From Crossiella sp. SN42 (GTDB lineage: Bacteria > Actinomycetota > Actinomycetes > Mycobacteriales > Pseudonocardiaceae), in the NCBI RefSeq assembly GCF_023897065.1, contig NZ_JAMHIV010000007.1, forward strand, positions 124,001 through 188,000: DNA of 64,000 nucleotides, written 5' to 3'. Shown here one piece after another: positions 1 to 64,000 of the stretch. How positions within the stretch are numbered: position 1 is the stretch's first letter; every line of letters starts with the position of its first letter. The notes beneath the pieces were generated by a model, which had not been told where the DNA came from, searched no databases, and was given only the letters and a program-made list of their open reading frames with translations. The translations under genes were made by a program, and so were the position numbers.

Positions 1-1101
1 GGTGAGCAGTTCCCCGGCCTCTTCCTCCAGGCCGGCGTGGAACTCCAGCTTGCCGCGCAGCACCGGGGTCACCGCGTCCAGGTCCACCGGCCGCGCCACC
101 GCGGGCCACTCCCCGGTGCGCGCGGCGCGTTGCAGGGCCGCGGCGGCCACGGTCTCGGCGGCGGCCACCGCGAACCGGGCGGAGACGCCGGAGCGCTGGT
201 CCACCGCGCTGGACTCGCGCAGGTGCCCGACGAACCGGGCCAGCACCTCCAGCAGCGGGTCGCCGACCTCGGCCACCAGCTCGGCTTCCTGGCGGATGAG
301 GTTGATCTCGTCGTCGAGGTCGCTGAGGTAGTGGGTGCGGATCTCCGCGCCGAAGCGGTCCTTGAGCGGGGTGATGATCCGGCCGCGGTTGGTGTAGTCC
401 TCCGGGTTGGCGGTGGCCACCAGCAGCAGGTCCAGCGGCAGCCGCAGGGTGTAGCCACGGACCTGGATGTCGCGCTCTTCCATCACGTTGAGCAGCGCGA
501 CCTGGATCCGCTCGGCCAGGTCGGGCAGCTCGTTGATGGCCACGATGCCGCGGTGGGCGCGCGGGATGAGCCCGAAGTGGATGGTCTCCGGATCGCCCAG
601 GCTGCGGCCCTCGGCGACCTTGACCGGGTCGACGTCACCGACCAGGTCGCCCACGGAGGTGTCGGGGGTGGCCAGCTTCTCGGCGTAGCGCTGCGAGCGG
701 TGCAGCCAGGCCACCGGCAGGTCCTCGCCCAGTTCGGCGGCGCGGCGGCGGGAGGCCGGCGTGATCGGGTCCAGGGGGTGCTCGGCGAGCTCGGACCCCT
801 CGATCACCGGGGTCCACTCGTCCAGCAGTTCGGCCAGGGTCCGGGCGAGCCTGGTCTTGCCCTGGCCGCGTTCGCCGAGCAGCACCAGGTGGTGCCCGGC
901 CAGCAACGCGCGTTCCAGCTGCGGCAGCACGGTCTCGTCGAAGCCGACGATGCCGCGCCACACCGGGCGCCCGTCACCGAGGGCGGCCAGCAGGTTGGTC
1001 CGGATCTCCTCGGCCACGCTGCGCGGCTGGTGCCCGGCGGCGCGCAGGGCGCCCACGGTGCGCGGCAGGTCGGCGGGAGCCGTTGGCACACTGGTGTTCA
1101 C
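1..1101 (-). CDS. ChlI/MoxR-like AAA+ ATPase, 3' end cut by window
   Basis: This is an AAA+ ATPase of the magnesium-chelatase I type, close to the mycobacterial Rv0958 family. Such proteins usually pair with a VWA-domain protein and act as a metal-insertion or remodelling machine, not in chlorophyll synthesis. The GTG start at 1101 opens 367 codons that run off the left edge. The Walker A GERGQGKTRL lies near residue 60. The Walker B reads INEL (Asn-Glu where Asp-Glu is usual) and is followed by PDLAERIQ. Sensor 1 is LLLVATANPEDY, and RGRIITPLKDRFGAEIRTHY follows. It is divergent from the deacetylase gene, 84 nt away. The expected VWA gene would lie beyond the edge. Family is confident; the physiological role is unknown. 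Confidence 0.88.
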   Translation of the reverse strand, partial: MNTSVPTAPADLPRTVGALRAAGHQPRSVAEEIRTNLLAALGDGRPVWRGIVGFDETVLPQLERALLAGHHLVLLGERGQGKTRLARTLAELLDEWTPVIEGSELAEHPLDPITPASRRRAAELGEDLPVAWLHRSQRYAEKLATPDTSVGDLVGDVDPVKVAEGRSLGDPETIHFGLIPRAHRGIVAINELPDLAERIQVALLNVMEERDIQVRGYTLRLPLDLLLVATANPEDYTNRGRIITPLKDRFGAEIRTHYLSDLDDEINLIRQEAELVAEVGDPLLEVLARFVGHLRESSAVDQRSGVSARFAVAAAETVAAAALQRAARTGEWPAVARPVDLDAVTPVLRGKLEFHAGLEEEAGELLT

Positions 1102-1185
1102 CCGCGCGACGGTACGCCTGTCCACCGGCTGCCCGCCGCCGGACATCGATGATCAACCGGAGAGCCGCTGACGCGTCCTGGGAAC

Positions 1186-1914
1186 ATGCGGAGATTTCGA
1201 CCTCGCCGATGGCTGGTCTGGACCCTGGTGCCGGTGCTGGTGCTGCTCATCTCGTTGTGGGGAACCTGGCAGGTGAGCGACTCGCGGACCTTCCAGTTCT
1301 ACGGCGGGCTCACCGACCGGGTGGACACCGCGGACAAGGTGGTCGCGCTGACCTTCGACGACGGCCCCACCGAAGGCACCCCCGAGGTGCTCAAAGCCCT
1401 GGCGGAGGCGCAGGTGAAGGCCACCTTCTTCGTCACCGGCCGGGAGCTGGCCGCCCACCCCGAGCACGGCAAGGCGATCGTGCGGGCCGGGCACGAGCTG
1501 GGCAACCACACCTACTCGCACCAGCGGATGGTGCTGGTGGGCGGGGACTTCGTGCGCTCCGAGGTCGAGCGCACCGACGCGCTGATCAGGGCGGCCGGGC
1601 ACACCGGGGAGATCCACTTCCGGCCGCCGAACGGCAAGAAGCTGCTCAGCCTGCCCCGCTACCTGGCACAGCACCAGCGCCAGACGATCATGTGGGACGT
1701 GGAGCCGGAGTCCGACGGCACCGACGCCGCCGATCCGGCCGCGATCACCAGGGCGGTGCTGGAGAAGACCCGCCCGGGGTCGATCGTCCTGCTGCACGTC
1801 ATGTACCCGGTGCGCCAACCCTCCCTGGCCGCGGTGCCGGGACTGGTCGCCGGACTGAAGGAACGCGGCTACCGCTTCGTGACCGTCTCGGAGCTCTTGG
1901 CCCTGCGCCGCTGA
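1186..1914 (+). CDS. Membrane-anchored polysaccharide deacetylase (NodB/CE4)
   Basis: This is a 242-residue CE4 family metal-dependent deacetylase, which removes acetyl groups from peptidoglycan or another N-acetylated glycan outside the membrane. Residues 9-29 form an N-terminal signal-anchor (LVWTLVPVLVLLISLW) after an RRFRPRR basic stretch. The catalytic motifs appear in order: TFDDGP (base and metal Asp), NHTYSH (metal His pair), RPPNGK (motif 3), IMWDVEPES (motif 4) and VLLHV (motif 5). All metal ligands look intact, so it should be active. It is a single gene, divergent from the AAA+ gene and convergent with a small Cys-rich gene whose last codons overlap its 3' end. Confidence 0.9.
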   Translation: MRRFRPRRWLVWTLVPVLVLLISLWGTWQVSDSRTFQFYGGLTDRVDTADKVVALTFDDGPTEGTPEVLKALAEAQVKATFFVTGRELAAHPEHGKAIVRAGHELGNHTYSHQRMVLVGGDFVRSEVERTDALIRAAGHTGEIHFRPPNGKKLLSLPRYLAQHQRQTIMWDVEPESDGTDAADPAAITRAVLEKTRPGSIVLLHVMYPVRQPSLAAVPGLVAGLKERGYRFVTVSELLALRR

Positions 1915-2108
1915 CCGGGCGGCAACGCCACCGAGACCTGGCCCTCCACCACCCGGCCGCGCTGGGCCGCCGGGAGCTTCCACCAGCCCGAGCACCCCTG
2001 GGTGCACGGGTGGGACAGTTCGGCGAACCGGAAGCTCCCGTCGGCCTGCGGCACCGGCTGGCTCCAGGTGATGAACCCGGTGTCCGAACACCAGTGGCAG
2101 CGTGGCAC
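1869..2108 (-). CDS. Small Cys-rich (CxxC) protein, unknown
   Basis: This is a 79-codon reading frame from a GTG at 2108. Its N-terminal half has a zinc-ribbon look: PRCHWCSDTGF (CxxC) followed by HPCTQGCSGWW (CxxxC). The C-terminal half is basic (PPGQRRRAK). It lies directly downstream of an even smaller CxxC gene on the same strand, 10 nt away, suggesting a two-gene unit. Its last 46 bases overlap the 3' end of the convergent deacetylase gene, so the true end may be right but the tail is constrained by antisense coding. An upstream GTG in the same frame would overlap the neighbouring small gene. No function can be assigned. Confidence 0.5.
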   Translation of the reverse strand: MPRCHWCSDTGFITWSQPVPQADGSFRFAELSHPCTQGCSGWWKLPAAQRGRVVEGQVSVALPPGQRRRAKSSETVTKR

Positions 2109-2118
2109 TAAGTCGGGG

Positions 2119-2232
2119 TCACTGCTTCGGGATGTCTCCGGTTCCACCACATCTCCCACACGGGCCGTAGTCGTTGTCCACGTCCACTCCGGACCCCGCA
2201 CACCGGGGGCAGGTCTCGAACTCGAACCGCAT
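2119..2232 (-). CDS. 37-aa DnaJ-type zinc-finger miniprotein
   Basis: This is a 37-codon frame from ATG 2232 (an in-frame GTG at 2244 is an alternative start). It encodes two CxxCxGxG-like knuckles, CPRCAGSG and CGRCGGTG, about 17 residues apart. This is the arrangement of one zinc centre of the DnaJ/HSP40 cysteine-rich domain and of small rubredoxin-like proteins in actinomycetes. The purine-rich GAGAGG abuts the ATG. It is followed after 10 nt by a second Cys-rich small gene on the same strand. It is too short for a chaperone; metal storage, redox or a protein-binding knuckle are guesses. The regular cysteine spacing is the main evidence that it is real. Confidence 0.55.
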   Translation of the reverse strand: MRFEFETCPRCAGSGVDVDNDYGPCGRCGGTGDIPKQ

Positions 2233-2428
2233 CCTCTCACCCACATCCGCCTCGGAGCCGTTGCCGCGCAATCACGATCGGGTCGAAAACACGACTCAGC
2301 CCACACCACGTTTCGTGGATGAGACGAGGTCCTTTCCGGCGGATGACGACCACGACCGGGTGAACTGTGACCGGCCAGAGTGGACTCCGCGGCCGCGGAA
2401 TGTCGGACCGGCCCGGCATGCTGTCGCG

Positions 2429-3526
2429 ATGGCCACCACGGTGACTCGAGCCCAGGCCCTGGCGTACCGGATGGCCGCGCAGGGCCTGCACCGCGCGCAG
2501 CGGCACACCCGCGACCTGGACGTGCTTGCCCTCGGTGTGCAGGACACCAGGGGCTCGGCCCAGCTGGCCCTGGCCGCCCGTCTGCCGGAGCCGCCGGAGC
2601 TGACCGAGGAGCTGGCCCTGCTGTGGTCGGTGCGCGGCGCCCCGCACCTGCACCGCCGCCGCGACCTGACCGCCCTGGCCCAACACCTGTGGCCGAGGGA
2701 TGAGAAGGACGCCTTCGCCCGCCTGGGCTCGGAACGCAAACCCCTCAAGGCAGCCGGAATCTCCTCCCTGGACGCCTTCCGCGCCGCCGCCACCGCCCTC
2801 CGCGAAGCCGTGCCCGCCCCGATGCCCAAGGGCGAGGTCAGCGCCGCGGTCACCGCGCTGCTTCCGCCCGCCTACTCCTACGACTGCCGCACCTGCCAGT
2901 CCCGCCACATCTACGGCAGCCTGTTCCAGACCATCGGCCTGTTCGCCGGCCTGCGCCACGACGTCGCCGGCCCTGCCCTGCTGCTGCGCCCCCTGGAAAA
3001 CCGCCCACCCATCCCGGAAACCTCCGCGGGCGCCACCCCGCTGATCGTCGACTACCTCCGCCTGCACGGCCCCGCCACCCGCGCCGAGGCCGCCGCCTAC
3101 CTCGGCACCTCCCAGTCCGCCCTCGCCCCGGTCTGGCCCACCGACCTGGCCGAGGTCACCCTCGACGGCGCCCAGACCTGGCTCCCCGCCGACGCCCTCC
3201 CCCAGCTCCGCACCCCGCCGAAGACCCAGGTCGTGCGCCTGCTCCCGCCACTGGACCCCTACCTCCAGGCCAGGGACCGGGAGCGGCTGGTGCCGGACGC
3301 GGCCCGCCGCAAGGAGATCTGGAAGATCATCGGCAACCCGGGAGCACTGCTGGTCAACGGCGAGCTGGCCGGGACCTGGCGACCCAAGAGCACAGCGAAG
3401 CGGCTGGAGCTGACGGTCACCGCGTTCCAGCCGCTGACCAAGTCGCAGCAGCAGGAGCTCCAGCGCGAGGCGGAACTGGTGGCCACGGTCCGCGGCCTGC
3501 CCGAGGTGCGCCTGATCCACGCCTGA
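2429..3526 (+). CDS. Winged-helix DNA glycosylase-like protein (AlkX/AlkZ, HTH_42)
   Basis: This is a 365-residue protein of the AlkZ/AlkX family (HTH_42), tandem winged-helix proteins that include base-excision DNA glycosylases for crosslinked or alkylated bases. Family marks are the N-terminal RAQALAYRMAAQGL helix, WSVRGAPHLHRR, the central SRHIYGSLFQTIGLF segment and the C-terminal LLPPLDPYLQARDRERL block, then GALLVNGELAGTW. The start is ATG 2429; an upstream in-frame ATG at 2174 would add about 85 residues of atypical composition. The catalytic QxQ/QxD motif of AlkZ cannot be pinned down with certainty, so activity is open. No operon partner; an ArsR operon with its own promoter follows. 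Confidence 0.8.
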   Translation: MATTVTRAQALAYRMAAQGLHRAQRHTRDLDVLALGVQDTRGSAQLALAARLPEPPELTEELALLWSVRGAPHLHRRRDLTALAQHLWPRDEKDAFARLGSERKPLKAAGISSLDAFRAAATALREAVPAPMPKGEVSAAVTALLPPAYSYDCRTCQSRHIYGSLFQTIGLFAGLRHDVAGPALLLRPLENRPPIPETSAGATPLIVDYLRLHGPATRAEAAAYLGTSQSALAPVWPTDLAEVTLDGAQTWLPADALPQLRTPPKTQVVRLLPPLDPYLQARDRERLVPDAARRKEIWKIIGNPGALLVNGELAGTWRPKSTAKRLELTVTAFQPLTKSQQQELQREAELVATVRGLPEVRLIHA

Positions 3527-3538
3527 CCCGGCCCTGCC

Positions 3539-3568
3539 TTGACAGGCAACCCTCCGGTTGCCTATTTT
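3539..3568 (+). promoter_or_regulatory. Sigma-70-type promoter of the ArsR-SRPBCC operon
   Basis: TTGACA at 3539-3544 and TATTTT at 3563-3568 are separated by 18 bp, close to consensus for the housekeeping sigma factor. The spacer is almost entirely filled by the first operator palindrome. Transcription would begin near 3575, upstream of the ArsR start at 3612. Confidence 0.75.
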
Positions 3569-3597
3569 CGCCTCCGAAAGGCAACCATCCAGTTGCC
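3545..3597. promoter_or_regulatory. Pair of GGCAAC-N6-GTTGCC operators
   Basis: Two near-identical inverted repeats, GGCAACCCTCCGGTTGCC (3545-3562) and GGCAACCATCCAGTTGCC (3580-3597), have centres 35 bp apart. The first fills the promoter spacer and the second sits just past the predicted start site. That is the expected layout for autorepression by the ArsR-family product encoded next. Confidence 0.8.
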
Positions 3598-3611
3598 AAT
3601 GGAGGCGCCTC

Positions 3612-3932
3612 ATGGACGACGACGCGGTGTTCAAGGCGCTGGCCGATCCCACCCGCCGCCGCCTGCTGGACGCCCTGCACGCCCACAACGGCCAGCGCCT
3701 GCACGAGCTCTGCGCGGGAACCGACCTCACCCGCCAGGCGGTGACCAAGCACCTGGCCATCCTCGAAGCGGCCAACCTGGTCGCCACCACCCGCTCCGGC
3801 CGGGAAAAGCTGCACTACCTCAACCCGGCCCCGCTCAACGACATCAGCGCCCGCTGGCTCGCCAAGTACGACCAGCGGCAGCTCAACGCCCTGGCCACCC
3901 TCAAACAGGCCCTGGAGGACGACCGTGAGTGA
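3612..3932 (+). CDS. ArsR-family transcriptional repressor
   Basis: This is a 106-residue winged-helix regulator. VFKALADPTRRRLLDAL is the classic ArsR N-terminal helix, LTRQAVTKHLAILEAANLV is the recognition helix-turn-helix, and RSGREKLHYLNP is the wing. No metal-binding Cys pair is seen in the alpha3 helix. It belongs to the subclass (SdpR/YczG-like) usually paired with an SRPBCC protein. GGAGG at 3601-3605 lies 6 nt before the ATG. It overlaps the next gene by 8 nt, implying translational coupling. Two palindromes upstream probably bind it. The inducing signal is unknown. Confidence 0.92.
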   Translation: MDDDAVFKALADPTRRRLLDALHAHNGQRLHELCAGTDLTRQAVTKHLAILEAANLVATTRSGREKLHYLNPAPLNDISARWLAKYDQRQLNALATLKQALEDDRE

Positions 3933-4362
3933 CCTCGACTTCATCTACGTCACCTACATCCGGACCACCCCGGAACAGCTGTGGACCGCGCTGACCAACG
4001 GCGAGTTCACCGAGCAGTACTACGGCGTGCACCTGGTCTCGGACTGGCAGCCCGGCTCGCTCATCCACTGGCGCAACGACGACGGCACCCTGGGCACCTC
4101 GGGCGAGACCGTGCTGGCAGCCGACCCGCCGTACCTGCTCAGCTACACCTTCAAGGTCGGCGCGGACTACCCGGACCTGCACGCCGAGGACGCCTCCCGG
4201 GTCACCTTCACCCTGGAACGCGACGGCGAGACGGTGAAGCTCACCCTCACCCACGACCGGTTCGACCCGCGCGGACAGGTGCGCGAGTCGGTCTCGCACG
4301 GCTGGCCCGCGATCCTCTCCGGCCTGAAAACCCTGCTGGAAACCGGCGAGCGCCTGCCCTGA
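3925..4362 (+). CDS. SRPBCC / AHSA1-like domain protein
   Basis: This is a 145-residue START-fold protein starting from GTG 3925 inside the ArsR 3' end. The AHSA1 signature is visible: YIRTTPEQLWTALTN at the start, EQYYGV, then SDWQPGSLIHWR, SYTFKV and the C-terminal HGWPAILSGLKTLLETG helix. These proteins bind small hydrophobic ligands in a deep cavity or act as Hsp90-activator homologs. In ArsR-linked pairs they are commonly proposed to bind or modify the regulator's ligand. It is the last gene of the two-gene operon. The specific ligand is not deducible. Confidence 0.88.
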   Translation: MSDLDFIYVTYIRTTPEQLWTALTNGEFTEQYYGVHLVSDWQPGSLIHWRNDDGTLGTSGETVLAADPPYLLSYTFKVGADYPDLHAEDASRVTFTLERDGETVKLTLTHDRFDPRGQVRESVSHGWPAILSGLKTLLETGERLP

Positions 4363-4387
4363 CAGGGGTCGCGGCTAGGGTGTCGGC

Positions 4388-5521
4388 GTGCTGACCGAAG
4401 TCCTGCTCACCCCGCCTGACCAGGCCGTGGACACCGCGACGATCGTGGACGGCCTGCTGGAGCCGGGTGCGCAGGCCGCGCAGGCGCTGCTGGTGCTGGG
4501 CAAGATCGCCCGCACCCGGTTCTGGGTGCACCCGTCGATGCTGAGCAGGCTGCTCGCCGAGTCCGACCCGGTGTTCACCGCCGACGGCGCCACCCTGCGC
4601 GCTGAGTCCTTCTCCCCCTGCTGCGGGATGCACGCCCGCCTGGACCTGCGGCCGGTCGGCACGGTCGGCCGCGGCTGCACCAACGTGGACCTCTCCGCCG
4701 GCACCCGTGCGGTGCTGGCCGGGGTGGCCGGCGAGGAACCGCTGCACCTGCGGGTGCGCGGGGACGGCATCCGGCTGCGCACCCTCGACGGCGACGGCGC
4801 CGAGGACAGGGTGCCACTGCCGGAGCGGTGGGTGGCCGGGTTCGCCGAGATCGCCGCGGTCACCGCGGGCGCGACCCGGCGGGCCGAGCTCGACCAGATC
4901 GCGGCCCGCTCCTTCCTGCGGCAGCTGCCCACCAAGGACACCGCCTCCTGGGTGGTCCCGTCCGGCCGGGGCCTGCGCCTGACCGCCCGGCGCACCGCCG
5001 AGGCGATCCCGGCGGCCGGGTTGCACCGGCTGCGGGTGGCCGACCCGCTGGTGCGCTTCACCCGCGGTCTGTCCGTCTACGCCGCCCCCGGCGCGGAGAC
5101 CGCCAGCTGGGTGCTGCACCTGGACCGGGCCCGGCTGACCGTCACCCTGTCCCCGGCGCCCTCCCGTGGCTTCTCCGGCGAGGGCGGCTGGCTGACCACC
5201 CTGGCCGGCGGGGCCGCGGACCCGGACCTGGTCACCGGCCGCCGCGGCCACGACGTGGTGGACGGCGTGTGGTTCGACCGCCCGCTGCCCAGCGGCCGCG
5301 CCCCGGCCAACGGCCGCCTGACCAAGGCCAGGACCCTGGTCGCGGCGGGCGCGGTCCGCGCGCTGCCCGGGGGCGGCTTCGAGATCGCGCACGGCTCCTC
5401 GGTGCAGCGGGTCCGGCTGTCCCCGGACGGCTGCACCTGCGCCTGGTGGGCTGAGCACCAGGACCGCAGGGGACCGTGCTCGCACGTGCTGGCGGCCCGG
5501 CTGTCAGCGGAGCAGTCGTAA
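4388..5521 (+). CDS. SWIM zinc-finger protein
   Basis: This is a 377-residue protein ending in a SWIM domain: CTCAW followed by a CSH (C-x-C...C-x-H, residues about 350-372), a zinc module for DNA or protein binding. The rest is beta-rich with no other recognisable motif. E. coli YehQ and its actinobacterial relatives have this layout and sit in clusters with AAA+, VWA and long helical-repeat proteins. Here the convergent neighbour is such a long protein (18-nt tail overlap), and a ChlI-like AAA+ gene lies 3 kb to the left. The GTG start gives an N-terminus of LTEVLLTPPDQAVDTATIVD. Role in a metal or ATPase-driven system is inference. Confidence 0.78.
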   Translation: MLTEVLLTPPDQAVDTATIVDGLLEPGAQAAQALLVLGKIARTRFWVHPSMLSRLLAESDPVFTADGATLRAESFSPCCGMHARLDLRPVGTVGRGCTNVDLSAGTRAVLAGVAGEEPLHLRVRGDGIRLRTLDGDGAEDRVPLPERWVAGFAEIAAVTAGATRRAELDQIAARSFLRQLPTKDTASWVVPSGRGLRLTARRTAEAIPAAGLHRLRVADPLVRFTRGLSVYAAPGAETASWVLHLDRARLTVTLSPAPSRGFSGEGGWLTTLAGGAADPDLVTGRRGHDVVDGVWFDRPLPSGRAPANGRLTKARTLVAAGAVRALPGGGFEIAHGSSVQRVRLSPDGCTCAWWAEHQDRRGPCSHVLAARLSAEQS

Positions 5522-7948
5522 GGCCGCCTTCGCCGCCTTCGAGGACCCGGTCAGCCCGCCCAGCCAGTCCCTGGTCGCCGGACTGACCGTGCCCGCGCCG
5601 CGCTCGGCCAGGTCCACGGCCAGCTCCAGCAACGCCGACAGCCCGCGCGCCGACCGGTCCAGCACCGGCAGCAGAGCGTCCACTGTGGACAGAACAGCGG
5701 CCGGATGCTCCCCCGCCAGCACGGACAACCGCTTGGTCAGCCGGGTCAGCGTCAGCTCGCCGCCGAAGACGCCCAGTGCCTCGCCGAGCGCCCTGGGGCC
5801 GAGCAGCCGGGCGTCCAGCAGGGACAGCGCGGCGTCCACCCCGAGCTGGGCGCCCGAGGCGCGCTGGGTGTTCAGCGCGGCCGCGATCATCAGCAGGCCG
5901 GGATAGGAGGGCACGGCCGGGCGATCCAGGAACGGACTGAGCCCGTACACCTCGCTGGGGTAGCCGACCTCGACGTCGTTCTCGAACAGGTCCCTGGCCA
6001 CCTCGGCCTCGTGCACCGCCCGGTCATACGGCGCGCCGATGACCTCGTGCGGGCTGGTGAACCCCTCCCACCCGGTGTCCAGGGGCGGCGTGTTCAGCGT
6101 GCCCAGCCACGGCACGTCCGGTTCGTGCTCCGCCGGTGTCCTGGTGAACTCCAGCCTGATCAGGTCAAAGCTCCCGGTGACCAGGCGCGCCGACCAGCCG
6201 AACGGCTCGCCCGGCTCGCCGCGCAGCACCGCCACCGGGTCGGCGGCCTCCGGATGCCGGGCCTTGGCCGCCGCCAGCCCCAGCCAGTCCTCGGCCGGTG
6301 TCTCCGGCCCGCCGAGGGCGAAGCGCACCGCCGCCGCGTACGGCCCGGTCAGCTCCGCGGCGAGCTCCAGGGCCTCGGCCCTGGTGTCCGGGGCCAGCCG
6401 CAGCAACCCGTCCACCACATCGTCCAGGGCTGCCTCGGGATGCCGGAGCAGCCGCCGCACGAACACCACCGGATCCAGCCAGCCGCCCAGGTGCGTGGCC
6501 GCCGACACCGGCCTCGCGTTCCCGGCCAACAGCGCCCGCATCCGGTGCCGCAGCGGCCGCGACCACCCGTTGACCAGCTCCGGCGGTTCGACCTCCCGCC
6601 CGGCCAGCCCGCGCACCAGCACGCTGAGCAGCTTGGGCATCAGCTCCGCGTGTTCGGTGTCGGCCTTGACCGCCCGCTTGACCAGGGGCTTGAGCGCATC
6701 CCGCAGCTCGTCGCCGGCGACCCGGTGCGCCCCGTCGAGCGCGGCCAGCAGCAGGTCGCCCTGGTAGTGGTCGGCCAGCAGCGCGGAGAACGCCTCGGCC
6801 ACCGCCGCGGGCGAGTCCGGCACCTCCAACGGCACCACCAGCAGCCGCCGCTCGGCGAAGGGCGGCAGCACCGGCTCCGGATAGGCCACCGGCTCCACCC
6901 GGGCCGGCGCCTCCACCGGCGTGCCCAGGTGCGCGGCCGCGAGTTCGCGCACCTCGGCCGACTCGTGCGTGGCCGCCGCCGCGAACACCTCCCCGGCCAG
7001 CCCCGCCGCGGCCTGCCCGGCCTTGGCCGCCAGCCGCACCGCGAGCTTGGCCGTGCCGGCCCCGCGCCCGGCGGCCGCGGCGGGCAGGTGCCGCAGCGCC
7101 ACCTCGGCGTCGAGCAGCCCGGCCTTCTGCACCGCGGCCAGGGCCTTCACCGCGAACCCCACCGTGCTCGGCACCCCGCTGCCGCACAGCCGCGCGTACC
7201 CGTGCTGCCACCCAGCCCGCTCCACCGGATTCGGCTCCAGCGCCTCGTGCAGCGCCGCGTACCACCGGGCTCGGAACACGGCGAAGTCCCTGGCCAGCAC
7301 CTCCAGCGTGATGCGCAGTAACCGCGCCCGGTCCAGCTCGCCGGTGCGGCTCAGCTCGACCAGGGCGGTCGACCACTGGCAGTCCAGGGGCACGTACTTG
7401 TCGAAGGCGGCGAAGCTCGCCTCTCCGGTGCCCTCGACCGGCAGCAGCTCCCACACCTCGTCCAGGGCCCCGGGTGTGGCTCGCAGCCGCTCGGCCAGGG
7501 GTGTGGTCAGGTCCCGCCGCGACCACCGGAACCAGCCCGCGAAGTACTCCGGCGTGCGCACCGGTTCGAGCTCGCCCGCGCGCGCCAGCTCCCGGACCGC
7601 GTCCCATCCGGGCTGCCACTCCACCAGCCAGCCGGCCAGCGCGGCCCGTTCCCGTGGGGGCCGCGCCAGCAGGATCCGCTTGGTCAGCTCGGCCTCCGGT
7701 GGCCGGAGCTCGCGCAGCAGCGGATCACGCGGGGGCAGCGTGGCCAGCAACGCGACCGAGGCCCGTTCCGCCAGCCGACGGTCCCGTGCCCCGTAGGTGT
7801 GCCCGTTGTCGAGCAGCACCAGCTCCAAGCCGTCCCGCACGGTCGCGGCCAGCTCCGGCGCGAAGCCGCGCCGCTGCTCGCCGGGCAGCCCGAGCACCCT
7901 GGTCAGCACGTCGCCGGGGGTCCCGGCCAGCAGTTCGGTCACCAACAC
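5504..7948 (-). CDS. Large helical-repeat protein, DUF6493-like
   Basis: This is an 814-residue, Ala/Leu/Glu/Arg-rich protein without signal peptide or membrane segment. It is built of HEAT-like alternating helices (for example LAGEVFAAAATHESAEVRELAAAHLG). It resembles the DUF6493-type partners of SWIM proteins in actinomycetes; I cannot confirm the family without a profile search. Start GTG at 7948. The 3' end overlaps the SWIM gene by 18 nt, so the two are convergent and not an operon. It probably serves as a scaffold or adaptor. No enzymatic motif is seen. Confidence 0.6.
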   Translation of the reverse strand: MLVTELLAGTPGDVLTRVLGLPGEQRRGFAPELAATVRDGLELVLLDNGHTYGARDRRLAERASVALLATLPPRDPLLRELRPPEAELTKRILLARPPRERAALAGWLVEWQPGWDAVRELARAGELEPVRTPEYFAGWFRWSRRDLTTPLAERLRATPGALDEVWELLPVEGTGEASFAAFDKYVPLDCQWSTALVELSRTGELDRARLLRITLEVLARDFAVFRARWYAALHEALEPNPVERAGWQHGYARLCGSGVPSTVGFAVKALAAVQKAGLLDAEVALRHLPAAAAGRGAGTAKLAVRLAAKAGQAAAGLAGEVFAAAATHESAEVRELAAAHLGTPVEAPARVEPVAYPEPVLPPFAERRLLVVPLEVPDSPAAVAEAFSALLADHYQGDLLLAALDGAHRVAGDELRDALKPLVKRAVKADTEHAELMPKLLSVLVRGLAGREVEPPELVNGWSRPLRHRMRALLAGNARPVSAATHLGGWLDPVVFVRRLLRHPEAALDDVVDGLLRLAPDTRAEALELAAELTGPYAAAVRFALGGPETPAEDWLGLAAAKARHPEAADPVAVLRGEPGEPFGWSARLVTGSFDLIRLEFTRTPAEHEPDVPWLGTLNTPPLDTGWEGFTSPHEVIGAPYDRAVHEAEVARDLFENDVEVGYPSEVYGLSPFLDRPAVPSYPGLLMIAAALNTQRASGAQLGVDAALSLLDARLLGPRALGEALGVFGGELTLTRLTKRLSVLAGEHPAAVLSTVDALLPVLDRSARGLSALLELAVDLAERGAGTVSPATRDWLGGLTGSSKAAKAALRLLR

Positions 7949-7992
7949 GGGGCCAACCTAACCCGGGCCGCCGACAGCGTTCGCCAGGCGAA

Positions 7993-8787
7993 CTAGAACG
8001 CGGGCCAGGGGATCGGCGGCCAGTCCCCGGTCGGGGCCGGGAACACGCCCGCGCCCAGCAGCTTGTCGGTGCGTTCGGTGAGCATCCGGACCTCGGTGAT
8101 GGTCAGGTGCTCGTGCAGCGCCTCGCCGAACTCCCCGTCCAGCCCCGCGCGCAGCCGCCGCAGCCCCTCGGCCGCCTCCTCGCCCAGCGGCTCGCCGAGC
8201 CAGCCCCACAGCACGGTGCGCAGCTTGTCCTCGGCGTTGAGGCAGATCCCGTGGTCCACCCCGTAGACCGCGCCGCCGAGGGCGTGCAGCACGTGCCCGC
8301 CCTTGCGGTCGGCGTTGTTGACCACCACGTCCAGGGCCGCGAGCAGCCGCATCCGCGGGTGGTCGGCGTGCACCAGCGCGGCGGGGTCGCCGAAGCGGTC
8401 GTGCGCCCGCAGCACCTCTTTCCAGCCCTGCGGCACGTCATCCGGTGGCAGCAGGTCGACCAGGTCAGCCTCGGGCTCGGTGTCCACCCACAGCTGCACC
8501 ATGCCCTCGCCGAAGGGGCCCGGCCGCAGCACCGTGGGCGGCACCAGTCCAAAACCGGCCGCCTCCGACACCAGGTAGGTGGCCACCTCCCGCCCGGCCA
8601 GGGTGCCGTCCGGGAAGTCCCACAGCGGGCGCTCGCCGCGCACCGGCTTGTACACGCACTCGGCCTGCACACCCTCGTGCTCGATGCCGCAGAACAGCGT
8701 CGCGTTGGAGGCGTCGACCAGCCGTCCCCGCACGTCGAGCGTGCCGTGGGTGAGCAGTTCGATCGCGCCGTCGTCCCCAGGGCGCAC
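7993..8787 (-). CDS. SCO1664-family (PI3/4-kinase-like fold) protein
   Basis: This is a 264-residue protein of the SCO1664 family, distantly related to the phosphatidylinositol 3/4-kinase fold. Typical blocks are NATLFCGIEHEGVQAECVYKP (Lys of the nucleotide pocket), RPLWDFPDGTLAGREVATYLVSEA, LLAALDVVVNNADRKGGH (NADRKGGH catalytic-loop-like) and VYGVDHGICLN (DHG metal motif). A GTG at 8787, 8 nt after the DUF3090 stop, is the likely start; an upstream ATG at 8871 would overlap that gene extensively. It is always found beside DUF3090 in actinobacteria, often with a histidine phosphatase and mshC, which are absent here. Biochemical role unproven. Confidence 0.85.
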   Translation of the reverse strand: MRPGDDGAIELLTHGTLDVRGRLVDASNATLFCGIEHEGVQAECVYKPVRGERPLWDFPDGTLAGREVATYLVSEAAGFGLVPPTVLRPGPFGEGMVQLWVDTEPEADLVDLLPPDDVPQGWKEVLRAHDRFGDPAALVHADHPRMRLLAALDVVVNNADRKGGHVLHALGGAVYGVDHGICLNAEDKLRTVLWGWLGEPLGEEAAEGLRRLRAGLDGEFGEALHEHLTITEVRMLTERTDKLLGAGVFPAPTGDWPPIPWPAF

Positions 8788-8795
8788 CGGCGTGC

Positions 8796-9362
8796 TCAGC
8801 TCGGCTCGCCGCGACGGTAGCCGTTCTGCCGCGGGCACACGTGGCCCTCGGCGTCCAGCGGCTCGTTGCACAGCGGACAGGGTTTGCGACCGGCGCTGAC
8901 CACCCGTTCGGCGCGCTGGGCGAACGCCCTGGCCTGCACCGGGGTGAGGAAGACGCGGACGGCGTCCGGCCCCTCCTCGGTGTCGTCGAGGACGACCGAC
9001 TCGTCGATCTCCTCCTCGGTGGCGGCGAGCAGCTCGACGACGACGGCACTGGAGTCGGCGTCCCAGCCGAGCCCCATGGTGCCGACCCGGAACTCCTCCT
9101 CGAGGGGCACCTCGAGGGGTTCGGTGTCGACGACGTCCTCAGGCGCGTCGGGCGGCACCTCGGCGCCGAAGCGCCGGTGCACCTCCTCGAGCAGCGCGCC
9201 CAGCCGTTCGGCCAGCACCGACACCTGCTGCTTCTCCAGCAGCACGCTGACGGTACGGCCGCTCTCGCTGGCCTGGAGGTAGAACGAGCGGTCGCCTGGT
9301 TGCCCGACGGTTCCGGCTACGAACCGTTCGGGCTGGCGGAAGAGGTGAATGACACGTGCCAT
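8796..9362 (-). CDS. DUF3090 protein
   Basis: This is a 188-residue actinobacterial protein beginning MARVIHLFRQPERFVAGTVG, which is diagnostic for DUF3090 (YcaR/SCO1663-like). It has an acidic mid-section (TEEEIDESVVLDDTEEGPD) and a C-terminal zinc-knuckle-like CPLCNEPLDAEGHVCPRQNG with four ligands. ATG 9362 was chosen because the conserved N-terminus begins there. It is the first gene of a two-gene operon with the SCO1664-type gene (8-nt gap). No enzymatic activity is known for the family; conserved co-occurrence suggests one shared pathway. Confidence 0.9.
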   Translation of the reverse strand: MARVIHLFRQPERFVAGTVGQPGDRSFYLQASESGRTVSVLLEKQQVSVLAERLGALLEEVHRRFGAEVPPDAPEDVVDTEPLEVPLEEEFRVGTMGLGWDADSSAVVVELLAATEEEIDESVVLDDTEEGPDAVRVFLTPVQARAFAQRAERVVSAGRKPCPLCNEPLDAEGHVCPRQNGYRRGEPS

Positions 9363-9505
9363 GGCACCACTGACCCTAGGCCACGCCCGCGCGGACGGCA
9401 GAGGCATCCCCGACATCCGGGATCGAGGACGTGAATTCACCTGCCGGCGATCTTTGTGGTGATCTTCTGTCGGCCGGTAGACGGTGGCCGGTTACCCTCG
9501 GCTTC

Positions 9506-11464
9506 GTGGTCACCGTACTGGGGTATGGCAACTGGACATCGCCGATCAGCGCCGCCGACGCGAGCGCCGTCACCGCGCCGCCGCACTGGGTGCGCGCGCA
9601 CGGTGGCTTCACCTACTGGACCGAGGGCAGGCCCACCGAGGGCGGCCGGGTCACGCTGCTGCGCGGCAGGGCGGGCGAGGCGGCGCGGGAGGTGCTGGCC
9701 GCGCCGTGGAGCGCGCGCAACCGGCTGCACGAGTACGGCGGCGCGCCCTACACCGTGCTGGCCACCCCGGACGGTGACCGGGTGGCCTTCACGCACTGGG
9801 CCGACCAGCGGATCCACCTGGTGGACGCCGCCGGTGGCGAGCCGGCGCCACTGACCCCGGCCCCGGACCGCGAGCACGGCCTGCGCTACGGCGACCTGCA
9901 CCCCAGCGCGGACGGCGCCGAGATCTGGTGCGTGCGCGAGCGGATCACCGGCGACCGCCCCACCGACCTGGTCCGCGAACTGGTGGCCGTGCCGGTCTCC
10001 GGGGCCGGGGCCGCCGACCCGGCCGCGATCCGGGTGCTGGCGGCCAGCCACCGGTTCATGAGCGCGCCCAAGGCCAGCCCGGACGGCCGCCACCTGGCCT
10101 GGATCGGCTGGGAGCACCCCGCGATGCCCTGGGACGGCACCGAGCTGTGCGTGGCCGAGCTCGTCGGCGGCACCGCCGGGCCGCACCGGGTGGTGGCCGG
10201 CGGGGCGGCCGAGTCGGTCTGCCAGTTCGAGTGGGCCGACGAGGACTCGCTGTACGCGATGACCGACCCGGACGGCTGGTGGAACCTCCACCGGGTGAAC
10301 CTGGACGGCACTCAGCGGGCCCTGCACCGGGCCGAGGCCGACTACGGCGGTCCACTGTGGACACTCGGCGCGACCTGGTTCGTCCCGCTCGGCGGCGGAC
10401 GGCACCTCCTGCGCGGCAGGCTCGGCCTGTCCCTGCTGACCGAGGACACCGGCGAACTCACCCCACTGGACCTGCCGCTGCCGGTGTGGCGCACCACCTT
10501 CGCCCACGACGGCGACCTGGTCACCGGGGTCGCCGCCGGCCCGGCCGCCGCGCCCGCGGTGGCCCAGGTCGACCTGCGCACCGGGCAGCTGAGCACGCTC
10601 ACCGCCCAGCCAGCCGGACTGCCCGACCCGGCCTACCTGCCGCCGGTGGTCGAGCGGGTGTTCACCGGCCAGGACGGAGTCGGCATCCCGGCCTACGTCT
10701 ACCTGCCGCACAACCCGGACTTCACCGCCCCCGAGGGCGAGCGGCCGCCGTTCCTGGTGCACGTGCACGGCGGCCCCACCGGCGAGGTCTCCCCCGTGCT
10801 CAGCGCCGACTTCGCCTACTTCACCAGCCGGGGCATCGGCGTGGTCGCGGTCAACTACGGCGGCTCCAGCGGCTACGGCCGCGCCTTCCGGGACCGGCTG
10901 CGCGAGGCCTGGGGCGTGGTCGACGTGCGGGACTGCGCCACCGTGGCCGAGGCGCTGGCCGCCGAGGGCACCGCGGACGCGCTGCGGCTGGGCATCCGGG
11001 GCGGCAGCGCGGGCGGCTGGACCACCGCGGCCTCGCTGACCTCGGTGGCCACCTACCGCGGCGGCGCCGCCTACTTCCCGGTGCTGGACCTGCTCTCCTT
11101 CGCCGCGGGCGGCACCCACGACTTCGAGTCCCGCTACCTCGACGGCCTGGTCGGCGCGCTGCCGGCGGCCGAGGCCCGCTACCGCGAGCGGTCCCCGGCC
11201 AACCGGGTCGACCAGCTGGCCGGGCCGATCCTGCTGCTGCAAGGCCTCGAGGACCAGGTGTGCCCGCCGGAGCAGTGCGAGAAGTTCCTGGAAGCGTTGT
11301 CCGGTAAGGGCATACCGCACGCCTACCGCTCCTTCGAGGGCGAGCAGCACGGGTTCCGGCGGGCGGAGAACATCCAGGCCGCGCTGGAGGCCGAGCTGTC
11401 CTTCTTCGGCCAGACCCTGGGCTTCAGTCCGGCCGGGGTGCCCGCGCTGGAGCTGCGCTCATGA
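9506..11464 (+). CDS. Prolyl-oligopeptidase family (S9) serine peptidase
   Basis: This is a 652-residue S9 peptidase with an N-terminal beta-propeller (repeats such as SPDGRHLAWIGWEHP) and a C-terminal alpha/beta-hydrolase domain. The catalytic triad is visible: Ser about 501 in RGGSAGGWT, Asp about 583 in GLEDQVCPPEQ and His about 615 in EQHGFR. The oxyanion region is VNYGGSSGYGRAFRDRL. It has no signal peptide, so it is a cytosolic acylaminoacyl- or dipeptidyl-peptidase. The GTG at 9506 gives the family-like start VTVLGYGNWTSPISAADA; no clear ribosome site precedes it. It overlaps the next gene by ATGA, giving a two-peptidase operon. Confidence 0.92.
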   Translation: MVTVLGYGNWTSPISAADASAVTAPPHWVRAHGGFTYWTEGRPTEGGRVTLLRGRAGEAAREVLAAPWSARNRLHEYGGAPYTVLATPDGDRVAFTHWADQRIHLVDAAGGEPAPLTPAPDREHGLRYGDLHPSADGAEIWCVRERITGDRPTDLVRELVAVPVSGAGAADPAAIRVLAASHRFMSAPKASPDGRHLAWIGWEHPAMPWDGTELCVAELVGGTAGPHRVVAGGAAESVCQFEWADEDSLYAMTDPDGWWNLHRVNLDGTQRALHRAEADYGGPLWTLGATWFVPLGGGRHLLRGRLGLSLLTEDTGELTPLDLPLPVWRTTFAHDGDLVTGVAAGPAAAPAVAQVDLRTGQLSTLTAQPAGLPDPAYLPPVVERVFTGQDGVGIPAYVYLPHNPDFTAPEGERPPFLVHVHGGPTGEVSPVLSADFAYFTSRGIGVVAVNYGGSSGYGRAFRDRLREAWGVVDVRDCATVAEALAAEGTADALRLGIRGGSAGGWTTAASLTSVATYRGGAAYFPVLDLLSFAAGGTHDFESRYLDGLVGALPAAEARYRERSPANRVDQLAGPILLLQGLEDQVCPPEQCEKFLEALSGKGIPHAYRSFEGEQHGFRRAENIQAALEAELSFFGQTLGFSPAGVPALELRS

Positions 11465-12381
11465 GCGGGCTGCGCCGCCCGCCCAGGGTGCCCCGGCACG
11501 GCCACGTCGCGGTGATCGCCCCCGCCGGGCCGGTGTCCCCTGCCCAGCTGGACATCGGCATCGAGCAGCTGCGGTCCTGGGGGCTGACCGTCTCCGAGGG
11601 CGCGCACGTGCGGGACAAGCACCCGGAGATGCGGTACCTGGCCGGTCAGGACGCCGACCGGGCGGCGGACTTCGTGTGGGCGTGGACGCGGCCGGAGTTC
11701 GACGCGGTGCTGTGCGCCCGCGGCGGTTACGGTTGTCAGCGGATGGTGGACCTGGTGCCGTGGGCGGAGCTGAAAGGCTTGCCGCCCAAGGTGTTCGCCG
11801 GGTCCAGCGATGTCACCGCGCTGCACGCCCGGATCGCGGGCGAGCTGGGTCAGGTCACGCTGTTCGCGCCGATGACCGGTAGCGCGATGTTCACCGACGA
11901 CCTGCCTGCCCGCGAGCACCTGCGCTACTCGCTGCTGGACCCGGCCTCGGTGACCAAGCTCGGCCGCGGCGCCGAGCCGATCATCGGCGGCCAGGCGCGC
12001 GGGGTCACCGTCGGCGGCACGCTGAGCCTGCTCGCCGCCGAGGTGGGCCTGGGCCGGTGGCGACCGCAGCCGGGGTCGCTGGCGGTGCTGGAGGACGTCA
12101 CCGAGGACCCGTACCGCCTCGACGGCATGCTCACCCACCTGCTGCGCGCGGGCTGGTTCGACGGGGTCACCGGCATCGCGCTGGGCTCCTGGACCTCCTG
12201 CGGCCCGATCGAGCAGGTGCGCACGGTGCTCACCGACCGGCTGGGCGGGCTCGGCGTGCCGATAGCCTGGGAGGTCGGGTTCGGGCACTGCGCCAACCAG
12301 CTCACCGTGCCGCTGGGCGTGGTCGCGCTGCTGGACGCCGACGCGGGCACCCTGGTGCTGGAGGAACCCGCGCTCGTCTAG
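11461..12381 (+). CDS. LD-carboxypeptidase (peptidase S66, LdcA/MccF)
   Basis: This 306-residue S66 serine peptidase cleaves L,D-bonds in murein tetrapeptides during recycling, or (MccF type) inactivates peptide-nucleotide antibiotics. Marks include VAVIAPAGPVSPAQLD, ARGGYGCQRMVDLVPW, the nucleophile block FAGSSDVTAL (Ser about 116), LEDVTEDPYRLDGML (catalytic Glu) and GFGHCANQLTVPLG (catalytic His). It is cytosolic and coupled to the S9 peptidase by an ATGA overlap, which suggests joint degradation of imported or recycled peptides. MccF-like versus LdcA-like specificity cannot be settled from sequence alone. Confidence 0.92.
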   Translation: MSGLRRPPRVPRHGHVAVIAPAGPVSPAQLDIGIEQLRSWGLTVSEGAHVRDKHPEMRYLAGQDADRAADFVWAWTRPEFDAVLCARGGYGCQRMVDLVPWAELKGLPPKVFAGSSDVTALHARIAGELGQVTLFAPMTGSAMFTDDLPAREHLRYSLLDPASVTKLGRGAEPIIGGQARGVTVGGTLSLLAAEVGLGRWRPQPGSLAVLEDVTEDPYRLDGMLTHLLRAGWFDGVTGIALGSWTSCGPIEQVRTVLTDRLGGLGVPIAWEVGFGHCANQLTVPLGVVALLDADAGTLVLEEPALV

Positions 12382-12732
12382 AGACGAACCAGGTGGTTGC
12401 GCCACGTGAGCGGGGCTCCCGCCGACCGGCTCAACCAGGTGGTGACCCAAGGTCAGCGACGCCGGTCCCCGCGGTCTCCCCGGCCGCGTGAACCTCGCCG
12501 CCCAAACCTCCTTTTTCCGTGCGACCACCGCCGTGAGTTCCCCGCACCGGATGACCACGCCGCCCGCGGCCGTCATCCGGTGCGGTGGTCTTACCCGCAC
12601 GCTCCGCGATGGACACCGGTGTTGCGTTACTCCGCGTCGGACCCCCGCTCCGTCGGGGAATGCCCAGGTCGCCCCGGCGAGACCACGCTCAGTGGTGGGC
12701 GAAAGCCCTACCGCCGACCGATCGGGGAAGTC
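12382..12732. other. 351-bp intergenic/5'-leader region upstream of the subtilase
   Basis: I see no convincing gene here. The region contains a strong hairpin (12542-12585, listed separately). Between 12600 and 12730 a leader-like segment has short GC-rich stem-loops (for example ACCAC-GCTCA-GTGGT near 12690). I compared that leader by eye with c-di-AMP (ydaO), c-di-GMP-I and cobalamin riboswitch consensus and found no match good enough to call. A long 5' UTR for the secreted protease is likely. Confidence 0.4.
12542..12585. repeat. 14-bp perfect inverted repeat (hairpin)
   Basis: CCGCACCGGATGAC (12542-12555) is followed 16 nt later by its exact complement GTCATCCGGTGCGG (12572-12585). It lies 160-200 bp after the S66 stop, without a T-tract. 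It could be a rho-independent-like terminator of the peptidase operon or part of the subtilase leader. Confidence 0.7.
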
Positions 12733-13890
12733 ATGAAACGCACGGCCCGGACACTCGCCGCCGCCGCGCTGCTGATCACCGCCACCACCGGCACCGCGAC
12801 CGCGTCACCCGCCACCGCAGCCATCGACGGCCAGTTCATCGTCTCCCTGACCAAGGGCGGCACCGCGGACACCGTGCTCAAGCTGGTCAACCGGTTCAAC
12901 ATCGACGTCAAGTTCAACTTCGGCTCGCTGTTCGTCGGCTTCGCCGCCAAGCTCAACCCCCTGGTCGCCAGCGCCCTGAAGTTGCTCCCGGAGATCGAGT
13001 CGGTGGTCCCCGACGCGGAGGTCAAGCTCGAACTGCCCAGCGCCGCAGGCGGATCGCCCCGCGCGGCCGGTTCCTGGGGCCTGGACCGCATCAACCAGCG
13101 CGCCCTCCCCCTAGATGGCTCCTACACCGCCAGCCACACCGGCGCGGGTGTCACCGCCTACATCGTCGACACCGGCATCCAGTTCAGCCATCCCGAGTTC
13201 GGCGGGCGGGCCAGGCCAGGGTTCGACGCGATCGGCGACGGTCGCAACGGCGAGGACTGCAACGGCCACGGCACCCACGTCGCGGGCACCGTCGGCGGCA
13301 CCCAGTTCGGCGTGGCCAAGGCGACCAGGCTGGTCGCGGTGCGGGTGCTCGGCTGTGACGGCCGGGGTTCGTGGTCCGGCATCATCGCCGGCCTGGACTG
13401 GATCGGCGCGAACGCGGTCCGCCCGGCCGTGGCCAACCTGTCCCTCGGCGGCACCCCGGGCATCGCCCAGGTCGACGAGGCGGCGAACCGGTTGTCCGAC
13501 CGGGGCGTGTTCGTCGCGGTGGCCGGCGGCAACTCCACCGACGACGCGTGCAAGTACAGCCCGGCCCGCGCCGCCCGCCCGATCACCATCGGCGCGACCA
13601 CCCGCACCGACGGCTTCGCCGCCTACAGCAACCGCGGCAGCTGCGTGCAGCTGCTGGCGCCTGGCACCGAGATCACCTCGGCCTGGCCGGGCAGCCGGGT
13701 CAACACGATCAGCGGCACCAGCATGGCCACCCCGCACGTGGCGGGTGTGGCGGCGCTGTTCAAACAGGCCCACGGCGACCAGTCCCAGCAAACGATCATG
13801 AACTGGCTCTGGCAGGCGGGCACCCCGGACCGGATCGCCGGCATGCCGGCGGCCACGCCCAACCGACTGCTCTACACCGGCGGCCTGTGA
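12733..13890 (+). CDS. Secreted subtilisin-like serine protease (S8) with I9 propeptide
   Basis: This 385-residue extracellular protease has a signal peptide (KRTARTLAAAALLITATTGTATA, cleavage after about residue 25). Residues about 30-95 form an inhibitor-I9 propeptide (GQFIVSLTKGGTADTVLKLV). The mature S8 domain follows, with Asp about 146 in YIVDTGIQ, His about 179 in GHGTHVAG and Ser about 330 in GTSMATPHVAG. It resembles proteinase-K/aqualysin-type enzymes; Cys residues at DCNGHG, LGCDGRG, DDACKY and GSCVQL could form two disulfides. No C-terminal membrane segment, so it is not a mycosin. ATG 12733 follows a GGGGAAG site. A terminator hairpin follows. Confidence 0.95.
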   Translation: MKRTARTLAAAALLITATTGTATASPATAAIDGQFIVSLTKGGTADTVLKLVNRFNIDVKFNFGSLFVGFAAKLNPLVASALKLLPEIESVVPDAEVKLELPSAAGGSPRAAGSWGLDRINQRALPLDGSYTASHTGAGVTAYIVDTGIQFSHPEFGGRARPGFDAIGDGRNGEDCNGHGTHVAGTVGGTQFGVAKATRLVAVRVLGCDGRGSWSGIIAGLDWIGANAVRPAVANLSLGGTPGIAQVDEAANRLSDRGVFVAVAGGNSTDDACKYSPARAARPITIGATTRTDGFAAYSNRGSCVQLLAPGTEITSAWPGSRVNTISGTSMATPHVAGVAALFKQAHGDQSQQTIMNWLWQAGTPDRIAGMPAATPNRLLYTGGL

Positions 13891-13904
13891 TCAGGCGCGG
13901 CGCC

Positions 13905-13937
13905 GGGGCGGAGGCGCGGTGGTCGCGCCTCCGCCCC
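13905..13937. terminator. Bidirectional terminator hairpin
   Basis: A 14-bp perfect stem, GGGGCGGAGGCGCG (13905-13918) and CGCGCCTCCGCCCC (13924-13937), has a 5-nt GTGGT loop followed by CTTT. It lies exactly between the convergent subtilase and serine hydrolase genes. Confidence 0.85.
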
Positions 13938-13940
13938 CTT

Positions 13941-14765
13941 TCACCGTCCCAGCTCCGCCAGCACCCCGTCGTTGAACGGCGTCCAGGCCTGCACCGCCCA
14001 CGGCCCGAAGTCCCGGTCCGCCAGCGCCACGCAGGCGACCCCGGCCTCGGGATCAACCCACAGGAACGTCCCGGCCTGACCGAAGTGCCCGTAGGTCCGC
14101 GCCGAGTTCCGCGTGCCGGTCCAGTGCGGCGACTTCTCCCCCCGGATCTCGAACCCCAGCCCCCAGTCACAGGGCTTCTGCATGCCATACCCCGGCACCA
14201 CCCCGTTGAGCCCGGGGAAAGCCACCGAGGTCGCCTCGGCCACGGTCGCCGCGGACACCAAGGTCGGCCGGTGCAACTCCGCCGCGAACCGCACCAGATC
14301 CGCGCAGGTCGACACCGCCCCCGACCCAGCGGACCCGGTCAACGCCGACCCGGTCATCCCCAACGGCGCGAAAACGGCCTCGTGCAGGTAGTCCGCGAAC
14401 CCGATCCCGGAACTCTTCTCCAGGGTCTCGGCCAGCACCTCGAACCCGGTGTTGGAGTAGATCCGCCTGCTCCCGGGCGCCGCCTGCACCGCCGCGGAGT
14501 CAAAAGCCAGCCCCGAGGTGTGCGCCGCCAGGTGCCGCACGGTCGCCCCGTCCGGCCCCGCGGGCTGATCCCACTCCAGCGCCCCCTCCTCCACCGCGAC
14601 CAGCACCGCGTAGGCGGTCAGCGGCTTGGTCACCGAAGCCAGCCGAAACGCCCGCTCCTGCTCCCCCGCCACACCGAGCACGGCCCCATCCGCGCGAACC
14701 ACAGCCGCCGCGGCATGATCCACCGGCCACTGCGCAAGGACACCCAGGCTCGTCAGGCTGCTCAT
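13941..14765 (-). CDS. Serine hydrolase, beta-lactamase/DD-peptidase (class C-like) family
   Basis: This is a 274-residue penicillin-binding-fold serine hydrolase. SVTK (SxxK nucleophile) follows RLASVTKPLTAYAVL, YSNTGFE is the YxN motif, and GHFGQAG stands where KTG/HxG lies in this family. HLAAHTSGL is also typical. No signal peptide is present, so it is probably an intracellular esterase or D-peptidase and not a resistance beta-lactamase. The start ATG 14765 gives SSLTSLGVLAQWPVDHAAAAVVR. It is a single gene, convergent with the subtilase across a shared terminator. The substrate is unknown. Confidence 0.88.
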   Translation of the reverse strand: MSSLTSLGVLAQWPVDHAAAAVVRADGAVLGVAGEQERAFRLASVTKPLTAYAVLVAVEEGALEWDQPAGPDGATVRHLAAHTSGLAFDSAAVQAAPGSRRIYSNTGFEVLAETLEKSSGIGFADYLHEAVFAPLGMTGSALTGSAGSGAVSTCADLVRFAAELHRPTLVSAATVAEATSVAFPGLNGVVPGYGMQKPCDWGLGFEIRGEKSPHWTGTRNSARTYGHFGQAGTFLWVDPEAGVACVALADRDFGPWAVQAWTPFNDGVLAELGR

Positions 14766-14831
14766 ACCCCTCAACCTAGGCAAGCCGCGCCGCCCACGCC
14801 CGCCCGGGGTCACCGCGGTCACCCGGCACCG

Positions 14832-14861
14832 TGGACAACCCGGTCCGTGATCTTGTACGGT
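14832..14861 (+). promoter_or_regulatory. Promoter for a leaderless transcript
   Basis: TGGACA at 14832-14837 and TACGGT at 14856-14861 are 18 bp apart. Initiation 7-8 nt downstream would fall on the ATG at 14869, so the small ORF there would be translated without a leader. Confidence 0.6.
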
Positions 14862-14868
14862 CCGGGCC

Positions 14869-15006
14869 ATGACGCGTGTGCCCGGCCTCGCGCGGCTGAG
14901 TGTGGTCCTCCTCAGCCGTCGGGTCGAGGTGCCCGCGCACACGTCTGAGATGCAGCGGCTGCTGCGGCAGAACCGAGCGGGATGGACCGACCTGTCGTCG
15001 TTCTGA
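14869..15006 (+). CDS. 45-aa leaderless small ORF upstream of arginase-fold gene
   Basis: The ATG at 14869 coincides with the predicted transcription start of the promoter at 14832-14861. The 45-residue product is basic: seven Arg, including an RR pair, in 45 residues, with a hydrophobic stretch LARLSVVLLS. It ends 48 nt before the arginase-like start. It may be a genuine small protein or a translated upstream ORF sensing arginine; both are inference. No homology is recognised. Confidence 0.45.
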   Translation: MTRVPGLARLSVVLLSRRVEVPAHTSEMQRLLRQNRAGWTDLSSF

Positions 15007-15054
15007 TCGACACGACAGTCCTGGGACCCATCTCGTTTACTCGGAGAAGCAGAC

Positions 15055-15840
15055 ATGACAACTGTGCTGTGCGTGCCGCAATGGCAAGGATCGGCCTCGG
15101 ACCGGGCGCCGCTGCTGGCCCCGGGGGCACATCGAACCGCTGAGCTCCTGCGGGCGGACACCGTGGTGTCGGTGCCGATCGCCAGTGGCAGCGGCGAAAT
15201 CACGGAGGGGATCCGCGCACGCGGGGCGCTGGCCGAGAACCTGCGGCTGACCGGCGAAGCGCTGGCGGAGATCGATGACTTCACCATCACCGTGGGCGGC
15301 GACTGCGGGGTGGACATCGCGCCGATCGCCGCCGCGCGACAGCGTTACGGCGACCAGCTGACGGTGCTGTGGATCGACGCGCACCCCGATGTGTACGGCC
15401 CGGGCGACCTGGCCTCTGGGGCGTTCCACGGCATGGTCGTGCGCACCCTGCTCGGAGACGGTCCCGCCTTGCTGACCCCGGCGCGAACCCTGGCTCCAGC
15501 ACAGGTGATCCTCGCCGGGGTCAGGGCCGGCGGCGCCAGCGAACGCGAATACCTCCGCAAGACCGGCCTCCGCGTGCACGGCGTCGACCAGCTGGAGCAG
15601 GCCTTCGACGGACTCTCCGGTCCCACCTACGTCCACGTCGACCTGGACGTGCTCGACCCCGCCGAGTTCGGCTCGGTCTGCTACCCCGAACCGAACGGCG
15701 TCCGATCGTCCGATCTGGTCGAGCTGATCTCCCGGCTGGACAACGTCGTCGGCGCGGCGATCACCGAACACGCCCCGGCCGCCGACAACCCCGCCGAGGC
15801 CGACGTCATCCGACGCCTCGGCGCCGCCCTGCGCCGCTGA
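15055..15840 (+). CDS. Arginase/agmatinase/formiminoglutamase-family hydrolase
   Basis: This 261-residue ureohydrolase-fold enzyme uses a binuclear metal site to hydrolyse guanidino-type substrates. Ligand motifs are visible: TVGGDCGVD (first site; the canonical GGDHS His is replaced by Cys), WIDAHPDVY (Asp, His, Asp) and HVDLDVLDPAEF (Asp pair). GGAGAAG lies 5 nt before the ATG. The Cys substitution occurs in some actinobacterial branches and may alter metal choice (compare Zn-preferring arginase-fold enzymes). A small ORF precedes it on the same transcript. Arginase versus agmatinase or another amidinohydrolase cannot be decided. Confidence 0.85.
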   Translation: MTTVLCVPQWQGSASDRAPLLAPGAHRTAELLRADTVVSVPIASGSGEITEGIRARGALAENLRLTGEALAEIDDFTITVGGDCGVDIAPIAAARQRYGDQLTVLWIDAHPDVYGPGDLASGAFHGMVVRTLLGDGPALLTPARTLAPAQVILAGVRAGGASEREYLRKTGLRVHGVDQLEQAFDGLSGPTYVHVDLDVLDPAEFGSVCYPEPNGVRSSDLVELISRLDNVVGAAITEHAPAADNPAEADVIRRLGAALRR

Positions 15841-15860
15841 GGCCTACCCGCTCGGATCGG

Positions 15861-16442
15861 TCAACGGCGCACCCGATAGCGCAGGTGCAGCACCCGGTTG
15901 CCCTGGACCACCTCGTCAGGGTCCGCCAGCAGGTGCTGCGCGTTGACCGATCCGAAGTAGCGCTTGCCGGACCCGAACACCACGGGCACAACGTCCATGC
16001 GCACCTCGTCGACCAGGCCCGCGGCAAACACCTGGCCACCGACGTCGCCGGCGGCGACCTCGACCAGGCGGTCCCCCGCGAGCTCCTGCGCCTTGGCCAC
16101 GGCTGCCTCAATGCCGTCGACGAAGTGGAACGGCGCCCCGGGGTCCCAGCCCTCGGGCGCCGGCCGGTGCGTCACGACGACCACGTGGTCGATCCCGCCC
16201 GGCGGCTTCCCGTCCCAGCCGTCGGTGAGGTCGAAGACGTGGCGGCCGACGATGGTCACCCCGATCTGGTCCCAGTACGGCCGGGTGTAGTCGTAGGAGG
16301 TCTGCGACACCTTCAGCGCGCCGCTGTCGTCCAACGGGACGTCACCGCTGGACAACCAGTCGAACAGCGGTCCGGGCTGGTCATTCTCGTCCGCGATGAA
16401 GCCGTCCACCGACACCGAGCTGTACATGACCACCTTGCCCAC
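15861..16442 (-). CDS. RibD C-terminal / dihydrofolate reductase-fold protein
   Basis: This 193-residue protein has the RibD_C (DHFR-like) fold of actinobacterial 'dihydrofolate reductase family' proteins, which bind NADPH but rarely have known substrates. Marks: KVVMYSSVSVDGFIA, VTIVGRHVFDLTDGW, GDVGGQVFAAGLVDEVRMDVVPVVFGSGKRYF. GTG 16442 follows a GAGGAGAG site. It is a single gene between the convergent arginase-like gene and the tail of an AraC regulator on the same strand (64-nt gap); co-transcription with the AraC gene is possible. Confidence 0.88.
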   Translation of the reverse strand: MGKVVMYSSVSVDGFIADENDQPGPLFDWLSSGDVPLDDSGALKVSQTSYDYTRPYWDQIGVTIVGRHVFDLTDGWDGKPPGGIDHVVVVTHRPAPEGWDPGAPFHFVDGIEAAVAKAQELAGDRLVEVAAGDVGGQVFAAGLVDEVRMDVVPVVFGSGKRYFGSVNAQHLLADPDEVVQGNRVLHLRYRVRR

Positions 16443-16506
16443 GGGGCTCTCCTCTGCTTGGGGTGCCCCAAATTAGCGCGTGGTGAGCTCTCGCTCTTGT
16501 AAGAAA

Positions 16507-17352
16507 TCAATCGGCCGGCAGCGGCCAGCTGTCCAGCACGTGGCCGGGGTGCTCGCGCAGGAACCGCCGCCGGACTTCGATGTACCGGGTCGGCGTGAGC
16601 CCGGTGAACGCCCGGAACTCGTGGCCGAAGTGAGCCTGGTCGAAGTAGCCCGCGCCACCGGCGAGCTCGCTCCAGTCGACCGGTCCGGCGGGGTCGATCG
16701 CGAACACGGTGGCGGTGAAGCGGTGAGTGCGGGCCAGCCGCTTCGGCGTGACGCCGACGAGGTCCTTGAACCGCCGTGCCAGATGAGTGCTGCTGACCCC
16801 GGCTGCCTCGCTGAGGTCGCCGATCGCCACCGCCCCGCCGGTCGCCGCGATGACGCTGCTCGTATGGCGGACCAGCCCGAGACCGGCGGTCTCGCACAGC
16901 CGTCGCAGCAGTTCCTCCTCCAGCAGCGTCAGCATCTCGTGCGGTTTGTCCGCCGCGGCCAGCCGTTCCCGCAACTCAGCAATGGCGGGCCGACCCCAAA
17001 CCTGCTCCACCGTCACCGGCCGGTCACACAGCTCGGCCGCGGGCATCGGCAGGAACGGCGCCAGCCCCCAGGGCTTGAAGTGCACGCCGACGGACCGGGT
17101 CCGGGGTGGATAGCCGAACTCGAACGCGCGGGTGGGCATGGTGACCACGCAGCCGTCGGCGTACTCGGCCGTCTCGATCTCGGCGCCGGCGCGGATGCGA
17201 AACGGCGCGCCGAGGTTGACGATGAGCAACGCCGACGGCGATGGCGGCAGCATCAGCCGGGCGTACGGCGGCGCACCCGCCAGGTAGTAGAGGTCGTCGA
17301 TCAGCCCGTCCAGCGGCGGTCGCGGCACTCTGGACACGTACTCCACGCGCAC
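16507..17352 (-). CDS. AraC-family transcriptional regulator
   Basis: This 281-residue regulator has an N-terminal beta-barrel sensor domain of the DUF6597 type (LPPSPSALLIVNLGAPFRIR, GVHFKPWGLAPFL). The C-terminal AraC double HTH follows: AIGDLSEAAGVSSTHLARRFKDLVGVTPKRLAR, then GYFDQAHFGHEFRAFTGLTPTRY. It is on the same strand as, and upstream of, the RibD-like gene, so that gene is a plausible target or partner. GTG start at 17352. The ligand is unknown. Confidence 0.9.
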   Translation of the reverse strand: MRVEYVSRVPRPPLDGLIDDLYYLAGAPPYARLMLPPSPSALLIVNLGAPFRIRAGAEIETAEYADGCVVTMPTRAFEFGYPPRTRSVGVHFKPWGLAPFLPMPAAELCDRPVTVEQVWGRPAIAELRERLAAADKPHEMLTLLEEELLRRLCETAGLGLVRHTSSVIAATGGAVAIGDLSEAAGVSSTHLARRFKDLVGVTPKRLARTHRFTATVFAIDPAGPVDWSELAGGAGYFDQAHFGHEFRAFTGLTPTRYIEVRRRFLREHPGHVLDSWPLPAD

Positions 17353-17468
17353 AGCATCGCCGACGCGCCAGCGTCATCGCGCGCGGGGATGCGGCGCCGA
17401 GACCGCGTGAGCAGCTCCGTGGCGCGACAACAAGATCTCTGCACTGCGGGAATGTCGCTAGCGAAGGC

Positions 17469-17570
17469 GCGCTCGGGGAGCTGGCGGCGTGTCGTCAGGA
17501 GTTGTAGCACTGCCTCACCGCGCGGGCCGGTGCGTTGTTCGAGCCCGCCGACGCGGTGCTGTCACGACGC
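17469..17570 (+). pseudogene. IS701-like transposase N-terminal remnant
   Basis: One frame reads LGELAACRQEL, a stop (TAG at 17504-17506), then CLTARAGALFEPADAVLS. This matches the N-terminal signature of a large actinobacterial DDE transposase family (ELSRFRxEFYxCL...DALFELADAVLCxxGPV pattern, from memory). Reading ends abruptly after the VLS codons. No inverted repeats or remaining transposase were found nearby, so this is a decayed scar of an insertion sequence. Confidence 0.55.
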
Positions 17571-17650
17571 CGGTCGAGCCCTCGAGCCACACACCCGACC
17601 CGCCCACCACAAAAAGTCGCCAAGCCCAGCCGAAAGGTCCAATTACACGC

Positions 17651-18340
17651 TCAGCGCAACGCCTCCGCCACCGCCGCCACCGCGTGCAGCCGCGTGGTCG
17701 GGAACAGCGGCAGCTCCGAGTCCCCGTCCCCCACCAGCATCTCGATCTCGGTGCACCCCAGGATGATCCCCTCCGCCCCGGCCGCCGCCAGCCGAGCCAT
17801 GACCTCCCGGTAGCCGGCCCGCGACTCCTCCCGCACAACCCCCTGGCACAACTCGTCGTAGATCACCCGGTGCACCAGCTCCCGGTCCGCCGCTCCCGGC
17901 ACGATCACCTCAAGCCCATGTCCCGCCAACCGATCCCGGTAGAACTCCTGCTCCATCGTGAACGCGGTCCCCAGCAACCCCACCCGCCGCACCCCGCGGG
18001 CGAGCACGGCCGCCGCGGTGGTGTCGCCCAGGTGCAGCAACGGAATGTCCACCGCGCCGGCGACCTGGTCGGCCACCTTGTGCATCGTGTTGGTGCACAA
18101 CACCACGAACTCCGCCCCAGCCTGGTGCAGCGCCTTCGCCGCCTGCGCCAACCGCACCCCCGCGGCATGCCAGTCCTGGGCGCGCTGCAACTCCTCGATC
18201 TCGGCGAAGTCCACCGAGTACAACACGCAGCTGGCCGAGTGCAGGCCACCAAGCCGCGCCCGGACCTCCTCGTTGATCAGCCGGTAGTAGATCGCCGAGG
18301 ACTCCCAGCTCATGCCGCCAAGCAGGCCGATGGTGCGCAT
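17651..18340 (-). CDS. Aspartate/glutamate racemase-family protein
   Basis: This 229-residue cofactor-independent amino-acid racemase starts with TIGLLGGMSWESSAIYYRLIN, the YgeA/aspartate racemase signature. The two catalytic cysteines are in VVLCTNTMH (about residue 82) and IILGCTEIEML (about 194). Both are present, so racemisation of Asp or Glu is plausible, supplying D-amino acids for the wall or for secondary metabolites. It is a single gene, flanked by the transposase scar on one side and a GC-rich repeat region on the other. Confidence 0.9.
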   Translation of the reverse strand: MRTIGLLGGMSWESSAIYYRLINEEVRARLGGLHSASCVLYSVDFAEIEELQRAQDWHAAGVRLAQAAKALHQAGAEFVVLCTNTMHKVADQVAGAVDIPLLHLGDTTAAAVLARGVRRVGLLGTAFTMEQEFYRDRLAGHGLEVIVPGAADRELVHRVIYDELCQGVVREESRAGYREVMARLAAAGAEGIILGCTEIEMLVGDGDSELPLFPTTRLHAVAAVAEALR

Positions 18341-18522
18341 GGCTCCACGTTAGCCGCGGCGAGGCACGCGAGGGACGCCCCGCGCATCATGCGCCGGTCG
18401 CCCGGCGAGCAGCGTGCCCCGAGGCGCGGCACCCCGCGGCCGCACGGGCACGCCGCGCCCGACACCCGCCACGCCGCGCGACGCGCGCACCCCGCTCGCG
18501 GTGCGGGCACCCCACTCGCGGC

Positions 18523-18581
18523 GCGGTGCTCTGCGCACGCGGTACGGGCACTTCGCTCGCGGTGCGGTGCTCTGCGCACGC
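18523..18581. repeat. Tandem 41-bp repeat (18-bp exact core)
   Basis: GCGGTGCTCTGCGCACGC occurs at 18523-18540 and again at 18564-18581, a period of 41 bp. Flanking CACTCGCGGCGCGG / CGCTCGCGGTGCGG differ at a few positions. A further partial unit (CGCTCGCGGTGCGG) lies near 18494. Confidence 0.75.
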
Positions 18582-18852
18582 CCAGCGCCTGCCGTACCGC
18601 GCACCTCGGGCGCGCGAGGCCCGGGCACTACGCGTGCTGCCGCCGCCCATGCCGACACCCATGCCTGCGCGACAAGCCCGCGCGGCGGCTCCCCGCGGCA
18701 GCGGTTTTGGGCTGGCTGGCCGGGCTTGGTGCCCCGGGTCGCCAGCAGCCCGACTCGCTCGCCAGCATCCGGAGACCACTCGTCGCGCACACCGGGCGGA
18801 AGTCACTCGCCGGCGTGTGGAGGCTGGCAGCGCCGAACCGCGCCTCCGGCCC

Positions 18853-18909
18853 TCCGCCCCGCCACCGCTCTCTAGCGGAACGCTCAAACCCCCGTTTTGG
18901 TTGCCTTCG
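18853..18909 (-). repeat. Dispersed repeat copy A (with GCAACCAAAAC core)
   Basis: Read on the minus strand, this segment carries CGAAGGCAACCAAAAC, a G-run, then GAGCGTTCCGC and a GGTGGCGG tail. It aligns along about 57 bp with copy B at 48110-48168 at roughly 85% identity by eye. In one frame both copies would encode RQPKxGFERSAxERWR, but neither has a credible start or surrounding gene. Confidence 0.75.
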
Positions 18910-18963
18910 TGTTTTCGCTGTCCACCCCATCGGGTGATCCGACCCGCCCTCGCCACGCCTGGA

Positions 18964-20274
18964 TCACCGCTTTTCGATGATCATCGGGAGTGAAACCGGG
19001 TGGTGGGTGGCGTAGGCGACTGAGCGGACTCGGTAGCCGGGCAGGGGGCGGAGGCGCCATTGGCTGGCGATTGTGGCGGTGGCGATCATCATTTCGGCTA
19101 TCGCGAAGCGTTCGCCGACGCAGCGGTGTCTGCCTCCGCCGAAGGGCAGGTAGGTGCCGGGGGCGGGTGGGGTTGTCCAGCGGTCCGGGTCGAAGTGCAG
19201 GGGGCGGGGGTGGTGGCGTGGGTCGCGGTGCAGGGCCAGGGGGCTGTAGACGATCTCGGTGCCGGGGCGGGTTGTGGCTGGGCCCAGGCGGAGGGTGGTT
19301 TGGGCGGCGCGCATGGACATGGGGACCGGGTTGTGCAGGCGGAGGGTTTCGTCGATCACTTGGCGCAGGTAGGGGAGGTTGGGTAAGTCGGCGAAGGTTA
19401 TTGGGCGGCCGGCTAGCGCGGTGTCCAGTTCGGTGTGCAGGCGGGCTTCCACGGCGGGGTGGCGGGAGAGTTCGTGGAACAGCCAGGACAGGGTGACCGC
19501 GGCGGTTTCGGTGCCCGCTACCAGCAGGGTCATGATCTCGTCGCGGACCTGTTGGCGGCTCATGCCCTCGCCGGTGTCCTCGTGGCGGGCGGTGAGCAGC
19601 ATGGACAGCAGGTCGCCCCGGTCGGTCTGGTCGTGGGCGTAGCTGGCCAGGATGCGGTCGATGATCGCGTTGAGCCGCCGGCCCGCTTGGTCGTAGCGGC
19701 GGGACAGCACGGCGGGCAGCCAGGGCAGGGGGTTGAGTGAGCGGGTCACCGCGCCGCGCAGCATCAGCGGCAGGGAGCGGTGGATCTCCGTGGCGGCCTC
19801 TTCGCCGAGGTCGCTGTGGAACAGGGTTTTGGCGATGATGTGCGGGGTGACCGCGTACATGGCCTTCTCCCAGGCGATGCGCTGGCCCGGCACCCAGCGC
19901 GCGGTCATCCGCTGCACCTCCGCGCGCATCACCTCGCCGTAGCCGGCCAGCCGCCGCTGGTGGAAGGCCGGACTCATCAGGCGCCGCTGCCGCAGGTGGA
20001 ACTCGCCGTCGGAGGTGGCCACCCCGTTGCCGAAGAACGGCCGGGTCTTGCGGAAGATCCGGCCCTTGATGAACTTGTCCGCATCGGTGACCAGCACCTG
20101 GTGGATGAGCGCCGGATCGGTCAGCAGCAACGCTTCCATCGGGCCGAGGTAGATGCGCACCACCGGTCCGAGCTCGCGCACCGAGGAGTAGAAGCCGATC
20201 TGGTCGCGGGCCAGGTAGGGCAGGTGGCCGAGGCCGGGCAGGCGGCCGGGGGCGACGGGGAGCGTGCTGGTCAT
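18964..20274 (-). CDS. Cytochrome P450
   Basis: This is a 436-residue P450, soluble, with no signal or anchor. The I-helix oxygen motif is VAGTETAAVT, the K-helix is DETLRLHNPVP (ExxR), and the heme loop is PFGGGRHRCVGERFAIAEM with the Cys thiolate. An N-terminal LPGLGHLPYL proline-rich segment is present. The similarity pattern (RKTRPFFGNGVATSDGEFHLRQRRLMSPAFHQRRL) is that of the fatty-acid/terpene hydroxylase branch (CYP4/CYP102-like and bacterial biosynthetic P450s). It lies 7 nt downstream of an EF-hand gene in one operon; redox partners are not nearby. Substrate unknown. Confidence 0.94.
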   Translation of the reverse strand: MTSTLPVAPGRLPGLGHLPYLARDQIGFYSSVRELGPVVRIYLGPMEALLLTDPALIHQVLVTDADKFIKGRIFRKTRPFFGNGVATSDGEFHLRQRRLMSPAFHQRRLAGYGEVMRAEVQRMTARWVPGQRIAWEKAMYAVTPHIIAKTLFHSDLGEEAATEIHRSLPLMLRGAVTRSLNPLPWLPAVLSRRYDQAGRRLNAIIDRILASYAHDQTDRGDLLSMLLTARHEDTGEGMSRQQVRDEIMTLLVAGTETAAVTLSWLFHELSRHPAVEARLHTELDTALAGRPITFADLPNLPYLRQVIDETLRLHNPVPMSMRAAQTTLRLGPATTRPGTEIVYSPLALHRDPRHHPRPLHFDPDRWTTPPAPGTYLPFGGGRHRCVGERFAIAEMMIATATIASQWRLRPLPGYRVRSVAYATHHPVSLPMIIEKR

Positions 20275-20281
20275 GGCGGAT

Positions 20282-20842
20282 TCAGGTCTGGGCCAGCCAG
20301 TTCTGCGCGAGGGTGCTCGCGCCGACGCCTGCCGGATCGTCGCCGACGTAGGTCTCCCGGCTGGCGGCCAGCCACTCCTGGCGGCTGATCTTGCCGTCGC
20401 CGTCGGTGTCGATCTGCTGGAACAACGCGATCGCGCCTTCCTTGGGCAGACCGCTGGCCACGTAGAGCGTGACGAGCTCCTCCTCGTCCAGCACTTCGTC
20501 ACCGTCCGTGTCCGCCGCGTCGAAGGCGGTCAGGCCGACCGAGAGCACCCGGTCCAGGTAGCCCGGCTCGGCCATCATGCCCTTCTCGAAGGCGGAGATG
20601 AACGAGGGCCGGTCCACCCAGCCGATGTCCCCGTGCCCGGCGTCGTGCTGCAACTGCGCCCACCACCGTCGGTAAGCTTGCAGGTAGAGCACGCATTTGG
20701 GGTCCTCGGTGGTCATCCCGAGGCGCGCGATCACGGTCAGCGCGATGCGCTCCATGTCCGCCCACTCGATGCGGCCGAGGCCGCTGTGGTCGAACACGTC
20801 GAACAGCGCGCCGATGTTCTCGCGCTGCAACGCACTGAGCAT
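20282..20842 (-). CDS. EF-hand calcium-binding protein (calerythrin-like)
   Basis: This 186-residue protein has four EF-hand-like segments. Two are canonical 12-residue loops, DTDGDEVLDEEE (third) and DTDGDGKISRQE (fourth). The first, DHSGLGRIEWAD, keeps the end positions, and the second is degenerate (GHGDIGWVDRPS). This matches the calerythrin/sarcoplasmic family of actinomycetes, thought to buffer or sense Ca2+. The ATG at 20842 begins the conserved LSALQRENIGALFDVFD. It is the first gene of an operon with the P450. A terpene-synthase-like or redox link is not seen; the functional reason for the pairing is unknown. Confidence 0.92.
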   Translation of the reverse strand: MLSALQRENIGALFDVFDHSGLGRIEWADMERIALTVIARLGMTTEDPKCVLYLQAYRRWWAQLQHDAGHGDIGWVDRPSFISAFEKGMMAEPGYLDRVLSVGLTAFDAADTDGDEVLDEEELVTLYVASGLPKEGAIALFQQIDTDGDGKISRQEWLAASRETYVGDDPAGVGASTLAQNWLAQT

Positions 20843-20970
20843 GGTCGTCTCCTGAAGCCGTGGCGAAGTGGTCACGCAGAGATACAGCATGCCAAGACTC
20901 AGTGACGGGTTCGAGCGCTGAGCGGGTCAACCGCGGCATCCGCCCGCATCAGGTGAACATGGGTCCACGA

Positions 20971-22113
20971 TCAGCTTAGGAACGGCTGGTGCGCGCCATC
21001 CAGGGAGAAGAACCAGGTGCTCCAGTCGGGAAAACGGCGGCTCAGACGTTGGAAGTGGTCACTGAGCGCATCCGGATAGGGCCAGTCGCCGAGCAACAGC
21101 TGCGCTCCGGTCAGGATTTCCGGGAGATCCGCGACAAAACGGGCGTGGCTCATGCTGGGCGCGCGCGGCCCGCCGGGCTCGGTCACCAGCTCCGGATCGG
21201 CCTCGAACAGGGTGTAGCAGGGGAACCTGGCCGGGTCGGGCAGCACCGAGTAGAACGGGACGCCGTTGAAGTAGTACTCGGGCCAGCGGTTGCCCGACAG
21301 GGCCAGCCAGGGCACGCCGAGGGTGGAGGCGGTCAAGGCGAACCCGGAGTGCGGGGCCACCAGCAGGTCGCAGGCGGCCAGCGCGGCGAGCTGTTCGACC
21401 ACCGGCACGTCGACCGCGGCGACGCTGGGGAAGGCGGTGCGCAGCCGGTCAAGCTCGCCGGGGCCGAAGCTGGTGCCGGTGCGGCCGTCGCTGCTGTCGA
21501 GCTTGCCCAGGAAGCAGAACCGCGTGCCGGGGAACTTTTCCGCGAGCGCGCCGAGGATCAGCTCCCAGGACTCGGTGGCGGGGTAGAGCTCGCGCGGCGC
21601 GCTGCCGCCGGGCAGCACCGCGATGGTCACCGGCGCGTCCCCCACCAGCGCCTTGCCCCGCGCGGCCTCGGCGGGCGGCAGGGTCAGGCGCAGCCGCTGG
21701 TGTGGCTGGTAGGCGGGTCCGACCTTGGTCAGCCCGGCGAAGCCGATGCCCTTGGCCGGGCGGAAGTGCGTGGCGGCGGTGTCGTAGTAGTGGGCCAGCC
21801 CGGGAAACAACTGCCGCTGCAAGTCCTGGGTGAAGCGGACGTCGCCGACCACCCAGTCCCAGTCCCGGGGGATCCCGGCCAGCGCGGCCGCGGCGTCGAA
21901 TCCGCCGTCGAAGAGGTCCACCTCGACCGGGTACACCTCATCCACGCAGTCGCAGAGCGCGGCCAGCTCCACCGGCGTGTTCTTGTTCAGCGCCACCGCG
22001 ATCCGGCGATCCGGACCGGCCAGGTGGTAGCCGTGCGCGTAGTGCAGCGCCTCGATCGCGTGGCCGACGTTGTGCGCGTAGACGTAGTTCACCAGAACCG
22101 ACTCGGTAGCCAT
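20971..22113 (-). CDS. GT9-like (ADP-heptose LPS heptosyltransferase-fold) glycosyltransferase
   Basis: This 380-residue protein has GT-B architecture. Features are TIAVLPGGSAPRELYPATESWELILGALAEKFPGTRFCFLGK, VPVVEQLAALAACDLLVAPHSGFALTASTLGVPWLALSG and NRWPEYYFNGVPFYSVLP. The APHSG...A...G...P.LAL.G block is the donor-site signature of GT9-type enzymes. Gram-positive genomes lack LPS, so the acceptor is probably a surface polysaccharide or a natural product. It is a single gene, divergent from a DUF1349 gene. Donor and acceptor are unknown. Confidence 0.75.
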   Translation of the reverse strand: MATESVLVNYVYAHNVGHAIEALHYAHGYHLAGPDRRIAVALNKNTPVELAALCDCVDEVYPVEVDLFDGGFDAAAALAGIPRDWDWVVGDVRFTQDLQRQLFPGLAHYYDTAATHFRPAKGIGFAGLTKVGPAYQPHQRLRLTLPPAEAARGKALVGDAPVTIAVLPGGSAPRELYPATESWELILGALAEKFPGTRFCFLGKLDSSDGRTGTSFGPGELDRLRTAFPSVAAVDVPVVEQLAALAACDLLVAPHSGFALTASTLGVPWLALSGNRWPEYYFNGVPFYSVLPDPARFPCYTLFEADPELVTEPGGPRAPSMSHARFVADLPEILTGAQLLLGDWPYPDALSDHFQRLSRRFPDWSTWFFSLDGAHQPFLS

Positions 22114-22180
22114 CGCCGCCGATCATGCTCCCGCCGTCTGGCCGGAGCCAACCGAGTTTCCGCCGACCTAGGATCGCGGG

Positions 22181-22744
22181 ATGAGTTCGGCGGACTTCGG
22201 CAGCAGTGACTGGGCCTGGCTCAACGAGCCGCCCGGGTGGAGCGTCTCGGACGGTCGGCTGACCGTGCGCACCGCACCGGACACCGACTTCTGGCGGGTC
22301 ACCCATTACGGTTTCATCCGCGACACCGGGCACTTTCTGGGCCGCCGGATGCCGGGTGACTTCACCGCCTCGGTGACCTTCCGCGCCGACTACCACGACC
22401 GCTACGACCAGGCCGGGCTGATGATCCGCCTGGACGAGCGGAACTGGATCAAGACCGGGATCGAGCTGGACGGCAGGCTGTGGCTCAGCGCCGTGGCGAC
22501 CAGGGAGTTCTCCGACTGGTCGGTGCTGCCCGCGCCCGCCGGGCTGCGCGAGGTGCGGCTGTCGGTGCAGCGCTCCGGCGACGCGGTGACCATCCGCTAC
22601 GGCGTGGACGGCGCGGCCCCGGAGACCATGCTGCGGCTGGCCTACCTGCCGCCGAAGCGCCCGGCCTGGATCGGCCCGATGTGCGCCTCCCCCGACGGCA
22701 CCGGGTTCACCGCCACCTTCACCGATTTCACCCTGACGAGCTGA
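22181..22744 (+). CDS. DUF1349 concanavalin-like lectin/glucanase-fold protein
   Basis: This 187-residue all-beta protein has the DUF1349 ('regulation of enolase protein 1') signature: WAWLNEPPGWSVSDGRLTVRTAPDTDFWR, ASVTFRADYHDRYDQAGLMIRLDERNWIKTGIELDG and the C-terminal IGPMCASPDGTGFTATFTDFTL. It adopts a concanavalin-like jelly roll; carbohydrate binding is presumed but catalytic activity is not established. Cytosolic. It is a single gene, divergent from the GT9-like gene 67 nt away, which might hint at a glycan-related role. Confidence 0.9.
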   Translation: MSSADFGSSDWAWLNEPPGWSVSDGRLTVRTAPDTDFWRVTHYGFIRDTGHFLGRRMPGDFTASVTFRADYHDRYDQAGLMIRLDERNWIKTGIELDGRLWLSAVATREFSDWSVLPAPAGLREVRLSVQRSGDAVTIRYGVDGAAPETMLRLAYLPPKRPAWIGPMCASPDGTGFTATFTDFTLTS

Positions 22745-22830
22745 CCGCTGTGCCATAGTGGTCGCCGTCAACCATTAGTCAGCGCCAGGTCGGTTGGTGG
22801 AGCGCGCTGGGACCTTGAGAGAGGACCAGT

Positions 22831-23475
22831 ATGTCCACCAACCAGTTCGAACCGCTCGACGCCGCCTACGTGCCGGATCCGGCGAGCGAGGTTCCCCCGC
22901 TGATCGACGGTTTCCTCACCAGGCTCGCCGAACTGGTCCCCGGCTTCGACACCGCCGCGGCCAGGGCGACAGGCGCGGAGCTGGCCGCCAGGCAGGCCCA
23001 CCGGATCGTCGATGAGGCGGCCCGGCACAACCTGGCCCTGGTCACCGTGCTGGTGGCCGCGTTCCGGGCGCTGCCTGCCGAGGCCGACCGGCACACGTTG
23101 TTGCGGCGGGCGCTGACCGAGCCGTTCGCCGAGCAGGTCGCCCAGGGCACGAAGTACGCCCTGGACTACGCCGAGGACGCCTTCACCACCATGGTCGCGA
23201 TCAGCAAAGCCCGGGAGGAACACGCCTTCGGCGCGGGTTTCACCTTCCACCGCGCGGCCGACGACGACCGCGCCTACCTGCTGGAGGTGCGGCGGTGCTT
23301 CTACCACGACGTGCTCGTCGCACACGAGGCCGCCGAGCTGACGCCGGTGATGTGCGCGTGGGATGAGAGCTGGATCGGCGCGATCGATCCGGACCGGCAC
23401 GGGATGACCTTCGAGCGGCCGACCACGCTGGGCCTGGGCGGCACGCACTGCCCGTTCTCGTTCCGGCGCAGCTGA
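22831..23475 (+). CDS. ATC-hydrolase-like protein (L-2-amino-thiazoline-4-carboxylate hydrolase family)
   Basis: This is a 214-residue protein. The C-terminal half has the ATC_hydrolase family arrangement (CFYHDVLVAHEAAELTPVMCAWDESWIGAIDP, then a terminal GGTHCPFSFRR). The conserved Cys residues and the CPF tail are typical. The archetype hydrolyses a thiazoline to S-carbamoyl-cysteine or cysteine in Pseudomonas; most homologs are uncharacterised. A GAGAGAGGAC site precedes the ATG. It is a single gene with a strong terminator hairpin after it. Substrate unknown. Confidence 0.72.
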   Translation: MSTNQFEPLDAAYVPDPASEVPPLIDGFLTRLAELVPGFDTAAARATGAELAARQAHRIVDEAARHNLALVTVLVAAFRALPAEADRHTLLRRALTEPFAEQVAQGTKYALDYAEDAFTTMVAISKAREEHAFGAGFTFHRAADDDRAYLLEVRRCFYHDVLVAHEAAELTPVMCAWDESWIGAIDPDRHGMTFERPTTLGLGGTHCPFSFRRS

Positions 23476-23483
23476 CCGAGACC

Positions 23484-23520
23484 GGGGACCGGTATGTCCA
23501 CAGTGGACGTACCGGTCCCC
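23484..23520. terminator. Terminator hairpin between convergent genes
   Basis: GGGGACCGGTA-T-GTCCAC-A-GTGGAC-G-TACCGGTCCCC forms a nearly continuous 17-bp stem with a minimal loop. It lies midway between the ATC-hydrolase-like stop and the acyl-CoA dehydrogenase stop. Confidence 0.85.
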
Positions 23521-23530
23521 GGCCCGTCGG

Positions 23531-24742
23531 CTAGCCCTGGTACTTCTTCAGTTCCCGGCGTGCCAGCGAGGCCAGGTGCACCTCGTCCGGACCGTCGGCC
23601 AGCCGCAGCGTGCGGGCCTGCGCCCACAGGTGTGCCAGCGGCGTGTCCTGGCTGACTCCCCCGGCGCCGTGCGCCTGGATCGCCTTGTCCACCACCCATT
23701 CCGTCATCCGCGGGGTGGCGATCTTGATCGCCTGGATCTCGGTGTGCGCGCCCTTGTTGCCGACGTTGTCCATCAGCCACGCGGTCTTGAGCACCAGCAG
23801 GCGGGTCTGCTCGATGCGCACCCGGGACTCGGCGATCCACTCCCGCACCACGCCCTGCTCGGCCAGCGGTCTGCCGAAGGCCACCCGGTCCCAGGCCCGT
23901 CGGCACATCAGCTCCAGGGCGCGCTCGGCCATGCCGACCAGGCGCATGCAGTGGTGGATCCGGCCGGGGCCGAGCCGGGCCTGCGCGATGGCGAACCCGT
24001 CGCCCTCACCGGCGACCAGGTTCTCCACCGGCACCCGCACGTCGGTGAAGACGACCTCGGCGTGCCCGCCGTGCGCGCCGTCGGTGTAGCCGAAGACGTG
24101 CATGCCGCGCTTGATGTCCACCCCCGGTGTGTCCGCCGGCACGATGATCATGCTCTGCTGGCGGTGCCGGTCCGCGGCCGGATCGGTCTTGCCCATGACG
24201 ATGAGCACCGCGCAGTCCGGGCTCATCGCGCCGGAGGCGTACCACTTGCGGCCGTTGACGACGTAGTGGTCGCCGTCGCGTTCGATCCGGGTGGCGATGT
24301 TGCTCGCGTCGGAGGAGGCCACCTCCGGTTCGGTCATGCAGAACGCGGAGCGGATCTGCCCGCCCAGCAACGGTTCCAGCCACCGCCGCTGCTGCGACTC
24401 GGAGCCGAACTCGGCCAGCAGCTCCATGTTGCCGGTGTCCGGCGCGGCACAGTTGAGCGCTTCCGGGGCCAGCGCGGGGCTGCGCCCGGTGACCTCGGCC
24501 AGCGGCGCGTACTGCAGGTTGGTCAGCCCGGCTCCGTGCGCGCCGGGCAGGAACAGGTTCCACAGACCCCGTTTGCGGGCCTCTTCCTTGAGGTCCTCCA
24601 TCACCGAGGGCCGGTCCCACTCCGCGCCGGGCGCGGGCTCGGCGCCGAGCAGTTCGCGTTCGGCCGGGTAGATGTGGGAGTCCATGAACGCCAGCAGCTT
24701 CTCGCGCAGCTCCAGGGTGCGCTCGTCGAGGGCGAAGTCCAT
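23531..24742 (-). CDS. Acyl-CoA dehydrogenase (ACAD11-like)
   Basis: This 403-residue FAD enzyme belongs to the acyl-CoA dehydrogenase family. AFCMTEPEVASSDASNI is the FAD/substrate loop, VVNGRKWYASGA follows, and RIHHCMRLVGMAERALELM leads to the C-terminal helices with QAHGAGGVSQDTPLAHLWAQARTLRLADGPDEVHLASLA. The long-chain ACAD10/ACAD11 branch has this pattern. It starts immediately after the stop of the phosphotransferase gene (no intervening base). Together with the HAD gene upstream it forms an ACAD-APH-HAD module. Likely role: the dehydrogenase/eliminase step after phosphorylation of a hydroxyacyl-CoA. Confidence 0.93.
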   Translation of the reverse strand: MDFALDERTLELREKLLAFMDSHIYPAERELLGAEPAPGAEWDRPSVMEDLKEEARKRGLWNLFLPGAHGAGLTNLQYAPLAEVTGRSPALAPEALNCAAPDTGNMELLAEFGSESQQRRWLEPLLGGQIRSAFCMTEPEVASSDASNIATRIERDGDHYVVNGRKWYASGAMSPDCAVLIVMGKTDPAADRHRQQSMIIVPADTPGVDIKRGMHVFGYTDGAHGGHAEVVFTDVRVPVENLVAGEGDGFAIAQARLGPGRIHHCMRLVGMAERALELMCRRAWDRVAFGRPLAEQGVVREWIAESRVRIEQTRLLVLKTAWLMDNVGNKGAHTEIQAIKIATPRMTEWVVDKAIQAHGAGGVSQDTPLAHLWAQARTLRLADGPDEVHLASLARRELKKYQG

Positions 24743-25774
24743 CTAGCTCTCCTCTGCCAGTGCGGTCAACCCGCTGCTCACCAGCAGGGGCGTGAGATTG
24801 CCGATCTTGTCGAAGCCCGCGCCGACGGTCTGGCCGGCCACGAACCGGAAGTGGATGCCCTCCACGATCACCGCGAGCTTGAAGAAGCTCAGTGCCACGT
24901 ACCAGTTCAGCCGTCCGACGTCCCGGCCGCTGCGCTGGGCGTAGTGCGCGATGAGCTCCTCGGTGGCGGCCAGCCCCGGCACGGAGTTGCTGCCGGAGAT
25001 CTCCTCCCCCGCGGCGCCGAGGTCGTGGTTGTAGACCGCCAGCAGGCCCAGGTCGGTCAGCGGGTCGCCCAGGGTGGACATCTCCCAGTCCAGCACCCCG
25101 GTGATGCGCACCGGGTCCTGGCCGACCAGCACGTTGCCCAGCCGGTAGTCCCCGTGCAGGATGGCCGACGGCCCGGAGTCCGGGATCCGCGCGCCCAGCT
25201 GGGCGTGCAGCTCGTCGATGCCGGCCAGCGCCCGGCTGCGCGAGGCGTCCAGCTGCTTCTTCCACCGGTTGACCTGCCGGGTCAGGAACCCCTCCGGCCG
25301 CCCGAAGTCGCCCAGTCCCACCGATTCCGGGGCCACGGCGTGCAGGTCGGCCAGCACCTCCACCAGCTCCAGCGACAGCGCGCGGGCCTGCTCCGGCCGC
25401 AGCCAGGCCGCGTCGCTCCGGGTCCGCAGCACCTGCCCCGGCGTGCGCTCCATGAGGTAGAAGGGCGCGCCCAGCACCTCGGGGTCGGCGCAGAGCAGCA
25501 CGGTGGTCGGCACCGGCACCGCGGTGTCCCGCAGCGCGGTGATCACCCGGTGCTCCCGGCTCATGTCGTGCGCGGTGGCCAGCACATGTCCCAGCGGCGG
25601 CCGCCGCAGCACCCACTCGTGCGCCCCGTCGGTGACGGCGTAGGTCAGGTTCGAGCGCCCGCCCGCGATCAGCTCGGCCCGCAGCTCTCCGGCCCGCAAG
25701 CCGGGCCGCTGCTCATCGAGGTAGTCCCGGAACCGCCCAAGGTCAAGTCCTGGCAACGAGTCTGGTCCGCTCAT
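24743..25774 (-). CDS. APH-fold kinase (ACAD10/11- and LvaA-like phosphotransferase)
   Basis: This 343-residue APH/ChoK-fold kinase carries the catalytic loop ILHGDYRLGNVLV and metal motif GVLDWEMSTLGDPLTDLG; VLRRPPLGHVLATAHDMSREHRVI is the nucleotide-site region. It is the type fused N-terminally to acyl-CoA dehydrogenase in vertebrate ACAD11, and separately encoded in the Pseudomonas levulinate pathway (LvaA), where it phosphorylates 4-hydroxyacyl-CoA. Thus it is probably an acyl-CoA hydroxyl kinase, not an antibiotic-resistance enzyme. It overlaps the HAD gene by ATGA and abuts the ACAD gene. Confidence 0.88.
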   Translation of the reverse strand: MSGPDSLPGLDLGRFRDYLDEQRPGLRAGELRAELIAGGRSNLTYAVTDGAHEWVLRRPPLGHVLATAHDMSREHRVITALRDTAVPVPTTVLLCADPEVLGAPFYLMERTPGQVLRTRSDAAWLRPEQARALSLELVEVLADLHAVAPESVGLGDFGRPEGFLTRQVNRWKKQLDASRSRALAGIDELHAQLGARIPDSGPSAILHGDYRLGNVLVGQDPVRITGVLDWEMSTLGDPLTDLGLLAVYNHDLGAAGEEISGSNSVPGLAATEELIAHYAQRSGRDVGRLNWYVALSFFKLAVIVEGIHFRFVAGQTVGAGFDKIGNLTPLLVSSGLTALAEES

Positions 25775-26433
25775 GCCGCTCCTCCCGCCAGTCCGGGCGC
25801 CAGCGCGGCCACCGCCGCGATGGTGCTCTCCGCATCGGTGTGCCACACCGCGTGCATGCCTGCCGCTCGCGCGCCGAGCACGTTGGGCTCGGCGTCGTCG
25901 ATGAAGACGCACCGATCCGCGGGCAGTCCCAGCAGTGCCACGGTGTGCTCATAGATCGCCGCGTCCGGCTTGCGCAGCCCGACCTCGCCGCTGATCACGA
26001 TCACCTCGCACAGCTCCCGCAGCCGCGCCATCGGGTAGCCGCCGCCCCAGCTGTTGGACAGCAGCGCGGTCCGCAGCCCGGCCGCGCGGGCGGCCCGCAG
26101 CAGGCCGAGCATGGCCTCATCCGGCCGCACCCCGGCGAACATGCGCCGGATCAGCCCCTTCGGCTCGATCGCCCGCCCGTCCACCGTTTCGAGGCGGCCG
26201 GCCAGGTGCCGCTCGAACTCGCCGGTGTCCAGTTCGCCGGTCTCCAGCAGGTGGATCGGGTTGCCCGCCTCGGCCCGCGCACCGAGCCAGTCGCCGAGCA
26301 GCCCGCGCAGGCTGTCCTGGGTGATGCCGTCGGTTTCGCACCAGTCGCGGAAGGAGGAGCGGATCGAGGTGGTCAGCACCCCGCCGTAGTCCACCACCAG
26401 GGCGTCGACCTCTCGGGTGTCCGTCAGTGCCAC
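25771..26433 (-). CDS. HAD-superfamily protein (ACAD10 N-terminal-like)
   Basis: This 220-residue HAD-fold protein starts at GTG 26433. Motif I is VVDYGGVLT: the nucleophile Asp is kept but the second Asp (DxD) is Gly. Motif II is LLSNSWGGG, motif III Lys lies in GLRKPDAAIYEH, and motif IV is CVFIDDAEPNVLGARAAGM. A missing second Asp removes the usual acid/base for phosphatase turnover, so it may be a weak phosphatase or a regulatory domain. This is the domain that precedes APH and ACAD in vertebrate ACAD10. It is the first gene of the three-gene operon and divergent from a TetR gene. Confidence 0.85.
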   Translation of the reverse strand: MALTDTREVDALVVDYGGVLTTSIRSSFRDWCETDGITQDSLRGLLGDWLGARAEAGNPIHLLETGELDTGEFERHLAGRLETVDGRAIEPKGLIRRMFAGVRPDEAMLGLLRAARAAGLRTALLSNSWGGGYPMARLRELCEVIVISGEVGLRKPDAAIYEHTVALLGLPADRCVFIDDAEPNVLGARAAGMHAVWHTDAESTIAAVAALAPGLAGGAA

Positions 26434-26444
26434 CCCACAGAGGT

Positions 26445-26460
26445 TACCGACCGGTTGGAA
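26445..26460. promoter_or_regulatory. TetR-type operator site 1
   Basis: TACCGACCGGTTGGAA is an imperfect palindrome (T-CC-ACCGGT-GG-A pattern). It is centred between the divergent HAD and TetR genes, 12 nt upstream of the HAD start, so it is well placed to repress the operon. A related site lies at 26548-26563. Confidence 0.6.
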
Positions 26461-26521
26461 TGTCGGCAATGCCGCTCATCGGGTGCAGCCAATCGGCTGC
26501 TTTGCTGGCATTATCTGCACT

Positions 26522-27127
26522 GTGTCCGCACGATCCGCACCCGAACCTACCGACCGGTTTGTGCCGGAGCGGCTGGTCGAGGCCGCCACCCGCCTGTTCG
26601 CCGAGAAGGGCTACCCGGCCACCTCGGTGCAGGAGATCTCCGATGCCGCCGGGGTGACCAAGGGCGGCCTGTACCACTACTTCAAGTCCAAGGCCGAGCT
26701 GCTGCACGAGGTCTACCGGCGCCTGCTGTTCCGCGAGACCTACCGCCTGGAGGAGATCGCCACCAGCGCGGGCTCCCCCGCCCAGCGGCTGCGCGCGGCC
26801 GCCGAGGACGTGGTGACCAGCAGCGCGGGCAGCCTGCGCGAGGTGACGGTCTTCTTCCGGGAGATGCACCACCTGCCGCCGACCACCCTGGCCACCGTCC
26901 GCGCCGAGCGCCGCCGCTACCACGAGCGCTTCCGCGGCCTGGTCGAGGAGGGCCAGCGCACCGGCGAGTTCCGCCCGGACATCTCGGCGGACCTGGTGAC
27001 GCACTCCTTCTTCGGCGCCATCCACCACATGGCGGTGTGGTACCGCCCGAGCGGCCCGAAGAGCGCGGCGGAGATCGGCGCGGACTTCACCGAGCTGCTG
27101 CTCAGCTCACTGCGCCCGACCTCCTGA
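26522..27127 (+). CDS. TetR-family regulator of the ACAD-APH-HAD operon
   Basis: This is a 201-residue TetR regulator. The HTH is LVEAATRLFAEKGYPATSVQEISDAAGVTKGGLYHYFKSKAELLHEVYRR; the C-terminal domain has TVFFREMHHLPPTTLATVRAERRRYHERFRGLVEEGQRTGEFR, as in the KstR2/FadR-type acyl-CoA regulators. Start GTG 26522 falls 5-6 nt after a TTATCT -10-like element (26511-26516), suggesting a leaderless message. A later in-frame GTG at 26561 is a less likely alternative. A second operator-like palindrome (26548-26563, TACCGACCGGTTTGTG) lies inside its first codons. The ligand is probably an acyl-CoA, inferred from its divergent partner operon. Confidence 0.9.
   Translation: MSARSAPEPTDRFVPERLVEAATRLFAEKGYPATSVQEISDAAGVTKGGLYHYFKSKAELLHEVYRRLLFRETYRLEEIATSAGSPAQRLRAAAEDVVTSSAGSLREVTVFFREMHHLPPTTLATVRAERRRYHERFRGLVEEGQRTGEFRPDISADLVTHSFFGAIHHMAVWYRPSGPKSAAEIGADFTELLLSSLRPTS
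26548..26563. promoter_or_regulatory. TetR-type operator site 2
   Basis: TACCGACCGGTTTGTG shares its first 12 bases with site 1 at 26445 and keeps the ACCGGT core. It lies about 103 bp from site 1 and within the first codons of the tetR gene if GTG 26522 is the start. Confidence 0.5.
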
Positions 27128-27952
27128 CTACCCGCGCAGCGCGGCCGCGGTCGCCGCGTCGGCCGGGAAGAAGGACTCGATGGCCAGTTCGGAGACGGTG
27201 ATGTCGGCCGGGGTGCCGAAGGTGGCGACCATGCTGAAGAAGGTCAGCTCCCGGCCGTCGTGGCGCACCCGCAGCGGCACCACGACCTCGCCCGGTCCCG
27301 GCAGCTCGACCTCGGGTTCCGGCTCGGCGCACGGATAGCCGGACAGCTCGGCGTACAGCTCGGTCAGCACTGGATCGGCGGTCATCGCCACCTGCCGCCG
27401 CAGCCTGCCCAGCAGGTGCGCCCGCCACTCCCCCAGGTTCGCGATCCGCGGCGCGAGCCCGTCGGGGTGCAGGCTGGCCCGCAGCACGTTCACCGGTGGC
27501 GCGAGCAGGTCGGCGCGCACGCCCTCGATCAGCACGCCGATGCTGGCGTTGGCCTCCACCATGGTCCAGGCCCGGTCGATGACCACCGCCGGGTAGGGCT
27601 CGTGGGCGGTGAGGATCTGCCGCACCGCGGTGCGGACCGCGGCCATGTGCGGCGCGTCCAGTGCCGACTCGCCGTAGACCGGTGCGTAGCCGGCGGCGAA
27701 GAGCAGGTGGTTGCGTTCCCGCAGCGGCAGGTCCAGCTGCTCGGCCAGGTGCAGCAGCATGTCCCGGCTGGGCTTGGACCGCCCGGTCTCGACGAAGCTG
27801 AGGTGCCGGGTGGAGATGTCGGCCTGCACCGCCAGCTCCAGCTGGCTGAGCCGCCTGCGGTCCCGCCAGCCGCGGAGCAGTTCGCCGACCGGGCGGGTGG
27901 CCCGGTCACCGGCGGGGGCGTAGGCCCTTGGCTTACCGGAAGTCAGCTGCAT
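27128..27952 (-). CDS. XRE-family HTH regulator with MmyB-like ligand domain
   Basis: This 274-residue regulator has an N-terminal HTH (LLRGWRDRRRLSQLELAVQADISTRHLSFVETGRSKPSRDMLLHLAEQLDLPLRERN). Its C-terminal MmyB-like domain (APVYGESALDAPHMAAVRTAVRQILTAHEPYPAVVIDRAWTMVEAN) is a PAS-like fold that binds fatty acids in MmyB. The start is ATG 27952. Its 5' end overlaps the upstream NmrA-like gene by 20 nt, so the two are translationally coupled. It is convergent with the TetR gene with no spacer. Probably controls the neighbouring oxidoreductase. Confidence 0.92.
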   Translation of the reverse strand: MQLTSGKPRAYAPAGDRATRPVGELLRGWRDRRRLSQLELAVQADISTRHLSFVETGRSKPSRDMLLHLAEQLDLPLRERNHLLFAAGYAPVYGESALDAPHMAAVRTAVRQILTAHEPYPAVVIDRAWTMVEANASIGVLIEGVRADLLAPPVNVLRASLHPDGLAPRIANLGEWRAHLLGRLRRQVAMTADPVLTELYAELSGYPCAEPEPEVELPGPGEVVVPLRVRHDGRELTFFSMVATFGTPADITVSELAIESFFPADAATAAALRG

Positions 27953-28805
27953 GATCGGCGGCCCATCGCGCGTAGGTGTGAGCGGGGCGTCCCAGCACCC
28001 GCTCGACGTCATCGGTCAACTCCGCGGCCCCCACAAAGTCCGACTCGGCGAGCGGGGCGTCCTCAGGTCCCAGCATCCAGTCGATGAACGCCGGGTCGTA
28101 CCCCTGAGCCTGCCAGCTCGCCCGCGCCTGGGCCGGGCTGATCGCCTCGAACCGCAGCTGTCGGCCGATCGCCGCGGCGATCGCGGCGACCTGTTCCGGC
28201 GGGGTGACCAGCTCTGATCCGGTGAGCACGTACTTGGCTCCGTGGTGCCCGTCCTGGGTCAGCGCCGCGACCGCGACCGCGGCGATGTCGGCCTCGTGCA
28301 CCATACCGCTGGCGATCTTGCCGAAGGGCGAGCTGACCACGCCGGTGGTGCGGATGGCCTGCGCCCAGTCCAGGGTGTTGGCCATGAACTCCCCGGCCCG
28401 CACGTGCGTCCACTCCACGCCCGCGGCCTCCACCGCCCGTTCCACGGTCACCTCGTCGGCGTGGTGGTAGTCGGCGTCCTCGACCCCGGGTTCGTCGTCG
28501 ACCACCGCGCCCGAGGACAGCGTCACGATCCGCCGCACCCCGGCGGCGGTGGCGGCGGCCACGACCTGCTCCGCCGTCCTGGCCACCGCGAAGGCCGGCG
28601 CCAGGAACATCCGGTCCACGCCGGTGAACAGCCCGGTGAGGGTGTCCGGTTCGGCCAGGTTCCCGGCGACCACCTCGGCGGCTTCGGGCAGGCCGGCCCG
28701 GGCCGGGTCGCGGGTCAGCGCCCGCACCGGGTGCCCGGCGGCGAGCAGCTGCCGGAGCACCTCGCCGCCGATGGTCCCGCTGGCTCCGGTGACCAGGATC
28801 CGCAT
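27933..28805 (-). CDS. NAD(P)-binding NmrA/atypical SDR protein
   Basis: This is a 290-residue Rossmann protein. RILVTGASGTIGGEVLRQLLAAGHPVRALTRDP gives the GxxGxxG motif at residues 7-13. The downstream LSSGAVVDDEPG and the lack of a YxxxK catalytic pair mark it as an atypical SDR (NmrA/QOR2 type), a redox sensor or quinone reductase. VEWTHVRAGEFMANTLDWAQAIR and HEADIAAVAVAAL are family landmarks. ATG at 28805. It precedes the XRE gene in one transcription unit. Substrate unknown. Confidence 0.9.
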   Translation of the reverse strand: MRILVTGASGTIGGEVLRQLLAAGHPVRALTRDPARAGLPEAAEVVAGNLAEPDTLTGLFTGVDRMFLAPAFAVARTAEQVVAAATAAGVRRIVTLSSGAVVDDEPGVEDADYHHADEVTVERAVEAAGVEWTHVRAGEFMANTLDWAQAIRTTGVVSSPFGKIASGMVHEADIAAVAVAALTQDGHHGAKYVLTGSELVTPPEQVAAIAAAIGRQLRFEAISPAQARASWQAQGYDPAFIDWMLGPEDAPLAESDFVGAAELTDDVERVLGRPAHTYARWAADHAADFR

Positions 28806-28877
28806 GACTCCCCCAATACTCAAGTTTGAATGGAGCGCCACTGTATCCAGCACCGGAGCCTTCGACAAGTCACCGGG

Positions 28878-29285
28878 CTAGCGGGCCGCGCGGCGCAGCC
28901 CGACCACCTGGAGCTCGGCGAACACCGCCACCGTGGCCGCCTGGACCAGCACAAACGCCAGGCCCAGGCCGGTCATGGACACGGTGGCGGCGACCGCGAG
29001 GCTGGCGATGACCCACAGCGCGTTGATCACCACGATCTCCCAGGCGCCAACCCGGCTGAGTCGCTGCCGCATACCCACGGTGGCCACCCCGGCGGCGAAG
29101 ACGACCAGCACCGCGCCCGCGCCGAGCAGCAGTCCGGCGGGCAGGCCGAGCAGCTCGGTGAGGAAGGAGCTGCCCAGCAGCAGGAGCAGCCCCATCCCGC
29201 CGGAGGCCACCGCGTCCAGGCGCAGTGCCAGGCGGAGCAGGCCGTGCGGGTTGGCAGCGGTGGTGGCGGTGGTCTGAGTGGTCAT
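28878..29285 (-). CDS. Four-helix membrane protein, unknown
   Basis: This 135-residue integral membrane protein has four hydrophobic stretches (about residues 24-46, 50-70, 80-100 and 105-125). The N-terminus is MTTQTTATTAANPHGLLRLALRLDAVASG. It belongs to the small DoxX/SPW-like actinobacterial integral membrane proteins by general look. GAGGAG lies 6 nt before ATG 29285. A perfect 17-bp palindrome sits 75 bp upstream. No function can be assigned. Confidence 0.75.
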   Translation of the reverse strand: MTTQTTATTAANPHGLLRLALRLDAVASGGMGLLLLLGSSFLTELLGLPAGLLLGAGAVLVVFAAGVATVGMRQRLSRVGAWEIVVINALWVIASLAVAATVSMTGLGLAFVLVQAATVAVFAELQVVGLRRAAR

Positions 29286-29359
29286 CGTGACTCCTCGGTC
29301 GGAAGATCGTCGTTCGTGCTTGCCGGGATGACGATCTCCCGCCGGGGGTCACGCTGTCG

Positions 29360-29376
29360 ATTACCTCAGAGGTAAT
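29360..29376. promoter_or_regulatory. Perfect 17-bp palindromic operator
   Basis: ATTACCTCAGAGGTAAT is an exact palindrome around a central A. It lies in the promoter region of the small membrane protein gene, and 16 nt from the 3' end of the acetyltransferase gene. The cognate regulator is not identifiable here. Confidence 0.7.
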
Positions 29377-29392
29377 GGCCCAGGTCAGAGGC

Positions 29393-29950
29393 TCAGAGGT
29401 TTCTGATCACCCGGCAGGGGTTGCCCGCGGCCAGCACCCGCTCGGGCAGGTCCCTGGTCACCACGCTGCCCGCGCCGACCACGGTGTTGGCGCCGATGGT
29501 GACGCCGGGGCAGACGATGACGCCGCCGCCGAGCCAGGCGTTGTCGCCGATGGTGATCGGCGCCGCGGTCTCCCAGCGCTGGCGGCGGAGCTCGTGGTCC
29601 TCGATCGGGTGCAGCGCGGTGAGCAGCTGGGCCCTCGGCCCGATGGAGACGTCGTTGCCGATGGTGATCGGCGCGCAGTCCATCAGGATCGCGTCGTAGT
29701 TGATGAAACTGTTGTCCCCCAAGCGAATGAGGTAACCGTAGTCGCACTGCAACCGCGGCATGATCCACGATCCGGCGCCGATGCCGCCCAGCAGCTCGGT
29801 CAGGATCCGTTGACGCTCTTCGTCCTCACCGGAGCGGGTCGCGTTGAACTCATCGACCAGGCGCTGGCAGTGCCGGCGTTCGGCAACCAGCACCGGGTCG
29901 TTGTCCCGGTACAGCTCGCCACGCAGCATGCGTTCCTTCTGCTCGCTCAT
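29393..29950 (-). CDS. Hexapeptide-repeat sugar O-acetyltransferase (Maa/LacA-like)
   Basis: This 185-residue left-handed beta-helix acetyltransferase starts EQKERMLRGELYRDNDPVLVAERRHCQRL, the NodL/maltose-acetyltransferase N-terminus. It carries the hexapeptide repeats ITIGNDVSIGPRAQL, HPIEDHELRRQRWE (catalytic His), ITIGDNAWLGGGVIVCPGVTIGANTVVGAGSVVTRDLP and AAGNPCRVIR. It transfers acetyl from acetyl-CoA to a sugar hydroxyl, probably as detoxification. ATG 29950. It lies 11 nt downstream of the APH-like gene, so the two form an operon. Confidence 0.95.
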   Translation of the reverse strand: MSEQKERMLRGELYRDNDPVLVAERRHCQRLVDEFNATRSGEDEERQRILTELLGGIGAGSWIMPRLQCDYGYLIRLGDNSFINYDAILMDCAPITIGNDVSIGPRAQLLTALHPIEDHELRRQRWETAAPITIGDNAWLGGGVIVCPGVTIGANTVVGAGSVVTRDLPERVLAAGNPCRVIRNL

Positions 29951-29961
29951 GATCACCCACC

Positions 29962-30924
29962 CTAGCCATCGCCCAGCTCGGCCAGGGTGCCGCTGAGGCC
30001 GGTCCAGGCCTGTTCGGTGTCGGCGGTGCGGGTGTGCGGGGCGCGGAACCAGGTGAGGAAGGCGGCGACGTCCTCCAGTGCCCAGCGCAGCCGGTACAGC
30101 TCCAGGGCCGAGGGGTCGACCGGGTGGCCGCTGGTTTCGGTGTAGCGAGCCAGGTCCTCGATGTCCTGGGCGATGAGCCACAGGTCGCGTTCGGGCACGG
30201 CCAGGGCAACGGTGTCCCAGTCGAGCAGGTATCGGCGGCGCCGAGTGCGGAGCAGGTTGCCGGGGTGGGGTTCGCCGTGGGTGAGCACCGGTCGGCCGCG
30301 CAGGGTGGCGGCCCGGTGGTCGAACTCCTCCAGTCGGCGCTGGAGGGTGGCGGCGTGCCGGGTGAGCAGGTCGCGGGCGGGTTCGGCGAAGGGGCCGCCG
30401 GTCCAGGGGTCGTGGAGGGTCTTGAGGGCGGAGTCGAGGTGGGACCGGGAGGGCAGGTCAGGGCGGTGCGGCGGAGTGGTCGGCGGGGGTGGGGTGCCGT
30501 GGAGGCTGGCCAGCAGGTCGAGGAGCTCGGCGCGGTCGTCGGGGGTGAGGGGGTCGCCGAAGTCGCCCGCGATGCCGTCCAGGTAGGGGAAGACGCTGAT
30601 CGCGTAGTGGGTGCCGAGGCGGCGCAGGGTGTGGCCGTCGGGGGTGCGGAGCGGGGCGGCGACGAAGTCCAGGGGTAGGGCGGCGGCGGTGGCCATGGCC
30701 TGGTGCAGGCCGTGCCAGGCGAGCTCGGGGGTGGGGCCGCAGTGGGGCTTGTCGGTCAGGTCGGTGACGGTGATGAACCAGCGGCGGGTGTGGTTGTCGG
30801 TGGCGGTCCAGTGGTGGTCGCCGAAGCCGACGGGGGCGTGGGTGAGGGTGGTGGGGGTGATGTGCCAGGCGCGCAGGGCTTCGCGCAGGACCTCGTCGGT
30901 CAGGGTGGGTGGCCGGTCCTTCAT
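29962..30924 (-). CDS. Aminoglycoside-phosphotransferase-fold kinase
   Basis: This 320-residue APH-superfamily protein has the Brenner motif PVLTHGEPHPGNLL (catalytic region HGExxxxN; Glu in place of the common Asp) and the metal site YLLDWDTVALAVPERDLW. LDFVAAPLRTPDGHTL and YAISVFPYLDG are typical of actinobacterial spectinomycin/viomycin-type kinases. The substrate could be an aminoglycoside, a small metabolite or an intermediate. It is upstream of, and close to, the O-acetyltransferase gene. The catalytic base position: HGD is usual but HGE is common in this subgroup, so activity is plausible. Confidence 0.85.
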   Translation of the reverse strand: MKDRPPTLTDEVLREALRAWHITPTTLTHAPVGFGDHHWTATDNHTRRWFITVTDLTDKPHCGPTPELAWHGLHQAMATAAALPLDFVAAPLRTPDGHTLRRLGTHYAISVFPYLDGIAGDFGDPLTPDDRAELLDLLASLHGTPPPPTTPPHRPDLPSRSHLDSALKTLHDPWTGGPFAEPARDLLTRHAATLQRRLEEFDHRAATLRGRPVLTHGEPHPGNLLRTRRRRYLLDWDTVALAVPERDLWLIAQDIEDLARYTETSGHPVDPSALELYRLRWALEDVAAFLTWFRAPHTRTADTEQAWTGLSGTLAELGDG

Positions 30925-30976
30925 GGCGGGCAAGCTAGCCGCTGCGGGGGCGACCGGTCGCGGGATTTCCGGCGCG

Positions 30977-31594
30977 TCAGCCGACGCGCAGGCCGAGCGC
31001 GGTGACCAGCACCAGGGCCTGGTCCGGGTCGATGCGCGCGCCTTGCAGCTCGGCGTTGCGGGGATCGAGCGCGGTCAGGTCGGTGCCGCGGAGGTCGGCC
31101 TGGGTGAGGTCGACCCGGTGCAGCAGCGCGTCGGTGAGGTCGACCCGGTGCAGGGTGGCCTTGCGGAGGCGGGCGGCGGTGAGGTCGGCCTCGCGCAGGC
31201 GGGTGCCGGTGAAGGTGGCGCGGCTGAGGTTGGCGCCGGGCAGGCCGACGTAGGACCAGTCGCCGCCGGTGACGGTGAACAGCTCGTAGGTGCAGCCGTC
31301 GAACATGCTGCCGGTGAGCTTGCAGTCGGCGAAGCGGGTGTCGAAGAAGCGGCAGCGGGTGAAGGTGCAGTTGAGGAAGGCGCTGCCGGTGTGTTCGCTG
31401 GCGTTGAACCGGCACTGCCGGAAGGTGCAGTCGGTGAAGGTGGCCTGGCGGCTGTCCATCTCCGAGAGGTCCACGTCCAGGAAGGCGACCCGGGTGAAGC
31501 TCTGGCCGGAGAGGTCCTGCTCGACGTCCCAGTCCCGGTCGTGCACGGTGGTGTCGGTGGCGGGCGCGGGTTTGCCGCCCAGGCGCTCAGCCAT
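30977..31594 (-). CDS. Pentapeptide-repeat protein (Qnr/McbG-like)
   Basis: This 205-residue right-handed quadrilateral beta-helix protein is made of A(D/N)LXX-type repeats, e.g. FTDCTFRQCRF, FLNCTFTRCRFFDTRFADCKL, ANLSRATFTGTRLREADL and LTDALLHRVDLTQADLRGTDL. The fold mimics B-DNA. Relatives (QnrB, McbG, AlbG, MfpA) shield DNA gyrase from quinolones or peptide toxins. It overlaps the preceding 87-residue gene by 8 nt and closes the peptide-transporter operon, which hints at immunity to an imported peptide. There is a single interruption (YELFTVTGGDWSYVGL) between repeat blocks, as in Qnr loops. Confidence 0.88.
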   Translation of the reverse strand: MAERLGGKPAPATDTTVHDRDWDVEQDLSGQSFTRVAFLDVDLSEMDSRQATFTDCTFRQCRFNASEHTGSAFLNCTFTRCRFFDTRFADCKLTGSMFDGCTYELFTVTGGDWSYVGLPGANLSRATFTGTRLREADLTAARLRKATLHRVDLTDALLHRVDLTQADLRGTDLTALDPRNAELQGARIDPDQALVLVTALGLRVG

Positions 31595-31850
31595 GGGCGT
31601 GGATGACGCGCAGGCCGGTGGGGCTGTCGGTGAGCGCGGTCAGCGGGTCCGGGGTGGCCAGAGTGAGGTTGTACTCGGCCAGGGACCGGAGCAGGCGTTC
31701 GGCGGCGTTGCGGCGACCCGCGGGGCTGACCGCCATCACCAGGCTCACGGTCACCCCGTCCGCGGTGGACTCCAGCCGGTAGGTGCCCGCGCGCATGGCG
31801 CGCAGCGCGTGCTGGACCAGTTCGACGGGGATGGCGGGTTCGGCTGGCAC
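31587..31850 (-). CDS. 87-aa protein in transporter/pentapeptide operon, unknown
   Basis: This short alpha/beta protein is read from GTG 31850: PAEPAIPVELVQHALRAMRAG, then TYRLESTADGVTVSLVMAV, and AAERLLRSLAEYNLTLATPDPL. It follows the DppF-type stop by 26 nt and overlaps the pentapeptide-repeat gene by 8 nt, so it belongs to one transcription unit. No homolog is recognised. The size and fold suggest a small binding or regulatory protein. Coding is supported by the tight spacing and codon bias. Confidence 0.65.
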   Translation of the reverse strand: MPAEPAIPVELVQHALRAMRAGTYRLESTADGVTVSLVMAVSPAGRRNAAERLLRSLAEYNLTLATPDPLTALTDSPTGLRVIHAHG

Positions 31851-31876
31851 GGGTTCAGCATGCCCTTCCCGGCTCG

Positions 31877-32839
31877 TCAGCGGTGCACGGGGGCGGTGGC
31901 CAGGTGGCAGGCGACCTCGGTTCCGGTGTCGGCGGTGAGCACGGGCAGGTCGATCCGGCGGCAGTCCTTGGCCACCGCGGCCGCGGCGCCACCGGCCAGG
32001 GCGGGGCAGCGGGGGTGGAAGCGGCAGCCGCCGGGCACGCGGGTGGGGTCGGGGGCCTCGCCGGTCAGCACGGTGCGGTTCTCCCCGAGCACCGACAGCA
32101 GTGCCTGGGTGTAGGGGTGCCGGGGGCTGGTGAGGACCTGTTCGACCGGTCCGGCTTCCACGATGCGGCCCAGGTACATCACCGCGACCCGGTCGGCGAT
32201 GTTCCAGGCCAGGCCGAGGTCGTGGGTGACGACCAGGGCGGCCAGGTCGAGCTCGGCGCGGAGCTTGAGCAGCAGGGCGAGGATCTCGCCGCGGACGGAG
32301 GCGTCCAGGGAGGCCACCGGTTCGTCGGCGATGAGCAGCCTGGGGTGCAGGGCCAGCGCGCCGGCGATGACCACGCGCTGGCGCTGGCCGCCGGAGAGCT
32401 CGTGCGGGAAGACCCGGAAGAAGCGTTCCGGGGGGCGGAGCCCGGCGCGGGACAACGCGTCGGCGACCTGTTCGGCCTCGTTGCCGGGGGTGCGGTGGAT
32501 GCGCAGGCCCTCGGCGACGGCCTCGTAGACGGTGTGCCGCGGGTTGAGCGCGCCGGTGGGGTCCTGCAGGATGAGCTGGACCTGGCGGCGGTAGGCGCGC
32601 AGTCCCTTGCTGGAGCTCGGCAGCGGCTGCCCTTCGAAGCTGACCTGGCCGCGGGTGGGGCGTTCCAGGCCGAGCAGGGTGCGGGCCAGGGTGGTCTTGC
32701 CGCAGCCGGACTCCCCGACCAGCGCGGTGATCTCCCCGGCGTTGACGGTCAGGTTCACCCCGTCCACCGCACGGGCGGTGGCGCCCGCGCGGGAGCGGAA
32801 GTGCACGGCGAGGTCCTCGGCGCGCAGCAGCGGGCTCAT
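31877..32839 (-). CDS. dppF: Peptide ABC transporter ATP-binding protein (DppF/OppF type)
   Basis: This is a 320-residue ATPase. Walker A is GESGCGKTTLA, the Q-loop is LILQDPTGALNPRHTVYEAV, the signature LSGGQRQR, Walker B LLIADEPVASLD and the switch His VVTHDLG. The OppF/DppF C-terminal extension is present, including the CRFHPRCPA and C...C iron-sulfur-like cysteines. It hydrolyses ATP to drive import of di/oligopeptides through the DppB/DppC pore. It overlaps dppD by 4 nt and precedes the 87-residue gene by 26 nt. Confidence 0.95.
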   Translation of the reverse strand: MSPLLRAEDLAVHFRSRAGATARAVDGVNLTVNAGEITALVGESGCGKTTLARTLLGLERPTRGQVSFEGQPLPSSSKGLRAYRRQVQLILQDPTGALNPRHTVYEAVAEGLRIHRTPGNEAEQVADALSRAGLRPPERFFRVFPHELSGGQRQRVVIAGALALHPRLLIADEPVASLDASVRGEILALLLKLRAELDLAALVVTHDLGLAWNIADRVAVMYLGRIVEAGPVEQVLTSPRHPYTQALLSVLGENRTVLTGEAPDPTRVPGGCRFHPRCPALAGGAAAAVAKDCRRIDLPVLTADTGTEVACHLATAPVHR

Positions 32840-33825
32840 CGGGCGGCCTCCGGGACGTGGGCGTGCACGCAGGCCGCGGCGTGGTCCTCGCCCGCGGGCC
32901 GCAGTTGCAGATCGGTGGTGGCGCATTCCGGTTGGGAGACACCACATCTGGGGTGGAACGGGCAGCCGCTGGGCAGGTCGGCCGGGTCGGGCGGGTCGCC
33001 GGGCAGGCCGCGCGGGGCCATCCGGGAGGCCGGGTCGCCCACGGTCGGGAAGGCCGCGGACAGCGCGGCGCTGTAGGGGTGCACCGGGGCGGTGGTGACC
33101 TGCCGGGCGGGTCCGAGCTCGACGATCCGCCCGGCGTACATGACCGCCAGCCGCTGGCAGGTCTGGGCCAGCACGGACAGGTCGTGGCTGATCATCATCA
33201 GGCCGATGCCGCGTTCGGCGACCAGCTCGGCCAGCAGGTCCAGCACCTGGGCCTGCACCATGACATCCAGCGCGGTGGTCGGTTCGTCGGCGATGACCAG
33301 CCGTGGTGAGCAGGCCAGCGCGAGGGCGATCATCACCCGCTGCTTCTGCCCGCCGGAGAGCTCGTGCGGGTAGGCGCGGGCGTGCCGGGCGGGCAGTCCG
33401 ACCCGTTCCAGCAGCTCGGCCACTGCTGCGTCCACATCGGACGGACGGCTGGAGGCCGCGCCCGCGCCCTTGTGCACCAGGATGGGTTCGGCGATCTGCT
33501 CGCCGATGCGGCGCACCGGGTTGAGCGCGTGCATGGCGCCCTGGAAGATCACCGAGGCCGCGGCCCAGCGCACCGCGCGCAGCCGGCCCCAGGACATGCC
33601 GGTGACGTCCTCCCCGTCGAGCAGGATCTGCCCTTCGATGGTGGCGCTGCGCGGCAGCAGCCGCAGGATGGACATGGCCACGGTGGACTTCCCGCAGCCG
33701 GACTCCCCCGCCATGCCGAGGGTCTGCCCGGCGTCCAGGGACAGGTTCACCCCGCGCACCGCGGGCACCGGGCCGCGCGCGGAGGCGTAGGTGATGGTGA
33801 GGTCGCGCAGTTCCAGCAGGGTCAT
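32836..33825 (-). CDS. dppD: Peptide ABC transporter ATP-binding protein (DppD/OppD type)
   Basis: This is a 329-residue ATPase. Walker A is GESGCGKSTVA, Q-loop SVIFQGAMHALNPVRRIGEQI, signature HELSGGQKQRVMIALALA, Walker B RLVIADEPTTALDV and switch His MMISHDLSVLA. The C-terminal domain has CPFHPRCGVSQPEC. It is paired with DppF. ATG 33825 was chosen for the conserved TLLELRDLTITY. It lies 2 nt downstream of dppC. It supplies the second nucleotide-binding domain of a heterodimeric importer. Confidence 0.95.
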   Translation of the reverse strand: MTLLELRDLTITYASARGPVPAVRGVNLSLDAGQTLGMAGESGCGKSTVAMSILRLLPRSATIEGQILLDGEDVTGMSWGRLRAVRWAAASVIFQGAMHALNPVRRIGEQIAEPILVHKGAGAASSRPSDVDAAVAELLERVGLPARHARAYPHELSGGQKQRVMIALALACSPRLVIADEPTTALDVMVQAQVLDLLAELVAERGIGLMMISHDLSVLAQTCQRLAVMYAGRIVELGPARQVTTAPVHPYSAALSAAFPTVGDPASRMAPRGLPGDPPDPADLPSGCPFHPRCGVSQPECATTDLQLRPAGEDHAAACVHAHVPEAAR

Positions 33826-33827
33826 CT

Positions 33828-34736
33828 CTAGCGTCCCCCCGGGTTGCGCAGCCGTGGGTTGAGCACGGCTTCCAAGGCTCGCCCGCACAGGGTGAAGGCG
33901 AGCACGACGAGCATGATGCCGATGCCGGGTGGCAGCACGTACCACCAGGCCCCGGCGGAGACCGCGCCGCTGTTGAGGGCGGCGCGCAGCATCGATCCCC
34001 AGGTGACCACGGTGGGGTCGCCCAGGCCGAGGAAGGACAGCGTGGACTCCGCCACGATCGCGCTGGCCACCTGCAGCGTGGTGTCGGCGAAGACCAGGGG
34101 CGCGGTGGAGGGCAGCACGTGCCGCAGGATCAGGTGGCTATGCCCGCCGCCGAGGGCGCGGGCGCGTTCGATGTAGGGCCTGGCCTCCACCGCGAGGGTC
34201 TGCGCGCGGACCAGGCGGGCCGCGCTGGGCCAGGAGGTCAGGCCGATGGCCACCACGATGGTGAGCAGGCTGCGGTCGAGCACGCTGCTCAGCGCGATGG
34301 CCAGCACCAGGGAGGGCAGCACCAGGAAGAAGTCGGTGAAGCGCATCAGCACCGCGGCCACCCAGCCGCCGAAGTGCCCGGCCAGCAACCCGACCAGGGT
34401 GCCGATGACCATGGTCAGCACCGCCGCGGCCAGGCCGACGGTCAGCGAGACCCGCGCGCCCCACCAGACCAGCAGCAGCACCGAGCGGCCGGTCTCGTCG
34501 GTGCCGAGCAGGTAGTCCGCGCTGGGCCCCTGCAACGGCCGTCCGGTGGTCTTGGTGACATCGAGCTGGGTGGCGTCGGTGACCAGCGGGGCCAGCAGGG
34601 CCAGCAGCGTGATCAGGATCAGCCCGCACAGCCCGGCCAGGCCGCCGCGGTCGAGCCGGAACTGCCGCCAGGCGCGGCCGGCGGCCTCACGGCGGCGGGC
34701 CCAGGCCAGGGCGCGGGGCGAGACGGGGGCGCTCAC
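33828..34736 (-). CDS. dppC: Peptide ABC transporter permease (DppC/OppC type)
   Basis: This 302-residue permease has six predicted membrane segments after an N-terminal OppC_N region (WRQFRLDRGGLAGLCGLILITLLALLAPLV). The loop HLLGTDETGRSVL and the coupling motif RARALGGGHSHLILRHVLPSTAP (EAA loop, G at ALGGG) are visible. GTG at 34736, overlapping dppB by 4 nt. It forms the transmembrane pore with DppB. Confidence 0.95.
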   Translation of the reverse strand: MSAPVSPRALAWARRREAAGRAWRQFRLDRGGLAGLCGLILITLLALLAPLVTDATQLDVTKTTGRPLQGPSADYLLGTDETGRSVLLLVWWGARVSLTVGLAAAVLTMVIGTLVGLLAGHFGGWVAAVLMRFTDFFLVLPSLVLAIALSSVLDRSLLTIVVAIGLTSWPSAARLVRAQTLAVEARPYIERARALGGGHSHLILRHVLPSTAPLVFADTTLQVASAIVAESTLSFLGLGDPTVVTWGSMLRAALNSGAVSAGAWWYVLPPGIGIMLVVLAFTLCGRALEAVLNPRLRNPGGR

Positions 34737-35758
34737 GCGGCACGCACCCTGGGGTCGAAGACCCGGTAGAGCAGGTCGGCCACCACGTTCATGGCCACCA
34801 CGCTGCCGGCCAGCACGGTGAAGACTCCTTGCAGCAGCGGCAGATCGGGCACGCTGAGCCCTTCGTAGAGCAACAGCCCGAGACCGGGCCAGGTGAACAC
34901 GGTCTCCACGGTCACCGCGCCCTGCACCACCAGGCCCAGGCGCAGGAAGATCAGGGTGATGGTGGGCAGCATGGCATTCGGCACGGCGTGGCGGCGGCGG
35001 ACCTCGTCGTCGGTGAGGCCCTTGGCGCGGGCGGTGGTGAGGTAGTCCGCGCCGGTCTCCTCCAGCAGCGCCGAGCGCATCACCAGCTGGTACTGGGCGA
35101 AGACCACCGCGACGAAGGTCAGGCAGGGCAGGGCCAGGTGGTGGGCGATGTCCAGCAGCTTGGGGAAGAACTCATTCGGCACCGAAGGGTCTTCCATGCC
35201 GCCGGAGGGGAACAGCCTGCCGGAGGCCATCATCAGGATCAGGCCGAGCCAGGCGGTGTGCGCCGACCACAGGGTCAGCGCGCTGCCGGTGGCCAGCTTG
35301 TCGAAGCGGCTGCCGTGCTTCCACGCGCTGCGCACGCCCAGCCACAGCCCGATCAGCACCGCGATCAGCGTGCCGGTGCCCACCAGCAGCAGGGTGGGCC
35401 CGAGCCGGTCCAGGATCAGCTCGCCCACCGGCCGCCGGTAGGTGTAGGACACGCCCAGCTCGCCCTGGAACAGCCCGCCGAAGTAGTCCAGGAACTGCAT
35501 CCACAGTGGACGGTCCAGGCCGAACTCGACGCGCAGCTGGGCCAGCTGCTCGGCCCCGACCGGGCGGCCGCGGGTCATGGTCTGCACGGGGTCGCCGGGG
35601 ATGACCCGGAACAGCAGGAACCCGAGCACGATCACGAACAGCACGCTGATCAGCGCGCCGCCGAGCTTGCCGAGCACGTAGCGCAGGGTGCCGGTGGACT
35701 TCCTACCGGTCTTGCCCGCTGGTTCCAGCTGCTCGGCCGGGGCGAGCAGGTCGGTCAC
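34733..35758 (-). CDS. dppB: Peptide ABC transporter permease (DppB/OppB type)
   Basis: This 341-residue permease has a cytoplasmic N-terminus rich in Glu/Gly followed by GGALISVLFVIVLGFLLFRVIPGDPV (OppB signature). Five further helices follow, with an EAA-type loop TTARAKGLTDDEVRRRHAVPNAMLPTI. It follows the binding protein gene by 4 nt and overlaps dppC. Two hydrophobic stretches at WSAHTAWLGLILMMAS and LPCLTFVAVVFAQYQL are typical of the family. Confidence 0.95.
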   Translation of the reverse strand: MTDLLAPAEQLEPAGKTGRKSTGTLRYVLGKLGGALISVLFVIVLGFLLFRVIPGDPVQTMTRGRPVGAEQLAQLRVEFGLDRPLWMQFLDYFGGLFQGELGVSYTYRRPVGELILDRLGPTLLLVGTGTLIAVLIGLWLGVRSAWKHGSRFDKLATGSALTLWSAHTAWLGLILMMASGRLFPSGGMEDPSVPNEFFPKLLDIAHHLALPCLTFVAVVFAQYQLVMRSALLEETGADYLTTARAKGLTDDEVRRRHAVPNAMLPTITLIFLRLGLVVQGAVTVETVFTWPGLGLLLYEGLSVPDLPLLQGVFTVLAGSVVAMNVVADLLYRVFDPRVRAA

Positions 35759-35762
35759 GAGC

Positions 35763-37586
35763 TCACTCCCGATCGTCGGCGGAGGCCTTGCGGCGACGGG
35801 CGATGAGCAGCACGGCGATGCCGCCCACCACGACCACCGCGATGACGATGCCGATGATCAGCCCGGTGTTGTCACCGGAGCCGGTGTCACCGCTCGCGCC
35901 GACCGGGGTGGCGCTGTAGTAGCCCCACATGCCGTTCTGCTCGCGGATCACGCCACCCTCACTGGGCTGGGTGGTGAAGGCGGCGAACTTGTCGCTGCGG
36001 TAGGCCTCCATCGCGTTCTCGTAGTACAGGATCACGCTGGCGGCCCGGTCCACCGCGACCTTCTGCATCTGCTTGACCAGCTCGCCGCGCTTGGCCCGGT
36101 CGAACTCGCCCAGCTGCGCCTTGTACAGCCGGTCGTACTCCGGGTCGCAGAGGAAGGAGTCGGTGGTGCCGCCCTTGCCGTCGGCGCCGGGACGCTGGTC
36201 GCAGGTGTGCAGGCTGAGGATGAAGTCGGGGTCGGGGTTGGTGCCCCAGCCGGAGAAGGCGATGTCGTACTGCCCGCCGGTGGTGCGCTCGTTCATCTGG
36301 TTGGCCGAGATGGTCTGCAGCTCCACCCCGACACCGATGTCGGCCAGCCAGCGCTTGACGTACTCGGCGCTGGTGATGTCGTTAGGCCGGTCGTTGCGGG
36401 CGAAGAGCCGGAAGGTCAGCGGCTTGCCATCGGCCCCGGCGCGGATGTTGTTGGCGCCCTTGGGGTATCCGGCGGCGTCCAGGGCGGCGTTGGCCGCGGC
36501 GGGGTCGAAGGCGCTGCCCGCGGCCTCGGGGGTGAGGTGGAAGTCGGGGTAGACCGGCGGGATGAAGCCGCCGCCGACCTGGCCGAAGCCCTGCAGCACC
36601 CGCTCGACCAGCTGCTTGGGGTCGATGGCCTTGGCGATGGCCTGGCGCACCTTGACGTCCTTGAGCGCGGGGTGCCCGTCACCGATGGGCGCGCCGTCCT
36701 TGGTGGCCGCGCCGGGGTTGAGCACCAGCTCGGAGAAGCGGCGGCCGTTGGCCTTGTTCAGCTTGACGCCGTTCTCGTTCTGCAGGGCCTGGTACTGGGC
36801 GGCGGTGAGCCGGTTGACCAGGTCGATCTCGCCCTTGCGCAGCGCCTGCACGGCGGCGTCGCTGTTCTTGAAGTAGACGAAGTGCAGCTCGTCGATCTTG
36901 GGCGCGCCGCGCCAGTAGCTCTTGTTGGCCTTGAGCTTGACGTACTGCTCGGCCTTGTGTTCCAGCAGGGTGAACGGCCCGCTGGAGACCACCGGCTGCT
37001 GCTCGTTGGTGTAGTCCTTCAGGCCCGCGCCGACCTTGGACCAGACGTGCTCTGGCACCACCGGCACGTCCAGGGCCAGCATGGTGGCCTGCGGCGTCTT
37101 GGTCTTGATCACCACCTGCTTGCCGTCAGGTGAGGCGGTGACGGTCTCGAAGTTGGTCACGAAGCTGCCGTTGGCGGTGGCCGCCACCGGGTCCTTCATC
37201 ATCAGGTTGTAGGTGAAGGCGACGTCCTTGGCCGTGATCGGCGTGTCGTCGGACCACTTCGCGTTGTCCCGCAGGGTGAAGGTCCAGGTCAGCTTGTCCG
37301 GCGAGGCGGACCACTCCTTGGCCAGGCCTTCGCCGGGGCTGTTGTCCTCGGCCTTGTAGGAGGTGAGGAAGTCATACATCAGCCTGCCGATCTCCGTGGA
37401 GGACTGGAGACTGGCCAGGAACGGGTTGAGCGAGTCGATGCCCTGCAACAGGCCCACCCGCAAGGTGGTGCCCGCTTGCTGCTGCGCGGTGGCCTGCGGC
37501 GCCGCCGCGAGCATGGCCGGCGCGGCCACCACCGCGCAGGCGAGCAACGCGCCGAGCAGTCCGCGCACCCTGCGTGCCGAGGTCAT
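35763..37586 (-). CDS. Peptide-binding protein (SBP_bac_5) with C-terminal membrane anchor
   Basis: This is a 607-residue extracellular substrate-binding protein, family 5. A signal peptide (RRVRGLLGALLACAVVAAPAMLAAAPQATA) leads to RVGLLQGIDSLNPFLASLQSSTEIGRLMYDFL. Signature blocks GLAKEWSASPDKLTWTFTLRDNAKWSDDTPITAKDVAFTYNLM and WGTNPDPDFILSLHTCDQ follow. Unusually it ends with a hydrophobic helix (GLIIGIVIAVVVVGGIAVLLIARRRK) and a basic cytoplasmic tail, so it is anchored at its C-terminus and not by an N-terminal lipid (LLAC could be a weak lipobox). A good ribosome site (GGAAGGGGAAG) precedes ATG 37586. It is the first gene of the operon. Confidence 0.93.
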   Translation of the reverse strand: MTSARRVRGLLGALLACAVVAAPAMLAAAPQATAQQQAGTTLRVGLLQGIDSLNPFLASLQSSTEIGRLMYDFLTSYKAEDNSPGEGLAKEWSASPDKLTWTFTLRDNAKWSDDTPITAKDVAFTYNLMMKDPVAATANGSFVTNFETVTASPDGKQVVIKTKTPQATMLALDVPVVPEHVWSKVGAGLKDYTNEQQPVVSSGPFTLLEHKAEQYVKLKANKSYWRGAPKIDELHFVYFKNSDAAVQALRKGEIDLVNRLTAAQYQALQNENGVKLNKANGRRFSELVLNPGAATKDGAPIGDGHPALKDVKVRQAIAKAIDPKQLVERVLQGFGQVGGGFIPPVYPDFHLTPEAAGSAFDPAAANAALDAAGYPKGANNIRAGADGKPLTFRLFARNDRPNDITSAEYVKRWLADIGVGVELQTISANQMNERTTGGQYDIAFSGWGTNPDPDFILSLHTCDQRPGADGKGGTTDSFLCDPEYDRLYKAQLGEFDRAKRGELVKQMQKVAVDRAASVILYYENAMEAYRSDKFAAFTTQPSEGGVIREQNGMWGYYSATPVGASGDTGSGDNTGLIIGIVIAVVVVGGIAVLLIARRRKASADDRE

Positions 37587-37613
37587 CGACTTCCCCTTCC
37601 AGCTGGTGCCAAG

Positions 37614-37643
37614 AAATAACCATCTCGCCACATAACAAGTCAA
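37614..37643 (-). promoter_or_regulatory. Promoter of the peptide-transporter operon
   Basis: On the minus strand TTGACT (37643-37638) and TTATTT (37619-37614) are separated by 18 bp. Transcription starting near 37606 would give a short leader to ATG 37586. The region is AT-rich relative to its surroundings. Confidence 0.7.
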
Positions 37644-37685
37644 CGAGTACCGCGAAGAACTGTCCAGGTCGTAACGTGATCAACC

Positions 37686-38513
37686 GTGCGCATTCTGATC
37701 TCGGCCGATATGGAAGGTGTCACCGGGGTGACCTGGGGCGCTGACGTCAAGCCCGGCACGCCCGGCTGGGAGCGGTTCCGGCCGGTGTTCACCGGCGATG
37801 TCAACGCCTGCATCTCCGGCCTGGTGGCCGGTGGTGCTACCGACATCCTGGTCAACGAGGCCCACTCCTCGCAGCGGAACCTGTTGATCGAAGAGTTGGA
37901 TGTGCGGGCCCGGATGCTCACCGGGCGGCACAAGCCGCTGTCGATGATGCAGGGCATCGACTCCGGCGTGGACGGCGTGGTCTTCCTCGGCTACCACGCC
38001 GCCGCGGGCCAGCAGGGCGTGCTCGCGCACACCTACCTGGAAAACTCGATCACCGGGGTGTGGCTGGACGGGGTGCTGGCCAGCGAGGGCCGCCTCAACG
38101 CCGCGCTGGCCGCCGAGCACGGCGTCCCGGTGCTCATGATCACCGGGGACGACCGGTGCTGCGAGGACGCCGCGGCCTACGTGCCGGAGGCCGAGCGGGT
38201 GGCGGTCAAGGAGTGCGTGAGCCGCTACGCCGCGATCTGCCTGCCACCCACCCGATCGTGGGAACTGATCATCAGCGCGGCGCAGCGGTCGATGAACCGG
38301 GCCGGGCGGGGTGACCCGGTGCCGGGCCCGCACCGGATCGAGGTGGAGTTCGACGCCGCGCACCTGGCCATGGCCGCCGCGGTGATCCCCACCGTGGAGC
38401 AGGTCGATGTGCTGCGGGTGGGTTTCGACGCCCCCGACATGACCGAGGCGATGAAGTGCTTCAAGATCGTCACCGCGATCGCGGCCGGGGCGACCGAGCC
38501 GGAGTGGGGCTGA
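37686..38513 (+). CDS. D-aminopeptidase, peptidase M55 (DppA-like)
   Basis: This 275-residue zinc D-aminopeptidase is of the DppA type that forms decameric rings. Metal and active-site residues appear as ISADMEGVTG (Asp8/Glu10 region), VNEAHSSQRNL (His60 region), FLGYHAAAG (His104) and HTYLENSITGVWLDG (Glu/Asn). It cleaves N-terminal D-residues such as D-Ala-D-Ala or D-peptides. It is divergent from the peptide importer with 99 bp between, the same association as in Bacillus dppABCDE. GTG start at 37686. Together they suggest import and degradation of D-amino-acid-containing peptides (for example muropeptides). Confidence 0.95.
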   Translation: MRILISADMEGVTGVTWGADVKPGTPGWERFRPVFTGDVNACISGLVAGGATDILVNEAHSSQRNLLIEELDVRARMLTGRHKPLSMMQGIDSGVDGVVFLGYHAAAGQQGVLAHTYLENSITGVWLDGVLASEGRLNAALAAEHGVPVLMITGDDRCCEDAAAYVPEAERVAVKECVSRYAAICLPPTRSWELIISAAQRSMNRAGRGDPVPGPHRIEVEFDAAHLAMAAAVIPTVEQVDVLRVGFDAPDMTEAMKCFKIVTAIAAGATEPEWG

Positions 38514-38514
38514 C

Positions 38515-39729
38515 TCACACCCTGGTGCTGATCGGGTAGTCGGGCAGCTCGATCGCGTGCGCGGCGTGCTGGATCTGCTCGTGCATCTTGGCCGCGATCC
38601 GGTTGCGCGCGCCCCGCGGGGTGAACTTCATCATCCGGAAGGAGAGTCCGCGCAGCCTGCGCTGCCAGGCGGTGTCGGTGATCATGCCCTTGGCGCCGTG
38701 CACGCCGAGCTGCTGGTTGGCGCTCACGTAGGGCCGCATGATCCGCTCGTAGGCGGCGAAGGCGGCGGTGTGCTCGGCGTGGCGGGCGAGCTCCCCGGCC
38801 AGCACGTACGCGCCGACCAGCGCGAGGCTGGTGCCCTGCCCGGAGGCCGGTGAGGCGCAGTAGCCCGCGTCGCCGAGCAGGACGATCCGCCCGGTGCTCC
38901 AGCCGGGCATCTCGATCTGGGCGACGGCGTCGAAGTAGAAGTCCGGCGCGGTGGCCAGGTCGGCGAGCAGGTTGGGCACCTGCCAGCCGATCCCGGCGAA
39001 GGCCGTGCGCAGCGCCTGGTGCTGGGCCTGGACATCGCGGCCCAGGTTCAGCTCGCCCGCGCCGAACATCAGCAGGCCCTTGGCCGCCTCGCGCGGGCTG
39101 GTGCGGTAGATGCTGGCGGTGCCGCCGACGCCGTTGTGGAACAGCTCCCAGCGGTCGAGGTCCATGTGGTGGCCGGTGGTGAAGATGGAGATGTAGCGGC
39201 CCAGGTGCCGTAGGTAGTCCGGCTCGGGGCCGAAGGCCAGCGCGCGGGTGGTGGAGTGCAGGCCGTCCGCGCCGACCACCAGGTCGAAGGTGCGCGGCGC
39301 GGCGCGCTCGAAGACGGCCTGCACGCCCTCGGGGGTCTGGGTGAGCGCGGTGACCGAGTCGCCGTAGATCCACTCGACCTGGTCGTCGCAGGCCTGGACC
39401 AGGATGCGGCTGAGGTCGCCGCGCCAGAGCTCGGCGTCGCCGGTGCCGCGGCCGTACATGAAGTCCGCGTCCATGCTCGCGATCGGCTTGTTGCCCTCGG
39501 TGACGAAGGTGACACCGCGGACCTTGGTGTCCACCGCCTCGATCGACGCCCGGATGCCCATCCGCTCGCACACCGTCATCGCCGCACCGCGGACGTCGAT
39601 CTTGTAGCCGCCTTCGCGCGGGGCCGGGGCGCGTTCCACGACGGTGGGCCGGAAGCCGTGGCGGCGCAGCCAGTAGGCGAGGGCGGGACCGGCGATGCTG
39701 GCGCCGGAGATGAGCACGGTCTTGGTCAT
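38515..39729 (-). CDS. FAD-dependent monooxygenase (TetX/PHBH-like)
   Basis: This 404-residue class A flavin monooxygenase has VLISGASIAGPALAYWLRRHG (dinucleotide fold GxGxxG variant GASIAG), VVERAPAPREGGYKIDV, the DG motif GADGLHSTTR and the GD motif RIVLLGDAGYCASPASGQGTSLALVGAYVLAGELAR. It hydroxylates an aromatic or polyketide substrate with NAD(P)H and O2. It belongs to the broad TetX/rifampicin monooxygenase group, so detoxification of an aromatic drug is plausible. It is divergent from a TetR gene with twin repeats in the gap; that regulator most likely controls it. Confidence 0.92.
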   Translation of the reverse strand: MTKTVLISGASIAGPALAYWLRRHGFRPTVVERAPAPREGGYKIDVRGAAMTVCERMGIRASIEAVDTKVRGVTFVTEGNKPIASMDADFMYGRGTGDAELWRGDLSRILVQACDDQVEWIYGDSVTALTQTPEGVQAVFERAAPRTFDLVVGADGLHSTTRALAFGPEPDYLRHLGRYISIFTTGHHMDLDRWELFHNGVGGTASIYRTSPREAAKGLLMFGAGELNLGRDVQAQHQALRTAFAGIGWQVPNLLADLATAPDFYFDAVAQIEMPGWSTGRIVLLGDAGYCASPASGQGTSLALVGAYVLAGELARHAEHTAAFAAYERIMRPYVSANQQLGVHGAKGMITDTAWQRRLRGLSFRMMKFTPRGARNRIAAKMHEQIQHAAHAIELPDYPISTRV

Positions 39730-39745
39730 GCCGCAGACAGTACAA

Positions 39746-39798
39746 GTGTCTCAGACGCGTGTCTAGAACATTTGTGCAAGACAGGTGTCTCAGACGCG
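39746..39798. promoter_or_regulatory. Twin 14-bp TetR operators
   Basis: GTGTCTCAGACGCG occurs at 39746-39759 and 39785-39798, 39 bp apart in direct orientation. Each contains an inverted GTCT/AGAC pair (TGTCTCAGAC). They lie between the divergent monooxygenase and tetR starts, as expected for sites bound by the TetR product. Confidence 0.75.
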
Positions 39799-39814
39799 GG
39801 TTAGGATGGTGACC

Positions 39815-40393
39815 ATGGGAAACAACCGCGAGGCCCTGCTGGCGGGGGCGAAGCAGTGCCTCTACGACAAGGGCTACGCGCGCACCACCGCCCGGGACAT
39901 CGCCGGCGCCTCCGGGGTGAGCCTGGCCGCCATCGGCTACCACTTCGGCTCCACCCAGGAACTGATGAACCAGGCCCTCTACGCCGCCATCCAGGAATGG
40001 GGCGACGAGGTCGAGGCCGCGCTCTCCGCCGAGCTGGACCCCGAGGCCACTCCCCTGCAACGCTTCGAGAGCTACTGGGAACGGGTGCAGGCCAGCTTCC
40101 GCACCCACCGCCGGATGTGGGTGGCCACCTTCGAGATCTTCCCGCTGATCGACCAGCTGCCCGAGGTGCGCGCCTCCCTGGCCCAAGGCATGGAACACGC
40201 CCGCCTCGGCCTGGCCGAACTGCTCCAGAACATCGGCGCGGCCAGCGGCGACGCCCGCCAGGTCGGCGCCATCCACCAGGCCCTGCTCAGCGGCGTGCTG
40301 GCGCAATGGCTGATCGACCCCGACGCCGCCCCCACCGCCGCCGACCTCTCCGCAGGCCTGCGCCGCATCGCCCAGGACATCACCCATGACTGA
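39815..40393 (+). CDS. TetR-family regulator
   Basis: This 192-residue TetR repressor has the HTH EALLAGAKQCLYDKGYARTTARDIAGASGVSLAAIGYHFGSTQELMNQAL. The C-terminal ligand domain has FESYWERVQASFRTHRRMWVATFEIFPLIDQLPEVR and LLSGVLAQWLIDPDAAP, typical for multidrug or monooxygenase-linked members. ATG 39815. It is divergent from the FAD monooxygenase and coupled (ATGACTGA overlap) to an acetyltransferase, so it probably represses both in response to a drug-like ligand. Confidence 0.93.
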   Translation: MGNNREALLAGAKQCLYDKGYARTTARDIAGASGVSLAAIGYHFGSTQELMNQALYAAIQEWGDEVEAALSAELDPEATPLQRFESYWERVQASFRTHRRMWVATFEIFPLIDQLPEVRASLAQGMEHARLGLAELLQNIGAASGDARQVGAIHQALLSGVLAQWLIDPDAAPTAADLSAGLRRIAQDITHD

Positions 40394-40919
40394 GCCCCGC
40401 GTACTCCACACCGCCGACCTCGACGCCCCCACCCGCCGCGACCTGCGCGCCCTGCTCGACCTGGCCTTCGACGGCGAGTTCCCCGACGAAGACTGGGAAC
40501 ACTGCCTCGGCGGCCTGCACGCCCTCCTGTACTCCGGCGACACGCTGATCGGGCACGCCGCCGTGGTCCAGCGACAGCTGCTGCACCAGGGCCGCACACT
40601 GCGCACCGGCTACGTCGAAGGCGTGGCCGTGCACCCCGCCCACCAGCGCCGCGGCCACGGCGGCACCCTGATGGCCCCACTGGAGCGGATCATCCGCCAC
40701 GGCTACCAGCTCGGCGCCCTCGGCGCGGCCCAGGACGCCCAGCCCCTCTACCGCCGCCGGGGCTGGCTACCCTGGCTCGGCACCACCGCGGCGCTGACCC
40801 CCGAGGGCATCCTGCCCACCCCGGAGGAGACCGAGGCCGTGCACGTCCTGCCCGTGGACGCGGCCCTGGACCGCACCGGCCTGCTCACCTGCGACTGGCG
40901 CGACGGCGACCTCTGGTAG
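40386..40919 (+). CDS. aac(2'): Aminoglycoside 2'-N-acetyltransferase-like GNAT (AAC(2')-I)
   Basis: This is a 177-residue GNAT enzyme. It aligns along its whole length with AAC(2')-Ic of Mycobacterium tuberculosis as I recall it: VLHTADLDAPTRRDLRALL, DWEHCLGGLHALLYSG, GYVEGVAVHPAHQRRGHGG (acetyl-CoA loop), YQLGALGAA, RRRGWLPWLGTTAALTPEG, CDWRDGDLW. It acetylates the 2'-amino group of aminoglycosides such as gentamicin or tobramycin; chromosomal homologs also have house-keeping roles. It overlaps the TetR stop by 8 nt, making a tetR-aac operon, which is unusual for this gene. Confidence 0.9.
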   Translation: MTEPRVLHTADLDAPTRRDLRALLDLAFDGEFPDEDWEHCLGGLHALLYSGDTLIGHAAVVQRQLLHQGRTLRTGYVEGVAVHPAHQRRGHGGTLMAPLERIIRHGYQLGALGAAQDAQPLYRRRGWLPWLGTTAALTPEGILPTPEETEAVHVLPVDAALDRTGLLTCDWRDGDLW

Positions 40920-40937
40920 AAGTTCACCCGATCGCCG

Positions 40938-40960
40938 GATGTACGTAGTTACACCGACGC
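40938..40960 (+). promoter_or_regulatory. Promoter-like motif, copy 1
   Basis: GATGTACGTAGTT, four bases, then CGACGC. The same pattern recurs at 41568-41590 upstream of the paralogous gene. It lies 61 nt before the 41021 start. The conserved part fits neither the -35/-10 consensus of sigma-70 nor a well known ECF consensus by eye. Confidence 0.5.
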
Positions 40961-41020
40961 GACTCCCCACCGGATGCGGCCACTCTTCCCTGGCGCCACC
41001 GTTCCGGGAGGGGACTCGCC

Positions 41021-41548
41021 ATGACCAGCACCTTCATCGGCCACGACCTCGCCGCCCTGCGCCCGGTCCCGCACGTGGGCGACTGGGCGCCGACCGGCTG
41101 CCCCGGCCTGCCCGACCGACCACCGCAACCGGGCGTGCTCGGCGAACACGACGGAGTCCACTACACCGTGGCTCCCACGGCCCCGCGGTGGCTGCGCGCA
41201 CACGACCCCGCCACGCACACCCCGGACCCCGGCCGCGACATCCCGCTCGGCCCGGCGCCACTGCCGCTGACCGGCGTGCGCGGCGGCCTGTTCACCCCGA
41301 ACTCCCGCGTGCTGCTCATCGCCGACGACCCGAACACGGTGTTCTGCTTCGACCTGCTCCGCGTGCCAGGCGAACCCCGCCTGATCGGGGTGTGCACCGG
41401 CGCCCGCCCGCTGCCCGAGCTGCCCGGCCGCACCACCGCACTGGTGCTGCGGTCCTGGTGGCAGGACGGGAAGTTCACCCCACTGCACGTGCTCACCGCG
41501 CACGGCGGCGCACACGGACTGGCGGTGCCCGAGCCGATCGAGCTGTGA
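41021..41548 (+). CDS. Unknown protein, short member of a tandem paralog pair
   Basis: This 175-residue soluble protein has no signal, membrane segment or recognised domain. Its core, DIPLGPAPLPLTGVRGGLFTP, followed by NSRVLLIADDP and FCFDLLR, then CTGARPLPELPGRTTALVL and FTPLHVLTAHGG, is repeated in the next gene, so the two arose by duplication. GGGAGGGGAC precedes ATG 41021. It lacks about 90 residues at the N-terminal side relative to the paralog. Function unknown. Confidence 0.65.
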   Translation: MTSTFIGHDLAALRPVPHVGDWAPTGCPGLPDRPPQPGVLGEHDGVHYTVAPTAPRWLRAHDPATHTPDPGRDIPLGPAPLPLTGVRGGLFTPNSRVLLIADDPNTVFCFDLLRVPGEPRLIGVCTGARPLPELPGRTTALVLRSWWQDGKFTPLHVLTAHGGAHGLAVPEPIEL

Positions 41549-41567
41549 CAGCACCCAAGACGCGCCC

Positions 41568-41590
41568 GATGTCCGTAGTTTCCACGACGC
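41568..41590 (+). promoter_or_regulatory. Promoter-like motif, copy 2
   Basis: GATGTCCGTAGTT, four bases, then CGACGC; matches copy 1 at 40938 in 18 of the 19 defined positions. It lies about 100 nt before the start of the 41694 gene. Confidence 0.5.
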
Positions 41591-41693
41591 ACCGGCGCAC
41601 ACCGATGACAGAAGCTTGATGAGGTGGGCTCGCCCGCGTTTTGGGGGTCGCGGGCGGTCCCACCACATCGCGCCGGCGCGGAAGGACCCGTCC

Positions 41694-42485
41694 ATGGCCC
41701 ACACCAGCACCCAGCACCAGAGCCCAGGCCTGGCGCCCCCGGACGTGGCCGCCTGGACCGAGGTCCGCGCCGAGGCCACCACCTCCTGCGAACACCTCTG
41801 CTGGTACCTGCCCACCACCGCAGGCGGCCGCCCCGCCCTCGGCGCGCACGCCCACGACGGCGAACAACTCGGCCTGCTGCACCCCACCGCCCCGGTGCCC
41901 GCTTCGGCCACCGGCTACGGCGCCCCGGTCTCCCACCGAGGCCACCTCGACGTGCCCGTCACCGGCCCGGCCGGGATCTGGCGACTACGCCCCGACGGCA
42001 CCGACCAGAGCTGGCTGCCCGCCAGGGAACTGCCCGAGGCCGACCTGTTCACCTGGTGCGGCAGCCAGCTCGGCCTGCTCTACACCAGCACCGCCTGCCA
42101 CCCCCGCACCCTGCGCGCCTACGACCCGAGCACCCTGGCCCACCTGCCGTACTGGGACATCGACCTCGGCCCCAGCCCACTGCCACTGACCCGGGTCCGC
42201 GGCGGCGTGTTCACCCCCAACCGCCGCCTGCTCCTGGTCTCTGGCGCGCCCGGCGAACCCAGCACCCTGTCCTGCTTCGACCTGGTGCAGAACCCCCGCC
42301 ACCACCGCCGCCCGCTCTCCGCCCGCTGCAGCGGCGCGCGCCCGTTGCCGGAGATCACCGGCGAGATCACCGGCCTGGCCATCCGCCCGGTCTGGATTGG
42401 CGACACCTACGCACCCCTGCACATCCTGTCCACCGCGGGCTTCCCCGCCCACAGCTTCCGCGTCCCCGACCCCGACAACCTCTGA
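41694..42485 (+). CDS. Unknown protein, long member of a tandem paralog pair
   Basis: This 263-residue soluble protein shares with the preceding gene the blocks DIDLGPSPLPLTRVRGGVFTP, NRRLLLVSGAP, SCFDLVQ, CSGARPLPEITGEITGLAI and YAPLHILSTAG. Its extra N-terminal third contains a further set of beta-like segments (WTEVRAEATTSCEHLCWYL, GAPVSHRGHLDVPVTGPAG). The pattern suggests an all-beta repeat protein. The ATG at 41694 was chosen over 41616 because composition changes there. It has an own motif (copy 2) upstream. It is convergent with the glycosyltransferase. Function unknown. Confidence 0.7.
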   Translation: MAHTSTQHQSPGLAPPDVAAWTEVRAEATTSCEHLCWYLPTTAGGRPALGAHAHDGEQLGLLHPTAPVPASATGYGAPVSHRGHLDVPVTGPAGIWRLRPDGTDQSWLPARELPEADLFTWCGSQLGLLYTSTACHPRTLRAYDPSTLAHLPYWDIDLGPSPLPLTRVRGGVFTPNRRLLLVSGAPGEPSTLSCFDLVQNPRHHRRPLSARCSGARPLPEITGEITGLAIRPVWIGDTYAPLHILSTAGFPAHSFRVPDPDNL

Positions 42486-42495
42486 CCCCACTGGC

Positions 42496-43644
42496 TCAGC
42501 GCCCCCGGTCGGCGATCAGCTCCGCCACCCGCCCGGCCGCTCCGCCCGCCGCGATCCGCGCCCCCAGCTCCGCCGCCCGCGCCCGCATCCGCTCATCCCC
42601 CGCCACCCGCCGCACCGCCCGGTACAGCGCCGCCGCCCGCACCGGCTGCGCCACCGGCACCGCCACCCCCAGCCCGGTCAACCGCCGCGCCGTGCCCCGC
42701 TGATCACCCAGCCGCGGCGCCACCACCATCGGCACCCCGGCCGCCAGCGACTCCAGCACCGAGTTCATCCCGGCGTGGGTCACGAACACCGAGGTGTGCG
42801 CCAGCACCGCGCGCTGCGGCAGCCGCCGGCGTGCGATCACGTTGTCCGGCAACCAACCCAGCTCAGCCGGATCGGTCGCACCGGTGGCCAGCAACACCAG
42901 CCAGTCAGTGTCCGCGAAAGCCTCCGCCGCCGCCTGGAAGAACCCCGGACCCCGCGCGAACACCGTGCCCGGCGAGACCAGCAGCACCGGCCGCGCCTCG
43001 ATCTCCGCCCACGGCAAAGGTTCCCTGCCGCGGTCAGCTTCACCCAGCAGTGGACCCACGAAGTGGAACCGGGACGGGAAGCTCGCCCGCGCCGGTTGCA
43101 GCTCCGGCATCGTGGTCACCAGCACCGGATCCACCCCCCGCGCCGCGGGCGCCAGCCGCGCCAACCGGGCACCCCGGGCCAGGGGGGCGGCCAGCTCGCC
43201 GTAGCGGTGCCGGGCGGTCTCGGCCAGCACCGCGTCGTTGACCGCGTAGGTCGTGCTCCACACCATGGCCGGCACCCCGGCCGCCCTGGCCAGCCGACCG
43301 GCCCACCCGCTCATCGCGTCCCACACCACCACATCCGGCCGACGACGCGCGATCTCCTGACGCAGCAACGCTTTCCCCGCCGAGTCCGACCGCCACCGGG
43401 TCCGCGCCGAGCGCCCCAGCCGCCGCAGCTCCGCCCACCGGAACCGCTCCGGCACCCAGGTCTCGAACCCCACCGGCACCGCCACCACCTCCACCCCGGT
43501 GGCCGCCACCACCTCAACGAAAGCCGGCCCCACCAGCACCCGCACCCGGCACCCACGCGCGCGCAGCTCCCGCAACACCGGCAGCAGCGGGTTCACATGA
43601 CCGTGCGCCGCATACGGCACGAACATCACATCGTTCACAACCAC
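42496..43644 (-). CDS. UGT/MGT-family glycosyltransferase
   Basis: This is a 382-residue GT1-type enzyme. The N-terminal acceptor domain starts [26 protein letters not shown]. The donor domain carries the nucleotide-diphospho-sugar block ([37 protein letters not shown]), which corresponds to the UGT signature. The family includes macrolide-inactivating OleD/MGT and antibiotic-biosynthetic enzymes. GTG 43644 is assumed; an in-frame ATG at 43626 is a good alternative. It is divergent from the FAD oxidoreductase with only 37 nt between. Acceptor unknown. Confidence 0.9.
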
Positions 43645-43681
43645 CGACGGTAACGAGCCGATCCCCCAAAGGTGGCAGGAT

Positions 43682-45103
43682 GTGCCAGTGCCGACTCACC
43701 ACGCCGTTGTTCTCGGAGGCGGACTCGCCGGGATCCTGGCCGCGCACGTGCTCGCCGAGCACGTCGACACGGTCACCATCATCGACCGCGACGACCTACC
43801 CGAAGGTCCCGAACACCGCAAGGGCACCCCACAGGCCCGCCACACCCACGTCTTCGTCGAAGGCGGCTACGCGGCACTGGAAGACCTGCTGCCCGGCATC
43901 ACCGACGAGCTCACCGGCCTCGGCGCCCACCAGCTGCACCACCCCGCCGACATCCTCGTCCGCCGCCCCACCGGCTGGCGCGACCGCATGGCCCCCGAGG
44001 TCGGCATCATCAGCGCCAGCCGCGCCCTCACCGACTGGGCGATCCGCCGCCGCGTGCTGGCCCACCCCCGCATCACCGTCGCCCCACCGGCCACCGTGGT
44101 CGGCCTGCTCGGCGACCGCCGCCGGATCAGCGGCGTCCGGCTGCGCGACCGCGGCGCCACCGACACCCGCCGCCTCACCGCCGACCTGGTCATCGACGCC
44201 ACCGGCCGCTCCTCGCACACCCACGACTGGCTCACCGAGCTGAAACTGCCCGCCGTGCACCGCGAGCACATCGACTCCGGCATCCGCTACGCCACCCGCG
44301 TCTACCAGGCCCCGCCCGGCACCCCGGCCACCTTCCCCCTGCTGCTCGTCGAACCCAACCCCGCCTCCGACCGCCCCGCCGTGGCGGGCATGCTCTCCCC
44401 CATCGAGGACGACCGCTGGATCCTCACCCTGGTCGGCCCGAAACACGACCCGCCACCCACCGACGAGGACGGCTACCCACCGTTCCTGCGCAGCCTGGCC
44501 GACCCGATCCTGGCCGACCTGATCGCCGCGGCCACCCCGCTGACCCCGCCCTACGGCTTCGCCAACACCGCCAACCACCGCAACTTCTACGAACGCGCCC
44601 GCTTCTGGCCGGACGGACTGCTCGTGCTCGGCGACGCCTACGCCACCTTCAACCCCATCTACGGACACGGCATGGCCACCGCCGTGCTCGCCGCACACGC
44701 CCTGCGCCGCCGCTGGCAGCGCCACCACCCTCTGCTACCCGGCGCGGCCCGCCGCTCCCAGCGCGCCATCGCCAAGGTCACCGAACCGGCCTGGCGGATG
44801 GCCACCGCCCAGGACCTGCGCCTGCCGCACACCACCACCACCGGCCGCCACCCCGGCCGCCTGGCCAAGCTCAACAACCGCTACGCCGACCGCATGATCG
44901 CCGCCATCCCCGGCCGCCCCGACCTGCAGCGCGCCAGCCTCCGGGTCTTCGCGCTGCTGGACTCCCCGCTGCGACTGTTCACCCCGCGCGTGCTCTGGCA
45001 GACCCTGCGCGGCCCCCGCGGCCAGTACCTGCCCGAAGCGCCGCTGACCCCGGAGGAACGGCGCATCCTCACCCCGGCGAGCGAAACGACCGCCGATAGC
45101 TAG
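43682..45103 (+). CDS. FAD-dependent oxidoreductase (geranylgeranyl reductase/halogenase-like)
   Basis: This 473-residue flavoprotein starts [53 protein letters not shown], the GxGxxG dinucleotide fold and the family's RKGTPQxRHxH motif. [11 protein letters not shown] is the second FAD motif and [29 protein letters not shown] the GD motif. It lacks the tryptophan-halogenase WxWxIP motif. Probably hydroxylates or reduces a polycyclic or isoprenoid metabolite. GTG start at 43682; overlaps the 3' end of the convergent GlxA-type regulator by 35 nt. Confidence 0.9.
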
Positions 45104-46019
45104 CCGGCGACACCCCGACCAACTGCCGGAACCGGTCCCGGAAGGCCGTCGGCGAACCGAACCCCACCTGCGCGGAGATCCGGTCCACCGAAAGACCGGT
45201 GGTCTCCAGCAGGTGCTGGGCCCGCCGCAACCGCTCCCGCATGATCCACTGCAACGGCGTGGTGCCGGTCTGCTCGCGGAAACGACGGCTCAACGTCCGG
45301 GTGCTCAACCGCGCCTGCCTGGCCAGGTCATCCAGCGTCAACCGGCGCTCCAGGTTCTCCGCCAGCCACACCAGCAACGGCTGCAGCGAACCACCGTCCG
45401 GGGCCGGATCGGAGTGCACGATGAACTGCGCCTGCCCACCGGCGCGCTCCAACGGCATCACCGAAAGCCGGGCCACGTCCGCGGCCACCGCCGCACCGTG
45501 GTCCCGCCGCACCATGTGCAGGCACAGGTCCATCCCCGCCGCCGCGCCCGCGGAGGTCAGGACCTGCCCGTTGTCCACGAACAGCACATCGGGGTCCACC
45601 TCGATCGTGGGATACCGCCGGGCCAGCGCGGCCGCGCCCAGCCAGTGCGTGGTGGCCCGCATCCCGTCCAGCACCCCGGCCTCGGCCAGCACGAACGCCC
45701 CCGAACAGATCGAGGCGACGCGCGCCCCGGCCGCCACGGCCGCCCGCAACGCGGCCAGCACCGCCGGGTCCACCGGAAGGCTGACATCGCGAACGCCGGG
45801 AACTATCACCGTGTCCGCCCCGGCCAGCGCGCTCAGGTCCCAGCGGGTGCGCACCTCGAACATCCCGGCATCCACCACACCCCCGGCCGAGCACACCCGC
45901 ACCTGGTAGGCGGGCCGGCCGTCGGGCAGCCGGGTTCGCTCGAACACCTCACACGGAATGGCCAGATCCGAGGGCACCACATCGTTCAACGCCACAACAG
46001 CCACCACCCGCATGACCAC
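45069..46019 (-). CDS. GlxA-type AraC regulator (DJ-1/PfpI + HTH)
   Basis: This 316-residue regulator has an N-terminal DJ-1/PfpI-like sensor (VVAVVALNDVVPSDLAIPCEVFERTRL; ASICSGAFVLAEAGVLDG with a conserved Cys). The C-terminal AraC HTH pair is LTLDDLARQARLSTRTLSRRFREQTGTTPLQWIMRERLRRAQHLLETTGLSVDRISAQVGFGSPTAFRDRFRQLVG. It is divergent from a stand-alone DJ-1 protein gene, so that gene is a likely target. GTG start at 46019. Confidence 0.94.
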   Translation of the reverse strand: MVMRVVAVVALNDVVPSDLAIPCEVFERTRLPDGRPAYQVRVCSAGGVVDAGMFEVRTRWDLSALAGADTVIVPGVRDVSLPVDPAVLAALRAAVAAGARVASICSGAFVLAEAGVLDGMRATTHWLGAAALARRYPTIEVDPDVLFVDNGQVLTSAGAAAGMDLCLHMVRRDHGAAVAADVARLSVMPLERAGGQAQFIVHSDPAPDGGSLQPLLVWLAENLERRLTLDDLARQARLSTRTLSRRFREQTGTTPLQWIMRERLRRAQHLLETTGLSVDRISAQVGFGSPTAFRDRFRQLVGVSPASYRRSFRSPG

Positions 46020-46143
46020 ACCATACCCATCGCCGCAGGTCAGCGACTTGGCGAGAAGTAGGCGGTTATTGGCTTTCCAGCCACTCGCGCCCCGCGGGCC
46101 CAGCCGCCACAGTGATCACCGACCCCAAGGGAAAAGGATCACC

Positions 46144-46779
46144 ATGCTCGCCCAGATCGTCCTGTTCGACGGCGTCGACCCACTCGACGCGATCGCCCCG
46201 CACGAGGTGCTCGGCGCCGCCGGCGCCCACACCGGCGGCGCGATCACCGCCCAGCTCGTCACCGTCGGCACCGCCACCACGGTCGTCAGCGGCAACGGCC
46301 TCACCCTGCACGCCCAAGCCGCCCTCGACCCCGACCGCGCCGACCTGCTGATCATCCCCGGCGCCGCGGGCTCCATGGCCAACGGCGCCACCGAGATCAC
46401 CGACCGGCTCACCGCCGCCCTCACCCCCGCCCTGCACCAGGCGCTGCACACCTTCACCGCCCGCCCCGGCACCGTGCTCGGCACCGTCTGCGGCGGATCG
46501 CTGCTGGTCGGCGCGGCGGGCCTGCTCACCGACCGCCCCGCGGTCACCCACCGCGCCGGCCTGGCAGCACTGGCCGCCTTCGGCGCGGTCGTGGTGCCCG
46601 CCCGGGTCGTCGACGACGGCGACCTGGTCACCGCGGGCGGCGTCACCTCCGGCCTGGACCTCGCCCTGCACCTGGTCGAACGCTTCCTCGGCGCGGAAAC
46701 CGCCTTCGCCATCGAGACCCTGTTCGAACACGAACGCCGCGGCGTGGTCTGGCGCGCCGACGCGGTGACGACGGGCTGA
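46144..46779 (+). CDS. DJ-1/PfpI family protein
   Basis: This is a 211-residue glutamine-amidotransferase-like protein. AQIVLFDGVDPLDAIAPHEVLG is the family N-terminus, LLIIPGAAGSMANG follows, and GTVCGGSLLVGAAGLLTDRPAVTH contains the reactive Cys of the nucleophile elbow (Cys about 118). Homologs include isonitrile hydratases and regulators' sensor domains, so the activity is uncertain. AAAGGATC precedes ATG 46144. It is divergent from the GlxA gene and 4 nt upstream of a membrane protein gene, giving a three-gene operon. Confidence 0.93.
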   Translation: MLAQIVLFDGVDPLDAIAPHEVLGAAGAHTGGAITAQLVTVGTATTVVSGNGLTLHAQAALDPDRADLLIIPGAAGSMANGATEITDRLTAALTPALHQALHTFTARPGTVLGTVCGGSLLVGAAGLLTDRPAVTHRAGLAALAAFGAVVVPARVVDDGDLVTAGGVTSGLDLALHLVERFLGAETAFAIETLFEHERRGVVWRADAVTTG

Positions 46780-46783
46780 GCCG

Positions 46784-47248
46784 ATGACGAAGTTCCTGCT
46801 CAGCGTGCACGTGCTCGCCGCCATCGTGCTGATCGGCCCGGTCACCGTCGCCGCCAGCCTGTTCCCCCGCTACGCCGGCGCGGCCCTGCGCGCGGAGGCC
46901 CCCGCGGTCCCGGTGACCCTGCTGCTGCGCCGGATCACCCGCGGGTACATGGTCGCCGGAATCGTGGTGCCGGTGTTCGGCCTGGCCACCGCCGTCCAGC
47001 TGAAGGTGCTCGGCGACACGTGGCTGATCGTCTCCATCATCCTCACCGCGCTCGCCGCCACAGTCCTGGCGACGGTCGTCGTACCGGCCCAGACCACGCT
47101 GGTCAACGCCCTGCCCAAGGCCGCAGGCGACCAGCCGTGGCAAGGCGTGCTGCGCAAACTCCGGATGTCCACCGGCGTCTTCAACCTGCTCTGGGCGGTC
47201 GTGGTGGTGCTGATGATCGTCCGCCCCGGCTCGACCACAGGAGCCTGA
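46784..47248 (+). CDS. DUF2269-like membrane protein
   Basis: This 154-residue integral membrane protein has four hydrophobic segments (about 4-24, 53-73, 80-102 and 132-150). LLSVHVLAAIVLIGPVTVAASLFPRY is the DUF2269-type opening (His in the first helix). It is co-transcribed with the DJ-1 gene (4-nt gap) and the next small membrane gene (1-nt gap). Family members have no known function. Confidence 0.8.
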   Translation: MTKFLLSVHVLAAIVLIGPVTVAASLFPRYAGAALRAEAPAVPVTLLLRRITRGYMVAGIVVPVFGLATAVQLKVLGDTWLIVSIILTALAATVLATVVVPAQTTLVNALPKAAGDQPWQGVLRKLRMSTGVFNLLWAVVVVLMIVRPGSTTGA

Positions 47249-47249
47249 C

Positions 47250-47492
47250 ATGCGCCTGCTCCGCTACGCCGCCCTGGCCGAGATGATCACGATCGCGGTA
47301 CTCCTGCTGAACCTGGTGACGGTGCACTGGCGCCCGGTCAGCGCACTCACCGGCCCACTGCACGGCACCGCCTACCTACTGGTCATCGCAGCCTGCCTGC
47401 TGATCGAGAACACCCCGCCCCGCACCCGCCTACTAGCCTTCATCCCCGCCATCGGCGGCTACCTCGCCCTGCGCCGCCTCCAGCAACGCTAA
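47250..47492 (+). CDS. DUF3817-like small membrane protein
   Basis: This 80-residue protein has three hydrophobic helices (RYAALAEMITIAVLLLNLV; GPLHGTAYLLVIAACLLI; RTRLLAFIPAIGGYLALRR). GPLHG is characteristic of DUF3817, typical actinobacterial integral membrane proteins linked to other small membrane genes. It ends the DJ-1 operon. Confidence 0.82.
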   Translation: MRLLRYAALAEMITIAVLLLNLVTVHWRPVSALTGPLHGTAYLLVIAACLLIENTPPRTRLLAFIPAIGGYLALRRLQQR

Positions 47493-47877
47493 ACCGGCCA
47501 GCCCCCTCGTCCACCGCGGTCGCGCCCAGGATCCCCACACCGGCACCATCCCCATGATCTTGAGCTGGGCCGCGATCTGATCGATACACTCGCCGGGCCG
47601 ACCCGCCCGACCCCTTGCGCCGCAACACCTTTCGGCAAAGCGGCCCCGGTTCACCGGCCACCATCGCTTTCCCTGCGGAGCGCAACGCCAGTAGCGCGAA
47701 CCTCGTCGCCTTCCTTGGCGAAGTCGATCTGCTGGGTCGCGGACGAAGCCGGACGCCGCTCGTTCCGCCGAGTCTGAGTACCTCCTTCATCAGCCCGAGC
47801 CGGGTTCGCTCGGCGTGGTCCCTCCTCGGGCCTCGATGCTGTTTGTGGGTTGTTGCTGTTCTGGACGGCTTAGTTTC
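47493..47877. other. Gene-poor stretch with degenerate coding traces
   Basis: No convincing gene. Reading on the minus strand gives protein-like fragments (for example CIDQIAAQLKIMGMVPVWGSW near 47540) interrupted by frame changes, so a decayed gene is possible but I cannot name it. Codon position GC contrast is weak. Confidence 0.35.
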
Positions 47878-47914
47878 GATTTTCACTGAAATTATCGGAG
47901 GAGATGAGATTTTG
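47878..47914 (+). repeat. AT-rich shared element, copy 1
   Basis: GATTTTCACTGAAATTATCG, then GAGGAGATGAGATTTTG. The ACTGAA-TTATCGG-AGGA core also occurs at 51165-51195. It contains a Shine-Dalgarno-like GGAGGAG 8 nt before a TTG. Confidence 0.5.
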
Positions 47915-48010
47915 TTAGTGACCGTGGTGTTGGCATGGCTGTTCCGGCACACCATCAAGAGGTGGGTCGACCGGTACCGGCGGCGTTCCGATCCGGAATC
48001 CGGCGGGTGA
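47912..48010 (+). CDS. Possible 32-aa small membrane protein
   Basis: A TTG at 47912 follows GGAGGAG by 8 nt and opens 32 codons: a hydrophobic stretch LLVTVVLAWLF followed by the basic HTIKRWVDRYRRR tail, a topology typical of small single-pass membrane proteins. Codon use is more AT-rich than in surrounding genes. No homolog is recognised; evidence is limited to the ribosome site and topology. Confidence 0.4.
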   Translation: MLVTVVLAWLFRHTIKRWVDRYRRRSDPESGG

Positions 48011-48604
48011 GATCGGGGAGGTAGAATCAGGCCACTGAAGTGCGGTTATGGTCCAGGCGCGGTAGTCGACACGGCGCATTTGACCCGATCGAGCGACAGT
48101 GATCCAAAACGAAAGGCAACCAAAACCGGGGTTCGAGCGTTCCGCAGAGGAACGGTGGCGGCGGCGGACCCCGTCAGGGGCGACAGCGACCACTCCTCCC
48201 CCGGTCCCGGCCCCGGCTCACTCGGCCCCGCACCGGGGAGAGATCGGCCGGACATCGGCCAGCCAGCGAGCCCTGCCGGCCACCGGCTCGCTCCGGCACC
48301 GCGCCCACGCCGTGGCGCGTGGGCACCACGCCCGTGGCCCCGCCCGCCCCGGCCGGGGCGGCCAGCGTGGTCTGGCCCCGGCTCGCGGAGGAGTTCCAGC
48401 GTGGTGCTGGGACTTCGGCTCGCGCGAGCCAACGTGAGTGCAGCCGCAGCTCGGGTGAGCGCGGAAGCCGGAACTCGCGAGACATCGGAAGCCGGGCGCG
48501 GCGGGCCAGGCTGGCCGGGCGACGCTTGGTGGGGCGGCTTGGCGGATGAGGGTTGGCGGGTGAGGGTTGGCGGCGCGGCGGAGGTTCGAGCTGGGCTGCG
48601 GAGG
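48011..48604. other. 594-bp gene-free region with dispersed repeat and low-complexity sequence
   Basis: After the repeat (48110-48168) the sequence is GC-rich, Pro/Ala/Arg-biased in all frames, with short CGGC-type units. I find no start, ribosome site or domain. It borders the broken end of the truncated dehydrogenase, which suggests rearranged DNA. Confidence 0.55.
48110..48168 (+). repeat. Dispersed repeat copy B
   Basis: Carries CGAAAGGCAACCAAAAC, then GAGCGTTCCGC and an AACGGTGGCGG tail. It matches copy A (18853-18909, opposite strand) over about 57 bp at roughly 85% identity by eye. It lies upstream of the low-complexity patch, as copy A does. Confidence 0.75.
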
Positions 48605-49078
48605 CTAGGCGGGTGTGGACGCCGGGGGCTGAGCCGGGCGGAGCGGCTGGGAAACCCTGTCCGGGCGGGACGGGACGGCTGGGCGCAGGCCGAGGTCTTC
48701 GCCGGTGGCCCAGGTTGTTTCCAGGTACGGGCGGACGGCTTCCAGGTAGCGGCGCAGGACTTGGCGGGACGCTGGGTCGTAGGGGCTGCAGTTGATGCCG
48801 CCCTTGGCCCCGCCGAGCGGGAGGGACCGCGCGGCGGGGTCGTAGTTGAGGGCTTCCTTGGCGGTCATGCCGCGGGCCAGGGCCCGGACCTCGGACAGGG
48901 TGCAGCCTTCGCACGGGCGGAGGCCGCCGCTGCACACACCGCGAACCAGGCGGTCGATGACCAGGAAGCCGCGTTTGCCGGTGATCGGGTCGGTCCAGGT
49001 CAGTTCGAGTAAGGGAGCGCGATCATCACTGGCCTGCTTCCGCGCCGGGGCGGCCGACTGCTGGATGACATCGATCAT
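48605..49078 (-). pseudogene. Glu/Leu/Phe/Val dehydrogenase, N-terminal fragment only
   Basis: This 157-codon frame encodes the dimerisation/catalytic half of an amino-acid dehydrogenase: TWTDPITGKRGFLVIDRLVRGVCSGGLR, LARGMTAKEALNYDPAARSLPLGGAKGGINCSP (catalytic Lys region, GGAKGG) and RRYLEAVRPYLETTWATGEDLG. The NAD-binding C-terminal half (about 200 residues) is absent: the frame ends in an unrelated PSRPDRVSQPLRPAQPPASTPA tail and none of the downstream frames carry a Rossmann motif. It is therefore a truncated gene, most likely inactive. It lies upstream of the gene-free repeat patch and downstream of the thrS-like gene. Confidence 0.75.
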
Positions 49079-49090
49079 CGACCGGCGACG

Positions 49091-50314
49091 TCAACCGACG
49101 TCCTCCCAGAGCTCCGGGCTGTGCGCCCGCACCACCGCTTGCACCCTGCGCAAGCAGTCTTCCGCGGGCATGGCGTCCAGCCGACGGCCGTCACGCAGGC
49201 GCAGGGCGACCTGACCCTCGGCCGCCTCTCGCGCGCCGATCACCGCCTGGTACGGGGCTAGGCGGGCGGCGCGGATCCGGGCGCCGAGCGACCCCTCCCC
49301 CGGTTCCAGCACCTCCGCGCGCAGGCCGAGGTCGCGGCAGCGGCGCAGCAGCTTGGCGGCGGGCGGCTCCTCCTCCGGCGAGATGGGCAGGATCGCCAGC
49401 TGGCGCGGGGCCAGCCAGGGTGGGAAGGCGCCGCCGTGGCGTTCGATCAGGTGGGCCACCGCCCGCTCCACGCTGCCGATCACACTGCGGTGCACCATGA
49501 CCGGCCGGTGCCGTCCGCCGTCAGGGCCGATGTAGTGCAGGTCGAACCGCTCCGGTTGGTAGAAGTCGACCTGGACGGTGGACAGGGTGGACTCGCGGCC
49601 CGCGCTGTCCGCGATCTGGATGTCGATCTTGGGGCCGTAGAAGGCCGCTTCGCCTTCCACCGCCTCGTAGTCGATGCCCGCGGCGTCGAGGACCTCGCGC
49701 AGGATCGCGGCCGCGCGCTGCCACATGTCCGCCCCGGCGACGTACTTGCCGCCCGCGCCGGGCAGCGAGAGCCGGTAGCGGGCGTCCTGGATGTCCAGTG
49801 CGGCATAGGCTTTGCGGATCAGCTCCAGCGCGGCGGCCGCTTCCTCGGCGACCTGGTCCAGGGTGCAGAAGATGTGCGCGTCGTTGAGCTGGATGGCGCG
49901 CACCCTGGTCAGGCCGCCCAGCACGCCGGAGAGTTCCGCGCGGTACATGCCGCCGAGCTCGGCCAGCCGCAGCGGCAGCTCGCGGTAGCTGTGCGCGCGG
50001 GAGCGGTACATCAGCGCGTGATGTGGACAGAGGCTGGGGCGCAGCACCATCTTGTCACCGCCTAGATCCATGGGCGGGAACATGTCCTCGCGGTAGTGGT
50101 CCCAGTGCCCTGATCGTTCGTAGAGCTCGCGTTTGGCCAGCACCGGGGAGTAGACGTGCTGGTAGCCGGCGCGGAGCTCGGCGGAGCGGATGTACTCCTC
50201 CAGGCTGTGCCGGATCGCCGCGCCGTCGGGCAGCCAGTACGGCAGGCCCGCGCCGATCAGCGGGTCGGAGTCGAACAGGTTCAGCTCGCGGCCGAGCTTG
50301 CGGTGGTCAGGCAT
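49091..50314 (-). CDS. thrS: Truncated-type (editing-less) threonyl-tRNA synthetase
   Basis: This 407-residue class II synthetase consists of only the catalytic core and the anticodon-binding domain; the TGS and N2 editing domains of normal ThrRS (about 640-690 residues) are absent from the start. Core marks: GLPYWLPDGAAIRHSLEEYI (motif 1 region), PSLCPHHALMYRSRAHSYRELPLRLAELGGMYRAELSGVLGGLTRVRAIQLNDAHIFC (motif 2, zinc Cys and His) and VMVHRSVIGSVERAVAHLIER (zinc His, motif 3). The C-terminal HGTP domain has LPISPEEEPPAAKLLRRC and GARIRAARLAPYQAVIGAREA. A stand-alone copy suggests a regulated or resistance isoform. A leader peptide and hairpin precede it. Confidence 0.92.
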   Translation of the reverse strand: MPDHRKLGRELNLFDSDPLIGAGLPYWLPDGAAIRHSLEEYIRSAELRAGYQHVYSPVLAKRELYERSGHWDHYREDMFPPMDLGGDKMVLRPSLCPHHALMYRSRAHSYRELPLRLAELGGMYRAELSGVLGGLTRVRAIQLNDAHIFCTLDQVAEEAAAALELIRKAYAALDIQDARYRLSLPGAGGKYVAGADMWQRAAAILREVLDAAGIDYEAVEGEAAFYGPKIDIQIADSAGRESTLSTVQVDFYQPERFDLHYIGPDGGRHRPVMVHRSVIGSVERAVAHLIERHGGAFPPWLAPRQLAILPISPEEEPPAAKLLRRCRDLGLRAEVLEPGEGSLGARIRAARLAPYQAVIGAREAAEGQVALRLRDGRRLDAMPAEDCLRRVQAVVRAHSPELWEDVG

Positions 50315-50355
50315 CGTGGTCTCCTCGCAGGATGCGGAGAGCGGGTGACCACATG

Positions 50356-50389
50356 GCGAAGCCCCGGGGCACCCGCCCCGGGGCTTCGC
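50356..50389 (-). terminator. Attenuator hairpin in thrS leader
   Basis: GCGAAGCCCCGGGGC (50356-50370) and its exact complement GCCCCGGGGCTTCGC (50375-50389) form a 15-bp perfect stem with a 4-nt loop. It lies between the Thr-rich leader peptide and the thrS start. No run of T follows on the minus strand, as is common in actinobacteria. Confidence 0.85.
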
Positions 50390-50403
50390 GTCAAGTCATG
50401 CTG

Positions 50404-50454
50404 TCAGCGCGCCGGGACGTACTCCGGCGTCGTAGTCGCGTTGGCGCGCTGCAT
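50404..50454 (-). CDS. Threonine-rich leader peptide of the thrS attenuator
   Basis: ATG at 50454 opens MQRANATTTPEYVPAR and a stop. Three consecutive Thr codons (ACT ACG ACG) are at codons 7-9, as in leader-peptide attenuators that sense charged tRNA(Thr). A TACGGT -10-like element (50467-50462) is 7 nt upstream of the ATG, so the transcript is probably leaderless. The next feature on the transcript is the terminator hairpin, then thrS. Confidence 0.8.
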   Translation of the reverse strand: MQRANATTTPEYVPAR

Positions 50455-50477
50455 GTCGATCACCGTAGCAGACCGGC

Positions 50478-51086
50478 TCAGACCAGTGCGCCGAGTTTGT
50501 CCGCGCTGATGCCCAGCTCCCTGGCCACCGCCTCGTGCAGCCACCCGGTCAGGTCCTCCGGCCGGACCGTGCCCTGCCGCGCGACCAACTGCACCGCGAG
50601 GCCGTCCAGCAGCGAGGTCATCCGCCAGGCCGCGCCGCGCGGGTCGGGGCAGACGAACGTGCCCTCGGCCACGCCCTCATTGATCAGCTCCTCGACCGCT
50701 TCCCGCCAGCGCAGGTCCAGGTTCTGCGCGACCTTGCGCAGGTTGTCATCGTGCAGCGAGGCGGCCCAGCCCTCGATCCAGAGCACCCAGCCGGTGGCAT
50801 CGCCGGTGGGCGCGTAGAAGCGCAGCACCGCGGCGAGGCGGGACAGGGCGTTGCCGGCGGCACGCAGCTCGGCCAGGCGGGCCAGGTCGTGCTCGGCGGC
50901 GGCGGAGAAGGCCTCGGCGATCAGGTTCTCGATGGTGCCGAAGTGGTAGAAGACCAGCGCGGTGCTGATGCCCAGCGAGGCTGCGATGTCCGCCGGGCGT
51001 GTGGCAGCGATTCCCCTGGTGCGGATGTGTTCGATCGTCGCACGGAGGATGTCGTGGCGGCGTCCACCGTTCTGCCTGTTCGACAC
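50478..51086 (-). CDS. TetR-family regulator (BetI-like)
   Basis: This 202-residue regulator starts NRQNGGRRHDILRATIEHIRTRGIAATRPADIAASLGISTALVFYHFGTIENLIAEAFSAAAE. The C-terminal domain (FYAPTGDATGWVLWIEGWAASLHDDNLRKVAQNLDLRWREAVEELINEGVAEGTF) has the BetI-type TetR_C_6 pattern seen near transporters or catabolic genes. It is upstream of the thrS leader on the same strand; the leader promoter lies 11 nt past its stop, so no regulatory link is implied. Target unknown. Confidence 0.9.
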   Translation of the reverse strand: MSNRQNGGRRHDILRATIEHIRTRGIAATRPADIAASLGISTALVFYHFGTIENLIAEAFSAAAEHDLARLAELRAAGNALSRLAAVLRFYAPTGDATGWVLWIEGWAASLHDDNLRKVAQNLDLRWREAVEELINEGVAEGTFVCPDPRGAAWRMTSLLDGLAVQLVARQGTVRPEDLTGWLHEAVARELGISADKLGALV

Positions 51087-51148
51087 CTGATCACTCTAAC
51101 CGCTTTGGCCCAGGTCCTTGCGGGTTGGGGGTTAGGGTTCGTAAAGGG

Positions 51149-51195
51149 ATTATTTTCACTCGGCACTGAAGTTATCGGGAGGACGAAGCTTTTTG
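51149..51195 (+). repeat. AT-rich shared element, copy 2
   Basis: ATTATTTTCACTCGGCACTG, then AAGTTATCGGGAGGACGAAG. The ACTGAAGTTATCGGGAGGA part matches copy 1 at 47885-47905 with few differences. It also has a GGGAGG site before a TTG (51193). It lies in the 179-bp gap between the TetR gene and the eccD stop, and no convincing gene follows it. Confidence 0.5.
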
Positions 51196-51265
51196 CCACG
51201 AGGGAGGCGATGGCGGGACGAGCGGCGGGATGGGGCAGCGAAGCGTGACGCGGGCTGGGGCTGGG

Positions 51266-52639
51266 TCAGCCCACGGCGTCGCGGATTGCGTTGTAGATGC
51301 CGAGCACCGCACCCGCCAGCGGTACGACCGAGATCAGCAGCGTGTACTCCAGGGCGTCCAGCAGTCGCGCGCCCTGTGGCGAGTGCTTGCCGCGCACGAC
51401 GCGGGCGGCGTAGCTGATCGACACTCCCCCGCCGACCGCGACGGCCGCCGCGGTGGCCAGCAGCCACGGAACCGGCAGCGACCGGCTCAGCCAGACCGCG
51501 AGCACGCCGAGGCCGCCCAGTCCGGTGCTGATCACCGCGATCCGTTGCAGGGTGCCGGCGTAGGTGCGGGAGCGCAGCACCCAGGCCAGGCTGGTGACGC
51601 CGACCAGCAGGGCGGGCCACATCGAGTCGGACTTGGTCAGCACCACCGCGCAGCCCAGGACCACCGCGCCGAAGGCGGCCAGCAGGCCGGTGAGGATCTC
51701 CTCCGCGGCGGTGGTCTGGCCGAGGACGTCGGGGCCCAGTGCGGGTTTCTCGTCGGCGCGGAAGGACTTCATGTCGGCCGGGACCGTGGGCAGCGGCAGC
51801 CGGGCGAAGCGCAGCGCGATCATCGGGGCGGCCGCGCCGAGCGCGGTGACCAGCGGGAGGGTGACGGCGGCGGCGTGGCCGGGGTCGAAGTCGAACAGCA
51901 GCACCGTGGCGGCGGTGAGCGCGCCCAGGGCGGCCGCGATGGCCAGGGCGCCGAACCAGGCCAGGCGGTGGGCCAGCAGGACCGCGGCGATGGCGGCGTA
52001 GAGGGTCAGTGCGGCCAGGCCGAGGGCCAGGGACTCCGGGCGCAGCGGCAGCGGCTGGTGGGGCGGCAGCGCGGACATGCCGGCCAGCAGGGCGGGCAGG
52101 GCGCCGATGGCGGTGCAGGCGCTGCCCGCGCCCAGGTCGGTGTAGGCGCGGGTGAGCGCGCCGCCGATGAGCAGCAGGACCACCGCGAGCACGCCGGAGA
52201 CGATGGGGGCGAACAGGTTCCCGGTCAGTGCGGTGGTGGCCAGCAGGGCGGCGCCGCCGAGCAGGATGGCCGCGGCGGCCAGGCCGAGGACGCGGCCGAC
52301 CTGGGGTTGCCAGGCGCCGGAGCGGGCGGTGGCGGAGCTGGCGATGGCGTCCACGACGTCGTCGAAGAGCAGCGGGGTCTCGTAGCGCTCGCGCGGGTTG
52401 AGGTAGAGCACCTCGCCGTCGCGGACCGCGGCGGCGGCCACGGTCAGGCCGGGGGCCAGCGCGGCCTCGCCGAGCCGGGACAGGCCCCAGCCAGGACCCG
52501 CCCCGGTGGGCAGGTCCTGGGCGCCGGCCAGGCGGATGAGTTGGGGCACCAGCTCGGCGACCGTGCTGGCCATGGGCAGAGCGAGGTCCATCCGGGCGCG
52601 CGGGGTCACCACGGTGACCCGCCTGGCCGTCGGCGTCAT
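51266..52639 (-). CDS. eccD: Type VII secretion integral membrane protein EccD
   Basis: This is a 457-residue ESX component. Residues 6-80 are the YukD/ubiquitin-like domain (RRVTVVTPRARMDLALPMASTVAELVPQLI). About eleven hydrophobic helices follow from residue 115 (GRVLGLAAAAILLGGAALLATTAL and onward). EccD forms the vestibule of the inner-membrane pore with EccB and EccC. It is the distal gene of the left arm, 13 nt downstream of the YbaB-like gene. It is shorter and lacks the C-terminal extension of some mycobacterial EccDs but is otherwise typical. Confidence 0.92.
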   Translation of the reverse strand: MTPTARRVTVVTPRARMDLALPMASTVAELVPQLIRLAGAQDLPTGAGPGWGLSRLGEAALAPGLTVAAAAVRDGEVLYLNPRERYETPLLFDDVVDAIASSATARSGAWQPQVGRVLGLAAAAILLGGAALLATTALTGNLFAPIVSGVLAVVLLLIGGALTRAYTDLGAGSACTAIGALPALLAGMSALPPHQPLPLRPESLALGLAALTLYAAIAAVLLAHRLAWFGALAIAAALGALTAATVLLFDFDPGHAAAVTLPLVTALGAAAPMIALRFARLPLPTVPADMKSFRADEKPALGPDVLGQTTAAEEILTGLLAAFGAVVLGCAVVLTKSDSMWPALLVGVTSLAWVLRSRTYAGTLQRIAVISTGLGGLGVLAVWLSRSLPVPWLLATAAAVAVGGGVSISYAARVVRGKHSPQGARLLDALEYTLLISVVPLAGAVLGIYNAIRDAVG

Positions 52640-52652
52640 GCGAGTGTCCTTG

Positions 52653-53009
52653 TCAGAACTGGAAGTTCTCCGTGCGGGCGGCGGACTCGATCACCGGGGC
52701 GAACCGGGCCGTGCTGGCCTCGGCGACCCGGCGCAGGCCGTCGTTGACCGCCTCCGCGACGTGCTCGCCCAGTTCGCGGGCGTCGCTGCGGCGCAGTTGC
52801 TGCGGGTCGATGAGCACCTCGGTGACCCGGCCCGTGCCCTGCACGGTGACGGTGACCTCGTCGCGCTGGGAACGGCCCTGCACCAGCATGCTCTCCACGT
52901 TGCGCTGGATGCGCTCGATCTCCTCCTGCTGGCGGCGCACCCGTTCCAGGAGGTCGTCGACCTGGGGGATGTCGCCGCGGTCGAAGGCGGCAAAGGGATC
53001 GGGCTGCAT
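52653..53009 (-). CDS. YbaB/EbfC-like small protein in T7SS locus
   Basis: This 118-residue protein is of the YbaB nucleoid-associated fold: an amphipathic N-terminal coiled helix (VDDLLERVRRQQEEIERIQRNVESMLVQG), then RDEVTVTVQGTGRVTEVLIDPQQLRRSDARELGEHVAEAVNDGLRRVAEAS. EspL of mycobacterial ESX-1 and its relatives share this fold in the same locus type. It may serve as a chaperone or regulator of secretion substrates. It lies between eccD and the Toxin_44-like gene in one operon. Confidence 0.85.
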   Translation of the reverse strand: MQPDPFAAFDRGDIPQVDDLLERVRRQQEEIERIQRNVESMLVQGRSQRDEVTVTVQGTGRVTEVLIDPQQLRRSDARELGEHVAEAVNDGLRRVAEASTARFAPVIESAARTENFQF

Positions 53010-53030
53010 GTGACCGTCCTTTGTGGAGTG

Positions 53031-54128
53031 TTACGGGGTGATCGAGCCACGCTGGCGCAGCTCGTTCAGCCGGGTGGGGTCGGTGATGTACTGGCGGATC
53101 AGGTCCGGGGTCAGCTGCTCGGGCGGCACCTGGCGGAACAGCTGGATGCCCATCTCCACCGCGTACTGGTCGGCCGGGTCGGTCCAGTGCCCGCTGGCCA
53201 GGTCGGCTGCGTTGGCGCCCTGGTGCAGCTCGAAGCCGCTGAACCCGGCGGCGGAGCCGACGTAGCCGTAGTGCAGGTTGGACCAGAAGTCGTGCCGGAT
53301 CTTCAGGGTGGTGCCGTCGATGCCGGTCAGGAAACCGGTGTGCCGGTTCATGCCCATCAGCTGCCGGATCTCGCCCTTGTGGTCCCACGGCCCGCCCGGC
53401 CGGACCAGCCAGGTGAACAGGCCGAGGGCGTGGGTCTTGTCGCGGGTGCTGGTCAGGGGTTCCAGCAGCCCGCCCCAGCCTGGGTTGTTGAGCCGGTGCA
53501 GGCCGGCCGCGGTCTGGGAGCGGCCGTTGTAGCTCATCTCGTTGGTGATGTAGTCGACCAGCCGCTGGAACGGGGTGCGCGGGGGCGGTGCGGCGCCTGC
53601 GGGGAACAGCGCGGTGAGCTCGGCGCCGAGCTGGGCGACGATCTTGCGGGCGGCCAGCACCGCGACCTCGCCCATGGCGTTGGCGTGCACGAGGTACGGG
53701 CGCAGGTCGCCGTTGTAGATCGCGGCGGAGACCGACATGCGTTCGACGTTGCGGCCGCGTTCGGTGAAGTCGGCGAGCACCTTGTCCATGGCGGCGCGGG
53801 CCTTGCGCAGCACGGTCGCGGCCGCGCGCAGCTTCTCCGCCTGTTGCCGCAGCTGCTGTTCCTGACCGATGCGCAGGCCGGTGCTCCAGCGTTCCACCAG
53901 GGCGAGGAAGGCGGCGTAGGCGGGTCCGCGCCAGCCGCTGTTGGCCCGGCGCGCGGCTTCCAGGGTGGCACTGGCCACTGTGGACAGTCGGTCGGCGAGG
54001 CCGGTGAGGCGGGTCGCCTCTGCCTCCAGCGCGGCCGGGTTGCCGGTGACCACAACCTGGAACTGGCGCAGCGCGGCGGCGTAGCCGGCCAGCACGGCCG
54101 AGACCGGGCTGCCCACCGCGGTGGTCAT
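53031..54128 (-). CDS. Candidate T7SS effector: WXG-like N-terminus + Toxin_44-like C-terminus
   Basis: This 365-residue protein has a helical WXG100-like hairpin in residues about 10-130 (WRGPAYAAFLALVE at about 66). A C-terminal globular domain has LVRPGGPWDHKGEIRQLMGMNR (about 238-259) and RHDFWSNLHYGYVGSAAGFSGFELHQGANAADLAS (about 275-309). The pattern GGPWDxK followed by NxHYGYVG...AGF matches the polymorphic 'Bacterial toxin 44' family as I know it. It is not known with certainty what that family cleaves. Position in a T7SS operon makes it a probable exported effector. It overlaps its upstream neighbour by 4 nt. No separate immunity gene is obvious. Confidence 0.7.
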   Translation of the reverse strand: MTTAVGSPVSAVLAGYAAALRQFQVVVTGNPAALEAEATRLTGLADRLSTVASATLEAARRANSGWRGPAYAAFLALVERWSTGLRIGQEQQLRQQAEKLRAAATVLRKARAAMDKVLADFTERGRNVERMSVSAAIYNGDLRPYLVHANAMGEVAVLAARKIVAQLGAELTALFPAGAAPPPRTPFQRLVDYITNEMSYNGRSQTAAGLHRLNNPGWGGLLEPLTSTRDKTHALGLFTWLVRPGGPWDHKGEIRQLMGMNRHTGFLTGIDGTTLKIRHDFWSNLHYGYVGSAAGFSGFELHQGANAADLASGHWTDPADQYAVEMGIQLFRQVPPEQLTPDLIRQYITDPTRLNELRQRGSITP

Positions 54129-55093
54129 GCCGGCACCTTGCCGTCACCGTCGCCGTCGATCGCCACCTTGATCGGCGTGCCGCCGACGGTGGCGTTGACG
54201 ATGGTGTCCCGCCCCGAGGGCGCGGTCACCGTGGCACTGCCTTCGCCAGTGGTCACGGTGACGCTCACCCCGAACCCCGTACCGTGACCGCTGGGGGACG
54301 GCACGGGGTTCGGGATGCCGGGCGATGACGCGCTCGGGGCGGGAGTCGAGGGGTTCGGCGTGGCTGGGTCGACCGGGATCCACATGTTCTGCCCGTTGCC
54401 GGGCTGGGTGGCGCCGGGCTGCGCGCCGCCGAGGGCGGGCGGCTGGTACTGGGTGAAGTCCTTGGCGGGCAACGTGGTCGGCTGGGCGCCACCGGGCGCG
54501 GGGGCCGCGCCGTCCTTACCGGTGACCAGGCCGACCAGCTTCTCCAGCTGGCCCAGCACCTCGGCCATGGTGGTCAGCTTCGCGGCCAGCTCCACCGCGC
54601 CCAGGGACTTCAGCAGCGCGCCGAGCGCGGCCAGGAAGCCCTTCAGCGCACCGCTGGTGGCGGTGGACAGGGCGACCGCGGCGGCGTAGGTCCACGGGTT
54701 GGACATCAGCCCGGCCACGGTCGGGTTGATCGCGGCGACGATGGTCTTGAAGGCCAGCTGGGCCTTCTGGATGATCGAGGCGGCCAGGCCGAGCTTCTGC
54801 GCGACCTCCTTCACCACCGAGATGATCTTGGTGAAGGACTCCAGCAAGTTGGTGATCTTCTTGCCCGCCGCGCCGGAGGCCGGGCCGCGCCAGACCTTGC
54901 GCAGCTGCTCCCCCGCCTGCCTGAGCTGCTGGTAGAGCTGGGCGAACTCGTTGGCCTTGGCCAGCAGGTCGGTGACGTGCTTGAGGATCTGGCCGGGGTT
55001 GCCGTTGATGATCCAGTTGAGGAAGGTGCCGGGCCCGCCGCCCTTGGCGGTGACGTCCATGGCGGCGCTGACGGGGAAGGCCATCGCGGTCAC
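54125..55093 (-). CDS. WXG100-like T7SS substrate with Pro-rich tail
   Basis: This 322-residue protein has GTG start 55093 (GGAG-ATCCGC spacing 6 nt). The N-terminal WXG-like region carries VWRGPASGAAGKKI near residue 66. Long amphipathic helices follow (KLGLAASIIQKAQLAFKTIVAAI; YAAAVALSTATSGALKGFLAALGALLKSLGAVEL), reminiscent of PPE/ LXG-type helical bundles. The last 110 residues are Pro/Ser/Gly-rich and end in a beta-like segment (SVTVTTGEGSATVTAPSGRDTIVNA). Probably exported and possibly surface displayed. ATGA overlap with the Toxin_44-like gene suggests a coupled pair. Confidence 0.72.
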   Translation of the reverse strand: MTAMAFPVSAAMDVTAKGGGPGTFLNWIINGNPGQILKHVTDLLAKANEFAQLYQQLRQAGEQLRKVWRGPASGAAGKKITNLLESFTKIISVVKEVAQKLGLAASIIQKAQLAFKTIVAAINPTVAGLMSNPWTYAAAVALSTATSGALKGFLAALGALLKSLGAVELAAKLTTMAEVLGQLEKLVGLVTGKDGAAPAPGGAQPTTLPAKDFTQYQPPALGGAQPGATQPGNGQNMWIPVDPATPNPSTPAPSASSPGIPNPVPSPSGHGTGFGVSVTVTTGEGSATVTAPSGRDTIVNATVGGTPIKVAIDGDGDGKVPA

Positions 55094-55118
55094 GCGGATC
55101 TCCTCTGCTCGGCCGGCG

Positions 55119-55874
55119 TCAGGACGCCGAGATCGGGCGGTACACCCGGGTGTCGGCGAGTCCGGTGAAGCTGGGCCGCACCAGGCCGTTGTTGTAGAGC
55201 TGCCCGCGCTCGCCGGCCACCGCCACCACCGGGTCGCGGTCGAAGGCCAGCACCACGATGTCACCGGCGCGGACGCCGCCCGGCACGTCACCGAGGTCGC
55301 GGGCCAGCCCGGCGTAGACGCCGATCACCCCGGCCCGCTGCTGGTTGCCTGCCTCGGTGTCCAGCCAGCGGGCGAAGGCCACCGGGTCGGTGAAGGAGCG
55401 CTCGCCCAGGTCGCTTATCCCGGCGGTGCGCAGGTAGCCGAGCACGTTGTCCACCGAGGCGGGCTGGGCCGCGCCGGAGAGGCTGGCACCGGTCGCGGCG
55501 GCGGCCAGCCTCTCGGCATTCGGCGAACTCCACAGGGTGGAGGACACCGCGGCCAGTTCCGACTGCCTGCCGGCGTAGACGTCGGCGATGCGCCGGTCGT
55601 GGTCCTGGTAGGTGTCGGCGACCTTGCGCACGTTGTCGTTGAACTCCTGCAACAGCGAGAGCAGCGTGTTCAGCGAGCTGACCTGGGTGGCCTCCAGCTT
55701 GGCGTTCATCGCGCCGACCGCGGCGCCGAGGGCGGAGAAGTCCGAGGGGTTCACCCGCATCGAGCGCAGCGCGCCGACCGCGTTGGCCGCCTGCATGATG
55801 ATGCCGCTGAGGTTGCCGGCCACCGACCGCATCTCCTCGGGGCTGGCGTCGAACCCTGGCAGGCTCACGGCCAT
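55119..55874 (-). CDS. EspC-like/ESX-associated helical protein
   Basis: This 251-residue protein is predominantly helical at the N-terminus (SPEEMRSVAGNLSGIIMQAANAVGALRSMRVNPSDFSALGAAVGAMNAKLEATQVSSLNTLLSLLQEFNDNVRKVADTYQDHDRRIADVYAG), an ESX substrate-like hairpin of the EspC/DUF2580 type. The C-terminal part (DNVLGYLRTAGISDLGERSFTDPVAFARWLDTEAGNQQ; RAGDIVVLAFDRDPVVAVAG) is a separate domain that I do not recognise. It is first in the left arm, divergent from eccC with 99 nt between. A secretion role is inferred from its location. Confidence 0.65.
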   Translation of the reverse strand: MAVSLPGFDASPEEMRSVAGNLSGIIMQAANAVGALRSMRVNPSDFSALGAAVGAMNAKLEATQVSSLNTLLSLLQEFNDNVRKVADTYQDHDRRIADVYAGRQSELAAVSSTLWSSPNAERLAAAATGASLSGAAQPASVDNVLGYLRTAGISDLGERSFTDPVAFARWLDTEAGNQQRAGVIGVYAGLARDLGDVPGGVRAGDIVVLAFDRDPVVAVAGERGQLYNNGLVRPSFTGLADTRVYRPISAS

Positions 55875-55973
55875 CTCACCCTCCCACCTCGCCGGTCATG
55901 TGCTCCCCAGCGAGAGTAGGAGCCCCGGCTCCGCGCACGGACGGCAAAAGTACCCACCAGCGCGCGGGCCGAA

Positions 55974-58900
55974 GTGACCAGAATCGGCTGGGTGCAGACC
56001 GCGCGGAAGAGCCGACGGGTCCCCGAGCCGCCCGCGGGGGAGATCACCCTGCAGTCCCCGCCCATGCTGGCCAAGGGCGGCAACCAGGGCATGATGGGCC
56101 TGCTGTTCATGCTGCCGATGATGCTGGGCATGGGCGCGATGTCCTTCGTCTACATCGGACGCGGCGGCGGGGTGATGACCTACGTCTTCGGCGGCCTGTT
56201 CGTGGTGGTGATGATCGGCATGATCGTCATGTCGCTGGCCCAGGGACGCTCGCAGAACAAGGCCAAGATCAACGAGGAGCGGCGGGACTACCAGCAGTAC
56301 CTGGCCAACCTGCGCAGACAGGTCCGCGAGGTGGCCGCCGCCCAGCGCGCCCACCTGCTCGACTCCCATCCCGAACCGGCCGACCTGTGGACCTTCGCCG
56401 AGGGCGACCGGCTGTGGGAACGGCGGCGCTCGGCGACCTCCTTCGGGCAGCTGCGCGCCGGGCGCGGGCCGCAGCGGCTGGCCACTCCCCTGCGCGCGCC
56501 GCAGACGGTGCCCCTTGAAGAGCTGGACCCGGTGTCCTCGACCTCGTTGCGGCACTTCATCCGCGCCTACGCCACCGTGCCGGACCTGCCGGTGTCGGTG
56601 TCGCTGCGCTCCTTCGCCCGGATCGGGGTCAGCGGGCCGCGCGCGGTGGTGCTGGACCTGGCGCGGGCGCTGCTGGCCCAGGCGGCGCTGTTCCACTCCC
56701 CCGCCGACCTGCGGATCGCGGTCTGCGTGGCCGCGGACCGGCGCGCGGACTGGGAGTGGGTGAAGTGGCTGCCGCACGCCCAGGACGCCACCGCCGCGGA
56801 CGCGGTCGGCCCGGCCCGCCTGGTCGCCGGGGACCTGACCACGCTGGCCGACCTGCTGGGCAACGACCTCGGTGACCGGCCGCCGTTCACCAGGCGGGCC
56901 GGGATGGGCTACGACGCCCCGCACATCCTGCTCGTGGTCGACGGCGGGCGCACCTACGGCGACCCTCGGCTGGCCCCGGTGGGCGGGCAGCACGGGGTCA
57001 CGGTGCTGGACGTCGGCCACGAGGTGCCCATCGACACCCCCGGCACGGAAAGCCTGCGGCTGCACGTCTCGCCGCAGCGGATGGGCATGGTCACCGGCGA
57101 GGGCGCGGAGTCCAGGGTGGCCTACCTCGGCGAGCCCGACGGGCTCTCCACCGCCGCGGCCGAGGCCCTGGCCAGGGCGCTGACCCCGCGTTTCCACGGG
57201 GTGGCCGCGCCCTCGGAGGCGCCGGTGAGCGCCACCTTCGGCCTGGCCGGGCTGCTCGGGCTGGGTGATCCGCGCGATGTGGACCCGGAGGTCACCTGGC
57301 GGCCGCGCACCCCGCGCGAGCGGCTGCGGCTGCCGCTGGGCCTGGATCCGGAGGGCAGGCCGGTGGAGCTGGACCTCAAGGAGTCCGCGGAGAACGGCAT
57401 GGGACCGCACGGGCTGGTGGTCGGCGCGACCGGCTCCGGCAAGAGCGAGCTGCTGCGCACCCTGGTCACCGGGCTGGCGGTGACCCACTCCTCGGAGACG
57501 CTGAACCTGGCGCTGATCGACTTCAAGGGCGGGGCGACCTTCGCCGGGATGACCGGGCTGCCGCACACCTGCGCGGTGATCACCAACCTCTCCGACGACC
57601 TCACCCTGGTCGACCGGATGGCCGACGCGCTCAACGGTGAGATGCTGCGCCGCCAGGAGTTGTTGCGCGCGGCCGGGAACTTCGCCTCGGTCCGGGACTA
57701 CGAGCGGGCCAGGGAGAACGGCGCGCCGCTGGCTCCGTTGCCCTCGCTGCTGCTGATCATCGACGAGTTCAGCGAGCTGCTCTCCAGCCGCCCGGAGTTC
57801 GTGGACCTGTTCGTCATGATCGGCCGGCTGGGCCGCAGCCTCGCGGTGCACCTGCTGCTGGCCTCGCAACGCCTGGAGGAGGGCCGGTTGCGCGGGCTGG
57901 AGGCGCACCTGTCCTACCGGATCGGGCTGCGCACCTTCTCCGCCGCGGAGAGCCGCACCGTGCTCGGCGTGCCCGATGCCTACCACCTGCCCGCGATCCC
58001 CGGCTCGGCCTACCTCAAGAGCGACACCGAGACGCTGCAACGGTTCAAGGCCGCCTACGTCTCCGGCGACCTGCCGCCGAGGGAGTCCGGCAGCAGCGGC
58101 GAGACCACCGCGCCCGGCCGCCAGGTGCTGCCGTACTCCTTGGAACGAGTGGAGATCGTCGAACCGGTGCGGGCCGAAGCGGCCGAGGCCGTGCCGGCCG
58201 CCACCGGGGAGACGATCATGGGCGCGATGATCGACCGGCTGATCGGCAAGGGCCCGGACGCGCACCAGATCTGGCTGCCGCCACTGGACGAGCCGCCCAC
58301 CTTGGACCACCTGCTGCCGCCGCTGGGCGCCGATCCCGAGCGTGGCCTGTCCCCGATCGGCTGGGGCGGCAACGGCAAGCTCACCGTGCCACTGGCCATT
58401 GTGGACAAACCCTTCGAGCAGCGCCGCGACCTGATGTGGGCCGACCTGGCCGGTGCGGGCGGGCACGTGCTGCTGGTGGGCGCGCCGCAGAGCGGCAAGA
58501 GCACCTTCCTGCGCAGCCTGATCGGCGTGCTGGCGCTGACCCACACGCCGGTGGAGGTGCAGTTCTTCCTGCTGGACATGGGCGGTGGCGCGCTCGGCCC
58601 GGTGGCCGGGCTGCCGCACGTCAGCGGCTACGCGGTGCGCCGCGACGCCGACTCCTGCCGCCGGATGGTCGCCGAGCTGTCCACCCTGCTGGCCGAGCGG
58701 GAGGCGCTGTTCGCCCGGCACGCGGTGGACTCCATGGCCACCTTCCGCCAGCGCCGCAAGGAGATCCAGGAGAGCGAGCTCGGCGACCGGGAGTTCGGCG
58801 ACGTGTTCCTGGTGGTGGACGGCTGGACCACGGTGCGCGAGGAGTACGAGCAGCTGGAGGAGTCGATCACCCGGCTGGCCGCCAGGGGCCTGGGTTTCGG

Positions 58901-59960
58901 CATCCACGTGGTGATCGCGGCCAACTACTGGATGGCGGTACGGCCGCCGCTGCGGGACTCCATCAGCACCCGCTACGAGCTGCGGCTGGGCGATCCCAGC
59001 GACTCCGCCATCGACCGCCGCGCCGCCCAGAACGTGCCCGCCGGCACCCCGGGCCGCGGACTGACCCCGGACAAGCTGCACTTCCTCGGCGCGCTCCCCC
59101 GCATCGACGGCGCCCAGTTCGCCGAGTCGGTGACCGCGGGCACCGCCGACCTGGTCGAGAAGATCACCGCCGCCTGGCCCGGATCCGTTGCGCCACAGGT
59201 GCGTCTGCTCCCCCACGAGTTCCCGGCCAGCGATCTGCCTGCCCCGCAACAGCATCCGGGCAAGCAGGTGCCCTTCGGCATCGCCGAGAACGACCTGTCG
59301 CCGGTGTTCCTGGACTTCCAGACCGAACCGCACTTCCTGGCCTTCAGCGACGTCGAAGGCGGGAAATCGGGGCTGCTGCGCACCATCGCCAACGGCATCA
59401 TGGCCCGCTACACCCCCGAGGAAGCCGCGATCCTGGTGGTGGACTACCGGCGTGGCATGCTCGGCGCGGTCGACGGCCCGCACCTGCTGGGCTACGCCGG
59501 CAGCGCCCCGGTGCTGGACGGGCTGCTCGCTGAAGTGGTGCAGGCGATGCGCGCCCGGCTGCCTGGCCCCGAGGTCACCCCGGACCAGCTGCGCCGCCGG
59601 GACTGGTGGACAGGCCCTGATCTTTTTGTGCTGGTCGACGACTACGAGCTCGTCGCCACCGCGGGCGGCACCACGCACCCGCTGCTGCAACTGGTCGAGT
59701 TCCTGCCCCAGGCAAGGGACATCGGCCTGCACCTCGTGGTGGCCAGGGGCAGCGGCGGCGCGGCGCGCGGCATCTACGACCCGGTGCTGATGCGCATCAA
59801 GGAGCTCGGCTCCCCCGGCCTGGTCATGTCCGGCTCGCGCGATGAAGGCGTGCTGCTGGGCGATGTCCGCTGTTCCCCCCAGCCGCCCGGCCGGGGCCAG
59901 CTGGTGTCCCGGCGGCACGGCAACCAGCTCGTCCAGGTCGCCTGGACACCGGGCAGCTGA
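55974..59960 (+). CDS. eccC: Type VII secretion ATPase EccC (fused Ca/Cb)
   Basis: This 1328-residue FtsK/SpoIIIE-type motor has two N-terminal helices (about residues 40-62 and 67-89) and three tandem ATPase domains. D1 has Walker A GATGSGKSELLR (about 484) and LALIDFKGGATFAGM, with Walker B SLLLIIDEFSELL. D2 has GAPQSGKSTFLRS (about 836) and VFLVVDGWTTV. D3 has the degenerate EGGKSGLLRT (about 1125) and ILVVDYRRGML. As in other EccC proteins, D1 is the active motor and D2/D3 bind substrate signals. GTG start at 55974. It is followed by the WXG100 pair after a separate promoter. Confidence 0.94.
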   Translation: MTRIGWVQTARKSRRVPEPPAGEITLQSPPMLAKGGNQGMMGLLFMLPMMLGMGAMSFVYIGRGGGVMTYVFGGLFVVVMIGMIVMSLAQGRSQNKAKINEERRDYQQYLANLRRQVREVAAAQRAHLLDSHPEPADLWTFAEGDRLWERRRSATSFGQLRAGRGPQRLATPLRAPQTVPLEELDPVSSTSLRHFIRAYATVPDLPVSVSLRSFARIGVSGPRAVVLDLARALLAQAALFHSPADLRIAVCVAADRRADWEWVKWLPHAQDATAADAVGPARLVAGDLTTLADLLGNDLGDRPPFTRRAGMGYDAPHILLVVDGGRTYGDPRLAPVGGQHGVTVLDVGHEVPIDTPGTESLRLHVSPQRMGMVTGEGAESRVAYLGEPDGLSTAAAEALARALTPRFHGVAAPSEAPVSATFGLAGLLGLGDPRDVDPEVTWRPRTPRERLRLPLGLDPEGRPVELDLKESAENGMGPHGLVVGATGSGKSELLRTLVTGLAVTHSSETLNLALIDFKGGATFAGMTGLPHTCAVITNLSDDLTLVDRMADALNGEMLRRQELLRAAGNFASVRDYERARENGAPLAPLPSLLLIIDEFSELLSSRPEFVDLFVMIGRLGRSLAVHLLLASQRLEEGRLRGLEAHLSYRIGLRTFSAAESRTVLGVPDAYHLPAIPGSAYLKSDTETLQRFKAAYVSGDLPPRESGSSGETTAPGRQVLPYSLERVEIVEPVRAEAAEAVPAATGETIMGAMIDRLIGKGPDAHQIWLPPLDEPPTLDHLLPPLGADPERGLSPIGWGGNGKLTVPLAIVDKPFEQRRDLMWADLAGAGGHVLLVGAPQSGKSTFLRSLIGVLALTHTPVEVQFFLLDMGGGALGPVAGLPHVSGYAVRRDADSCRRMVAELSTLLAEREALFARHAVDSMATFRQRRKEIQESELGDREFGDVFLVVDGWTTVREEYEQLEESITRLAARGLGFGIHVVIAANYWMAVRPPLRDSISTRYELRLGDPSDSAIDRRAAQNVPAGTPGRGLTPDKLHFLGALPRIDGAQFAESVTAGTADLVEKITAAWPGSVAPQVRLLPHEFPASDLPAPQQHPGKQVPFGIAENDLSPVFLDFQTEPHFLAFSDVEGGKSGLLRTIANGIMARYTPEEAAILVVDYRRGMLGAVDGPHLLGYAGSAPVLDGLLAEVVQAMRARLPGPEVTPDQLRRRDWWTGPDLFVLVDDYELVATAGGTTHPLLQLVEFLPQARDIGLHLVVARGSGGAARGIYDPVLMRIKELGSPGLVMSGSRDEGVLLGDVRCSPQPPGRGQLVSRRHGNQLVQVAWTPGS

Positions 59961-60006
59961 GCCGGTGTGGGTACAACTACCGCCACCCCGACCGGCACTT
60001 GTGCCG

Positions 60007-60035
60007 TTGGGCGGCAACAACTCCGTACCTAGGCT
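60007..60035 (+). promoter_or_regulatory. Internal promoter of the Esx pair
   Basis: TTGGGC (60007-60012) and TAGGCT (60030-60035) with a 17-bp spacer. It would give a separate transcript for the two WXG100 genes. Confidence 0.5.
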
Positions 60036-60080
60036 CGACACCAGGAAACACCCCGGTGAATGAGAGGAGGTGGTTCGCCC

Positions 60081-60440
60081 ATGGCCGGTCCCGGCTTTGA
60101 GGCCGATGCCGCCGCGATGACCAAGGCGATCAGCGGCTTCCACCAGTCCGCCACCGCGACCAAGTCCACCATGACCGGACTCCAGAACGACCTCGGCTGG
60201 GCGCTGAGCAACTCCTACCAGGGCAACCAGGCCGCCGCCTTCCAGCAGCTGCACACCACGCTGCAGGAGAAGATGGCCAAGGCCACCGCCGCCCTCGACC
60301 GGATGTCCAGCCTGATGACCGACGTCAGCCGCAACTACAACACCGGCGACACCAACGCCACCGACGACATCAACAAGGTGGCAGGCGCCGCGGCCAACAG
60401 CGCGGCCGGATCCGTGTTCAACCGCCTCGCTGGCTCCTGA
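60081..60440 (+). CDS. WXG100-family Esx protein (first of pair)
   Basis: This 119-residue helical hairpin protein has GAGGAGG upstream. The hallmark turn is SYQGNQAAAF (W replaced by Y; WXG position), between helices TKAISGFHQSATATKSTMTGLQNDLGWALSN and QLHTTLQEKMAKATAALDRMSSLMTDVSRNYN. The C-terminal YxxxD/E-type secretion signal is represented by YNTGD. It is the first of a WXG pair that form an antiparallel heterodimer exported by EccC. Probably an EsxB-like partner. Confidence 0.88.
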   Translation: MAGPGFEADAAAMTKAISGFHQSATATKSTMTGLQNDLGWALSNSYQGNQAAAFQQLHTTLQEKMAKATAALDRMSSLMTDVSRNYNTGDTNATDDINKVAGAAANSAAGSVFNRLAGS

Positions 60441-60462
60441 CCGGGAGAGGACACCAACGCCC

Positions 60463-60786
60463 ATGCATTCCACCGGCAGCGGCGGGGACGTCGTCTCCGT
60501 CAACTTCAGCCAGCTCGCCGCCAGCTCCGACGCGCTGTCCAACCGCGCCAACGCCCTGGAACGGCACATGCACGAGCTGGACGGCTCGCTCGGCTACCTG
60601 CGCAACACCTGGTACCGCTCGGGCAGCGCCGCGGGCGCGCAGGCCCAGCAGGCCGAGAACGACCTGCGCTCGGCCATCGCGGAGATGGTCGCGGTCATCC
60701 GCAACTTCTCCGCCAACACCGGCAAGGCCATGACCGACCAGATGGCCATGGAGCGCACCAACGCGGGCCTGTTCCCCAGCGGCTGA
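60463..60786 (+). CDS. WXG100-family Esx protein (second of pair)
   Basis: This 107-residue protein has the WYRS turn (TWYRSGSAAGAQAQQ) flanked by helices VNFSQLAASSDALSNRANALERHMHELDGSLG and AENDLRSAIAEMVAVIRNFSANTGKAM. GAGAGGACACC precedes the ATG. It lies 22 nt after its partner. Together they are the typical substrate pair of an ESX locus. A strong hairpin follows. Confidence 0.88.
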   Translation: MHSTGSGGDVVSVNFSQLAASSDALSNRANALERHMHELDGSLGYLRNTWYRSGSAAGAQAQQAENDLRSAIAEMVAVIRNFSANTGKAMTDQMAMERTNAGLFPSG

Positions 60787-60806
60787 CATCCCCGCCAGCC
60801 GCTGGC

Positions 60807-60848
60807 CCCTGCCCAGGGCAGACCCGGAAATCTTCGCCCTGGGCAGGG
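60807..60848 (+). terminator. Intra-operon hairpin after the Esx pair
   Basis: CCCTGCCCAGGGC (60807-60819) and its exact complement GCCCTGGGCAGGG (60836-60848) form a 13-bp stem with a 16-nt loop, between the second Esx gene and the downstream chaperone-like gene. No T-run follows. It could partly terminate transcription so that Esx genes outnumber downstream messages. Confidence 0.75.
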
Positions 60849-60888
60849 TCCGCGGCCCGCGTGACCGACCACAACCGAGGGGGCAGGG

Positions 60889-61254
60889 GTGAGCACCGAG
60901 AACAACTCCTTCGCCGTGCACCTGGCGTCGCTGGTGGACTTCGCCCGCGAGCTGGGCACCCAGCTGACCGGCATGGCGCAGCCGCTGGCCCACCTCGGCG
61001 GCCTCACCGAACGCGAGGTCCAGCTGGGCCAGTTCACCGAGGCCGACCTGCTCGGCGCGCACCACCTGGCCGCGGCCGAGGAGATGCACGCCCTGCTCGG
61101 GCGGGCCGGGCAGGCCATCGACTTCGCCGAGGACGTCACGCACACCATCGCCGAGGCCTACCGCCGCCAGGACCAGCAGGCCGGGCAGGCGCTGATCAAC
61201 CTCGGCAACGTGCTGCAGATCTCCGACCCGCGCACCGACCCGGGGAGGCTGTGA
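60889..61254 (+). CDS. 121-aa helical T7SS-locus protein
   Basis: This helical protein from GTG 60889 has no Pro-rich or membrane part: NNSFAVHLASLVDFARELGTQLTGMAQPLAHLGGLTEREVQLGQF; HLAAAEEMHALLGRAGQAIDFAEDVTHTIAEAYRRQD. It resembles the WXG100/ESX-chaperone-type helical hairpins seen before PPE-like genes. It overlaps the next gene by GTGA. Probably forms a complex with it. Confidence 0.62.
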   Translation: MSTENNSFAVHLASLVDFARELGTQLTGMAQPLAHLGGLTEREVQLGQFTEADLLGAHHLAAAEEMHALLGRAGQAIDFAEDVTHTIAEAYRRQDQQAGQALINLGNVLQISDPRTDPGRL

Positions 61255-62528
61255 CCCCCGTGCACTTCGCCAGCGACGGACAGACCGACTTCGCCCGCTA
61301 CAGCCACCGCCAGCTCTACGACATGCTGCACGCCGGCCAGCCCAAGACCATGCGCGCGGCCGCCGACGCCTGGGACGCGGTCGGTTCCCGGCTGCACGAG
61401 CAGGCGGGCAACCTGGAAGGGCAGCTCGCCCGGTTCCGGCACCAGTGGCGCGGCGGCGCGGCCGAGCAGTACCAGTCGATGATCACCGACCTGGCCACCG
61501 GTTTGCGGCGCACCGCCGAGGCCGCGCACGCCATGCGGGACCTGGCCCACGACACCGCGGAAGCGCTGATCAAGGCCCAGGCGACCATGCCGCCGCCGAC
61601 CGAGGTGCCCGAGGTCTCCGCGGCCACGCTGCGGATGGCGGGCGCGCCGATCCAGCTGGGTCCGGGCACCTCCCCGGAACTGGCCGCGCGGGTCGCGGCG
61701 CAGCAGGCCGAGGCGGTGGCCGCGGTCCGCCAGCAGCAACAGGCCGCGCAGGTGGCCAACGCAAACCACGCCCGCGCGGTGCTGATCATGGAAGACCTGG
61801 CCAACCAGTACCGGGTCGCGCAAGCTTCGATTCCCGAGTCCCCTGCCGGGCGAGTGCCTTCCGGCCCACAGGGCACCGACCACCCCGGCGCGGGGGCCGC
61901 CGCGCCGGTCAAGCCGCCGCTGTTCGGCGGCATGTTCGCCTCCGGACTGGCGGCTGCCTCGGCCGCGGCGGCGGGTCGCTTCGCCGTTGCGCTGCCCAAG
62001 GTGCCGGACTGGGCGAAGAAACCCGATCCGCAGCAGCAGGTTCAGCCGGGCACCGCGACCCCCGGGACCCCCGTGACTCCCGGGATCGGCGCGGAGGCGG
62101 CCAAGCTCGGCGCGGGCGCGGCCGGGCTGGGTGCCGGACTCGGTGCGGGACTGGGCAAACTCGGCGGCGGTGGCGGCGCGGGCGGGCTGGGCAAGATCGG
62201 CGCTCCTGGCGGATCCGGCACGCAGGCGCAGGCCGCGGCCGGGCTGGCCGGAGCGGCGGGCGCGGCAGCCGCCGCCAGGGGCATGGCAGGCGCGATGGGC
62301 GCCGCCGCGGCGGCTGCCGGCTCCGCCCAGGGCATGGCTGGCGGCATGCCGATGATGCCCATGATGCCGATGGGCGGCGGCATGGGCGGCGACCTCGCCG
62401 GTGGCCGCCGGATCCCGCCCTGGCTGGTGGAGACCGAGGACGTGTGGGGCGAGTCCGCGGTGATCACCCCGCAGGTCATCGGCGAGGAGCCTGAGGACCG
62501 CCCCGAACCCCCGTCCTTCCGCTACTAG
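61251..62528 (+). CDS. PPE-like T7SS substrate with Gly/Ala/Met low-complexity tail
   Basis: This 425-residue protein has a helical WXG hairpin (FRHQWRGGAAEQYQSMITDL at residue about 66). The second half is low-complexity: Pro-rich, then repeats of GLGAGLGAGLGKLGGGG, AAGLAGAAGAAAAARGMAGAMG and MPMMPMMPMGGGMGG, with the ending WLVETEDVWGE and EEPEDRPEPPSF. Such PPE-like Gly-rich tails are common for ESX surface proteins. It is translationally coupled (GTGA) to its helical partner. The Met-rich block (MPMMPMMPMG) is unusual and could bind metal. Confidence 0.75.
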   Translation: MTPVHFASDGQTDFARYSHRQLYDMLHAGQPKTMRAAADAWDAVGSRLHEQAGNLEGQLARFRHQWRGGAAEQYQSMITDLATGLRRTAEAAHAMRDLAHDTAEALIKAQATMPPPTEVPEVSAATLRMAGAPIQLGPGTSPELAARVAAQQAEAVAAVRQQQQAAQVANANHARAVLIMEDLANQYRVAQASIPESPAGRVPSGPQGTDHPGAGAAAPVKPPLFGGMFASGLAAASAAAAGRFAVALPKVPDWAKKPDPQQQVQPGTATPGTPVTPGIGAEAAKLGAGAAGLGAGLGAGLGKLGGGGGAGGLGKIGAPGGSGTQAQAAAGLAGAAGAAAAARGMAGAMGAAAAAAGSAQGMAGGMPMMPMMPMGGGMGGDLAGGRRIPPWLVETEDVWGESAVITPQVIGEEPEDRPEPPSFRY

Positions 62529-62540
62529 GAGGCCCCGGCC

Positions 62541-63341
62541 ATGGCGAGGCTCACCGACCAGGAGATCGCGCAGCTGGCCTGGGACGCCGGGTTCCGCGGC
62601 GACATGCTCAACACCGCGGTCGCGGTCGCGCTGGCCGAGTCCAGCGGGCGCACCGACGCCATCGGCGACGTCGCGCTGGAGACCGGCAAGTGGGGTCCTT
62701 CGGTGGGGCTGTGGCAGATCCGCTCGCTCAACCCCGGCCACGGCACCGCCCGCGAACAGGCCCAGCGCGACGAGACCGCCAACCTGGACCCGGCCACCAA
62801 CGCGGCCAACGCCTACGCCATCTCCGGCAACGGCACCAGCTTCCGCCAGTGGTCCACCTACACCAACGGCGACTACCAGCGCTACCTCGACCGCGCCCGC
62901 GCCGCCTCGGGCCTGGTCACCGGCAACCCGGTCCAGCCCGTCCACCAGGCCGAACCCGCACCTGTGCCCACTCCCGCACCCACTTCGGCGGCCCGCGGCA
63001 ACGGCCAGTCCTTCCACGCCGCCGGCGGCACCCTCGGCCCGCTGGCCCGCACCCTGCACACCGCCGCCGCCGACCTGAACACCGTGCGCGGCAACCTCAC
63101 CGCGAGCACCCTGCCCGGCGACGCCTTCGGTCAGATCCCGCAGTCCCGGCAGGCCGCCCAGTCCCACGCGGCCACCCTGTCCGGTCTGGCCGGCACCCTC
63201 GGCGAGGCCGCCGAGGAGATCGACCGCACCGGCGGAAACGTCACCACCGCCAGGGAGAACTACCTCCGCCAGGACCGCCACCACGCCGAGCAGTACCGCC
63301 AGATCATCCTGCGGCTGTTCACCGGCACGAACGTCAGGTGA
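62541..63341 (+). CDS. Lysozyme/SLT-like domain fused to a WXG-like hairpin
   Basis: This is a 266-residue protein. Residues 1-115 are a lysozyme-like (SLT/resuscitation type) domain: ALAESSGRTDAIGD (catalytic Glu33 in context AES) and WGPSVGLWQIRSL (about 51-63), then NAANAYAISGNGTSFRQWSTYTNG. A Pro-rich linker (about 130-145) follows. The second half is a two-helix hairpin (GGTLGPLARTLHTAAADLNTVRGNL; ATLSGLAGTLGEAAEEIDRTGG) of the EspC/WXG type. This is an expected design for a peptidoglycan-cutting T7SS effector or a wall-opening accessory. No signal peptide, so export would be through T7SS. It overlaps the convergent beta-lactamase gene by 8 nt. Confidence 0.8.
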   Translation: MARLTDQEIAQLAWDAGFRGDMLNTAVAVALAESSGRTDAIGDVALETGKWGPSVGLWQIRSLNPGHGTAREQAQRDETANLDPATNAANAYAISGNGTSFRQWSTYTNGDYQRYLDRARAASGLVTGNPVQPVHQAEPAPVPTPAPTSAARGNGQSFHAAGGTLGPLARTLHTAAADLNTVRGNLTASTLPGDAFGQIPQSRQAAQSHAATLSGLAGTLGEAAEEIDRTGGNVTTARENYLRQDRHHAEQYRQIILRLFTGTNVR

Positions 63342-64000
63342 GCTCGCCCAGCACGTAGCCCGCCGCCTCGGCGACCACCGCCTGCTTGTACTCCGCGTCC
63401 TTGGCCGCCTTGCTGGACATCACCGCCACCACCAGCGGCGCGCCCCCTGGCGGCCACACGATGCCGATGTCGTTGAGCGTGCCGTAGTCCCCGGTGCCGG
63501 TCTTGTCCGCCACCGTCCAGCCCGCGGGCACCTTCGCCCGGATGCGCTGACCACCGGTGGTGTTGCGCTCCAACAGGTCCCGCAGGAACGCCCGCCGATC
63601 TTCCGGCAGCGCGTCACCCAGGACGATCTTGCGGTAGTCCTCGCCCAGGGCCCGCGGCGAGGAGGTGTCGCGCGGATCGCCTGGCGTGGCCTCGGTGAGC
63701 GCGGGCTCGGTGCGGTCCATCCTGGTCACCGTGTCCCCGAGGCTCCGCACGTACTCGGTCAGCTTCGCCGGGCCGCCGACCTCGCGCAGCAGCAGGTTGC
63801 CCGCGGTGCCGTCGCTGTAGCGGACCGCGGCATCGCACAGCTGCCGCAGGCTCATCCCGGTGGCCACGTGCTTGCTGGTCACCACCGCGCTCTTGAGCAG
63901 CTCCTCCTTGCCGTAACGCACCACGGTGTCCAAATAGGACAGTGGGTGCCGCGCCAGCACCGCCGCCGCGGCCAGGCCCTTGAACGTCGAGCAGAACGCG
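63334..64000 (-). CDS. bla: Class A beta-lactamase, 5' end cut by window
   Basis: The C-terminal 221 codons of a class A serine beta-lactamase are present. The nucleophile block is AFCSTFKG (S70xxK73, with Cys69), YSDGTAGN is the S130-D-G variant of SDN, DRTEPALTEATPGD carries Glu166, and DKTGTGDYGT is the K234-T-G motif. These are the Streptomyces/actinomycete group features, especially SDG in place of SDN. It hydrolyses penicillins and some cephalosporins. The signal peptide lies outside the window. It is convergent with the lysozyme-type gene (8-nt overlap). Confidence 0.95.
   Translation of the reverse strand, partial: AFCSTFKGLAAAAVLARHPLSYLDTVVRYGKEELLKSAVVTSKHVATGMSLRQLCDAAVRYSDGTAGNLLLREVGGPAKLTEYVRSLGDTVTRMDRTEPALTEATPGDPRDTSSPRALGEDYRKIVLGDALPEDRRAFLRDLLERNTTGGQRIRAKVPAGWTVADKTGTGDYGTLNDIGIVWPPGGAPLVVAVMSSKAAKDAEYKQAVVAEAAGYVLGELT

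Follow-up and report, generated by a model that had tools for sequence, protein, structure and literature searches.

A conserved threonine leader peptide and a covarying RNA hairpin in front of an editing-less threonyl-tRNA synthetase gene of Crossiella suggest ribosome-mediated attenuation

The window analyzed here, a stretch of 64,000 nucleotides from the soil actinomycete Crossiella sp. SN42, carries on its minus strand a gene for a short threonyl-tRNA synthetase (ThrRS), in front of which lie a small predicted reading frame (thrL), a putative promoter and an exact hairpin:

50494..50500 (-): ACAAACT, a weakly matching copy of the conserved A-rich, WblC-like box
50462..50467 (-): putative -10 element TACGGT (within TGCTACGGT), beginning 13 nt before the thrL ATG
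50404..50454 (-): predicted leader frame thrL, 16 codons, MQRANATTTPEYVPAR followed by the stop; ATG at 50454, TGA ending at 50404
50436-50428 (-): consecutive Thr codons of thrL, ACT ACG ACG, read from the sequence
50356..50389 (-): helix A, a 15-bp exact hairpin; arms 50389-50375 and 50370-50356, loop GGGU at 50374-50371
50321..50326 (-): Shine-Dalgarno (SD) sequence GAGGAG of the short thrS, read from the sequence
49091..50314 (-): short ThrRS of 407 aa, consisting of just the catalytic and the anticodon-binding domain; ATG at 50314

The 16-codon frame with three consecutive Thr codons and the 15-bp hairpin had both been reported in a first-pass annotation of this DNA and were recovered here, the frame to the base (50454-50404, with ACT ACG ACG) and the hairpin with all 15 pairs exact (50389-50356). 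The predicted fold of the RNA stretch 50460-50310 has an energy of -83.8 kcal/mol (z = -5.55), and none of 200 shuffled sequences folded as low. A T-box riboswitch or another Rfam family was rejected because the whole window gave no Rfam match at the gathering score.

Upstream of thrL, a TetR-family gene with a BetI-type C-terminal domain (50478-51086, minus strand; stop codon 50480-50478) ends 23 nt before the thrL ATG, and the A-rich promoter box is located within its last codons. Immediately after the short thrS comes a gene (48605-49078, minus strand) for no more than the dimerisation half of a Glu/Leu/Phe/Val dehydrogenase (PF02812), whose product showed no match to the NAD domain. Both were dismissed as conserved operon partners: each was found in 7 of 176 loci, all 7 from the window's own genome or genus, although the flanks of many of the 176 loci are short and absence elsewhere is indicative only. 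Farther away, the large frames at 51266-59960 resemble a type VII secretion locus, judging by eye from the translations, with an FtsK/EccC-like ATPase (55974-59960) and an EccD-like membrane protein (51266-52639).

In the 407-aa protein, Pfam detects only the catalytic core (residues 86-293) and the anticodon-binding domain (305-392), and the match to TIGR00418 (442 bits; cut-off 383.65) begins at profile position 172 of 565. By both Pfam and TIGR00418, the TGS and editing (tRNA_SAD) domains are absent, as the first-pass annotation had claimed; a full-length thrS elsewhere in the genome, the search for which it had proposed, is present on another contig (G000:C11) as a 690-aa frame with tRNA_SAD and 42% identity over the shared part. 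The closest named relative among the best 80 of 296 loci is Crossiella sp. S99.2 (87%), and the nearest solved relative of the short enzyme is the Staphylococcus aureus ThrRS (1nyq), with 398.8 bits. The score against the full-length ThrRS of the same cell, obtained in a separate search, is lower (306.6 bits), which hints that the short thrS is of other origin than the housekeeping gene.

The E. coli numbering of residues in the short ThrRS was assigned by motif. Residue counts refer to 153 close rows; these contain duplicates, and 29 of the loci were retrieved via the leader pattern. The zinc ligands C96, H147 and H275 and the motif 2 arginine R125 are present in all 153 rows, and by these residues (Cys, His, His; motif 2 Arg) the short protein qualifies in sequence as having the class II core of a bacterial ThrRS. 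The equivalent of Met332 is Ser in 151 of the 153 rows and that of Asn333 is Leu in 152, the full-length enzymes having Met and Asn at these positions in 14 of 14 cases; the equivalent of Leu489 is Gln in 150 of 153, a residue that 5 of the 14 full-length enzymes share. Positions that contact borrelidin include human M411 and L567, the latter corresponding to E. coli L489, according to passages of PMC4389257; the match of human M411 to E. coli Met332 is our own. From these substitutions, borrelidin resistance of the short ThrRS appears possible. ObaO, the obafluorin immunity protein, is also a second ThrRS and resists via Gly463 to Ser (as stated in part of PMC11252418); the window type keeps Gly, and resistance of the ObaO type (Gly463 to Ser or Ala) was rejected given the Gly in 153 of 153 rows.

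Homologues were gathered by the ThrRS protein alone, as the best 80 of 296 loci and a second set of 30, the window among them, drawn from 249 family genomes, with at least five organisms common to the two sets. The comparison demonstrates both the leader and its Thr codons: a complete TTTP leader lies upstream of 104 of the 110 loci (window included), that is, 75 of the 80 and 29 of the 30. Among the six that depart, L012 has no leader, L081 has the codons without a start, L046 is frameshifted, and L017, L064 and L105 read ATTP, TTR and TTTR, respectively. Within the 249 family genomes, the matches listed comprise 44 close short ThrRS genes (at least 65% identity) and 6 divergent ones (50-54%), beyond which more distant short ThrRS genes may exist; in front of each of the 50 lies a leader with two or more Thr in succession, which takes the form TTTP in 48, the other two being TTTR (L105) and VTTP (L144). 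Leaders of the divergent clade keep only the core TTTP (MRLMQLTTTPGATRRSSV, MSFIQSVTTTPDTLRRIV, MRLAQHTTTPDPLRR, MRFVQQTTTPEPLRR and similar), and TTTP is found as well in the leaders of further divergent homologues (MKFRQQVTTTPDTLRRIV, MNKAVVTTTPENIPAP).

The leader appears to be specific for the short gene. Where genomes that also hold a short thrS were searched over 206-362 nt before the full-length thrS, a TTT leader occurred in 0 of 14, and a Thr leader as a feature of full-length thrS was rejected on this account. Of 394 genomes of the class, 55 contain the VPAR-type leader pattern, each a single time, and 29 of the 30 sites retrieved precede a short ThrRS, the remaining one (L137) lying at a contig end; since the exact pattern is single in each of the 55 genomes, occurrence of the motif at other genes was rejected, too. 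Judging from these comparisons, the presence of a leader with a Thr run in front of the short thrS is not a matter of chance.

Codon usage was compiled for 116 distinct leaders picked by TTTP, in which the identity of the Thr residues is thus given by construction. The first Thr codon is ACG in 102, ACT in 7 and ACC in 7, the second is ACG in 113 and ACC in 3, and the third is ACG in all 116. The codon that precedes the run varies freely among many amino acids, and the synonymous sites past the run are frozen (Val GTC in 102 of 103, Pro CCG in 116 of 116 and 109 of 109, Ala GCG in 108 of 108), as expected if the leader RNA pairs.

The comparison also fixes the position of the promoter. Counted from the leader ATG, a TANNNT element begins at -13 in 82, at -12 in 13 and at -16 in 2 of 97 distinct loci, and it is preceded by T and G in 82% and 94% of 95 loci. 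This spacing supports a leaderless thrL transcript that would start at or beside the leader ATG, as had been suspected from the window sequence, and the thrL of Streptomyces lividans is itself reported as leaderless (in part of PMC8079986). Approximately 28-33 nt upstream of the -10 element lies a conserved A-rich box (A-rich columns -32 to -29), which across 95 loci has the form GAAAWY in 33 and AAAWY in 44, the window copy being a deviating one. In promoters of the WblC design, GAAAWY is located 3 nt upstream of the -35 element (passages of PMC7157823), and the thrL promoter resembles this design, its A-rich box being situated where it would be expected. The same passages of PMC7157823 list thrS2 of Streptomyces coelicolor as activated by WblC and place wblC itself under the control of an upstream reading frame. 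SCO3778 is named a threonyl tRNA synthetase in part of PMC10771440; we take it to be thrS2 and of the short type, so that S. coelicolor thrS2 is probably the orthologue of the window's short thrS. To the extent that this orthology holds, the WblC activation lends outside support to the back-up role that the first-pass annotation had suggested for the enzyme.

These observations on promoter design, on thrS2 and on wblC also fit an explanation in which the gene responds to WblC and general translation stress only, with a leader that passively reports slow ribosomes and not Thr-tRNA. Such an explanation appears unlikely, given that the run consists of Thr in every clade seen while the adjacent codons drift.

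Statistics on the RNA helices were obtained for 73 of the 104 leaders, with 23 near-duplicates and 8 leaders with long spacers left out. In addition to helix A, four pairings were considered:

50340..50377 (-): helix B, GGCGGGUG at 50377-50370 (top of A and loop) with CACCCGCU at 50347-50340, from covariation
50316..50352 (-): putative helix C, GUGGUC at 50352-50347 with GACCAC at 50321-50316, over the SD, from covariation that is moderate only
50405..50451 (-): predicted helix D, the default, CAGCGCGCC at 50451-50443 with GGCGCGCUG at 50413-50405, from fold and alignment
50375..50418 (-): helix E, a candidate anti-hairpin, leader tail GUCCCGG at 50418-50412 with the 5' arm of A, CCGGGGC at 50381-50375

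Comparison clearly brings out helices A and B. For helix A, 95.1% of the cells are paired, against 74.9% for the best slid pairing, and there are 43 both-side changes against 9.5 in shuffled data; together with the TTTP leaders of the homologous loci, this is the conservation of Thr codons and hairpin on which the first-pass annotation had made its reading depend. In its general form, helix B joins GGCGAGUG, from the top of A and its loop, to CACUCGCC, located ahead of the SD; it is paired in 94.2% of the cells (best slid 58.3%), with 30 both-side cells against 10.0 in shuffled data, the loop of A and its partner changing jointly (GAGU/ACUC, GGGU/ACCC, GGAU/AUCC, AGGU/ACCU). Kinship was taken into account by means of contrasts on supported branches of a FastTree tree built from 78 rows of ThrRS proteins. 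There were 5 independent contrasts for the second loop position (averaging 4.7 with the partner, 0.0 against it and 0.3 without change), 3 for the third (1.4, 0.0 and 1.6, respectively) and 6 for the fourth (3.6, 0.5 and 1.9), and in a sign test on these contrasts no loop position reaches 0.05. In 7 divergent loci, a B-type duplex is formed by other letters at -8.5 to -21.6 kcal/mol between matched segments, compared with -7.4 and -7.0 kcal/mol in the two exchanges made between L158 and the window; the segments were chosen by eye. Taken as a whole, helix B is a well-supported RNA contact.

For helix C, 83.7% of the cells are paired (best slid 66.4%), with 14 both-side cells against 7.7 in shuffled data (2 of 500 shuffles as high), and the count of pairs with both-side changes is unexceptional (158 of 500 shuffles). 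The inner part of helix D has the conserved form CGCCGG (50429-50424) with CCGGCG (50415-50410), from which the window's own fold differs inside; pairing of the two leader ends gave a permutation z of -3.6, and a compensated case, CAGUGC/GCACUG, was found in Micromonospora (L083). Helix E, with about -19 to -21 kcal/mol in the window, is nearly invariant, so that the covariation test has no power (z -1.4), and swaps between clades were mixed, one foreign pair reaching -20.7 against -16.6 kcal/mol for the own pair and the other -12.8 against -21.3 kcal/mol.

Conservation of nucleotides in the leader tail and the hairpin exceeds the coding need, and the three Thr codons might accordingly be a by-product of a protein- or ligand-binding RNA element whose frame is not read. 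This explanation is highly improbable in our view: the start, frame, stop and promoter-to-ATG spacing are all kept, the divergent clade retains TTTP with other flanks, and Thr codons 1 and 2 are situated outside every helix with conservation between loci (some of their bases are paired locally in the minimum-energy fold of the window sequence).

We consider it quite probable that thrL acts as a ribosome-mediated attenuator in front of a gene for an auxiliary ThrRS that lacks editing; in general terms, the leader and the competing hairpins most likely switch on the spare ThrRS when charged tRNA-Thr is short. RNA polymerase would start at the thrL ATG. With ample Thr-tRNA, the ribosome would reach the stop codon and cover the leader tail, hairpin A would form and expression would be low. 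With Thr-tRNA in short supply, the ribosome would stall on the three Thr codons; the exposed tail GUCCCGG could then form helix E with the 5' arm of A, so that A would be delayed or prevented and the gene expressed. The distances involved agree with classical attenuation: judging from the size of the ribosome footprint, a ribosome with any of the Thr codons in its A-site should leave GUCCCGG about free, and one at the stop codon should cover it. Without leader translation, helix D would hide the tail and A would form. After read-through, the loop of A could pair with the segment beside the SD (helix B) in competition with helix C, and through this competition over the ribosome site control may go on at the level of translation.

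Attenuation in response to uncharged tRNA-Thr, the central proposal of the first-pass annotation, is thus well supported by comparison; termination at the hairpin and resistance to borrelidin, which it had also brought up, are conjectural. There is no U-tract after hairpin A in the window, and a terminator scan of 48900-51200 found none; in a set of 139 loci with the hairpin motif, some of them duplicates, the longest T run within 10 nt after the motif is at most 2 in 120 and at least 4 in 6. An intrinsic terminator with a U-tract was therefore rejected, the GC-rich hairpin being present and the U-tract absent in the window; control may be exerted either on termination or on translation.

Predicted energies bear on the proposed switch. 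The tests covered 57 of 73 loci for the A and E states and the ribosome site, and 55 of 72 for the SD alone. The A state has the lower energy in 55 of the 57 loci, with means of -58.6 for A and -47.9 kcal/mol for E, and is on average 10.7 kcal/mol more stable, so that a switch by helix E can only be kinetic. Helix B lies downstream of A and hence cannot prevent A during transcription; it would act after read-through. When E was forced in place of A, the accessibility of the ribosome site increased in 19 and decreased in 18 of 57 loci (overall from 0.340 to 0.351), that of the start region increased in 23 and decreased in 19 of 57 (0.399 versus 0.441), and that of the SD alone increased in 6 and decreased in 7 of 55 (overall from 0.254 to 0.234). 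Release of the SD by helix E, as predicted with RNAfold, was rejected after two tests without overall effect. In the absence of an average gain in ribosome-site accessibility, the translational arm stays hypothetical. At the window locus itself, forcing E raised the accessibility of the start region from 0.43 to 0.83 and lowered helix C from 0.65 to 0.16.

A special case of this attenuator would be purely translational: A would be no terminator at all, and stalling would allow B to form, freeing the ribosome site from C. The absence of a U-tract after A is consistent with this version, and so are the strong covariation of B, which by its position downstream of A is no transcriptional antiterminator of A, and the conservation of helix C around the SD. 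Moreover, part of the divergent clade (L158, L160, L161) has a GGUUCAC whose complement lies across the presumed GUG start, and forcing E raises the loop:segment pairing in 26 of 57 loci, lowering C in 19 and raising it in 5. Against it, forcing E brings no overall rise in the predicted accessibility of the ribosome site, the start region or the SD, and we regard a purely translational mechanism as a possibility on the doubtful side. Similarly tentative is an extension of the attenuator to a relay of five helices (D, E, A, B, C), each excluding the next, with D, A and C in the off state and E and B in the on state; in such a relay, one ribosome stalled on the leader would govern not only read-through at A but also, via pairing of the A loop with the SD-side segment, translation of the same mRNA. 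It is also possible that A and a shorter B coexist as a pseudoknot.

A parallel is offered by another auxiliary synthetase: TrpRS1 (trpS) of S. coelicolor is, reportedly from the work of Vecchione and Sello, subject to ribosome-mediated attenuation, and trpS is, like the window gene, a second synthetase gene under a leader peptide. It differs in the amino acid and in that inhibitor resistance, namely to indolmycin, is reported for TrpRS1 (part of PMC9437257); trpS (SCO3334), too, is listed as WblC-activated in the passages of PMC7157823. In Actinobacteria, Seliverstov et al. (2005; passages of PMC1262725) described attenuators of leuS, trpS and trp, which share leader peptides and competing hairpins with the window, and the LEU element, which also involves a pseudoknot and SD pairing; unlike in the window, the Leu codons of this element themselves pair with the SD. 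For the threonine operons of Actinobacteria, the same passages report no conserved structure. ThrRS T2 of Anabaena is, similarly to the window enzyme, a second, editing-poor and stress-induced ThrRS, with editing in trans by the other ThrRS there, but it is controlled by Zur at low zinc and retains a damaged editing domain; the passages of PMC4787780, on which this comparison draws, mention no leader peptide.

The closest precedent is thrL of S. lividans TK24 (SLIV_19412, leader MKRVRPFLETTPGFVPAR and stop), which is listed upstream of thrS (SLIV_19410) in part of PMC8079986. Like the window frame, it is leaderless, is followed by one hairpin without a uridine-rich sequence and precedes a thrS; it differs in having two Thr codons, and these passages of PMC8079986 contain neither a comparison nor alternative helices for it. 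From the peptide and the gene order, SLIV_19410 would be a short-type thrS. In the literature searched, outside of which lie most subscription journals, this was the only paper found on thrL before thrS in Streptomyces, in keeping with the earlier impression that such a leader is rarely described, and we found no description of the wide conservation, helix B or the link to an editing-less ThrRS. Thus, the attenuator class and the S. lividans thrL are known; the wide conservation, helix B, the weaker helix C and the editing-less link are new.

If the proposed model is correct, Crossiella, Streptomyces, Nocardia, Jiangella and Micromonospora share a single threonine-sensing switch for a spare ThrRS, and this spare enzyme without proofreading is probably part of the antibiotic-response (WblC) regulon as well. 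In that case, thrL could serve as a defined reporter of Thr-tRNA charging and of ThrRS inhibitors, and the question would arise how cells afford a ThrRS that is itself unable to clear Ser-tRNA-Thr. Three short-thrS loci of Streptomyces in which the leader is lost or damaged (L012, L046, L081) offer natural test cases of a changed regulation.
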